The notes beneath the pieces were generated by a model. That model was not told the DNA's origin. It ran no database searches and was given only the letters and a program-made list of their open reading frames with translations. A stretch of 34,603 nucleotides of DNA from a virus. The number at the start of each line of letters is the position of its first letter. The stretch's first letter is position 1. The stretch lies in the IMG/VR virus record IMGVR_UViG_3300046003_008060, positions 1 to 34,603 of that record, one strand, 5' to 3'. A program made the position numbers and the translations under genes. Positions 1 to 34,603 of this stretch are shown in pieces.

Positions 1-47
1 AGCACGACGCCTCACGACACCCCACCGCTCCCCAGGTTTCGACGGCG

Positions 48-69
48 ATACGGTACAGATACGGTACAG
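48..69. repeat. Tandem 11-bp direct repeat downstream of integrase
   Basis: ATACGGTACAG occurs twice in direct succession (48-58 and 59-69), ending 3 bases from the integrase stop codon. Short repeats beside an integrase gene can be integrase arm-binding sites or part of an attachment site, so this is a candidate component of the left att region. No second att copy can be compared inside the window. The repeat itself is certain; its role is inference. Confidence 0.45.
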
Positions 70-72
70 CCC

Positions 73-1266
73 TCAGCGGCGCCGCATCGGGATCACGTCG
101 GCGGGCACCTCGGGCGCCAGCGCCGCGGCGAGTCCCATGTCCACCGCGGGTCGCGCGTCGTCGGAGCGGTAGCGCCCGAGGTAGCGCTGCGTCGTCTCCA
201 GGTCGGCGTGCCCGAGCAGCCGCTGGACGTCGCGCACGCTCACCCCCGGGCGCCGGCTCATCTCCGTGGCGAACGTCCGCCGCGCGTCGTGCATCCCCGG
301 GGCATCGCCCGGGAGCCTCGCCCTCGCCCACGCCGCGGACAGCCTCGCCTCGATCCAGTGCCCCCCGAGCGCGAGCGCCTTGCCCGAGAGACCAACGGCG
401 GACTCCCGCCAGGTCGCCAGCTCGATCGCGAGCGCCGCCACGGACGCGGGCACCGGTACGTCGCGCTCCTCGCGGTCCTTCGGTCGCCACGACCCCCAGG
501 CGCGCACCCGCACCACGTCCCGGCCCACGTCCTCCGCGCGGAGGTGCCGCAGCTCGTCCACCCGGAGGCCGGTCTGGACGGCGACGGCGACGAGGAGCGC
601 CGCCCCGCGGGCGTTGGCGCGCTCGGTGGCCTCGTTGGCGCGGACGGAGGTCGACCGGGGCGGGCGCCCGAGCTCGCGGATGACGGCCCCCCACTCGTCG
701 GGCGTCGGTATCATGGGGTCGCGGTTGCGGGCGACCTCGCGCAGGTTCTTCCACCGCGAGAGCGCGCCCTCGTCACAGAGCGGCGGGTGCCTGCGCGCTG
801 CCCATCGGGCCATGGCGCGGGCGACCTGGATCGTGCGGTTGATGGTGGAGTCCGCCGTGCCCTCGCGCTGCTGGGCCTCGACGTAGCGGGCGAGGGTGTC
901 GGCGCTAATGTGGTCGATGTCGCGGACGCCGATGGCGCCGAGGAACGCGGCGAGGCGATACGCGACGTTCTCCGCGTGGCGGGCGCTCCACCGGCTGCGG
1001 TTCTCCGCGCCGAAGAGCTCGGAGAGGCGCGTCAGATCCCCTTCACGGCCCGCAGCAGCCGCGCGCGGGTCGAGTTCGCCTGCTCCGAATCGCTGGGCTG
1101 CGGCGCGGTAGGCGTCGGCGTGCGAGGTGCCGTCGAGCGGGAGCCCGAGCGATTGCCTCCCCTGCCCCGGGGCCTGGCACCACCACTGCGCGCCGCGGGG
1201 GTAGACGTGGAGCACCCCGCGTTTTCTTCGAGCCACCGCAGGAGCGCGCTTCGCAGGAGTCGCCAT
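73..1266 (-). CDS. int: Tyrosine recombinase / phage integrase
   Basis: The 397-aa product is a site-specific recombinase of the lambda integrase family, expected to integrate and excise the prophage. Residues about 17-60 look like an arm-site-binding N-terminal domain and 85-160 like the core-binding SAM-like domain. The catalytic domain shows Arg235 (TGLRVDELRHL), a likely Lys263, His326-x-x-Arg329 (HDARRTFAT), His353 (LLGHADLETTQ) and nucleophile Tyr362 (QRYLGRY), so all catalytic positions are present. The ATG at 1266 lies deep inside the upstream excisionase-like frame. It is kept because the arm-type domain begins immediately after it. The gene is the last of the leftward early operon, which places the attachment site near the window's left edge. 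Confidence 0.95.
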   Translation of the reverse strand: MATPAKRAPAVARRKRGVLHVYPRGAQWWCQAPGQGRQSLGLPLDGTSHADAYRAAAQRFGAGELDPRAAAAGREGDLTRLSELFGAENRSRWSARHAENVAYRLAAFLGAIGVRDIDHISADTLARYVEAQQREGTADSTINRTIQVARAMARWAARRHPPLCDEGALSRWKNLREVARNRDPMIPTPDEWGAVIRELGRPPRSTSVRANEATERANARGAALLVAVAVQTGLRVDELRHLRAEDVGRDVVRVRAWGSWRPKDREERDVPVPASVAALAIELATWRESAVGLSGKALALGGHWIEARLSAAWARARLPGDAPGMHDARRTFATEMSRRPGVSVRDVQRLLGHADLETTQRYLGRYRSDDARPAVDMGLAAALAPEVPADVIPMRRR

Positions 1267-1400
1267 TGACCGCCGACCTTCACCGCGGGCACCTCACCCG
1301 CAAGGGCTCCACGGTACATCACCGCGGGCGACACGCGGCAGAGCGCCGCCGCCTCGGGGATCGTGAGCACCTCGGGCGTGGCGAGAGCGGCGTCAGCCAT
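1032..1400 (-). CDS. Excisionase-like HTH DNA-binding protein
   Basis: Residues about 10-60 form a MerR/excisionase-type winged helix: LTIPEAAALCRVS, then an AVKVGGQWRLLRSALLRWLEE wing and helix. Such proteins bind DNA beside att sites and steer integrase towards excision, or act as regulators. ATG 1400 is chosen because it overlaps the stop of the upstream 60-aa gene by 8 bases. The frame stays open about 60 residues past the domain, so the last 235 bases overlap the integrase start in another frame. That tail is Arg/Pro/Ser-rich low complexity and is probably not conserved. Family assignment is good; the excisionase role rests on its position next to int. Confidence 0.75.
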   Translation of the reverse strand: MADAALATPEVLTIPEAAALCRVSPAVMYRGALAGEVPAVKVGGQWRLLRSALLRWLEENAGCSTSTPAARSGGARPRGRGGNRSGSRSTAPRTPTPTAPQPSDSEQANSTRARLLRAVKGI

Positions 1401-1575
1401 CGGGCTTCTCCTTCGGCACATTCAAAAGCATCTCGGCGCCGCACGAGCACTTCGCGAGCACCCGCATCAGGCTGACCATCTTCGACAGCGACAGCGGCTG
1501 GTGAATGTCCACCGCCAGGTGCGTCTTGCCGTCCCCCGCCTTCGGGCAGCGGGCGCGCATCATGGGGTCACCCAC
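1393..1575 (-). CDS. Small hypothetical protein with CxC motif
   Basis: A 60-aa product starting at GTG 1575. An AGGAGG Shine-Dalgarno six bases upstream supports this start over the internal ATGs at 1563 and 1560. It contains one early Cys (MRARCPK) and a CSCG motif near residue 44, which might hold a metal, but there is no recognisable family. It overlaps its neighbours on both sides by 8 bases and so belongs to the leftward operon between a 99-aa unknown and the excisionase-like gene. Confidence 0.6.
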   Translation of the reverse strand: MGDPMMRARCPKAGDGKTHLAVDIHQPLSLSKMVSLMRVLAKCSCGAEMLLNVPKEKPDG

Positions 1576-1867
1576 GACCCACCTCCTGCGATCGCATCCA
1601 CTCGGCCGCCGCCCTCGCCGCGTCGTTCACCGTCACCGCGGGGCCGTGGCGCGTCGCCCGGCCACCCACGGTCAGGTGCAGCGCGAGCCGCGGCGAGGTG
1701 CGCTCGGTCGCCAGCACGCACACGGCGGAGTCCAGCGCGATCAGGGAGACGCCGTCGGAGGTCGAGCCAGGGACGCGCCACGACGCCACGCCGGGGTGCG
1801 TCTCGGTGGGGGCGCCGAGCTCGGCGCGCAGGGCGTCGAGGGCGGCGGCGAATGCGCCCGGCGTCAC
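1568..1867 (-). CDS. Hypothetical protein (99 aa)
   Basis: The start is GTG at 1867, forming a GTGA overlap with the preceding gene's stop. The product (VTPGAFAAALDALRAELGAP...) is a soluble alpha/beta protein with a central segment rich in alternating hydrophobics (GVSLIALDSAVCVLATER). No family was recognised. A much longer extension upstream in this frame is Arg-rich and reads as a shadow of the neighbouring gene, so the short form is preferred. Confidence 0.6.
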   Translation of the reverse strand: MTPGAFAAALDALRAELGAPTETHPGVASWRVPGSTSDGVSLIALDSAVCVLATERTSPRLALHLTVGGRATRHGPAVTVNDAARAAAEWMRSQEVGRG

Positions 1868-2253
1868 CGCAACACCTCCCCGCGCTTGATCGCCTCGGCG
1901 CAGATCTCTGCAACGCATCGGCCGACGACGTTGCCGTAGCCTCGCTCCCGCGCCGCCACCTCCCGGCACACCGCCGCGCACCGGGCGCGCTCTGCTGCGA
2001 CGGCACGGTCGACGGCGACCATGAGCCCGTCGAGCGACGCGAGGGCGGTGTCGACCGCGAGCACCGGGTCGAGCGCGCACCCGGTGCCACCGCGCACGAC
2101 GCGCCGCGTGAGTCGGCGGATCTCGTCGACGCACGGCGCCATCGCAATCGCTTGCTCGCGCCAGTAATCGCGGTCTGCGCGCTCTGCTGCAACGGCTGCG
2201 CGCACCGCCTCGGCGAGGGCGCCGTCCATGGTCGCCGCTGCGTGGTCCGTCAT
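1864..2253 (-). CDS. Hypothetical helical protein (129 aa)
   Basis: ATG 2253 overlaps the stop of the upstream 427-aa gene (ATGA), and the gene's own stop overlaps the next start (GTGA). The sequence is Ala/Arg/Glu-rich and mostly helical (ALAEAVRAAVAAERADRDYWREQA, then AVAAERARCAAVCREVAARERG), possibly forming coiled coils. It resembles the short helical proteins of unknown function common in early regions of phages from high-GC hosts. No function is proposed. Confidence 0.65.
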   Translation of the reverse strand: MTDHAAATMDGALAEAVRAAVAAERADRDYWREQAIAMAPCVDEIRRLTRRVVRGGTGCALDPVLAVDTALASLDGLMVAVDRAVAAERARCAAVCREVAARERGYGNVVGRCVAEICAEAIKRGEVLR

Positions 2254-3533
2254 CGCCCAGCCTCCTCGTGATCCCCGTCGAGGCTGTCGTGCGAGCAGCG
2301 GCGCGCCCTGTTGTAGAGGCGCACCCGGAGGTCCGCGCGACGAGCCCCGCCCCAGCGCTTCCTCCACTCCGGCGAGGTCATCAGCGCCCCACCGGGCTTC
2401 TCGGGGTTGCTGGCCCAAGGCTTCCAGTGCCCGTCGGGCTGCAACGCCACCGCGACGAGAGCGCCTTGCTGGGCGAGCGCGTCGGCCTCGGGGATGGCCA
2501 CGCCTCGGTGCGGGTGACCCTTCGAGCCGGGCGCGGGCTTCGGGGCCTTGGGGGCCTTGGCCTTCTTCGGCGCGACCGCGACCGGCGCCTCGGGGCCGAC
2601 GTGGAAGGCGAAGCCATCTTCGCGCGCCAGCTCGCACACGATCCCTGCGACGCTCTCCGGCACGTCTGCCGCGGTGACGTGCTCGCCGCGCACCTCCCAG
2701 GTGAGCTCGGTGTCTACGTCGGGATGCTCGTAGACCTCGCGCCCCACGTCGGTGAGCTCGCCGAAGGGCCGGGCCGGGAGCCAGAGGCGGTAGAGGGCCG
2801 GCGCGTCCTCGTCCTCGGCGACCGGGGCGACCGGCGCGGGCGCCTGGTGGTGTTGCGCCACCCACCAGCCGTCGTCGCCAGGAACGCCGCGGTAGCGGGC
2901 GGAGGGCGAGAGCAGCACCCGGCCGCACTCGACCCGCGCGCTGTCCAGCCACGCCACCATGGGGTCGCCGTCGACGTCCAGCACCGCGCCGCAGGAGTCC
3001 TCCCCGTCGCTGGCGACGAGGCCCAGCACGGCGCGCTCCGTACCCGCCCACATCACCAGCGAGCCCACCCGCAGGAGGTGCGAGGGTGCGGTGGGGGCGC
3101 GCAGGTCGAAGCACCCGGGCAAGAAAGCCATCAGCGCGTCGGCGACCGAGGCCGGGACCACCGTGCGCCACGGGCCCTCGTCGGTGACGCCGGTCCACAG
3201 CACCGCGGTCGAGGCGTCGAGCACCTCCACCGGAGGCATCGGCTCCCAGCCGGCGATCGCCACCAGCCCCACCATGGCGTTCGAAGGCGGGGCCGGGGCG
3301 ACGGGCACCGGCGCTTCAGTGACGCCAGGGAGCCCGAGCTGCCGCGACGGGGCGACGGCTGCAACGGGCACCGGCCGCTTGCGGGCCGTGAAGGTCGCCA
3401 CGGTGCCCTCGGGCGTGCACCAGTCGATGGTGGTGCGCTCGGCAGTGGCCACCAACCTCATCTGCGACCCCTCGACGGCGCCCCGCAGCACCAGGGCGAT
3501 CATGGAGCGGAAGTCCCGCGTCGCGGCGCCCAT
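2250..3533 (-). CDS. Hypothetical protein (427 aa), early operon
   Basis: The start ATG at 3533 shares its last base with the stop of the RecT-like gene (TGATG), implying translational coupling. The protein has a compact N-terminus (MGAATRDFRSMIALVLRGAVEG), a Pro/Val/Ala linker near residue 70, and a central beta-rich region with several Trp. A Lys/Ala/Pro linker (PKKAKAPKAPKPAPGSKG) precedes a C-terminal segment with a basic end. I recognise no family. Coupling to a recombination gene suggests DNA metabolism, but this is only contextual. Confidence 0.7.
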   Translation of the reverse strand: MGAATRDFRSMIALVLRGAVEGSQMRLVATAERTTIDWCTPEGTVATFTARKRPVPVAAVAPSRQLGLPGVTEAPVPVAPAPPSNAMVGLVAIAGWEPMPPVEVLDASTAVLWTGVTDEGPWRTVVPASVADALMAFLPGCFDLRAPTAPSHLLRVGSLVMWAGTERAVLGLVASDGEDSCGAVLDVDGDPMVAWLDSARVECGRVLLSPSARYRGVPGDDGWWVAQHHQAPAPVAPVAEDEDAPALYRLWLPARPFGELTDVGREVYEHPDVDTELTWEVRGEHVTAADVPESVAGIVCELAREDGFAFHVGPEAPVAVAPKKAKAPKAPKPAPGSKGHPHRGVAIPEADALAQQGALVAVALQPDGHWKPWASNPEKPGGALMTSPEWRKRWGGARRADLRVRLYNRARRCSHDSLDGDHEEAGR

Positions 3534-4954
3534 CACGCGGCCTTCCCAAGCTGCGAAGCCGTCGTGACCGTCGCAGCCGCCCCGCGCTGGGCAGCGGCCT
3601 TCCGCGGCCCCTCCTCGGCCCAGGCCGCGACGTCGAGCTGGTGGATGCGCAGCGGGGTGCGGTAGCCGGAGCTGTTCGCGGGCGTGATCGCCTGGAGACG
3701 CCAGCCGGCGAGCTCCACGAGGTGGCTGCTCAGGCGACCGTACTTCCGCACCGCGTTCTCCACCTCGGTGCGGCTGCTCTTGCCCTCGAGGTACTCCCGC
3801 CACTCGTCGCGGGTGCGAGCGGCCTCCGGCGCCAGGCGCATCGTGGCGCCCGCGCTCTCCGCCGGGGCGACGCTGCCACCCGCCGACGTGGCGGGGGTGC
3901 TCGCGCGCGGGGCGTCGGTGCCCGTGGGCGTCGTCGGCGGGGTGGGCGCGAGCGCCGCCTTGATGCGCGCCGCAGCGTTCTCGACCCCGAGGTCGCTGCA
4001 CGTCGCCACGGCGGCGGTCTTCACGCGCGTGGGGGCGTCCATGCCCCCGGCGCGGCGCAGGATGCGGGCGACGTCGGCCACGACCCCGTCCCCGTCCTCG
4101 TCGTCGCCGTGGCGGGTGACCGCCGCGAGGCTGTCGTGCGCAAGCACCGTTACGTCGGGCATCGTCCCGCCGATCAGCGCCGCGGCCTCCACCGCATTCA
4201 GGTGGTAGCCCAGGGCGCCGACGCGGGCGACCACCGCGGCGGTGATGGGCTTCGCCGCGGTGCCGCCGAGGTCGTGGCGACCGTAGACCACGCGCACCCC
4301 GGCGAGGTCTGTGGCGTCAGCGAGGTCGGCAACGAAGGCCGCGAGCGCGTCCGGCGCCGCGAGCTGCGCGGGGGCGTCGTCGCGGACGAGGGTGACCGCG
4401 GGAGCCTCGTCGTGTGTGGCGGGGTCGGCGTCGAGCTCGCCCTCAACGAACACACCGAACATCACGTCTGGGTAGACGATGCGGGCGATCTCCGACGAGC
4501 ACCGCGCGCGGAGCATCGCGGCGGGGTAGGTGTTCCAGTTGCCCTTCGACGCGAGGCCCGCCTTGCGCGCCATCGCGATCGTCCAGGTGTGGCGGTAGGG
4601 CGCCTGCTGGCCCTTGCGGTGCGTCTCGATCACGCACCGCTCGTCCGTCGTCTCGGCCACCGTCCACCGCAGGCACTGCCCCGACTTGAGCACCACCGCG
4701 ACGAGCAGGTCGCTCGACAGTACGCTCTTGCCTTCGATGACGTGGATGCCACGCAGCGCCGCCACGGGCGACAGCCCGAGCGAGGCGCCAGTCAACATGA
4801 TCACCAGCGCCGCGTCGGGCGACGCCACCTTGAACAGCCGCGAATCAATGCACCGCTTGGCAAGGCGCTCCAACTCGCTGAAGTCGCGCGGCTCAAACGC
4901 CGCCATGCCCGCCGACCCTGCCCGCTGCATCCCAACTTCGTGTTCCGTGGTCAT
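3533..4954 (-). CDS. RecT/Bet-family single-strand annealing protein
   Basis: The 473-aa product matches the style of phage RecT-type annealing proteins over roughly residues 25-175. Features include ASPDAALVIMLTGASLGLSPVAALRGIHVIEGKSVLSSDLL, a conserved TWTIAMARKAGL stretch, and YPAAMLRARCSSEIARIVYPDVMFGV. These proteins anneal complementary single strands during phage recombination and replication. The C-terminal half is an acidic, Ala-rich region with a few Ser/Thr/Pro linkers, making it longer than a typical RecT of about 270 aa. An AGGAG ribosome site lies six bases before ATG 4954. No adjacent RecE/YqaJ exonuclease is visible; the VRR-NUC and DnaQ-like nucleases are elsewhere, on the plus strand. 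Confidence 0.82.
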   Translation of the reverse strand: MTTEHEVGMQRAGSAGMAAFEPRDFSELERLAKRCIDSRLFKVASPDAALVIMLTGASLGLSPVAALRGIHVIEGKSVLSSDLLVAVVLKSGQCLRWTVAETTDERCVIETHRKGQQAPYRHTWTIAMARKAGLASKGNWNTYPAAMLRARCSSEIARIVYPDVMFGVFVEGELDADPATHDEAPAVTLVRDDAPAQLAAPDALAAFVADLADATDLAGVRVVYGRHDLGGTAAKPITAAVVARVGALGYHLNAVEAAALIGGTMPDVTVLAHDSLAAVTRHGDDEDGDGVVADVARILRRAGGMDAPTRVKTAAVATCSDLGVENAAARIKAALAPTPPTTPTGTDAPRASTPATSAGGSVAPAESAGATMRLAPEAARTRDEWREYLEGKSSRTEVENAVRKYGRLSSHLVELAGWRLQAITPANSSGYRTPLRIHQLDVAAWAEEGPRKAAAQRGAAATVTTASQLGKAA

Positions 4955-5065
4955 CGTCGTCTCCTGTCGTTGATCGTTGAAGCGTCCGGCGCTCCGGTGA
5001 CGGACGGGGGCGCCCTGGGGTTGGGGCGCGTCCGCAAGTCGCCGCAGCCCCGGAGGGCGGCGCGC
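4955..5065. other. Short intergenic gap before the RecT-like gene
   Basis: A 111-base gap in an otherwise tightly packed leftward operon. It holds the RecT ribosome-binding site and a short inverted repeat (CGTCCG at 4983-4988 with CGGACG at 5001-5006, 12-base loop). No T-tract follows, so it is not a convincing terminator. No promoter with a good -35 was seen. Confidence 0.3.
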
Positions 5066-5506
5066 TCAGCCCCGCTGTCGGGCCTCGGCCGCGGCGATCT
5101 CCGCGCGGAACCCGCGCAGCTCGTCGGCGGTCATCCGGCGCAGCGCGGCCATCAGGTCGCGGTGGGCCCGCCGGGCGGTGGGGACCGGGTCGCAGCCGCA
5201 GGGCACCGACACCAGGATGCCGCCGCACCGGGGGCAGCGCTGCGAGGGCGGCGGCGGCACCGTGGCGACGCCGTTGACCGCGTCGAGGTCGCAGAGCCCG
5301 CAGGACTCGGCGCCCTCCGGAAGGCCCGCGCGGGCGCAGGGGCAGCGCACCGTGATCGTCGGCGCGGTCACCAGCACCATCTCGTAGAGGCCCGCCAGCT
5401 GGCGGCAGCTCGCGCAGGCCCCGTGCTCGATCTCCACCGGGTAGCAGTCGTGGCCGCAGCTCGTGCACTCGACCGTCTCGCGGTCGTCGCCCGGGGTTCC
5501 GATCAC
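5066..5506 (-). CDS. Cys-rich multi-zinc-ribbon protein (146 aa)
   Basis: The GTG start at 5506 overlaps the upstream stop as GTGA. Many paired cysteines are present: CTSCGHDC, CASC, CPCARAG, CGLCDLD, CPRCGG and PCGCDP, consistent with two or three zinc ribbons in the first 110 residues. A helical basic tail follows (RRAHRDLMAALRRMTADELRGFRAEIAAAEARQ). Small zinc-ribbon proteins of early phage operons often bind nucleic acid or host RNA polymerase. The specific role here is unknown. Confidence 0.7.
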   Translation of the reverse strand: MIGTPGDDRETVECTSCGHDCYPVEIEHGACASCRQLAGLYEMVLVTAPTITVRCPCARAGLPEGAESCGLCDLDAVNGVATVPPPPSQRCPRCGGILVSVPCGCDPVPTARRAHRDLMAALRRMTADELRGFRAEIAAAEARQRG

Positions 5507-5832
5507 CGTGCACCGCCCATCTCGCGGGTCACCCGCGCGGCCCAGCCCTCGACGCTCTCGCCGGTGAGGTCGACGATCATGTCGAGCGCATCCGCCCCGT
5601 CGTCGGCGCCCATCGCCCGGGCCGCCCGCATCGCCGCGGTGTACTGGCACCGCTGGTCATCGTGGCGGGCCAGCGCCCGAACGTCGTCGGCGATCTCGGC
5701 CCACTCCTCGCGGGTCGCCGCGGTGAGGCACGCGCGGGCCGCGCACCGAGCGCCGAGGCCGCGGACCAGGTCGGCGAGGTCGTGGCGCACCATCGCGGTG
5801 AAGCTCGGGCCCAGCATAGCGGGGGCGTTCAC
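5503..5832 (-). CDS. Hypothetical protein (109 aa)
   Basis: The GTG start at 5832 overlaps the upstream stop (GTGA). The product is helical with two isolated Cys pairs (ARCAARAC) and a stretch around ATREEWAEIADDVRALARHDD. It resembles no family I can name. Longer in-frame extensions upstream are Arg/Pro-rich and read as shadow, so the start is set at the coupling site. Confidence 0.6.
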   Translation of the reverse strand: MNAPAMLGPSFTAMVRHDLADLVRGLGARCAARACLTAATREEWAEIADDVRALARHDDQRCQYTAAMRAARAMGADDGADALDMIVDLTGESVEGWAARVTREMGGAR

Positions 5833-6035
5833 GCGGCCTCCTGGCGGGCGGACTCGATCTCCCGGTCGGCGTCGACGCGGGCCATCTGCCACGCGATGAA
5901 CTCCTCCGTCGCCAGGAGCTCGTGCTCGAGCTCCACCTGGGCGCGCAGGGCCAGCTCCGCGTCGCGGTGGTCGTAGTGCTCGGCCAGGGCGGCGTCGAAG
6001 GGAGTCGGGGGGTCGCTGAGGGTGAACTTTCGCAT
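5829..6035 (-). CDS. First gene of the leftward operon, hypothetical (68 aa)
   Basis: The product (MRKFTLSDPPTPFDAALAEHYDHRDAELALRAQVELEHELLA...) is acidic and almost entirely helical. GGAGG lies five bases before ATG 6035, and the strong PL-like promoter ends about 40 bases upstream. It would therefore be the first protein made from the leftward transcript. The position is that of lambda early leftward regulators or host-takeover proteins, but no sequence similarity supports a role. Confidence 0.65.
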   Translation of the reverse strand: MRKFTLSDPPTPFDAALAEHYDHRDAELALRAQVELEHELLATEEFIAWQMARVDADREIESARQEAA

Positions 6036-6076
6036 CGGGGCCTCCAGCCCGCGGCGAGTGGCCAGCGGGTAGAGAA

Positions 6077-6105
6077 ACCCTATCGACGTCTATTGGCGTT
6101 GTCAA
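6077..6105 (-). promoter_or_regulatory. Leftward early promoter (PL-like)
   Basis: On the minus strand, TTGACA (6105-6100), a 17-base spacer and TAGGGT (6082-6077) form a strong sigma70-type promoter, unusual in such GC-rich DNA. The start would fall near 6070, giving a leader of about 35 bases with a proper GGAGG site before 6035. The -35 sits inside a 20-bp box (6090-6109) that is 19/20 identical to the box at the rightward promoter, which implies common repression. Confidence 0.75.
6087..6099 (-). promoter_or_regulatory. Operator-like motif, copy 1 (in PL spacer)
   Basis: On the minus strand this reads ACGCCAATAGACG. It matches the consensus ACGCCRRTAGWCG shared with 7166-7178 (minus) and 7208-7220 (plus). 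It fills most of the spacer of the leftward promoter, so a bound protein would block RNA polymerase. It is probably a binding site for the repressor or the Cro-like protein. Confidence 0.6.
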
Positions 6106-6111
6106 CAACTG

Positions 6112-6129
6112 GCGTAGACACGCCTACGC
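6112..6129. promoter_or_regulatory. Perfect inverted repeat beside PL, probable operator
   Basis: GCGTAG-ACACGC-CTACGC is a perfect 6-6-6 dyad just upstream of the PL -35 and 9 bases from the IrrE-like stop codon. A 14/18 match lies in the PR promoter at 7212-7229, read on the minus strand. The related copy at PR and the lack of a following T-run favour an operator over a terminator. Confidence 0.6.
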
Positions 6130-6138
6130 GGAGCGACG

Positions 6139-6615
6139 CTAGGCTATGACGGCCGTCATATCGATGCGTAGCGCCGCGGCCCACCAGGGCATCCCGGTCT
6201 CGGCCGCAAGCCGCACGGCCGTGAGGTCGCCCGCAGCCCGCAGCCGTCGCAGGAGGGACTCCGGCGCGGCGAGGGCCAGCGCGAGCGTCCACACGTCCCC
6301 GTGGGCGTCGGGAAGCCCGGCCTTCGCGAGCATCCAGTGCGCGAGCTCGTGCAGGATCAGGATCAGCACATAGGCCGGGTCACCCCGCGGGCGGACATAG
6401 ATGCCCTGCGACGTGACGAGGCCGTCGACCCCGTGGGGCAGCTCAGGGTCGAGCGTCACCGAGGCCTTCTGGCCGCGGGCGAGTCCCTCCGCTCCGTCGC
6501 CGTCGCGGGCCTCCCACGCCTGCTCTGCCATGGACTCAATCACGCCCGGCGAGACGTTCCGTGTGCCGCCCCTGGTCTCGGATGCCGCCTCGACGGCAAC
6601 CACGCACGCGCTCAT
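6139..6615 (-). CDS. ImmA/IrrE-like metallopeptidase
   Basis: The 158-aa product contains ILILHELAHWML with His89-Glu90-x-x-His93, the zinc-binding HExxH signature of the ImmA/IrrE peptidase family (PF06114-like). It is followed by an acidic helical C-terminus. In ICEBs1, ImmA cleaves the adjacent HTH repressor ImmR to switch on excision. Here the gene follows the repressor gene on the same strand after a 60-base gap, and the repressor has no self-cleavage domain, so an equivalent partnership is likely. The length is typical for short ImmA-like proteins. The activity is inferred from motif and neighbours. Confidence 0.78.
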   Translation of the reverse strand: MSACVVAVEAASETRGGTRNVSPGVIESMAEQAWEARDGDGAEGLARGQKASVTLDPELPHGVDGLVTSQGIYVRPRGDPAYVLILILHELAHWMLAKAGLPDAHGDVWTLALALAAPESLLRRLRAAGDLTAVRLAAETGMPWWAAALRIDMTAVIA

Positions 6616-6675
6616 CAGCCTCGACGGTACGCGCCGCCCGCGGGGTGGCTAGGGCAGAATCCCGGCGCGGACGTC

Positions 6676-7146
6676 CTATGTCACGGGCGGTGTCTCGTGC
6701 CGGAGGATGTAGCGCGCCAACTCCGCGACGGACGAAGGCGTCGGCGGGGCTGTCAGTACCGGCGCGGCGTTCGCGAGCCGCTGCCACACCCACTCGGGCA
6801 GCGACGGCTCAATGGACTTCGCGGCGCGCAGGAGCGCGGGCCAGTTCGCGAGATTGAGGAAGCGGGCGACGCCCGACCTCATATCCGACTGGATATCCGG
6901 GGCCTGCGGCGATGCCCCGCCGTCCATCTCGCCGCGCCCGGTGCGTAGCCAGGTCGCGTCGACCTCGAGCGCGGCCGCTACCTTGTCGAGCGTGCGGGCC
7001 TCGACGCGGGCGTCAGGGTTCGCGTCCAGCTTCGCGAGCAGCGACGACACCGTGGAGTGAGAAAGCCCCGCCGCCTCGGAGAGCGAGCGGGCCGACATCC
7101 CACGGGTCTCGATCAGCCGGCGGATGCGTTCGGCGGTGTCGCTCAC
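6676..7146 (-). CDS. CI-like HTH repressor lacking a peptidase domain
   Basis: The 156-aa product carries an HTH_XRE domain in residues 4-72 (TAERIRRLIETRGMSARSLSEAAGLSHSTVSSLLAKLD, then KVAAALEVDATWLRTGRG). The C-terminus shows no S24/LexA Ser-Lys peptidase motifs; instead it has a hydrophobic helical tail ending LARYILRHETPPVT. It is presumably the lysogeny repressor acting on the operators at 6087-6129 and 7166-7229. GTG 7146 is chosen because the HTH starts there and a promoter-like -10 ends 6 bases before it, suggesting a leaderless message as for lambda cI from PRM. An in-frame ATG at 7239 would add 31 residues running through PR and is less likely. Confidence 0.82.
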   Translation of the reverse strand: MSDTAERIRRLIETRGMSARSLSEAAGLSHSTVSSLLAKLDANPDARVEARTLDKVAAALEVDATWLRTGRGEMDGGASPQAPDIQSDMRSGVARFLNLANWPALLRAAKSIEPSLPEWVWQRLANAAPVLTAPPTPSSVAELARYILRHETPPVT

Positions 7147-7152
7147 CTGCGA

Positions 7153-7181
7153 ACGATCGCCCCGCCGTCTACCGGCGTCGA
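7153..7181 (-). promoter_or_regulatory. Candidate repressor-maintenance promoter (PRM-like)
   Basis: On the minus strand, TCGACG (7181-7176, 4/6 to consensus), 17 bases, then GATCGT (7158-7153, 3/6) ends 6 bases before the repressor GTG. It is weak, as expected for a promoter needing activation, and it contains one copy of the 13-bp operator motif (7166-7178). The geometry matches the leaderless rightward promoter. Confidence 0.35.
7166..7178 (-). promoter_or_regulatory. Operator-like motif, copy 2 (upstream of repressor)
   Basis: On the minus strand this reads ACGCCGGTAGACG, matching consensus ACGCCRRTAGWCG at every position. It lies 20 bases before the repressor start codon, where a bound repressor could regulate its own gene. 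Confidence 0.55.
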
Positions 7182-7201
7182 TGGGGTCTCGTGCGCGGTT
7201 G

Positions 7202-7230
7202 TTGACAACGCCAGTAGTCGCGTCTACGCT
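7202..7230 (+). promoter_or_regulatory. Rightward early promoter (PR-like), apparently leaderless
   Basis: TTGACA (7202-7207), a 17-base spacer and TACGCT (7225-7230). Only 7 bases separate the -10 from the ATG of the Cro-like gene at 7238, so transcription should begin at or within a base of the start codon. The surrounding box 7198-7217 is 19/20 identical to that at PL. Repressor binding at 7208-7229 would occlude this promoter. Confidence 0.78.
7208..7220 (+). promoter_or_regulatory. Operator-like motif, copy 3 (in PR spacer)
   Basis: ACGCCAGTAGTCG matches consensus ACGCCRRTAGWCG and starts directly after the PR -35, the same register as copy 1 at PL. It overlaps the imperfect dyad GTAG-TCGCGT-CTAC at 7214-7227, a relative of the perfect repeat at 6112-6129. 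Confidence 0.6.
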
Positions 7231-7237
7231 GAACGAC

Positions 7238-7567
7238 ATGGATACCTCCTCTGTCTCCGAACGCATCGAATACCTGGGGAAGTGCGCAGGCTCCCTGCGG
7301 CGGCTTGACAAGGCGGCCGGCCTTCCTGCGGGCCACGCGCACGCCCTCACGGGTCGGATCGTCGACCCCCACCTGTCCACGCTGCATAAGATCGCGGACG
7401 GCGCAGCGGTAGCCCGGTCGTGGGTCACGAACGGCGAGGGTCCCACGCCCGACGCCGCCGTGGTGCGCGAGGCCATTGCCCGCGCCTGCGACGACGTCAA
7501 CCCCACCCTACGGGACGAGGCCGACGAGACCTCCACCGAAATCGTGCGCCCCTCGCAGGGGGCGTGA
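7238..7567 (+). CDS. Cro-like HTH regulator
   Basis: The 109-aa product begins MDTSSVSERIEYLGKCAGSLRRLDKAAGLPAGHAHALTGRIVDPHLSTLHKIADG, an HTH_XRE-like domain in the first 65 residues. A charged tail follows. It is divergent from the repressor and first under PR, the position of cro or another early regulator. The start is ATG 7238, with no ribosome site because it coincides with the predicted transcription start. The stop overlaps the next ATG (TGATG). The HTH is less canonical than the repressor's, so the Cro label rests partly on position. Confidence 0.72.
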   Translation: MDTSSVSERIEYLGKCAGSLRRLDKAAGLPAGHAHALTGRIVDPHLSTLHKIADGAAVARSWVTNGEGPTPDAAVVREAIARACDDVNPTLRDEADETSTEIVRPSQGA

Positions 7568-7713
7568 TGCGCGCCCTCCTGCTGCAGCTCGTCGCGGCGG
7601 TCCTCGTCGCCAACCTCTTCGCGCCGGGTGCTGCGCCCGTCGTCGTGATCGACGTGCTCGCGGTCGCCATCCTGGTGGTGGCGTCCAGCGCTCTCGCCAA
7701 CGGGGAGGGCTGA
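7567..7713 (+). CDS. Small membrane protein (48 aa)
   Basis: ATG 7567 overlaps the Cro-like stop (TGATG). The peptide is two hydrophobic stretches, LLLQLVAAVLVANLF and PVVVIDVLAVAILVVASSAL, joined by a short Gly/Ala/Pro turn: a likely two-helix inner-membrane hairpin. Small early membrane proteins of phages can block superinfection or affect host division. A holin is possible by topology, but the early position argues against it. Confidence 0.6.
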   Translation: MRALLLQLVAAVLVANLFAPGAAPVVVIDVLAVAILVVASSALANGEG

Positions 7714-7716
7714 TCC

Positions 7717-7995
7717 ATGGTCACCCGCTGGCCCGACCGCACGGTCCCCGTCACTCTCCGCCGCGGCGATGTGGTGCTGCTCTGCGCCGATCGCGCGGGC
7801 ACCCTCGACCGCTACGCAACGGTGGGCCGCGTGTGGGTGCACCGCTCCTCGCGCCAGGTTGCCCGCATCGAGACCGCCGACGCCTCGGGCCCGGTGACCT
7901 ACCGCGTGCGTGACGCCGCTCGGCTGCTCTACGCCTGCGAGGGCGGGCGCCGGCACCGCGGTGCGGTGGGTCTCATCGTCGAAAGGGCGAGCTGA
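7717..7995 (+). CDS. Hypothetical beta-rich protein (92 aa)
   Basis: The sequence (TVPVTLRRGDVVLLCADRAGTLDRYATVGRVWVHRSSRQVARIETA...) alternates hydrophobic and polar residues, suggesting a small beta-barrel. No family was recognised. Its stop overlaps the next start (TGATG), so it belongs to the rightward early operon. Confidence 0.6.
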   Translation: MVTRWPDRTVPVTLRRGDVVLLCADRAGTLDRYATVGRVWVHRSSRQVARIETADASGPVTYRVRDAARLLYACEGGRRHRGAVGLIVERAS

Positions 7996-8228
7996 TGCGC
8001 CACGACCTCCAGGAGGAGACCGGCTCACGCCTCGGGCAGATCCGCGACCTCGAGCGCGACCTCGCCGAGCTCCACGGCTACCGCCGCCCGCCCCCCGGCC
8101 AGGGCGGCTCGCTCGACTGCGTGGACCCGTCCACGGGCGAGCGCATGACCCTCGGCGCGGTGATCTCGCGCCTCCGCCGGGAGCACCGGGAGGCCCGCGT
8201 TGCCGGCGCCCGCGAGGAGGCGCTGTGA
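7995..8228 (+). CDS. Hypothetical helical protein (77 aa)
   Basis: MRHDLQEETGSRLGQIRDLERDLAELHG begins a coiled-coil-like helix. A GGSLDCVDPSTGERMTLGAVISRLRREHREAR segment follows. ATG 7995 overlaps the previous stop, and its own stop overlaps GTG 8225. No family assignment. Confidence 0.6.
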   Translation: MRHDLQEETGSRLGQIRDLERDLAELHGYRRPPPGQGGSLDCVDPSTGERMTLGAVISRLRREHREARVAGAREEAL

Positions 8229-9115
8229 GCGAGCCCACCTACGAGGTCTGGCATCTCGACGGGCGCCGCCCCGAGCTGCTCTCCGGCGGGCACCCCGACA
8301 AGGGCGTCTGCCGCCGCGCGTGGCGGCTCTCGACCCACGCTGTCATCGCCAAGGACGGCCTGGTGCTGGAGCCCAAGCCGAGCTGCGACAGCCGCAAGGC
8401 GAAGGCCCTCGCGTCCGCCATCGCCGACGCCCACCGGGCTGCGACGGGCAGCGCCCCGACGCCCGCCTTCGTCGGCCCCGCGGGTGGTGACGGCAAGCGC
8501 CTCCTCGAGAGCAGCAGCGCCTCCATGCGCGCCCTCGACCCGCGCCGCCCGGCCGTCGAGCCGACCCCGCTCCCCACCCCCTGCGACGAAGCCCCCGCGC
8601 CCGTCGTCGTGGTGACCCGCAAGCCCACCGCCGTGCCCGCCCCGGAGACCCCCGCGATGACGACCACGACCACCGGCCGCTGCCCGTGCGGGGAGCCCTC
8701 GGCGCCGACGAACCCGAGCGCCAGCGGGAGGCCCAGCACGCCGCAGTTCGCCGACCTCTGCAAGGTGCACCGCGTCGCCGCGAGCAACCGGCGCTACCAG
8801 CAGAAGCTGACCCCCGACGAGGCGCGCACGAAGACGCTGGCCTCCATCGGACGCGAGCCCGAGCCGCGCGCCTCGAAGGCTCCCGCATCGAAGCCCCGGC
8901 CCTCGAAGCCCGCCCCGGTCGCCCGCGCCCCGAAGGACCGCGCCGCCGACGCCCCGGTCTCCGACCTGCTCGCGGTCGTGCGCCGCCAGCGCGCGGCCAT
9001 CGACCTCCTCGGCGGCATCGACCAGGCCGAGCGGGTGGCCGCAGCGTGTGCGCGGGTCGGCGGTGCCGAGTCGCTGGTCGCCCTGGTCGACGAGCTCACG
9101 CGGGCGGTGGCGTGA
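8225..9115 (+). CDS. Hypothetical protein with CxC...C zinc-like motif (296 aa)
   Basis: GTG 8225 forms a GTGA junction. There are three parts. The N-terminus (to about residue 100) opens YEVWHLDGRRPELLSGGHPD. A Pro/Ala-rich linker leads to GRCPCGEPS...FADLCKVHRVAASNRRYQQKL near residues 150-195, which looks like one zinc finger. The C-terminus has a Lys/Pro/Ala linker and a helical end (DLLAVVRRQRAAIDLLGGIDQAERVAAACARVGG). The basic, zinc-containing middle suggests nucleic-acid binding. I do not recognise the family. Confidence 0.6.
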   Translation: MSEPTYEVWHLDGRRPELLSGGHPDKGVCRRAWRLSTHAVIAKDGLVLEPKPSCDSRKAKALASAIADAHRAATGSAPTPAFVGPAGGDGKRLLESSSASMRALDPRRPAVEPTPLPTPCDEAPAPVVVVTRKPTAVPAPETPAMTTTTTGRCPCGEPSAPTNPSASGRPSTPQFADLCKVHRVAASNRRYQQKLTPDEARTKTLASIGREPEPRASKAPASKPRPSKPAPVARAPKDRAADAPVSDLLAVVRRQRAAIDLLGGIDQAERVAAACARVGGAESLVALVDELTRAVA

Positions 9116-9273
9116 TGGAGCCGCAGCCCTTCTGGCTCGCGCAGCACAACCTCCGGGAGACCCGGCGCCGCGCCCGCATCCTGCGCCTTCACGGCCACGC
9201 CGCGACGCCCTACCCCGCCGAGGGATGCGTGCGATGCGAGCTGCACGTGGTGACGCCGCGGGGTGCCCGGTGA
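9115..9273 (+). CDS. Small basic hypothetical protein (52 aa)
   Basis: ATG 9115 overlaps the upstream stop by one base (TGATG). The peptide is basic (HNLRETRRRARILRLHGHAATPYPAEGCVRCELH), with a CVRC pair and a His nearby that might bind zinc. It resembles small accessory proteins of unknown role. Confidence 0.5.
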   Translation: MEPQPFWLAQHNLRETRRRARILRLHGHAATPYPAEGCVRCELHVVTPRGAR

Positions 9274-9497
9274 GGTCCCGCCACACCGCCGCCTCCGTGC
9301 TCGGCAACGCCACCCAGGCCGCGCGCCGCACGGTCCAGGCGCATCGCAACGACGTCGACCGTGCCCGCGCTACCCGCGCCTTCCTCGGCGACGACGCGCC
9401 CTCCCCGGCGCACCGCTACGACCTCGCCGACGACGTCGACGACGCCCTCCCGACCACCGCCCACGTCCGCGGCCTGCGCGCCGTCGAGGAGGCCTAG
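9270..9497 (+). CDS. Hypothetical protein (75 aa)
   Basis: GTG 9270 forms a GTGA overlap with the preceding gene. The sequence is hydrophilic and helical (SVLGNATQAARRTVQAHRNDVDRARATRAFLGDD), with an acidic second half (DLADDVDDALPTT). No family recognised. Confidence 0.5.
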   Translation: MRSRHTAASVLGNATQAARRTVQAHRNDVDRARATRAFLGDDAPSPAHRYDLADDVDDALPTTAHVRGLRAVEEA

Positions 9498-9500
9498 GCC

Positions 9501-9851
9501 ATGCTGGACATCGTCCGATCGCCCTACGGGCCCTGCGAGATCGACTGCACCGGCAACGTCGCGTGCTGGCCCTGGGCGCCTCCTCCGGCCGTCGAGGAGA
9601 TCCCCGACGACGTGATGGGCCCCGAGGCCCTGGCCCGGCTGGACGCCCCCGTCGCCTCGATGTGCACCGCCCACGGCTGCACCCTCGCCGCGGCCGGTGT
9701 GCGCCGCAACACACGGCCCGCGCTCGCGCCCTTCTGCGACCGTCACCGGCACATCGCCACCGTGCGGATCGCCGCAGGGCGCACGCCCGAGGAGGCCGCG
9801 GCCCGGCTGCGCATAGGGATGGCCCCGGGGCGCCCGAGGTCCACGCAGTGA
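9501..9851 (+). CDS. Cys-rich hypothetical protein (116 aa)
   Basis: ATG 9501 follows the previous stop after three bases. The N-terminus has CEIDCTGNVACWPW and the middle CTAHGCTLAAAGVRRNTRPALAPFCDRHRH, giving a CxxxxC...C...CxxH-like set that could coordinate zinc. A helical EEAAARLRIG tail ends the protein. The stop overlaps the exonuclease start. Confidence 0.6.
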   Translation: MLDIVRSPYGPCEIDCTGNVACWPWAPPPAVEEIPDDVMGPEALARLDAPVASMCTAHGCTLAAAGVRRNTRPALAPFCDRHRHIATVRIAAGRTPEEAAARLRIGMAPGRPRSTQ

Positions 9852-10504
9852 GCCTCTCCAAGGACGCCTGGGCGCCGCACCCGACGCTCCCGCTGGCCAC
9901 CCGGGAGGAGATGCTCGCGCACCAGTCGCAGCCTGACCTCCTCTACTTCCTCGACACCGAGACCACCGGGCTCTCGCGCTCGGTCGACCGGGTGGTCGAG
10001 GTCGCCGTCGCTGCGGTCGACCGGCGCACCTGGACGGTGCTCTGGGAGGCCGCGCAGCTCATCGACCCCACGTGCTCGATGCCCTCCGCCGCCACCCGCG
10101 TCAACGGCATCACCACCGCCATGGTGCGGGGCCGGCCGCTCTTCGTCGACGTGTGGCCCCGGGTCGCCGCCAAGATCCCCAACGGCGCCACTGTCGTTGC
10201 CCACGCGGCGGCCTTCGACCGCGGGATGATCGCCAGCGAGCTCGCCCGCACCCGCTACCCGGCGCCCGAATGGGCCTGGGAGGACAGCCGCGCCCGCGCC
10301 CGCAAGGTGCTCCCCGACCGCAGCCACAAGCTGCAGGACCTGCGCGACCTGTTCCGCTGCCCCGGCGGCACCGCGCACCGCGCCCTCGGCGATGTGCAGA
10401 CCCTTGTCGCCGTGTACCGCGCCCTCCTCGAGCGCCAGGCCGAGGACGCCGCGGCGGCCGCCGCCAACGTCGCCCCGCTACTCGCCACTCGGAAGGTCGC
10501 GTGA
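9848..10504 (+). CDS. DnaQ-like 3'-5' exonuclease (DEDDh)
   Basis: The 218-aa product carries the full DEDDh set: Asp36 and Glu38 (FLDTETTGL, Exo I), Asp124 in AHAAAFDRG (Exo II), and His177 with Asp182 in TAHRALGDV (Exo III). This is the proofreading-type exonuclease fold of DNA polymerase III epsilon and RNase T. GTG 9848 is fixed by the GTGA overlap. It lies directly before the VirE-type helicase and overlaps it (TGATG), so it probably acts in phage replication or end processing. No phage DNA polymerase is visible, so it might assist the host replisome. Confidence 0.88.
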   Translation: MSLSKDAWAPHPTLPLATREEMLAHQSQPDLLYFLDTETTGLSRSVDRVVEVAVAAVDRRTWTVLWEAAQLIDPTCSMPSAATRVNGITTAMVRGRPLFVDVWPRVAAKIPNGATVVAHAAAFDRGMIASELARTRYPAPEWAWEDSRARARKVLPDRSHKLQDLRDLFRCPGGTAHRALGDVQTLVAVYRALLERQAEDAAAAAANVAPLLATRKVA

Positions 10505-12345
10505 TGAACACCAAGGCCACGACGCCCCGGGCGCCCCGGGACGCCTTCGCAGGGATGGACGAAGAGCTCGTCCGGGCGACCCTCGTCGCCAAGGGCTGGC
10601 CCCTGGAGTCGGTGGGCACCGAGGACGGAGGCCTCGTCGCGGTCCTCGGCGCCGACGTCGTGGCGGTGGTCACCGTGGGCCCCGACGGCGAGGCCGCTCT
10701 CGCGCGCATCTGCGGCGCGCACGGCTCGCTCCCCGCGACCCCCACCGTCGACCACCGGCCGCCCGGCGGCGAGCGCCGCAAGGTCCGGCTGTTCCGAGCG
10801 CCCGTGCTGCGGATGCCCAGCGCCGAGAACCTCCACGGCGCGGCCGGCGGGGTGTCGGTCGTGGCCAGCGGGCAGCAGGCGCTCCCGCCGCGCAGCGGGT
10901 ACCGGGACGTCTGGGCCGTGTGGGCTCGCGACGGGCATCCCTCGGGTCACGCGCTCGCCGAGCTGCCCGGCTGGCTCGCCGACGCCGCGCGCGACCCGAT
11001 CGTGGCCGCGAAGCTCGCGACCACCGTGCGCCCGACGCCGGCCACCACCCGCGAGCTCGATGCCTGGGAGTCGACCCTGGTCCGGTCGGGGCGCCGCACG
11101 GCCAACACCTTCGGCAACGCGATGAAGATCGTCCGATCGGCCCCGCTCTTCGCCGGCCGCTTCCGGCTCAACCTCATGTCGCAGGGCATCGAGTTCGAGG
11201 GCGCGCACCTCCCCGAAGGGCGCATCGGAACCTTCAGGGAGAAGATCGAGGATGCCCCGTGGGGCGGCTTCAGCCCCTCCGAGGCGACGGTCATGCAGGC
11301 CGTCCGCGCGCTCGCCGAGGAGCAGGCCTACCACCCGGTGCAGGACTACCTTGCTGGGCTGGTCTGGGACGGCGTTCCGCGCCTCGACCTCGTCGCCACC
11401 GAGCTGCTCCACGCGGAGTCCGACGAGCTCGTCACCACCATGGTGCGCAGGTGGTTCATCGGCGCGGTCGCTCGCGCGCTCAACCCCGGGTGCCAGGTCG
11501 ACACGGCGCTGGTGCTGGTCGGCGACCAGGGCCGGAAGAAATCGAGCTTTTTCCGGGCTCTCGCCGGGGCATGGTTCGGCGACACCGAGATCAAGATCGG
11601 CGACAAGGACGCCTACGGCCAGATCCACCTCAACTGGATCACCGAGTGGGGCGAGATCGACCGCGTCACGAGCCAGCGCCACGCCGGCGAGGTCAAGGCC
11701 TTCGTCTCCCGCCGCGCGGACACCTTCCGCCCGCCCTACGGGAAGACGACCGCGACCTACCCCCGGTCGTGCGTCATCGTGGGCAGCACCAACGAGGGGG
11801 AGTTCCTGTCCGATCCCACCGGCTCGCGCCGTTTCTGGGTCGTAAGGGTGCGGCAGACCATTGACGCCGACCTGGTCACCTCGCTCCGAGACCAGCTCTG
11901 GGCAGAGGCCGTCGCCGCCTACCGCTCGGGAGAGATTCACTACCTGCTCCCCGAGGAGGACAGGGCCCGGGAGATCGCCGCCGAGCAGTACCGGGCCCGA
12001 GACGCCTGGGAGGAGGTGGTCGATAGCTGGCTGGAGGACCGCTGGGCGGGCCACCAGATCGAGACCGGGCAGCGGCTGCTCACCTCGCAGGTGATCCTCC
12101 GCAAGGCGCTCGGGCTCGAGCCCCGGGACATGGACCGCGCCGTCGCCATGCGCCTCGGCCGGGTGATGGCGGCGCTCGGATACGCCAACGAGCGACAGCG
12201 GGTGCCGCGCCAGGCCGCCGACCTTTACCGCGACCCGGAGGGCAACCCCCTCAAGTTGGTCCACGTCTGGACTCTCGCCGGCGCTTTGGATATGAACGAG
12301 GCGACATCCTCGGGGATGGAGGCGGATTTTGTTCCGACCTTCTAA
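10504..12345 (+). CDS. VirE-family replicative helicase with degenerate prim-pol-like N-terminus
   Basis: The 613-aa product contains a P-loop ATPase of the virulence-associated E family (PF05272-like): Walker A GDQGRKKSS (340-348), Walker B-like WITEWGEID (378-386), and a sensor/arginine region GSTN...DPTGSRRFWVV (427-447). Residues about 50-160 resemble the second half of a bifunctional primase-polymerase domain (LPATPTV, GGERRKVRLFRAP, GVSVVASGQQALPPR, LAELPGWL). Where a DxD metal motif is expected it reads VVTVGPDG, so the domain looks inactive. The protein probably melts or unwinds the phage origin. Its last codons form the first unit of the 9-bp repeat array. Confidence 0.82.
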   Translation: MNTKATTPRAPRDAFAGMDEELVRATLVAKGWPLESVGTEDGGLVAVLGADVVAVVTVGPDGEAALARICGAHGSLPATPTVDHRPPGGERRKVRLFRAPVLRMPSAENLHGAAGGVSVVASGQQALPPRSGYRDVWAVWARDGHPSGHALAELPGWLADAARDPIVAAKLATTVRPTPATTRELDAWESTLVRSGRRTANTFGNAMKIVRSAPLFAGRFRLNLMSQGIEFEGAHLPEGRIGTFREKIEDAPWGGFSPSEATVMQAVRALAEEQAYHPVQDYLAGLVWDGVPRLDLVATELLHAESDELVTTMVRRWFIGAVARALNPGCQVDTALVLVGDQGRKKSSFFRALAGAWFGDTEIKIGDKDAYGQIHLNWITEWGEIDRVTSQRHAGEVKAFVSRRADTFRPPYGKTTATYPRSCVIVGSTNEGEFLSDPTGSRRFWVVRVRQTIDADLVTSLRDQLWAEAVAAYRSGEIHYLLPEEDRAREIAAEQYRARDAWEEVVDSWLEDRWAGHQIETGQRLLTSQVILRKALGLEPRDMDRAVAMRLGRVMAALGYANERQRVPRQAADLYRDPEGNPLKLVHVWTLAGALDMNEATSSGMEADFVPTF

Positions 12346-12611
12346 CGGTGTTCCGACCGTTCCGACCTTGTTCCGACCTGTGTTCCGACCGGTTTCGGCG
12401 GGAAACGCAGGGGAGTTCCGACCGTTCCGACCTTTCGCGCGCACATACGTGAGGGCGCAGAGCCTCCTGCGCTGTGCCGTTGCCGCTGCTGCCTCTCTGA
12501 GTTCTTGGAGGTCGGAACGGTCGGAACAGTCGGAACACTGCCTGTTTTGCAGGGCGCTGGAGTGTTCCGACCTCGCCGGGGCAGGTCGGAACATCGGGGC
12601 GAGGTCGGAAC
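12331..12611. repeat. Array of 9-bp repeats (GTTCCGACC), candidate replication origin
   Basis: Thirteen copies occur within 281 bases. Plus-strand GTTCCGACC is at 12331, 12350, 12359, 12370, 12382, 12415, 12424 and 12564. Minus-strand copies (GGTCGGAAC on plus) are at 12510, 12519, 12528 (one mismatch), 12584 and 12603. Two head-to-tail pairs, at 12415-12432 and 12510-12527, are perfect inverted repeats extended by one pair to 19 bp. They surround a 77-base centre that has its own hairpin (GCGCAG-AGCCTC-CTGCGC, 12455-12472). Iterated sites beside a replication helicase are typical of phage and plasmid origins. Confidence 0.7.
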
Positions 12612-12717
12612 ACGTTGCTTCCAGGGCGTGCCGCGGCGTTCCCCCTCGTCGCCCCATTGCTCGTCCCCTGGTGCTTGCGGGCGCTGCTGAGGCTCCTGGC
12701 GCGACTGCGGGGGCGTT
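12612..12717. other. Remainder of the intergenic region after the repeat array
   Basis: The non-coding stretch begins at the helicase stop codon (12345) and runs to 12717. Its first part is the repeat array. The last 106 bases are GC-rich with no repeat, promoter or terminator that I can support; a weak purine run lies before GTG 12718. Confidence 0.4.
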
Positions 12718-12915
12718 GTGAGGGCGCCGCTCACGCCGTGCGCCGCCCGGCGCTGTGACCGGTTCGCCGCCGGGGTTCGCCCGACGACGCCCGCCCCGCT
12801 GGCCCCCCTCTGCGAGCTCTGCCGCAACGCCGTGCGCGACGTGCTGCGTCACCGGCGCCTCCCCCTGGACGTGGCCGCTCGGATGGTCGCGGGTTCGCGC
12901 CGAGGTGCCCGGTGA
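12718..12915 (+). CDS. Small Cys-pair protein (65 aa)
   Basis: The GTG start at 12718 opens the block after the repeat array. The residues CAARRC and CELC, about 20 apart, could form one zinc ribbon, followed by a basic helix (RNAVRDVLRHRRLPLDVAARMVAGSRRGAR). Zinc binding plus a basic tail suggests DNA binding. Its position next to the repeats makes it a candidate for binding them, without direct evidence. Confidence 0.55.
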   Translation: MRAPLTPCAARRCDRFAAGVRPTTPAPLAPLCELCRNAVRDVLRHRRLPLDVAARMVAGSRRGAR

Positions 12916-13181
12916 TCGACGACGGCGTCACGCACCACCTGGACGGCGAGGACCAGCCGCGCGCCGTGCTCCCGCTGGCGACGTACACCCGGCTGCGCGC
13001 GATCGAGGCCGCGGCGCTGGAACACGTCGCCGCCTGCGGCCGGCTGGCTCGGGCCGATGGGGCGTATGCGTCGAAGCACCCGACCATTGCCGCCCGCGCT
13101 GCGGCCATGGGCGCGCTGCTCGTGGCCCGCGGTGGTGTGGTCGACACGTCGGCCGCGCTGGCGAAGGCGGTGGCGGAGTGA
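12912..13181 (+). CDS. Hypothetical protein (89 aa)
   Basis: GTG 12912 overlaps the previous stop (GTGA) and its own stop overlaps the helicase start. The sequence is helical and Ala-rich after a short acidic N-terminus (MIDDGVTHHLDGEDQPRAV). No family recognised. Confidence 0.55.
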   Translation: MIDDGVTHHLDGEDQPRAVLPLATYTRLRAIEAAALEHVAACGRLARADGAYASKHPTIAARAAAMGALLVARGGVVDTSAALAKAVAE

Positions 13182-14482
13182 GCGCCCTCCGCGCCTACCA
13201 GCTGCGCGCCGTCGAGGCCGTGCGCGACGCCTTCGGGCGAGTGCGCCGCGTCCTCCTAGTGCTCCCCACGGGCGCCGGGAAGACCCACACCGCCGCCGAG
13301 CTCATCGCCCGGGCGCACCGCAAGGGCCGCCAGGTGCTCTTCTTGGTGCACCGCCGGGAGATCGTGCGGGACACCGCCTGTCGCCTCCAGGCTGCGGGCA
13401 TCCCCTGCGGCGTGGTGATGGCCGGCGAGCGGGCGACCGATGCCCCGGTGCAGGTCGCCTCGGTGCAGACGATCGCCGCCCGCGAGCTCGCGCCGCCCGC
13501 CGACCTGCTGATCTGGGACGAGGCCCATCACGTGGCCGCGGACACCTGGCGGACGATCGCCGCGCAGTACCCCGCCGCCTATCACCTGGGGTTGAGCGCC
13601 ACCCCGGTGCGCAGCGACGGCCAGGGCCTGCGCGACGCCTTCGACGAGCTCGTCGTGGGCAGCACCATCGCCGAGCTCGTCGCCCTCGGGGTGCTCGCCC
13701 CGGTGGACGTCGTCGGCCCCGCCCGGCGGCAGTCGGCGCTCTCCATGGCGCCCTTCGAGGCGTGGCAGCAGCACGCGGGCGGGCGCCCCACGGTGGCCTT
13801 CTGCGCCACCATCGCCGAGAGCCGGGCCCTCGTCGCCGCCCTCGCCGAGCAGGGCGTGGCCGCCGCCCATGTCGACGGGGACACCTCGCGCCGGCGCCGC
13901 GACGCCATCCTTGAGGACTTCGCCGAAGGGCGCCTGGACGTGGTCAGCAACGTGGCCGTGCTCACCGAGGGCTGGGACTGCGCGCGCGCCGAGGTCATCC
14001 TCCTGGCGCGGGGCTGCGACTCGCCCGGGACGCTGTTGCAGACCATCGGGCGAGGGCGGCGGTACGGCGCGGACCCGTCAAAGCGGTGCTTGCTGGTCGA
14101 CCTCTGCGGCGCCGTCCACCAGCACGGGATGCCGGACAGCGAACGCGACTGGACCCTCGACGGGCTGCGGGCGCCGGCGAAGGGCAGCGCCGACGCCATC
14201 CGGCAGTGCCCCGAGTGCGGCGCGGTCTACCTCGTCGCCGAGCACCCGCGCGCCTGTCCCGCGGGCCACGTCCCGCCGCCCCAGCCCGAGCGCGAGGTGA
14301 AGCCGGCGCCGGTGTCGTTCATCACCAGCACCGTCCCGCGGGCCGAGCTGCAGGCGGAGTTCGATCGGCTGTCGCAGCTGGCGCGCGAGCGGCGCTGGAA
14401 GCCCAACGCGGTGCCGGTGCTGTTCAAGCAGCGCTTTGGGTTCTGGCCGTCGCGGATGCGCGAGACGAGGAGGGTGGCGTGA
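13178..14482 (+). CDS. SF2 DNA helicase (DEAH, type III restriction-subunit-like)
   Basis: The 434-aa protein has clear superfamily 2 motifs: Walker A LPTGAGKTHT (29-38), DEAH (114-117), SATP (140-143), the motif V region NVAVLTEGWDCARAEVILLAR (258-278) and motif VI QTIGRGRR (288-295). A C-terminal CPECG...CPAGH zinc ribbon (344-364) and a basic tail follow. Phage helicases of this type act in replication, recombination or fork remodelling. The downstream gene, overlapping by GTGA, is a VRR-NUC nuclease, so the two probably work on the same DNA structure. Confidence 0.9.
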   Translation: MSALRAYQLRAVEAVRDAFGRVRRVLLVLPTGAGKTHTAAELIARAHRKGRQVLFLVHRREIVRDTACRLQAAGIPCGVVMAGERATDAPVQVASVQTIAARELAPPADLLIWDEAHHVAADTWRTIAAQYPAAYHLGLSATPVRSDGQGLRDAFDELVVGSTIAELVALGVLAPVDVVGPARRQSALSMAPFEAWQQHAGGRPTVAFCATIAESRALVAALAEQGVAAAHVDGDTSRRRRDAILEDFAEGRLDVVSNVAVLTEGWDCARAEVILLARGCDSPGTLLQTIGRGRRYGADPSKRCLLVDLCGAVHQHGMPDSERDWTLDGLRAPAKGSADAIRQCPECGAVYLVAEHPRACPAGHVPPPQPEREVKPAPVSFITSTVPRAELQAEFDRLSQLARERRWKPNAVPVLFKQRFGFWPSRMRETRRVA

Positions 14483-14835
14483 AGGAGTCGGCTCTGCAGG
14501 TACAGGTGCGGCTCGCGCTCTCGGGCGCGGGTGTGCTCGCGTTCCGCAACAATGTGGGCGCCGCGGAGTTCTGGAACGAACACCGCCAGACGCCCGACCA
14601 CGTGGCCTACGGCGTGGGCGGCCCCGGCGGCAGCGACCTGCTGTGCTGCGTCGACGGCCGGTGGGTCGCGCTCGAGCTCAAGGCCCCCGGGGCGCGCACG
14701 AAGCCCGCGCGGGCGGCCCTCCAGGAGCAGTTCCGGGCGCTGCTGAGGGCCAACGGGGGCTTCGCCACGGTGGTGCGGTCGGTGGACGAAGCGCTGGCCG
14801 CGGTGGCGCGGGCGAAGGAAGGGGCGAGCGAGTGA
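14479..14835 (+). CDS. VRR-NUC domain nuclease
   Basis: The 118-aa product is nearly all VRR-NUC domain, a PD-(D/E)XK fold. It shows GGSDLLCCVDGRWVALELKAPG with Asp53, Glu66 and Lys68 as the catalytic set, then a QEQFRALLRANGGFATVVRS helix and strand. Stand-alone VRR-NUC proteins in phages are thought to resolve or cut branched DNA, as in the Holliday-junction activity of the family. GTG 14479 is fixed by the GTGA overlap with the helicase. Confidence 0.88.
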   Translation: MKESALQVQVRLALSGAGVLAFRNNVGAAEFWNEHRQTPDHVAYGVGGPGGSDLLCCVDGRWVALELKAPGARTKPARAALQEQFRALLRANGGFATVVRSVDEALAAVARAKEGASE

Positions 14836-15677
14836 GCACCTGTTGCGACGCGACCATTACCCTGGTGCTCTCCTCCCGCGCGGACGAGCGGTGCCGCTGC
14901 GGCGAGCACTACCGCTGGTCGGGCGCGCTCCCCGATGCCCGGGTCGACGTGGCCGACGAGGCGGCGCTCCGGCCCTCGGCGGTGCCCCCCGTCGCCCGCC
15001 TGACGCGCGTCGAGGACGCCGAACTCGTGAAGGTGCGCCGGCTGCTCACCGAGTTGCGCCCCGACAAGGGCGGCCCCCTCGGGTGGGCAGCGGACGGCCA
15101 GGCGCCGACGGCGCTCGGGAGCAACTGGACGCCGGCGTTGCGGGTGCAGACCTCGGTGGAGGTGCCCGCGATCTTGCCCGGCGCCTTCCAGGCCCAGGCC
15201 CCGGAGTCCCGGGCGCCGCGTCTCGACCCCGACACGACGCTCGGGTGGCTGCAGCGCGCGGGCACGCTCTGCCAGGGCCTGCGGGGGCTCTACGCCCTCT
15301 GCGCCGAGGCGCGCGCCCCGGCCGACGTGCGGACCCGGTGGGCAGCGCTCCCGGCCCGGGAGCGTCTGGCGGGCGTGGTGGTCTACGGCCGCAAGCTGGT
15401 GCTCGCCGCGATGGCCGAGTGGTGGCGGGAGACGCCTGTGGTCGACCCCGAGGCGCTGCGGTCGGCGCAGTGGGCAGATGTCGCGGGGATCGTGGCGCGG
15501 CAGACCGAGCGCGCCTCGACGGCGACGGGCGAAGCGCTGGCGCGGGTGAGGGGGCTCTTGACACCTCCCCCCGTCTCGGCGTCCAATGCGGCAATCGGGA
15601 CCCCGCTACCAACGGTCGACGTGCGCCCGGCGCCTGTCGACCCAGCAAGCGCGCGGCCCGTCACCTCCACCGCGTGA
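14832..15677 (+). CDS. Hypothetical protein (281 aa) with N-terminal Cys cluster
   Basis: GTG 14832 forms a GTGA junction. The first 30 residues contain STCCDA and ERCRCGEHYRWSG, a small zinc-ribbon-like module. The middle is Pro/Val-rich, followed by a helical domain (TTLGWLQRAGTLCQGLRGLYALCAEARAPADVRTRWAAL, then AGVVVYGRKLVLAAMAEWW). The last 50 residues are Ser/Pro/Ala-rich and probably disordered. It sits between nuclease and packaging genes and is not recognised. Confidence 0.6.
   Translation: MSTCCDATITLVLSSRADERCRCGEHYRWSGALPDARVDVADEAALRPSAVPPVARLTRVEDAELVKVRRLLTELRPDKGGPLGWAADGQAPTALGSNWTPALRVQTSVEVPAILPGAFQAQAPESRAPRLDPDTTLGWLQRAGTLCQGLRGLYALCAEARAPADVRTRWAALPARERLAGVVVYGRKLVLAAMAEWWRETPVVDPEALRSAQWADVAGIVARQTERASTATGEALARVRGLLTPPPVSASNAAIGTPLPTVDVRPAPVDPASARPVTSTA
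15558..15587 (+). promoter_or_regulatory. Possible promoter ahead of the packaging genes
   Basis: TTGACA (15558-15563), an 18-base spacer and TCCAAT (15582-15587, 4/6) lie within the end of the 281-aa gene, about 310 bases before the small terminase. A late or middle promoter is expected somewhere here because no other is visible. However, one perfect -35 by chance is plausible over this length. Confidence 0.25.
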
Positions 15678-15895
15678 CCCACACCTGGCTCACCGTCGCC
15701 GCCTTCGCGCGGCTCCGCTGCCTCCAGGTGCGTCGCGCCCGCATGGTGCTCGCCGCCTGGGAGACCGCCCCGTTCGCCCCCCGCGTGCGCCGCGTCTCCA
15801 TCGGGCGCGGGCCCGCCTCCCTCCAGGTGCTCGCCGCCGACGTCGCCACGCTCTACGCGCTGGACGTGGCCGACGTGCACCAGCTCGCTGCGTGA
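15674..15895 (+). CDS. Hypothetical protein (73 aa)
   Basis: GTG 15674 overlaps the previous stop (GTGA). The product is basic (VTHTWLTVAAFARLRCLQVRRARMVLAAWETAPFAPRVRRVSIG) with a helical end. It resembles a small DNA-binding or regulatory protein preceding the terminase genes. No family recognised. Confidence 0.5.
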   Translation: MTHTWLTVAAFARLRCLQVRRARMVLAAWETAPFAPRVRRVSIGRGPASLQVLAADVATLYALDVADVHQLAA

Positions 15896-15898
15896 CCC

Positions 15899-16387
15899 AT
15901 GGTCCTCTCCCGCGCCATCCCTGCCGCTCTCCACGCTGAAGTGCAGCGGCTGCGGTCGGAGCAGAACCCCGCCACCGGCGTCACCTGGACCTCGCGCGAC
16001 GTCGCCGCGCACCTGCTCGCCGCCCACGGCGTAAAGTGCTCGCACATGACGGTGATCCGCCTCGAGGCGGCGCTCTCCGAGCGAGGCGACGCCCTCATCG
16101 TCCAGGCCCTTCGCGACGAGATGCGCGACGAGGTCGGCCCGATGAAGGCCCGGCTGGTGAAGGCGTCGAAGCGGCTCGCCGAGGCTGTCGCCGGCGAGGA
16201 AGACACCTCGAAGATCGCCGCGGGCGTGCGCGCCCTCAGCGCCGTGGTGGACTCCTTTGCGAAGCTCGGTGGGGTCGCGGCGCCCATGGCCCTGGACGTG
16301 ACCAGCGGCGGGCAGCGGATGGCCTTCTACGTCCCCGCGAAGCTCAATGACAGCACAGGAACCGCAGCGGACGTGGCGCCCGAATAG
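15899..16387 (+). CDS. Putative terminase small subunit
   Basis: The 162-aa product has an HTH-like N-terminus (TWTSRDVAAHLLAAHGVKCSHMTVIRLEAAL, residues about 27-60). A long helical region follows (MRDEVGPMKARLVKASKRLAEAVAGEEDTSKIAAGVRALSAVVDSFAKLGG). DNA-binding N-terminus, helical oligomerisation segment and a position directly before the large subunit fit a small terminase that recognises the packaging site. Its end overlaps the large subunit by 41 bases. The identity comes mainly from context. Confidence 0.65.
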   Translation: MVLSRAIPAALHAEVQRLRSEQNPATGVTWTSRDVAAHLLAAHGVKCSHMTVIRLEAALSERGDALIVQALRDEMRDEVGPMKARLVKASKRLAEAVAGEEDTSKIAAGVRALSAVVDSFAKLGGVAAPMALDVTSGGQRMAFYVPAKLNDSTGTAADVAPE

Positions 16388-17813
16388 CGCGCCGCAGGAG
16401 CAGTTCCTTACCTACGGCGGCTTCGAGGGCGGGTACGGCGGTGCGGCCGGCGGCGGCAAGTCCGAAGCGCTCCTGGTCGATGCGCTCTACGGCATCGAGC
16501 ACTCGAGCTACCGCGCGATCCTCTTCCGCCGCACCTTCGACGAGCTCAAGAAGAGCCTGATCGACCGGGCCCGCGACTTCTACCCGCACCTCGGCGGCGT
16601 CGAGCACAAGACCGACCACGTCTGGACGTTCCCCGGGGGCGCGCAGGTCGGCTTCAGCCACATGGCGGAGCTGACCGACTACAAGCGCTTCGACTCGGCG
16701 GAGTTCCAGTTCGTGGGCTTCGACGAGCTCACCAGCTTCCACCGCGAGCAGTACATCTTCATGGCCTCGCGGCTGCGGTCCTCGAAGGGGCTGCGGTCGC
16801 GCCTGCGGTGGGCCACCAACCCCGGCGGCGTCGGTCATGCCTGGGTGTTCGCCCGCTTCGCTCCTTGGCTCGACACCCGGCCCGAGTACGACGGCTACCG
16901 AGCCGACTTCGGCGAGGTGCTCTACTTCGCCCGCGACGAGGCCGACCCCGACGGCGACGGCCGCGTGGTGCCGAAGGGCACCCCCGGCGCGCTGCCCCGC
17001 ACCTTCGTTCGCGCGCTGGCGACGGACAACCCCGACGTCGGCGCGGAGTACCTCGCGCAGCTCGACATCCTCGACCGCGTCACCCGGGCCCAGAAGAAGC
17101 TCGGGGACTGGCTCATCAAGCCCGGCAAGGGCCTCTACTTCCAGCGCCCCTGGTGGCGCTTCCTCGACGTCGCCCCGCCCTCGAGCGCGTGGCGCAAAGC
17201 CGTCCGCGCCTGGGACCTTGCGGCAACCGCCGACGGGGACTGGACCGTGGGCGTCCTCACTGCCCACGTCCCGACGGCCCTTCAGCCCTGGGTGATCATG
17301 GACGTGGTGCGCTTCCGCGGCACGCCCGCCGAGGTGCGCGCCAAGGTGCTGGCGGCGGCGAAGGCCGACGGCCCCGAGGTCACCATCCTGATCCCCCAGG
17401 ACCCGGGGCAGGCAGGCGTTGACCAGCGCGACGCCTACGCCCGGCTCCTCGCCGGCTACACCCTCCGCACGCACCGCCCCACCGGGTCGAAGGTAGTCCG
17501 CGCAAGCGGACACTCCTCGCAGGTCGAGCACGCCCAGGTCGCGCTCGTGCGTGGCCCCTGGAACGAACCCTTCGTCGGCGAGCACCAGGACTTCCCGATG
17601 AAGGGCGTCCCGGATGACCAGGTGGACGCCGGCGCCGACGCCATCAACTACCTCTCCGGTCGCGTCGCGACCTCCGACTGCGCCGCGCTCTTCGCTGACT
17701 TCCAGCAGAGCGCCCTCCGTCGCGAGTCGAGCGGCATCTGGCGCCCGCCCCCGTCGTCGGACGAGGACGAGGACGCCGACGCTAGCTCCCTCTTCAGCTC
17801 CCGCCGCGAATGA
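16347..17813 (+). CDS. Terminase large subunit
   Basis: The 488-aa protein is the DNA-packaging motor of the Terminase_6 type. The ATPase part shows Walker A GGAAGGGKSE (31-40), Walker B FVGFDE with Asp126-Glu127, and a coupling motif WATNPGG (155-161). The nuclease part is RNase H-like, with Asp290 in RAWDLAATADGDWTVGV and DDQVDAGADAINYL near the end. Length is usual for the family. The start at 16347 overlaps the small subunit by 41 bases. The portal gene follows with an ATGA overlap. Confidence 0.93.
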   Translation: MTAQEPQRTWRPNSAPQEQFLTYGGFEGGYGGAAGGGKSEALLVDALYGIEHSSYRAILFRRTFDELKKSLIDRARDFYPHLGGVEHKTDHVWTFPGGAQVGFSHMAELTDYKRFDSAEFQFVGFDELTSFHREQYIFMASRLRSSKGLRSRLRWATNPGGVGHAWVFARFAPWLDTRPEYDGYRADFGEVLYFARDEADPDGDGRVVPKGTPGALPRTFVRALATDNPDVGAEYLAQLDILDRVTRAQKKLGDWLIKPGKGLYFQRPWWRFLDVAPPSSAWRKAVRAWDLAATADGDWTVGVLTAHVPTALQPWVIMDVVRFRGTPAEVRAKVLAAAKADGPEVTILIPQDPGQAGVDQRDAYARLLAGYTLRTHRPTGSKVVRASGHSSQVEHAQVALVRGPWNEPFVGEHQDFPMKGVPDDQVDAGADAINYLSGRVATSDCAALFADFQQSALRRESSGIWRPPPSSDEDEDADASSLFSSRRE

Positions 17814-19069
17814 TCGATCCCCTCACCCACTACACCGCGCAGCAGCTCCTGGGCGAGGTCGAGGGCGAGCCCACCCCCGGCACGGGCGCGCTCCCCGCGA
17901 CCCCGTCCGACCAGGAGCCGCTCACCACCACCACGGTGGCGGCCCTGCGGGCGATGCTGGACGAGCACGACCGCGGGCGCTTCCTGCGCTCGGGCCTGCT
18001 CGCTGACCTCCTGCGCCGCGACGCCGACGTCTACGGCGCCCTGCAGCAGCGCTTGACAGCCCTCGGCGCGCACCCGGTGTGCTTCGACGCGGCCGACGAC
18101 ACCGACGCCGCGAAGAAGGCCCGCGACGAGCTCGCCGCCGACTGGTCGCGGCTCTGCTCCCCGGGCGCGCAGGCCGACCTCGCGCTCGACGAGTGCATGA
18201 TGGGGTGGGCGCTCGCGCAGACCCCGTGGCGCTTCGACCCCGAGACCCGGCGCCTGCGGCAGACCGTCGAGCCCTGGCCCGCCCACGCGGTCGAGTACGA
18301 CCGGACGCTGGCGCGCTGGTTCGTGCAGACGACTTTCGGCCGGCTGATGATCACCCCCGGCGACGGCCAGTGGGTGCTCGTCGCTTCCCGCTCGGAGCGC
18401 GCGCCCTGGCTCTGGGGCGCCATCCGCCCCGCGGCCGAGTGGTACCTCTCCAACAGCTTCGCGGCCTCGGATGCGCGCCGTCGGTCGGAGACCACCGGCC
18501 AGGGCATCTGGAAGGTGAAGGTCCCCACGGGGGCCCGCGAGAGCGTCGAGGGCAAGGGCTTCCTCCGCTCCTTCCGCAACATCGGCCGCGCCGCCGCCAT
18601 TCCCGCGCCGCAGGGCGCCACGCCTGAGTCCTCCTACGACTTCGAGCTGGTCGAGGCCAAGGCCGACGCCTACCGCATCTTCGAGTGGCTCAAGACCACC
18701 GGGGGCGGCGCGATCCGCCTCGCCATCCTGGGCCAGGACCTCACCAGCCAGAACAACAAGGTTGGCACCAACGCCTCGAGCTCCACCGGCGAGGGCGTCA
18801 CCCGCGCCGTGGTCGAGGCCCAGGCCCGCGGCCTCTCCGACGCCTTCACCCGTCAGGTGGCCGGGCCCCGCGCCCGCTACCTCGGCGAGCCCCTCACCCG
18901 GGTTCGCATCGACGCCGAGCCCGAGGGGGACCGCAAAGCCGCCGCCGAGGCCCAGAGCGCCGAGGCCAAGGCCGTCGCCGACTGGAAGGCGCTCGGCCTG
19001 GACGTCGACGAATCCGCCCACGCCGCGAAGGCCGGCATGACCCTCCGCGCCGCCAAGGCAGCACCATGA
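17810..19069 (+). CDS. Portal protein (DUF935, Mu gp29-like)
   Basis: The 419-aa protein matches the DUF935 portal family. It has a DADVYGALQQRLTALGAHPV N-terminal segment, WAMG-type helices (DECMMGWALAQTPWRFDPETRRLRQ), and a wing region (PWLWGAIRPAAEWYLSNSF). It then shows LRSFRNIGR and AYRIFEWLKTTGGGAIRLAILGQDLTS...NASSSTGEGV, characteristic of the Mu gp29 group. It would form the dodecameric DNA channel at the head vertex. The start ATG overlaps the terminase stop and the stop overlaps the protease ATG. Confidence 0.88.
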   Translation: MIDPLTHYTAQQLLGEVEGEPTPGTGALPATPSDQEPLTTTTVAALRAMLDEHDRGRFLRSGLLADLLRRDADVYGALQQRLTALGAHPVCFDAADDTDAAKKARDELAADWSRLCSPGAQADLALDECMMGWALAQTPWRFDPETRRLRQTVEPWPAHAVEYDRTLARWFVQTTFGRLMITPGDGQWVLVASRSERAPWLWGAIRPAAEWYLSNSFAASDARRRSETTGQGIWKVKVPTGARESVEGKGFLRSFRNIGRAAAIPAPQGATPESSYDFELVEAKADAYRIFEWLKTTGGGAIRLAILGQDLTSQNNKVGTNASSSTGEGVTRAVVEAQARGLSDAFTRQVAGPRARYLGEPLTRVRIDAEPEGDRKAAAEAQSAEAKAVADWKALGLDVDESAHAAKAGMTLRAAKAAP

Positions 19070-20376
19070 CCGCACCCCCCACCCGCACCTTCGGCACGCC
19101 GTTCGAGCCGCTCTCCATCGAGGAGACCGCCCTCGCGCGGGAGTACGCGCCCACCGCCTTCGGCGACTTCTACGCCGAGGAGATGCGCCCCAAGCCCTAC
19201 GTCATGCACGGCGACGTGGCCGTGGTGGGCATCGACGGCCCCCTCGACACCCGCGCGGACTACTGGTGCGACGGCTACGACATGATCGTGGCCCGCGCCG
19301 CGATGGCCCTCGCCGACCCCAAGGCGCGCGCCCTGGTGCTCGCCCTCGACAGCCCCGGCGGCATGGCCGCGGGCAACCTCGACGCGGCCCGCCAGCTGCG
19401 CTCCCTGGTGCAGCAGAGCGGCAAGCCCTGCGTCGCGCACGCCGGCACGATGGCCTGCTCTGCGGCCTACGCCCTCGCCTGCGCCGCCGACGCGATCCAC
19501 CTCACCGCGGACGGCGTGGTGGGCAGCATCGGCACCATCGCGACGGTCTACGACCGCACCGCGCAGACCGCCGCCGACGGGCTCAACGTGAAGGTGGTGC
19601 GCTCGGGCAACCTGAAGGCCGACCCGCACCCCGACGTGGCCCTCACCGACGCCAGCGTGGCCCGCGTGCGCGCCCGCATCACCGAGCTCGCCGGGATGTT
19701 CGCCACGTGGGTGAGCGAGCGCCGCCCGATGATGGGCGACCCGCTCGCTCTGCAGGGCGCCAGCGTCTACGGCGCCGACGCCGTCGCGAAGGGCGTCGCC
19801 GATCAGGTCGGGACGCTCGCCGACGCCATCACCGCCGCGGCCTCCATGGCCGCAGACACCACCAGGAAGAAGACCATGGAAGCCAACGCCCTCAAGAGCC
19901 TCGAAGCCTTCGCCAGCCTGCGGTCGCAGCTCGGCGCCACCACCGACGAGGAGGCCCTCGCCGCCGTCGCCACCCTGCGCCAGCGCGCCGGGCAGGTCGA
20001 CGCTCTCGCCGCCAACCTCGCCGCCGCGCAGCAGCAGCTGGCCGAGCGCGACGCCGCGCAGGCCGCGAGCGCCCGCGCCACCGTCCTCGACAAGCACCTC
20101 CAGCGCGGGGCCCTCACCCCGGCGATGCAGGCCGACGCGGAGTACATGGGCGACCTCGCGCCGCTCTCGCCCGAGGCCCTGGACCGGGTGCTCTCCAAGC
20201 TCCCGAGCGCCCCGTCGGCCGTCGCCCCCCGCGGCGCGGGCATCGACCCGAAGGGCACCGACCCGGAGAGCATCACGCTCACCGACGACGACAAGGCCTT
20301 CGCCAAGGCGGCCGGCGTCTCCGAGGCGTCCTTCCTCGCCACCAAGCGCGCCGACGCCGCGCGCGCCACCCGCTGA
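19066..20376 (+). CDS. Capsid maturation protease (S49/SppA-like) with scaffold domain
   Basis: The 436-aa protein combines an N-terminal S49-family peptidase, with LALDSPGGMAAG (93-103), nucleophile Ser132 in GTMACSAAYALACAAD and likely general base Lys184 in SGNLKADPH. Its C-terminus is helical, rich in Ala/Gln/Glu (residues about 271-370). This architecture matches lambda C and Mu gpI, where the protease removes the scaffold during prohead maturation. An internal ATG at 19876 probably makes the scaffold alone. The start overlaps the portal stop (ATGA). Confidence 0.9.
   Translation: MTAPPTRTFGTPFEPLSIEETALAREYAPTAFGDFYAEEMRPKPYVMHGDVAVVGIDGPLDTRADYWCDGYDMIVARAAMALADPKARALVLALDSPGGMAAGNLDAARQLRSLVQQSGKPCVAHAGTMACSAAYALACAADAIHLTADGVVGSIGTIATVYDRTAQTAADGLNVKVVRSGNLKADPHPDVALTDASVARVRARITELAGMFATWVSERRPMMGDPLALQGASVYGADAVAKGVADQVGTLADAITAAASMAADTTRKKTMEANALKSLEAFASLRSQLGATTDEEALAAVATLRQRAGQVDALAANLAAAQQQLAERDAAQAASARATVLDKHLQRGALTPAMQADAEYMGDLAPLSPEALDRVLSKLPSAPSAVAPRGAGIDPKGTDPESITLTDDDKAFAKAAGVSEASFLATKRADAARATR
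19876..20376 (+). CDS. Nested scaffolding protein, in-frame internal start
   Basis: Codon 271 of the protease gene is ATG 19876, preceded by AGGA eight bases upstream. It directly begins the helical scaffold part (MEANALKSLEAFASLRSQLG...). The product would be 166 aa with a coiled-coil region LRQRAGQVDALAANLAAAQQQLAERDAAQAASA. Lambda Nu3 and Mu gpZ are made in exactly this way. The ribosome-binding site is seen; expression is inferred. Confidence 0.65.
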   Translation: MEANALKSLEAFASLRSQLGATTDEEALAAVATLRQRAGQVDALAANLAAAQQQLAERDAAQAASARATVLDKHLQRGALTPAMQADAEYMGDLAPLSPEALDRVLSKLPSAPSAVAPRGAGIDPKGTDPESITLTDDDKAFAKAAGVSEASFLATKRADAARATR

Positions 20377-20418
20377 CCCGGGCCCCAGGCCCACCCCACC
20401 CCTGACCCGGAGATCACC

Positions 20419-21285
20419 ATGACCGCTCTCGCAGCCAACTTCCCGCGCAAGCGCGTGGGCGACAACGTCCAGAACCCCCTCCGTCTCGCCTGCGGCCTCG
20501 CCGCGGCGGCGCGCGTCTACCAGGGCGCCCTCGTCGCGCTCAACCAGGCGGGCACCCTCGTTCCGGCCTCGGCCGACAACAGCCTCTTCGTCGTCGGCGT
20601 CGCCGAGGAGGAGAAGGACAACACCTCCGGCGCGGCCTCGGCCCTGTCGCTCGTGCCCCGCCGCGGGTGCTTCCCGTTCACCAACAGCGGCACCACCGAC
20701 GCGCTCTCCGCGGCCGACGTGGGCCGCCCCTGCTACGTGGTGGACGACACCACCGTCGCGCGCACGAACCCGATCGGCGCGCGCCCCGTGGCGGGCATCG
20801 TCGCCGGCATCGACGCCGACGGCGGGGTGCTGGTCGAGGTCGGCTCGCAGTCCCGCGACCACAACGGCAACTGCGACCACCTGGTGCTCGCGGGCGCGGA
20901 CCTCAGCTCGACCGGCCAGAACCGCTTCGTGAACCTCAACAGCTCGGGCGCCGCGGTGCTCGCCGCGACCGCGGGCATGATCGCCTTCGGTGTGCTGCTG
21001 AACGCCCCGGCCTCGGGTGCGGTCGCCATCGTGCGCCGCCGCGGTCTCTGCCGGGTGGTGTTCTCCGCGGCCGTCGCCGAGAACATCCTCGTCGCCGTCA
21101 CCGCCACCAGCGGCAAGGCCAAGGCCGCGGTCACCGCGAAGTGCGACGCCTCGGGCGCCAGCGCGACCGCGGCCATCACCGGCAGCTTCTGCATGGGCAT
21201 GACCCTCGAAGAGTCCACGGGCGACGACGACCTCGCGTTGATCGACCTCCACCCCTCGGGCGCGCTGCCCGGCACGCTGGCCTGA
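20419..21285 (+). CDS. Head decoration protein (DUF2190-like)
   Basis: The 288-aa protein sits between protease and major capsid, the place of Mu gp33/gp35-type decoration or cement proteins. The N-terminal pattern (YQGALVALNQAGTLVPASADNSLFVVGVAEEEK, then CYVVDDTTVARTN...RPVAGIVAGIDADGGVLVEV) matches DUF2190-type beta-sandwich capsid proteins. A second beta domain occupies residues about 165-285, making it about twice the length of common decoration proteins. CGGAGA lies six bases before the ATG. Confidence 0.72.
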   Translation: MTALAANFPRKRVGDNVQNPLRLACGLAAAARVYQGALVALNQAGTLVPASADNSLFVVGVAEEEKDNTSGAASALSLVPRRGCFPFTNSGTTDALSAADVGRPCYVVDDTTVARTNPIGARPVAGIVAGIDADGGVLVEVGSQSRDHNGNCDHLVLAGADLSSTGQNRFVNLNSSGAAVLAATAGMIAFGVLLNAPASGAVAIVRRRGLCRVVFSAAVAENILVAVTATSGKAKAAVTAKCDASGASATAAITGSFCMGMTLEESTGDDDLALIDLHPSGALPGTLA

Positions 21286-21323
21286 TCGGCCGCTGACCCC
21301 ACCCGCACCCCCGAAAGACCACC

Positions 21324-22268
21324 ATGGCCATCCTGATCAAGCCGGACTCGCTCCGGGCCCTCGACGTCACCGTTCGCACCGCTTTCATGGACGCCTACGG
21401 CTCCACCGCGTACACGCCGCGGTACCCGGGCGTCGCCACCGTGCAGCCCTCGGGCAGCGCGAAGAACATCTACCCCTCGATGATCGACGCCGCGGCCGTG
21501 CGCGAGTGGGTCGGCGAGCGCGTCATCAACCCGCTGGTGCTGGAGGGCGCCTCGGTGACCAACCAGAAGTGGGAGCTCACCTACTCGGTGCAGCGCGACG
21601 CCCTGGACGATGACCAGTCGGGCGCCGTCGGGATGCTCATGTCCCGCGTCCGCTCGGGCGGCGGGAAGTTCTTGCGTCACAAGGACAAGCTCGTGTTCAC
21701 CGTGCTCAAGAGCAACGCCACGTGCCTCGACGGCGTGGCGCTGTTCAATGGCTCGCACCCGGTGAACCCCAAGGACGCCGGCGCGGGCACCTTCGACAAC
21801 GACATCGGCACCACGGCCCTCACGGCGAACAACGCCGCGGCGGTTCGTGCGTCGATGATGGAGCTCAAGGGCCCCGACGGCGACCCGATCAACGAGAACC
21901 CGCGCCTGATCATCGTGCCCCCGGCGCTCGAGCTGACGGCGCGCAAGATCGCCGAGGCCGACGAGATCGTCTTCAGCGGCAACGCCAACGAGTCGAACGT
22001 CTTCAAGGGACAGTACGACGTGATCGTGGTGCCGCAGCTCGCGGCGAGCTTCACCAGCGGTTCGGACACCACCTGGTACATGGCCGACGTGAGCGACGCC
22101 GAGGACCGCGGGCTCATCATGCAGGAGCGCGAGGCGGTGGAGATCACCAGCCTCTTCAGCCTGACCGACCCGCAGGTGTTCACCCGCGACGAGTACCAGT
22201 GGGGCGCCCGCGCCCGGTACGTCGCCGCGGCGGGCAACCCGAAGAAGATCTTCCGCTGCACGGCGTGA
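21324..22268 (+). CDS. Major capsid protein (Mu gpT-like, HK97 fold)
   Basis: The 314-aa product resembles the Mu-like major head subunit gpT (PF10124). Matching segments are the N-terminal TAFMDAYGSTAYTPRYPGVATVQPSGSAKNIYPSM, the long helix region WVGERVINPLVLEGASVTNQKWELTYSVQRDALDDDQSG, and PRLIIVPPALELTARKIAEADEIVF. The last also occurs in other HK97-fold capsids. Placement after protease/scaffold and decoration genes agrees. Length is close to Mu gpT (about 305 aa). Confidence 0.9.
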   Translation: MAILIKPDSLRALDVTVRTAFMDAYGSTAYTPRYPGVATVQPSGSAKNIYPSMIDAAAVREWVGERVINPLVLEGASVTNQKWELTYSVQRDALDDDQSGAVGMLMSRVRSGGGKFLRHKDKLVFTVLKSNATCLDGVALFNGSHPVNPKDAGAGTFDNDIGTTALTANNAAAVRASMMELKGPDGDPINENPRLIIVPPALELTARKIAEADEIVFSGNANESNVFKGQYDVIVVPQLAASFTSGSDTTWYMADVSDAEDRGLIMQEREAVEITSLFSLTDPQVFTRDEYQWGARARYVAAAGNPKKIFRCTA

Positions 22269-22272
22269 TCTG

Positions 22273-22683
22273 ATGGCCGCCGACATCACCCGCGCCGAGC
22301 TCGCCTCGCTGGGGCTGAGGTCGGCGGCGCTCACCGGCATCTCGACGGGCGACCAGGACGCCGCGTGCGAGTCGGCCACGTCGACCGCACGCAGCTACCT
22401 GCGCGCCCGCTACCCCAGCGCGGGGGCCATCACGGACCCCGGCTACAAGCAGGCCGTCGCGCGCATCGCCGCGCACGAGCTGCTCTCCACGCGCGGCTTC
22501 GACCCATCGGGCTCCCGCTCCGACGAGGCCGTACAACTCAACCGCGACGCCGCGGTGCGCTGGCTGCGCGACGTCTCCAACGGAGTCGCGCACCTGGACA
22601 TCACCGAGACCATCGCGGAGACCTTCGCGGTGGTGCTCGCGGGTGACCTCGGGATCACCTCCGACGAGCCGCGGGGCTGGTGA
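22273..22683 (+). CDS. Mu gp36-like head-tail connector protein (DUF1320)
   Basis: The 136-aa protein starts with a helical region, then SYLRARYPSAGAITDPGYKQAVARIAAHELLSTRGFDPSGSRSDEAVQLNRDAAVRWLRDVSNG. That is the layout of the DUF1320/Mu gp36 adaptor family, which joins the portal to the tail. It follows the capsid gene as in Mu. The stop overlaps GTG 22680. Confidence 0.75.
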   Translation: MAADITRAELASLGLRSAALTGISTGDQDAACESATSTARSYLRARYPSAGAITDPGYKQAVARIAAHELLSTRGFDPSGSRSDEAVQLNRDAAVRWLRDVSNGVAHLDITETIAETFAVVLAGDLGITSDEPRGW

Positions 22684-23111
22684 GCCTCTCCCGCTCGGGG
22701 GATGACCCCGCGCGCCTGCTCGCGGCCCTCGAGGAGTGGGCCTCGGGCCAGGCCGCCCACGACGTCGCGGTGTCCCTGGCGCAGGCCGGCCAGGGGCTCG
22801 TGCGTCAGGGCTTCGTGCAGTCCAAGGCGCCCGACGGCTCGCGCTGGGCGCCGCTCAAGCGCCCGCGACCCGGCGGCCCGGTGCTCGTGCGTCGCGGTCG
22901 CCTCGCCGCCGCCGCGCCGTTCTACGTGGTCGACCGCAGCGGCTTCGTCATGAGCGCGGTCGACCGCATCGCGCCCTACGGCCGCTTCCACCAGAGCGGC
23001 GCACCGGGGGCGAACCTCCCGCGGCGGCCCTTCTACCCCGACGAACAGCTCTCCCCGGGCTGGTCGATCGTCCTCTCCGCCGCGGCCGATGCGGCGCTCC
23101 CGACCCTGTGA
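22680..23111 (+). CDS. Phage virion morphogenesis protein (Mu gpG-like)
   Basis: The 143-aa product carries the typical pattern of PF05069 proteins: a helical start, GFVQSKAPDGSRWAPLKRPR, PVLVRRGRLAAAAPF and YGRFHQSGAPGANLPRRPFYP. These assist head completion or tail joining. In Mu the gene lies before the protease, here after gp36, so the order has changed. The start is GTG 22680 with a GTGA overlap. Confidence 0.82.
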   Translation: MSLSRSGDDPARLLAALEEWASGQAAHDVAVSLAQAGQGLVRQGFVQSKAPDGSRWAPLKRPRPGGPVLVRRGRLAAAAPFYVVDRSGFVMSAVDRIAPYGRFHQSGAPGANLPRRPFYPDEQLSPGWSIVLSAAADAALPTL

Positions 23112-23623
23112 GTACCACCGCCAACACCACGCTCCTGGCGCAGGTCACCGCCATCATGGCGGACGTCGCCGTGGACGTCCCCGGCGTCGTGACCGCCTTC
23201 GGGCGGCGCGCGGTCGCCGAGCACAGCGCGCCGCCGATGGTGGGCTGGTGGCCCAAGGGCCCCGAGGCCTTCGGAGGCGCCAAGAAGAGCAGCTTTCCGG
23301 GCAAGCGCCGACCGCTCTACACCAGCGCGCTCACCCTCTCGGTGCGGTGCTGGGGCGTGGACCTCGACGCCGCGATGCTGCTGCGGGAGTCCGTCATCGC
23401 CTGCATCCACCGGCAGTGGCCGGGCTCCTACCAGCTCGCGCCCGCGGTGTGGGTCGACGCCGCTTCTCAGACCGACCTCGGCGAGATGGTCGACCTGACC
23501 GTGACCCTCGACCTCGCCATCCTCGATCGCGCCCCGCTGCGGGCCACCATCACCAGCACCTCGTTCACCACCGCCGCCTCGCCCACGGGTGACGGCGTGC
23601 TGCAGCCCGGAGAGACCACGTGA
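23108..23623 (+). CDS. Tail terminator-like protein
   Basis: The 171-aa product shows the mixed alpha/beta pattern of tail-completion proteins: TLLAQVTAIMADVAVDVPGVVTAFGRRAV, TLSVRCWGVDLDAAMLLRESVIACIHRQWPGSYQLAPAVWVDA, LTVTLDLAILDRAP. It sits directly before the sheath gene, where Mu gp37/gp38 and lambda U-type terminators are found. GTG 23108 overlaps the gpG-like stop. The function is assigned from position and general pattern, not a specific motif. Confidence 0.6.
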   Translation: MSTTANTTLLAQVTAIMADVAVDVPGVVTAFGRRAVAEHSAPPMVGWWPKGPEAFGGAKKSSFPGKRRPLYTSALTLSVRCWGVDLDAAMLLRESVIACIHRQWPGSYQLAPAVWVDAASQTDLGEMVDLTVTLDLAILDRAPLRATITSTSFTTAASPTGDGVLQPGETT

Positions 23624-25392
23624 CCATCCTTCAGAACACCCTCAGCATCCTCGACGGCGGCCTCGGGGTTGTGCGTCCCGGCGGGCGGCCTGTCGCCGTC
23701 GTCGGCTGCTGCTCCGCCGGCACCGCCGCCACCGCCGCCACCCCCGTAACCTGCTACACGCAGGAGCAGCTCACCGCGGCGGGGGGCTACGGCCCCGCCG
23801 TCGAGGACGCCGCGATCATCCTGTCGCTCTCGGGCGGCCCGGTGATCCTCTGCCGCGCCGCGACGGTCACCGCGGCGATCCTCGGCGGGTTCTGCCAGTC
23901 GGGCGCGGGCTCTGGCGCCTCGGGCACCATTACGGCGGGCGGTGGCAACACCTCGACGGCCGTCTTCGCCCTCACCGGCACCGCCACGGCGCGCGTCGCC
24001 GTCGTCATCAAGGTCACCACCGCGGGCGCCAACCTCGCGGCGTCGCCCAAGATCGCGATCAGCTTCGACGGCGGGGTGTCCTACCTCGCGCCGCAGACTG
24101 CGGTCGCGGGCCCCACGGTCATCGGCTACGGGCTCTCGCTCACCATCACCGACGGCTCCTTCGTCCTCGCCGACACCTTCAGCGCGGTGGGCGCCAACTG
24201 CCCCACCACGGCCGACGCCACCGGCACCAGCGTCCCGGCGTTCACCGGCACCCCGCTCGCCCAGCTGCACATTATCGCCGAGGTAATGACCGCCGCGGCC
24301 TCGCTGGCGGCGCTGACCGCCGCGGTGCGCTTCAGCCTCGACGGCGGGCGCTCGTTCGCGCAGCCGGTGGGCATCCCGATTGGCGGCGTGTACGTGATCC
24401 CCAACACGGGCGTCACGGTCACCTTCGGCGCGGGCACCTTCGTCGCGGGCGACACCTTCGAGCTCTACACGGCGGCCCCGGCCTTCGACACCACCACGCT
24501 CAACGCGGCCCTGACGGGCCTCCTCGCGGTGTCCGGCGACTACGAGTTCGTGCACGTGGCGGGCGCCATCGACGTCACGCACGCCGCGATCCTCAAGGCC
24601 TGGGGCGTCGCGCGGCAGACCGCGGGCGAGTACACCTTCACGCAGTCGGGCGCGCGTGACCAGGCGCTCGGCGAGTCCGCCGCGACCTGGTACACCGCCC
24701 TCGGCGGCGCCTCCCCGGGCTTCACCGGCTACGACTTCGGCCGCTACGGCGACGTTCACGCGAGCCACGGCTACGTCGCCAGCGTGACCTACCCGGGCAG
24801 CTTCTTCCGCCGCAACGGCGCGGTGCTGCGGTCGGCCCGGCTCGCCGGCATCCCCGTCAACGAGCACCCCGGTCGCGTGCTCTCGGGCCCGATCCTGGGC
24901 CTCATGCCCGACGGCGACGCGAGCTCGGTGCTCCACGACGGGTCGGTCTACACCGCCCTCGACGCCTACCGCTTCAGCACCATGCAGCGAGTGCTGGGCC
25001 GCCCCCGCGGCGAGTACTACTTCACCAGCCGCACGATGGCCTCGGCCACGTCGGACTTCGGCGAGATCCAGCGCATCCGCCTGATCTGCGTCGCCGCCGC
25101 CGCCGCCCTCACCCAGATGGCGCTCTACATCGGCAGCGACCCCGAGGTGAAGACCGACGGCTCGGGCCAGCTCACCGAGGGGGAGGCCCTGATCGCCGAC
25201 GCCGAGATCACCGCCGCCATGAAGCGCGCGGTGGTGGACGCGCCCAACAGCTTCGCGACGCGGGTCTCCGCCACTGTGGGCCGCACGACCGACGTGCTCG
25301 CCACCGGCATCCTGACCGCCGCCATCTCGATCGTGCCGAAGGGCTCGATCAACGCCGTCACCACCACCGTCACCTACGCCCGGAGCGCCTGA
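23620..25392 (+). CDS. Contractile tail sheath protein (Mu gpL-like)
   Basis: The 590-aa protein is the largest in the tail block after the tape measure and lies before the tube gene. The C-terminal domain has the sheath-type end (LAGIPVNEHPGRVLSGPILGL...YTALDAYRFSTMQRVLGRPRGEYYF...ALYIGSDPEV...AITAAMKRAVVDAP). The outer part (residues about 130-290) contains two related beta domains sharing DGG.S..P and a (V/L)T(I/F)..G.FV(L/A)(A)GDTF motif, an internal duplication. Contractile tail implies a myovirus morphology. GTG 23620 overlaps the preceding gene. Confidence 0.85.
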   Translation: MTILQNTLSILDGGLGVVRPGGRPVAVVGCCSAGTAATAATPVTCYTQEQLTAAGGYGPAVEDAAIILSLSGGPVILCRAATVTAAILGGFCQSGAGSGASGTITAGGGNTSTAVFALTGTATARVAVVIKVTTAGANLAASPKIAISFDGGVSYLAPQTAVAGPTVIGYGLSLTITDGSFVLADTFSAVGANCPTTADATGTSVPAFTGTPLAQLHIIAEVMTAAASLAALTAAVRFSLDGGRSFAQPVGIPIGGVYVIPNTGVTVTFGAGTFVAGDTFELYTAAPAFDTTTLNAALTGLLAVSGDYEFVHVAGAIDVTHAAILKAWGVARQTAGEYTFTQSGARDQALGESAATWYTALGGASPGFTGYDFGRYGDVHASHGYVASVTYPGSFFRRNGAVLRSARLAGIPVNEHPGRVLSGPILGLMPDGDASSVLHDGSVYTALDAYRFSTMQRVLGRPRGEYYFTSRTMASATSDFGEIQRIRLICVAAAAALTQMALYIGSDPEVKTDGSGQLTEGEALIADAEITAAMKRAVVDAPNSFATRVSATVGRTTDVLATGILTAAISIVPKGSINAVTTTVTYARSA

Positions 25393-25395
25393 CCC

Positions 25396-25833
25396 ATGAA
25401 CATCAACGGCAACGAGCACTCCTGGGCGAGCGTCCGCGCGCGCTTCAACGGCGTCGAGGTCACCGACATCAAGGCGATCAAGTACGCCGACGAGGTTGAG
25501 GGCGCCGAGCCGGTGTACGGCACGGGCCGCCACCCCCGCGGCCGCACCTCCGGTCGCTACAAGCCCGGGGACTGCTCCATCACGTTCTACAAGAGCGGCT
25601 GGAAGCGCCTGATCGCGTCGATGCCCAACGGCTACGCCGACGTGCGCGGGACGATCATCGTCCAGATGCGCGAGGGTTCGGACATCGTGACCGACACCCT
25701 GGAGGACGTGCGCATCATGGGCGCCGACGCCTCCGCCGAGGACGGCACCGACCCGCTCGAGGTCGAGGTGAAGCTGTCCATCATGCGCGTGCTCTGGAAC
25801 GGCAAGGGCCTCGTCGCCAAGGCGGGCGAGTGA
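25396..25833 (+). CDS. Tail tube protein (Mu gpM-like)
   Basis: The 145-aa protein directly follows the sheath. The pattern NEHSWASVRARFNGVEVTDIKAIKYADEVEGAEPVYGTGRHPRGRTSGRYKPGDCSITFYKSGWKRLI and LTDVRI-like strands match the beta-barrel of contractile tail tubes. Hexameric rings of it would form the inner conduit. Length fits the family. Confidence 0.82.
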   Translation: MNINGNEHSWASVRARFNGVEVTDIKAIKYADEVEGAEPVYGTGRHPRGRTSGRYKPGDCSITFYKSGWKRLIASMPNGYADVRGTIIVQMREGSDIVTDTLEDVRIMGADASAEDGTDPLEVEVKLSIMRVLWNGKGLVAKAGE

Positions 25834-26219
25834 TGGACGGCGAGCAGGAGGCCTCCCTCACCGAGGCCGAGCTCGCCAGCCTCACCGGCCGCTACGGCGC
25901 GAGCTGGAAGGCCTGGGAGCTCGGCGGGCGGCGCTACGCCGTGCGCAAGCCCACCCGGGCGCAGTGGCAGGCGTACAAGTGCGACCAGCTCAGCACGGAC
26001 CTGACCACGAAGGCCGACGCCGGCGTGGCCCTGGCGCGCGGGTGCCTCGTCCCGATCGACCCGAGCGGAAGCGTCGAGGACGAGCGCAAGGCCTTCGACG
26101 CGATGGGTGAGGAGAGCCCCGCCCTCCTCGACCTGCTCGCGGTGCTGACGGAGAACCTGGCGGCGGGCCCTTTGGCCGCGCGCGAGGTCAAGCCGCCGCC
26201 CTCTACGCCGCGGGCCTGA
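25830..26219 (+). CDS. Tail assembly chaperone, short (zero-frame) product
   Basis: The 129-aa acidic protein (MMDGEQEASLTEAELASLTGRYGASWKAWELGGRRYAVRKPTRAQWQAYK...) lies between tube and tape measure, the invariant place of gpG/gp41-type chaperones that load on the tape measure. Tandem GTG-ATG start codons at 25830 and 25833 overlap the tube stop. The end of the frame runs on with a Pro-rich tail (KPPPSTPRA) after the slippery site, so the natural domain boundary is near residue 115. Confidence 0.78.
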   Translation: MMDGEQEASLTEAELASLTGRYGASWKAWELGGRRYAVRKPTRAQWQAYKCDQLSTDLTTKADAGVALARGCLVPIDPSGSVEDERKAFDAMGEESPALLDLLAVLTENLAAGPLAAREVKPPPSTPRA

Positions 26220-26380
26220 AAGACCCCGACGTTGCCGCCGACGCTCTGATCTCGCTGCTCCGCGGCGACCACGACGACGCCGAAGCCCGCGCCGGGGCGT
26301 ACCTGGTGGTCGAGTTCTTCGGCGCCTTCCGCTCGCTCATCAAGGGCCTCTCGACCCCGTCGAAGAAGCCCCGCCGCTGA
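25830..26380 (+). CDS. Tail assembly chaperone, -1 frameshift product (G-T type)
   Basis: Ribosomes slipping back one base at 26168-26174 would join the first 115 codons to a second frame ending at 26380, giving about 183 aa. The appended part reads GRARGQAAALYAAGLKDPDVAADALISLLRGDHDDAEARAG, then AYLVVEFFGAFRSLIKGL. It is a coherent helical domain with no start codon of its own. The longer, rarer form normally bridges chaperone and tape measure, as gpGT does in lambda. The stop at 26380 is 4 bases before the tape-measure ATG. Confidence 0.8.
26168..26174 (+). promoter_or_regulatory. -1 ribosomal frameshift slippery site CCCTTTG
   Basis: In the zero frame the bases read C-CCT-TTG, the exact X-XXY-YYZ arrangement for tandem -1 slippage with X=C, Y=T, Z=G. 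The -1 frame from here is open to 26380 and encodes a domain-like sequence. GC-rich DNA follows and could form a stimulatory stem, but I could not fold it. Confidence 0.75.
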
Positions 26381-26384
26381 CCCG

Positions 26385-28586
26385 ATGCCCAACACCACCT
26401 GGAAGCTCACCCTCACGGACGCGGGCTCGCGGCCAGCGAAGCGGATCACCGCGGCGCTGACCCCGATGCTCGCGGCCCTGCGTGCGGTCGCGGGCGCGTC
26501 GGCGGGCGCCCAGGCCGCGCTTGCGCGGGTAGCGCCGGCGGGGACGGCCGTCCAGATCCGCGCCGCCACCGCAGCCATCCGGGAGCAGTCCCGGGCGCTG
26601 CGCGAGCTCAACGGGTTGCAGGGCCGTGGTGGTGGGCGCACGCCCCGCGCTACCCCTGCGCGCCCTCGCAGCCCCACCGCAACGCCCTCGGGGCGGGTAG
26701 CCCTGGGCCCCGACTTCACCCAGCGCGCGCTCGGGCTGCAGATGGCCTACCGCACCCGTGCGGGGGCGCAGCAGGTCCGGCAGACGCAGCGGGAGCGGGC
26801 CGTCGAGCTGCGCGCCCACCAGAGCTACTTCCAGCGCCTCTCGCGGATGACGCAGCAGAGCTTCCGGGAGAACGCCCGGCTCTCCGCGCAGCAGTCCCGC
26901 GCCTCGGCCGCGGCCGGTCGGGCGCGCGTGCAGTCGATGCAGCAGCAGAGCGGCGCCGCCTCGGCGCTCCTCGGCACCGTCGGCGGGGTCGCCCTCGGCG
27001 CCGTGGCCGCGCTCGCGGGCATCGCCACGGCCTTCGCGGGCGTGGGCTACTCCGCCGCCGCTGCGGTGATCGAGGTTGCGGCCTTCCGAGAGTCCTCGCT
27101 CGTCGCGCTGACCGCCGTGCTCGGCTCGTCGCAGGCGGCGGGGCGCCAGTTCCGCAACGCGGTCACCGTCGCCAACCAGACGCCCCTCGACACCCGCGAC
27201 GTCATCGCCCAGACGCAGTCGTTCGCCGTCGCGGGCTTCGGGGAGCGCGAAATCGCGCCGCTCATCGCCGCGTCGGCCGACCTCGGCGCCGCCTTCGGGC
27301 AGCGCTCGAGCGAGGGCTTCGCGCTCGCGCTCTCGCAGATCCGCTCCGCCGGCCGCCTGCAGGGCCAAGAGCTGCTCCAGCTCTCCAACGCCAACGTCAG
27401 CCGGTCGGCGATCCTCGACAGCATCGCCCGCCAGATGAACCTCGGCCAGGGCGAGGTCGGGCGCCGGGCGGCGCAGACGGCCATCACCCAGCGGCGCGTC
27501 TCGTCGGGCGTCGGCGAGCAGGCCGCGCTCGATGCGGTGCGCGGTCGCCTCGACGGCGGCGGCGCCCTCGGCACCTTCGCGCGGCAGCAGTCGGAGACCC
27601 TCACGGGCGCGATCAGCAACGCCCGCAACGCGATCTTCAACCTCCTGATCGGGATCGATTTCGGGAACGTCCCGGGCATCGTCGCCTTCAAGAACGTCCT
27701 GCTCCAGGTCACCTCGGCGCTTCAGACCGGCTCCCCCGCGGCGACGCGCCTGCGGGCGGGCATCACGGGCGCCGCCAACGCGGTGGGCGCCCTGCTCGCG
27801 CGGGTGGTCAACCCGACCACGATCAGCGCCGGGATGGCCGCGCTCTCGACGGGCTTCGCGACGGTGCAACGCTTCGCCACGACGGCGTGGCCGATCGTCC
27901 AGGCCTTCGTGCGCGGCGTGGGCCCCGGCTTCATGGCGGGGATCGCGCCCTTGCGCGCGATGTTCGCCTCGCTGGCGTCGGGCGGCGGGCCGTCGGCGCA
28001 GACGCTGGCCCTCATGGCGCGCGCCGCGCTCGGGCTCGGGCAGGCCTTCGGCTTTGTCGCGGGCGCCGCGGTCACGCTCTTCGGCGCCGTCAACACCCTC
28101 TTCGTCATCCTCGGCGGCATCGGCGCGACCATCACCGGCCTCGTCGCGGGCATCGCGATGCAGGTGCGCCAGGCGTTCATGTCCGTCGGCACGAACATCA
28201 TCGCGGGCATCCGCACGGGCATCCTCGGCGCACTGCCCAGCCTCGGCACGATGATGTCGGGCGTCGGCACGTCCCTCGTCGGCGCCGTCACCAGCACCCT
28301 CGGCATCCGCTCCCCCTCGCGCGTGTTCGCCGACGTGGTGGGCCGCCAGATCCCCGCGGGCATCGCCATGGGCGTCAACGCCGGCGCGCCCGTCGCCAAC
28401 GACGCCGTCTCGGGCATCGTCTCGCCGCGTGTGCCCGAGCTCGGCGGGCGAGGCGGCGCGAGCGTCTCCATCGAGATCAACGTCACCGGCGGCGGCCAGC
28501 CCCAGGAGACCGCCCGCGCCATCCGCGCCGAGATGGAAGACGCCCTCGGGAGCATATTCGGGCAGTGGGCGGAGGCCTCGCCGTGA
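26385..28586 (+). CDS. Tape measure protein
   Basis: The 733-aa protein sets tail length and passes into the tube. It has an Arg/Gln-rich helical N-terminus (residues about 40-190) and a hydrophobic segment LGTVGGVALGAVAALAGIATAFAGVGYSAAAAVIEV. It continues with the conserved tape-measure domain FRESSLVALTAVLGSSQAAGRQFRNAVTVANQTPLDTRDVIAQTQSFAVAGFG...GRLQGQELLQLSNANVS. The C-terminal half has Gly/Ala-rich membrane-like stretches and the ending GVGTSLVGAVTSTLGIRSPSRVF, also common in this family. By length the tail would be on the order of 110 nm (0.15 nm per residue). Confidence 0.9.
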   Translation: MPNTTWKLTLTDAGSRPAKRITAALTPMLAALRAVAGASAGAQAALARVAPAGTAVQIRAATAAIREQSRALRELNGLQGRGGGRTPRATPARPRSPTATPSGRVALGPDFTQRALGLQMAYRTRAGAQQVRQTQRERAVELRAHQSYFQRLSRMTQQSFRENARLSAQQSRASAAAGRARVQSMQQQSGAASALLGTVGGVALGAVAALAGIATAFAGVGYSAAAAVIEVAAFRESSLVALTAVLGSSQAAGRQFRNAVTVANQTPLDTRDVIAQTQSFAVAGFGEREIAPLIAASADLGAAFGQRSSEGFALALSQIRSAGRLQGQELLQLSNANVSRSAILDSIARQMNLGQGEVGRRAAQTAITQRRVSSGVGEQAALDAVRGRLDGGGALGTFARQQSETLTGAISNARNAIFNLLIGIDFGNVPGIVAFKNVLLQVTSALQTGSPAATRLRAGITGAANAVGALLARVVNPTTISAGMAALSTGFATVQRFATTAWPIVQAFVRGVGPGFMAGIAPLRAMFASLASGGGPSAQTLALMARAALGLGQAFGFVAGAAVTLFGAVNTLFVILGGIGATITGLVAGIAMQVRQAFMSVGTNIIAGIRTGILGALPSLGTMMSGVGTSLVGAVTSTLGIRSPSRVFADVVGRQIPAGIAMGVNAGAPVANDAVSGIVSPRVPELGGRGGASVSIEINVTGGGQPQETARAIRAEMEDALGSIFGQWAEASP

Positions 28587-29134
28587 CCATCCCTTCACCC
28601 TTCGCCGACGCCGAGACCTGGGACGCCCTCACCCTCGGGGGCGTGCGCTTCCGCGGCACCTTCGAGTGGGGCGGCGACCTCATCAAGCGCAAGCTCGACC
28701 GCCGCCACGCCGCGGGCCGCGACGGCGCGACCGTGCGCGACAAGGGCTATGACCTGGCCGAGATCGACCTCACCCTGACGGTGATCGACAGCGAGCAGTG
28801 GGAAGACCTCCAGGCGCTCGTCGGCGTCGTCTTCCCGCGGTCGACCACCCCCCGCACCCGCAACGCGCTGACCTGCGCGCACCCGCAGCTCGCGCTCGCG
28901 GGGATCACCACCCTCTACGGCACGTCCATGGGCCCGCTGCAGCAGAGCGGCCCGACCAGGTGGACCGTGACCCTGAAGTTCGTGGAACACCGCGCCTCCG
29001 CCCAGGGCGGCCGCAGCGTGTCGCGCACCCCGCCGGTCGCGCCCGACCTCGGCGCCAACCGGACGGCCTTCACCAACACCGAGCCCGCGCCCGCGCCGAC
29101 GCCACCTCCCACCCCCGGACCCGCCGCACCATGA
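28583..29134 (+). CDS. Putative baseplate/tail protein (Mu gp43 position)
   Basis: The 183-aa protein has a beta-rich domain (WDALTLGGVRFRGTFEWGGDLIKRKLDRRHAAGRDGATVRDKGYDLAEIDLTLTVIDSEQWEDLQALVG) and an ending TRWTVTLKFVEHRA, then a Pro/Ala/Thr-rich tail. It occupies the slot of Mu N (gp43), but is much shorter than that DNA-circularisation protein (about 490 aa). It probably links tape measure and hub. GTG 28583 overlaps the tape-measure stop. Confidence 0.6.
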   Translation: MTIPSPFADAETWDALTLGGVRFRGTFEWGGDLIKRKLDRRHAAGRDGATVRDKGYDLAEIDLTLTVIDSEQWEDLQALVGVVFPRSTTPRTRNALTCAHPQLALAGITTLYGTSMGPLQQSGPTRWTVTLKFVEHRASAQGGRSVSRTPPVAPDLGANRTAFTNTEPAPAPTPPPTPGPAAP

Positions 29135-29805
29135 GCGAACTCACCATCAACGGCGGCGCCGCACTCCTGCGGGCCTCCATCGCGCTCCCGCTCTCGGGCG
29201 TGTGGTCGGCGGAGCTCGAGGTCGACACCGACGAAGCCATCACGGGCGCGGTCACCATCGAGCTCGGCGGCGTGGTCACCTTCCGCGGCACCGTGGTCGA
29301 CGGCGACGTGAGCCACGGGCAGTGGCGCGGGCGCATCGTCGGCGGCGCCGGCGGACTGCGCACGACCCTCCCGGCCCTGGCCTACCTCAACGCCACGCGC
29401 GCGGACGTCGTGCGCGACGCGCTCGCCGAGGCGGGTGAGTCCCTGGCCTCGACGTCGGGCGACCTCTCCGGCGCCGTCGCGCGCTTCCACCGCGCCGAGG
29501 GCGCCGCGGCCCGGGCGATCGACGCGACCGCGACCGCACTGAACTACGCCTGGCGGGTGTTCGCCGACGGCACGGTGTGGCTGGGCTTCGAGGCCTGGGC
29601 CGCCGCCGAGGAGGCGAGCATCACCCTCGTCAGGCGCGACCCCACGCAGCGCCAGTACCTCCTCGGGGGCGACGTGCTCGCGCTCCGCCCGGGGCAGCTC
29701 CTGCAGCTGCGCGACGAGGGCGCGGACGTGTTCGTGCGGGTCGGCCCGGTGCGGCTCGACCTCGAGCCCGACGCCTTCACCGCGACGGTGTGGTCCGCGC
29801 CGTGA
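29131..29805 (+). CDS. Putative baseplate hub protein (Mu gp44 / P2 D-like position)
   Basis: The 224-aa protein begins with a beta domain (LTINGGAALLRASIALPLSGVWSAELEVDTDEAITGAVTIELGGVVTFRGTVVDGDV) and continues ATRADVVRDALAEAGESL...FHRAEGAAARAIDATATALNYAWRVFADGTVWLG. That second stretch is the pattern seen in hub proteins of contractile tails, where a domain recognises the preceding repeats. Gene order fits Mu P (gp44), though this copy is shorter (Mu about 380 aa). ATG 29131 overlaps the previous stop. Confidence 0.62.
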   Translation: MSELTINGGAALLRASIALPLSGVWSAELEVDTDEAITGAVTIELGGVVTFRGTVVDGDVSHGQWRGRIVGGAGGLRTTLPALAYLNATRADVVRDALAEAGESLASTSGDLSGAVARFHRAEGAAARAIDATATALNYAWRVFADGTVWLGFEAWAAAEEASITLVRRDPTQRQYLLGGDVLALRPGQLLQLRDEGADVFVRVGPVRLDLEPDAFTATVWSAP

Positions 29806-30293
29806 GCCCCCTGGAAGCCCTGCGGGCGATCGTCGAGGGCTTCGTGGGCCCGCGGCTCGACCACCTCGCGCTCTACCCCTGCACGGTGGTGGCGCAGCGG
29901 GCGGACAAGACCCTGGACCTCCAGCCCGACGACGCCCGCGTACCGGCCTCGGCAGGCGTCCCGATCCGCCACGGGCTCCCGGGCGTCACCGTCACGGTCC
30001 CGGCCGGCGGACGGGTGCTCTTGGGCTACGCGGGCGGCAACCCGGCGCTCCCCTACGCGGCGTTGTGGGAGAGCGGCACGGTTACGGCCATCAGCATCAA
30101 CGGCTCGACCACGAAGGCTGCGCGCGACGGTGAGGCGGTCACCAGCTCGGGCGCCATGGCGACGTGGGTTACCGCCGTCTCCGCACTGCTCAACGCCCCC
30201 GGCGCCGTCATCGGCGCCCCAGGCAGCGTCATCCCGCCGCCGGGGGCCATCGGCGCCGTGTCGGGCGGTAGCACCGCACTGAGAATCCCTTGA
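29802..30293 (+). CDS. Baseplate spike / gpV-like protein (Mu gp45 position)
   Basis: The 163-aa product has an OB-fold-like N-terminus (LYPCTVVAQRADKTLDLQPDDARVPASAGVPIRHGLPGVTVTVPAGGRVLLGYAGGNPALPYAALWESG). The C-terminus is a Gly/Ala/Pro repeat (PGAVIGAPGSVIPPPGAIGAVSGG) resembling a short beta-helix needle. This is the central membrane-piercing spike of contractile tails. GTG 29802 overlaps the hub stop. Confidence 0.75.
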   Translation: MSPLEALRAIVEGFVGPRLDHLALYPCTVVAQRADKTLDLQPDDARVPASAGVPIRHGLPGVTVTVPAGGRVLLGYAGGNPALPYAALWESGTVTAISINGSTTKAARDGEAVTSSGAMATWVTAVSALLNAPGAVIGAPGSVIPPPGAIGAVSGGSTALRIP

Positions 30294-30697
30294 CCCTCGG
30301 AACCGACCTCAGCACCCCCGTTTCCGCCGAGGGCCTCCTCGACCTGGACCCGGCCATGCGGCTGGCGACGGGGCGGGTGCAGCTCGCGCAGGCCATCGGG
30401 CGGCGCGTCACCACCCGCCGCGGCACCCTCGCGTGGATCGGGGACGACCCCGACCACGGGATCGACGTGCGCGACTTCCTGGGCTCCGACGCCGACGGCC
30501 AGAGCGCCTTCCGCATCGCCGCGCTGGTGCAGGCCGAGGTGCTGCGCGACGAGCGCGTTCGCAGCTGCGACGCGAGCGCGAGCGTCACCGACGGGCTGCT
30601 GACCCTCTCCCTCCGGCTCACCGACGACGACGGGCCCTTCCGGCTCGTGGTCGCGGTGTCGGCTGTCACCATCGAGCTCCTGCGGGTGTACTCATGA
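30290..30697 (+). CDS. Baseplate wedge protein (Mu gp46 / gp25-like)
   Basis: The 135-aa protein shows the gp25/W-type pattern: MRLATGRVQLAQAIGRRVTTRRGTLAWIGDDPDHGIDVRDFLG, then AEVLRDERVRSCDASASVTDGLLTLSLRLTDDDGPFRLVVAVS. In Mu the equivalent (gp46) also precedes gp47. The start is a rare TTG at 30290, forced by the TTGA overlap with the spike stop. Confidence 0.82.
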   Translation: MTLGTDLSTPVSAEGLLDLDPAMRLATGRVQLAQAIGRRVTTRRGTLAWIGDDPDHGIDVRDFLGSDADGQSAFRIAALVQAEVLRDERVRSCDASASVTDGLLTLSLRLTDDDGPFRLVVAVSAVTIELLRVYS

Positions 30698-31845
30698 CCG
30701 TCTCCACGATCGCCGAGCTCACCACCCCCCGCACGGCCGACGCGATTACGACGGCGCAGCTCGCGGCCCTCGCCGCGGCGGCCTTCCCGGTCGATGCGTG
30801 GGCCTCCGGCGGCGCCGCCCGCTCGCTCGTGCGCGCCGACGCCACGGCGCTGGCGGTCACCGAGCAGACCGTCGCCAACCTCGCGCTCGGGGCCTACGGC
30901 TCGACCGCCACGGGCAGCTGGCTCGACCTCTTCATCGCGTCGCGCTTCGACCTGACGCGCATCGCCGCGACCTACGCCACGGGGCAGGTCGTGCTCACGG
31001 TTGCCAGCGGCGCTGGGCCCTTCGCGGTCGTTGCGGGCGGGCTCCTGGTGAGCGATGGCACCTATCGGTGGCGATCGACCAACACCGGCACGGTGAACAT
31101 CACCTCGGGCACGCCCGTCACGTTCACGGTGCGCGCCGAGGCCGCGGGCGAGAACTACAACGTCGCCAACAGCACGATCACCAGCATCATCAGCCCGGCG
31201 CTGCCGGGGGTGACCTGCGCCAACCCGGCGATCGGGTCCACCTCGACGTGGCTCTCCGCCAGCGCCGTCAACGCCGAGAGCGACGCGGCGTACCTCGCCC
31301 GCGCGGTCGCCCGGTGGGCCACGCTCGGGAGCGGCTTCACCCGTGACGCCGTGCGGTACTGGTGCACCTCGGCGCTCCTCGCGGGCGTGTCCGCCGGCTG
31401 CACCCGGGTGAGCTTCGCAGCGCCCGCGGGCGACGGCTCGTACACCGTCTACGTCGCGGGTGCCTCGGGTGTTCTCGCGGGGCCTGCGGTCGCGGCCGTC
31501 CAGGCGGAGCTCACCCTCCGCAAGCCCATCACCGACACGCCGACGGTCGTTGCCGCGAGCGCTGCCACGATCACGTGCACCGGGACGGTGCGGTTCAAGT
31601 CCACGGCGACGGCGGCAGAGCAGATCGCCGTCAAGGACGCCATTGCGACCTACGTCAACGGCCTCGCGATGCCCGATGCGGGCGACACCGTCACCGTGGA
31701 CATCGCGGGCATCCACGCCGCCATCTACGGCGCGGCCCCCGGGCGCATCGCCGACGTGGACCTGTCGAGCCCGAGCGGGGACACCAGCGTCACGCTCGGC
31801 ACCGTCGCCGTAGCGGACACCGCGGCCGTGACGTTCACGGCCTGA
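30694..31845 (+). CDS. Baseplate J-like protein (Mu gp47)
   Basis: The 383-aa protein matches the baseplate J family (PF04865): an N-terminal helix (DAITTAQLAALAAAAFPVDAWASGGAARSLVRADATALAVTEQTVANLALGAY), LDLFIASRFDLTRIAATYATG, beta domains with SGTPVTFTVRAEAAGENYNVANSTIT, SDAAYLARAVARWATLGSGFTRDAVRYW and a C-terminal half with VTVDIAGIHAAIYGAAPGR. It forms the wedge arms that join baseplate and fibres. The start ATG overlaps the wedge stop. The next gene is not coupled, marking the beginning of the cargo insertion. Confidence 0.9.
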   Translation: MTVSTIAELTTPRTADAITTAQLAALAAAAFPVDAWASGGAARSLVRADATALAVTEQTVANLALGAYGSTATGSWLDLFIASRFDLTRIAATYATGQVVLTVASGAGPFAVVAGGLLVSDGTYRWRSTNTGTVNITSGTPVTFTVRAEAAGENYNVANSTITSIISPALPGVTCANPAIGSTSTWLSASAVNAESDAAYLARAVARWATLGSGFTRDAVRYWCTSALLAGVSAGCTRVSFAAPAGDGSYTVYVAGASGVLAGPAVAAVQAELTLRKPITDTPTVVAASAATITCTGTVRFKSTATAAEQIAVKDAIATYVNGLAMPDAGDTVTVDIAGIHAAIYGAAPGRIADVDLSSPSGDTSVTLGTVAVADTAAVTFTA

Positions 31846-31861
31846 CGAGCTGCGGTATCGT
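31834..31861 (+). promoter_or_regulatory. Candidate promoter of the DUF4177-like gene
   Basis: TTCACG (31834-31839, 4/6), 16 bases, then TATCGT (31856-31861, 4/6) ends 6 bases before ATG 31868. There is no Shine-Dalgarno before that ATG. The geometry equals the leaderless PR, so the gene may be transcribed independently of the late operon. Confidence 0.4.
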
Positions 31862-31867
31862 CGGCGC

Positions 31868-32089
31868 ATGACCGCGCCCGATATGCCGCCGCAGTGGGAT
31901 TACCGAATCGTCGTGCTCGGTGGCGACCCGAGGCACTTGGAGCCCCAGTTGAAGCAACTTGGCTGGGAAGGCTGGGAGCTCGTCCTGATCTCGGGCTCGG
32001 AATCTGGCCGGACCGCGGGTGCTTTCCTGGGCGTGTTCAAGCGCATGGTGACGCCCGGCACGCCAATGACCCCGACGGCCTACGGCTGA
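31868..32089 (+). CDS. DUF4177-like small protein
   Basis: The 73-aa product (PPQWDYRIVVLGGDPRHLEPQLKQLGWEGWELVLISGSESGRTAGAFLGVFKR) fits the DUF4177 pattern W-Y-(K/R)-VV ... LG-EGWELV ... FKR, a small fold of unknown function. It is detached from the overlapping baseplate operon (22-base gap), has its own promoter-like sequence, and looks less GC-rich by eye than its neighbours. All three suggest a later insertion. It ends 4 bases from the stop of the opposed lipoprotein gene. Confidence 0.72.
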   Translation: MTAPDMPPQWDYRIVVLGGDPRHLEPQLKQLGWEGWELVLISGSESGRTAGAFLGVFKRMVTPGTPMTPTAYG

Positions 32090-32093
32090 TCGG

Positions 32094-32552
32094 TCACCGC
32101 AGGCAGACGCAGTTCACGCAGAACGATCCCGGCTCGCACGTGTTGCCGCACCCGCCGCAGTGGTAGGTGCGGCCCGCGCCGCCGTCTCGCTCCCCGATCT
32201 GCACGTTCACCGTGCGGCCGTCGCAGGTCGCGGTGACCCCTCGGCACACCTCGCTCTGCCGCGGGTCGACGTCGCGCGGCACGTCCACCCCGGTGTCCGT
32301 CCCCACGTCCGCCGGCCCCGCGTCGAAGCCCGCATCCACCGGGCTCCCGAGGTCGACCACCACGGGCCGGTCCTCGCCCACGTCCACCGCGCTCCCCGCG
32401 TCCAGGGCCCCGCCGTCAACCGCCACACAGGCGCCGCCCATGCACACCGTCCCGGCGCCGCAGGCTGAGCTACACGGCCCCGCATCGGGCAGCAGCACGG
32501 GGTCAGCGGAGCAGGCGGCGGCACACAAGGCGAGGGCGAAGAGCAGGCGCAC
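32094..32552 (-). CDS. Cys-rich lipoprotein on reverse strand (moron candidate)
   Basis: The 152-aa product begins VRLLFALALCAAACS: a short basic start, a hydrophobic stretch and a lipobox-like AAAC with Cys14. It continues with CSSACGAGTVCMGGACV, then an Asp/Gly/Val-rich linker (DAGSAVDVGEDRPVVVDLGSPVDAG...), and ends CGGCGNTCEPGSFCVNCVCLR. An in-frame TAG 12 bases upstream forces GTG 32552. This style is typical of outer-surface proteins of myxobacteria-like hosts. It is the only minus-strand gene in the virion block, so it is probably expressed in the lysogen, perhaps for surface modification or superinfection exclusion. The function is not shown. Confidence 0.75.
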   Translation of the reverse strand: MRLLFALALCAAACSADPVLLPDAGPCSSACGAGTVCMGGACVAVDGGALDAGSAVDVGEDRPVVVDLGSPVDAGFDAGPADVGTDTGVDVPRDVDPRQSEVCRGVTATCDGRTVNVQIGERDGGAGRTYHCGGCGNTCEPGSFCVNCVCLR

Positions 32553-32558
32553 CCCCGG

Positions 32559-32564
32559 AGCCTA
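32559..32564 (-). promoter_or_regulatory. -10-like element of the lipoprotein gene
   Basis: TAGGCT on the minus strand (32564-32559) ends 6 bases before GTG 32552, the same spacing as at the other candidate leaderless starts. No -35 is recognisable (GGATGC at the expected place), so this is weak support only. Confidence 0.25.
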
Positions 32565-32608
32565 CGGCACGACCGGGCCCCGCATCCATCCCGCACCCAC
32601 GGACACCC

Positions 32609-33265
32609 ATGCCCGCACCTACCACCCTCGCCGTCTACCAGGCCGACATCGGCCCCATGCAGGGCCGTTGGGCCCGCGCGTGGGCGCTGGCCGTCGGCGC
32701 GTCGAAGGACACCTCCCTCGAGCGCGCGCGCCAGTCGGTGCTGGTGGGCGCCGTTACCCGGGCCCCGGCAGACGCGATGCCACTCCTCGGCGCCGACGTG
32801 GCGCTCGAGCAGCTGCCCGGCGAGACGTCGGCCTCCTACGGTGCCCGCATCCTCGGCGCCTGGGACACGTGGCCCTGGGCCGGGACGCGGACGAGCCTCG
32901 CTAACGTCGCCGCGCAGCTGCTCTACCCCACCGCCGTGCTCGTCACCGCGGCCGAGTGGGGCGTGCCCTTGGCGTCGACGATCTGGGCTCGCTGGTGGCT
33001 GCTGGTCGGCCCGAGCGACCACGGTTTCGCGGGTGAGCACTACTGGGGCACGGGCACCTGGGGTGAGACGGGCACCTGGGGCTCCACCGCCACCGAGGCG
33101 CAGGTCGCTCTCCACCGCCGCGCCTTCCGCCGGTTCACCAACGCCCGCGACCTCGGGTGGGTCCGGTTCGCCTTCGGCAACACGGACTACTGGGGCGACC
33201 CCGGTGGGCTTTTCAACTCCGGCAAGTGGGGTTCCGACCCCGGCTTCGTCGAATGGAGCGTCTGA
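32609..33265 (+). CDS. Tail/baseplate protein, Mu gp48 position
   Basis: The 218-aa protein comes after baseplate J and the cargo genes, where Mu gp48 or P2 I lies. Its N-terminal half (YQADIGPMQGRWARAWALAVGASKDTSLERARQSVLVGAVTRAPADAMPLLGADVALEQLPGETSASYGARILGAWDTWPWAG) is helical. The second half has repeated Trp-Gly motifs (YWGTGTWGETGTWGS; YWGDPGGLFNSGKWGSDP) and probably forms a beta surface that holds fibres. The assignment depends largely on gene order. Confidence 0.6.
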   Translation: MPAPTTLAVYQADIGPMQGRWARAWALAVGASKDTSLERARQSVLVGAVTRAPADAMPLLGADVALEQLPGETSASYGARILGAWDTWPWAGTRTSLANVAAQLLYPTAVLVTAAEWGVPLASTIWARWWLLVGPSDHGFAGEHYWGTGTWGETGTWGSTATEAQVALHRRAFRRFTNARDLGWVRFAFGNTDYWGDPGGLFNSGKWGSDPGFVEWSV

Positions 33266-33268
33266 CAC

Positions 33269-34081
33269 ATGGCCACGAATCTCACGGACGTCTCGGCCTT
33301 CACCTCGCCCGTCATCGCCCCCGCGGACGGTGACACCCGCAACGCGGCGAGCATCACCCAGGGTGAGCAGCCGCTCGCCGACCGCACGCGCTTCCTGCTG
33401 AACGCCAGCGTGGGCCAGCTGCTCTGGAACGCCCGCATCCGGGTCGCGGCGGTCACCACGGGCATCGGGGTCTACATCGGCGCCGTGGAGTCGCTGCTGA
33501 TCGGGACGTCGCTGCTCACCCAGGCCGCGGAGACCGAGGTCACCGGCACCATTCCGCTCGCAGGCGTTTCGAGCTGGTACTACGTCTACGCCTACAACAA
33601 CGCCGGGGCGCTGGCCCTTCAGGTCTCCCTCGACGCGCCCGACGCGGCGCTCTGCTGGAAGAGCAGCGGCGACCTCACGCACCGCTACCTCGGCGCCTTC
33701 CGCACCGACGGCTCGGGCAACCCCATCTACATGACGAGCTCGCGCGGCCACTGCCGGTGGATGACCGCGCCCGCCGCGCGCATTGCGCTCTCCGCGGGCA
33801 GCGCGATTGCCGCGACGAGCGTTGCGTGCGCTGCCTACGCCCCGCCGCACGCGCGGCTGCTGTGCGTGACGACGCTGGCGACGGAGACGGGCGCCGCACC
33901 CGCGACCTACAGCCTCTTCGAAACCACGACCGGCGCCGCGCAGGCGCTCCACCAGGTGCCCGCGAGCCAGAGCACCACGAACGGCGCCGAGCTCGTGTGC
34001 ACCGCGGCGCAGGCCGTCGCCTACGTGTGCAGCACGGTCGACGTCGACCTGACCATCTACGTGGACGGCTGGCGCGAGTAA
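33269..34081 (+). CDS. Putative tail fibre or fibre-associated protein
   Basis: The 270-aa protein starts MATNLTDVSAFTSPVIAPADGDTRNAASITQGEQPLADRTRFLL, a common N-terminal attachment pattern in tail-fibre and baseplate-appendage proteins. The body is beta-rich with YYVYAYNNAGALALQVSLDAPDAALCWKSSGDLTHRYLGAFRTDGSGNPI, a pattern I associate with phage-fibre domains. It ends with LTIYVDGWRE. Receptor binding is plausible, but no enzymatic motif was seen. Confidence 0.6.
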   Translation: MATNLTDVSAFTSPVIAPADGDTRNAASITQGEQPLADRTRFLLNASVGQLLWNARIRVAAVTTGIGVYIGAVESLLIGTSLLTQAAETEVTGTIPLAGVSSWYYVYAYNNAGALALQVSLDAPDAALCWKSSGDLTHRYLGAFRTDGSGNPIYMTSSRGHCRWMTAPAARIALSAGSAIAATSVACAAYAPPHARLLCVTTLATETGAAPATYSLFETTTGAAQALHQVPASQSTTNGAELVCTAAQAVAYVCSTVDVDLTIYVDGWRE

Positions 34082-34130
34082 CCCGCCCGCCTCTCCGCCC
34101 GCCCTCTCCCTCACAGCCCTGGAGTCCCCC

Positions 34131-34463
34131 ATGCCCGCGTACCTCTCGCGCTACAGCGCCGACATCACGCTCCCGGCCGCGACCCCCGTCACCGTCAACA
34201 TCCCCATCGACGGCGCGCGCGACTGGGTCTTCGTGCTGAAGAACACCGGGCCCACCAACGCCATCACGGCGCTGACCGTCGCCCGCTACCCGCTGGGCGT
34301 GGCGGAGGCCGGGGAGCCCCCCGTCAGCGCCACCACGGGCCTCCCGCTCGCCGCGGCGGGGACGCTGGCGATCGAGGGCGCGAGCGAGCCCGTCACCACG
34401 TTGCGCCTGGTCATCACGTCCACCGCGGGCACCACCGCGCGCATCGCCGGGGGTGGCTGGTGA
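34131..34463 (+). CDS. Hypothetical structural protein (110 aa)
   Basis: The beta-rich product (SADITLPAATPVTVNIPIDGARDWVFVLKNTGPTNAITALTVARYPLGV...) resembles a single beta-sandwich domain and lies among fibre genes. GGAG lies eight bases before ATG 34131. The stop overlaps the next GTG. No family recognised. Confidence 0.55.
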   Translation: MPAYLSRYSADITLPAATPVTVNIPIDGARDWVFVLKNTGPTNAITALTVARYPLGVAEAGEPPVSATTGLPLAAAGTLAIEGASEPVTTLRLVITSTAGTTARIAGGGW

Positions 34464-34603
34464 TCTCCGTCGGCGGTGTGGTCATCATCGGCGGTAACGG
34501 CGGCGGCGCGGGCCTCCCCGTGGCGGGTGGCGCTGGCGAGGTGCCGGTCTCGTCAGGCGCCGGCACCACCTACGCCGCGTCGCCGATCAGCGACGAGATT
34601 CTT
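34460..34603 (+). CDS. Start of a Gly-rich protein, cut by the window edge
   Basis: GTG 34460 (GTGA overlap) opens a frame running without stop to the end of the window, 48 codons. The sequence VISVGGVVIIGGNGGGAGLPVAGGAGEVPVSSGAG is Gly-rich, as in collagen-like or glycine-rich tail appendages. The remaining part is outside the window. Confidence 0.5.
   Translation, partial: MISVGGVVIIGGNGGGAGLPVAGGAGEVPVSSGAGTTYAASPISDEIL

Follow-up and report, generated by a model that had tools for sequence, protein, structure and literature searches.

Genes at the junction behind baseplate J

The DNA analysed here, referred to as the window, is the whole record IMGVR_UViG_3300046003_008060, a single 34.6-kb viral genome of 34,603 nucleotides. 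Judged from its gene content, the phage is a temperate myovirus, the temperate lifestyle being deduced from a tyrosine integrase encoded near the left end (73-1215, minus strand, E 6.2e-17). The integrase is followed by a RecT-like gene, a regulatory region near 6.5-7.5 kb and VapE-type replication genes, and then by genes for terminase, Mu-type portal, sheath, tape measure and baseplate proteins, all on the plus strand. The host is probably myxobacterium-like, as Myxococcus phage Mx4 is among the few phage records matched by the baseplate J protein (the others are Meiothermus and Thermus phages) and weak hits to MXAN_6577-like proteins point in the same direction. Two scans of genome collections, employing baseplate J and terminase alignments, returned no related prophage from the cellular genomes they covered.

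The baseplate J gene (30694..31845, plus strand; Pfam Baseplate_J, E 8.4e-25; PHROG baseplate wedge, E 8.9e-35) forms the upstream border of the junction studied here. Its stop codon, ending at 31845, is followed after 22 nt by a DUF4177/Sp36-like gene of 73 amino acids (31868..32089, plus strand), after another 4 nt by a gene for a cysteine-rich lipoprotein of 152 amino acids with a lipobox at Cys14 (32094..32552, minus strand) and, after 56 nt, by the next tail gene (32609..33265, plus strand), which forms the downstream border. The two genes in between are thus convergent, with ends only 4 nt apart, and the three gaps contrast with the operon genes upstream of the junction, most of which overlap by a few bases. 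A preliminary description of this DNA had reported that tight coupling stops after J and that a convergent pair with a reverse-strand, cysteine-rich lipoprotein gene follows, and the coordinates bear this layout out. The names it had given to neighbours and families stand only in part. Baseplate J was named correctly; the downstream gene, which had been called gp48-like, looks like P2 gpI instead, its ortholog in the related record L005 resembling Tail_P2_I (E 0.0032, below the cut-off). The DUF4177 label proved weak.

The 73-residue protein matches DUF4177 (Pfam, E 0.02, 15.6 of 25 bits) and Sp36 (NCBIfam, E 7.6e-7, 29 of 50 bits) weakly over residues 10-59 and shares with these small proteins a predicted beta-alpha-beta-beta arrangement (pLDDT 71), but it remains under both curated cut-offs. 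Comparison of the model with the PDB gave no significant match (the best one, KCTD5 with E 6.6e-3, is taken as no evidence), and searches of phage and plasmid proteins brought nothing useful. By default it is read as probably a small cytoplasmic accessory protein. Its gene stands out by composition: the GC content is 65.8%, compared to 73.1 +/- 2.2% in the late genes, so that the lower GC content previously judged by eye is real, and GC3 is 0.82, compared to 0.95 +/- 0.03. The lipoprotein gene, with 75.2% GC, is normal among the late genes.

Relatives and the order of insertion

Two related phage records, L005 and L006, are about 75% identical to the window at the DNA level and hardly differ from each other across the aligned region. 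In both, the lipoprotein gene occupies this junction in the orientation seen in the window, its end lying 4 nt from the stop codon of J, and the DUF4177-like gene is absent. A further record, IMGVR_UViG_3300046028_011229, is identical to the window and carries both genes; the lipoprotein is carried by only two independent lineages. More distant are Mx4 and IMGVR_UViG_3300044796_000168 (G004), whose J proteins are 33% and 29% identical to that of the window. Their next tail genes, homologous to the gene at 32609-33265 (hhalign E 8e-7), start 1 and 3 nt after J, and both extra genes are missing. Three other relatives, identified by their capsid protein (L027-L029), stop short of the junction. 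The absence from related phages for which the preliminary description had proposed to look therefore holds for both genes in Mx4 and G004; in L005 and L006 it holds for the DUF4177-like gene only, the lipoprotein gene being present alone.

This distribution disagrees with the preliminary view of the pair as a single two-gene cassette. Insertion as one unit would explain why the genes are adjacent, convergent and preceded by the same promoter geometry. Nevertheless, phages about 75% identical to the window have the lipoprotein gene without its neighbour, which argues for two events rather than one, and the base compositions of the two genes differ; we consider a one-step insertion improbable. 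The most economical order, as read from these comparisons, places the arrival of the lipoprotein gene in the baseplate operon before the window and L005/L006 diverged; the DUF4177-like gene was probably a later, separate insertion in the window lineage, bringing its own putative leaderless promoter. It is possible that the DUF4177-like gene was instead lost in L005/L006; such a history takes one more step and leaves the odd composition of the gene unexplained.

Promoter-like elements at the two start codons

A -10-like hexamer precedes each of the two genes. The start contexts are TATCGT-cggcgc-ATG for the DUF4177-like gene (hexamer and 6-nt gap at 31856..31867, plus strand) and TAGGCT-ccgggg-GTG for the lipoprotein gene (32553..32564, minus strand), and the spacing of exactly six bases, pointed out in the preliminary description, is confirmed at both. 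Its remark that neither gene has a ribosome site is true as well, but it does not set these genes apart, roughly half of the remaining called genes being likewise without one. When both strands of the window were scanned for TANNNT-N6-RTG, only two sites were found, located at exactly these two starts. Chance alone would place about 1.85 such sites somewhere in the window, so that the information lies in where the sites fall: the chance of both lying at the two named starts is near 1e-6, and of sites at any two of the 45 called genes near 1e-3. In L005/L006 the lipoprotein gene starts with TAGGGT-ccgggg-ATG and the TANNNT-N6-start arrangement is thus kept, although in L005 the AGGG within the hexamer could also serve as a weak Shine-Dalgarno site.

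In high-GC bacteria, and also in some delta-proteobacteria, leaderless genes are known to be marked by a TANNNT that begins about 12 bp before the start codon; of 33 delta-proteobacterial genomes examined, 8 showed this mark, on average at 15.8% of genes (PMC3160421). In Deinococcus, TANNNT lying 6-7 bp from the ORF has been tested experimentally (PMC12340547). A leaderless start is likely elsewhere in the same phage: the early gene at 7238, which encodes 109 amino acids and lies opposite a minus-strand gene for a putative helix-turn-helix repressor, is preceded by TTGACA-17-TACGCT, a probable leaderless early promoter (window 7190-7567) whose -10 element ends 7 nt before the ATG. A consensus scan revealed no clear -35 box near the DUF4177-like and lipoprotein genes, the -35 regions being poor, and a simple consensus scan limited to intrinsic terminators with a T-run revealed no terminator near them; the promoter at 7190-7567 was also missed by the consensus scan. 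Taken from the start contexts, each of the two genes seems to have its own very compact leaderless promoter. The hexamers might also be accidental, with the genes expressed by read-through or not at all, which would agree with the 1.85 sites expected in the window and with the poor -35 regions. Coincidence of both sites with the two starts and retention of the lipoprotein one in relatives about 75% identical speak against it, and we regard this explanation as unlikely.

The cysteine-rich lipoprotein and its possible role

The case for the 152-residue product as a lipoprotein is convincing at the level of sequence: the lipobox, read by eye, ends in an invariant cysteine (...CAAAC14 and ...LALSC14). 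The proteins of the window and L005 are 72% identical overall, and all 13 of 13 cysteines from Cys14 onward are invariant between the window and L005/L006. Their spacing defines a knot at the N-terminus (CX3CX5CX4C), a pair (CX6C) and a knot at the C-terminus (CX2CX3CX5CX2CXC), and an Asp/Ala/Gly-rich linker of variable length separates the first knot from the pair. With dN of 0.24 and dS of 0.54, the ratio of about 0.45 lies between those of J (about 0.37) and the I-like tail gene (about 0.67), which indicates a real gene, kept by purifying selection of a strength similar to that on structural genes. Serine at +2 and leucine at +7 after the lipid-bearing cysteine fit the rule for outer-membrane lipoproteins of M. 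xanthus (quoted in PMC5562445), provided that the host is a relative, so that location in the outer membrane is probable. We picture the product as a secreted, probably outer-membrane lipoprotein in which two disulfide-rich knots would be joined by the linker.

Family searches gave no confident homolog with known function, only sub-threshold matches to cysteine-rich families (STIG1, MXAN_6577-like). Similarity to the MXAN_6577-like proteins (NCBIfam NF041328) extends over the cysteine-rich parts with E 7.9e-4 (1e-4 for the L005 protein) but is far under the 100-bit family cut-off. No match was found among phage and plasmid protein records and nothing in the defence library PADLOC, and AlphaFold produced no usable model (pLDDT 41).

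We propose, with about even confidence, that the two genes are independently acquired accessory genes (morons) with leaderless promoters and that the lipoprotein alters the surface of the lysogen, which would be its most likely job. Separate putative promoters, separate histories and a temperate phage fit the moron concept, which the preliminary description had invoked. In relatives, the corresponding neighbours lack the extra genes between them: both are missing in Mx4 and G004, and the DUF4177-like gene also in L005/L006. Each start carries TANNNT-N6, kept for the lipoprotein gene in L005/L006, though a clear -35 box is lacking. Atypical composition is seen in the DUF4177-like gene and not in the lipoprotein gene. 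Morons usually, though not always, possess a terminator of their own. With a putative leaderless promoter of its own directed against the late operon, the lipoprotein gene should be on in the lysogen, and we infer its expression there; late lytic transcription would read through it in antisense and could shut it off. If the gene is indeed expressed from the prophage, it would represent conserved surface-lipoprotein cargo in phages of a poorly studied group; otherwise, the two genes are ordinary prophage cargo.

A broader suggestion, which we put forward as speculative, is that morons of this kind behave as "plug-in" genes. In a host that reads leaderless messages, cargo would need almost nothing except a -10 hexamer placed six bases ahead of the start codon, so that single genes could be dropped repeatedly into tight structural operons and expressed alone, a reverse-strand one being controlled by antisense late transcription. 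If prophage expression holds, the junction would illustrate how leaderless promoters might open dense phage operons to accessory genes at the cost of very little DNA.

For a cysteine-rich lipoprotein of the outer membrane, the best precedent is superinfection exclusion, as known for Ltp of Streptococcus thermophilus phage TP-J34 (PMC3952083) and Llp of T5 (PMC9586334). Ltp is likewise the lipoprotein of a temperate phage, is transcribed in the prophage and was considered a moron by its authors; unlike here, its host is Gram-positive and its gene belongs to the lysogeny module (PMC3952083). The searches showed no sequence relation between the two proteins, and exclusion by the present one is putative. 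Llp and Cor are, as is predicted for our protein, small disulfide-bearing phage lipoproteins of the outer membrane of Gram-negative cells. T5, however, is lytic, superinfection-exclusion proteins are made early, and Llp, with one reported disulfide, blocks FhuA (PMC9586334), whereas the protein of the window has two cysteine-rich knots, a linker and no known receptor. Searches of PHROGs, Pfam, PADLOC and PDB sequences showed no similarity of the lipoprotein to a known exclusion protein. Superinfection exclusion is thus our leading working guess about its role, tentatively held and not a claim of membership in these groups.

Phage lipoproteins often act in lysis, and the position of this one in the tail module is conserved. 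It might accordingly serve the lytic cycle, as an outer-membrane spanin-like or virion-associated protein, with its reverse orientation incidental. We find this quite unlikely: the gene lies on the strand opposite to the late operon and has its own promoter-like element, the putative lysis genes, placed by eye further downstream in L005, do not include it, and it is missing at the junction in Mx4 and G004, related phages that must lyse too.

SitA toxins of M. xanthus, which are outer-membrane lipoproteins encoded in the Mx-alpha prophage/mobile-element region (PMC5562445), raise the thought of a lipoprotein toxin that kin cells would hand on to one another when they exchange outer membrane, the DUF4177-like protein being its immunity partner. 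This is hardly credible, as the gene order is convergent and not sitBAI-like, and the C-terminus is conserved rather than polymorphic. Membership among SitA toxins was rejected on the grounds that no toxin C-terminal domain was found and that the convergent neighbour is absent in L005/L006, which keep the lipoprotein.

Several minor observations concern the tail and lysis regions of the relatives. The C-terminal part of the L005 ORF at 8227-9435 (plus strand), downstream of the tail genes, contains, by eye, a stretch resembling a response-regulator receiver (SVLVVDDVAAVRELMAMVLRD...). In the apparent lysis region of L005, the ORF at 9661-10356 (plus strand) has no family match and contains a second lipobox-like segment (LGAALTGC) followed by a cysteine-rich tail. 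Myxococcus phage Mx4 (L008) has, just after a tail gene, an unannotated 134-aa ORF with a lipobox (MKNLVMLAVLALGAC...) at 12255-12659 (minus strand), where the record annotates two small plus-strand ORFs; equipped with an SD-like AGGGGG, it is possibly another reverse-strand lipoprotein from the tail region of a Myxococcus phage.
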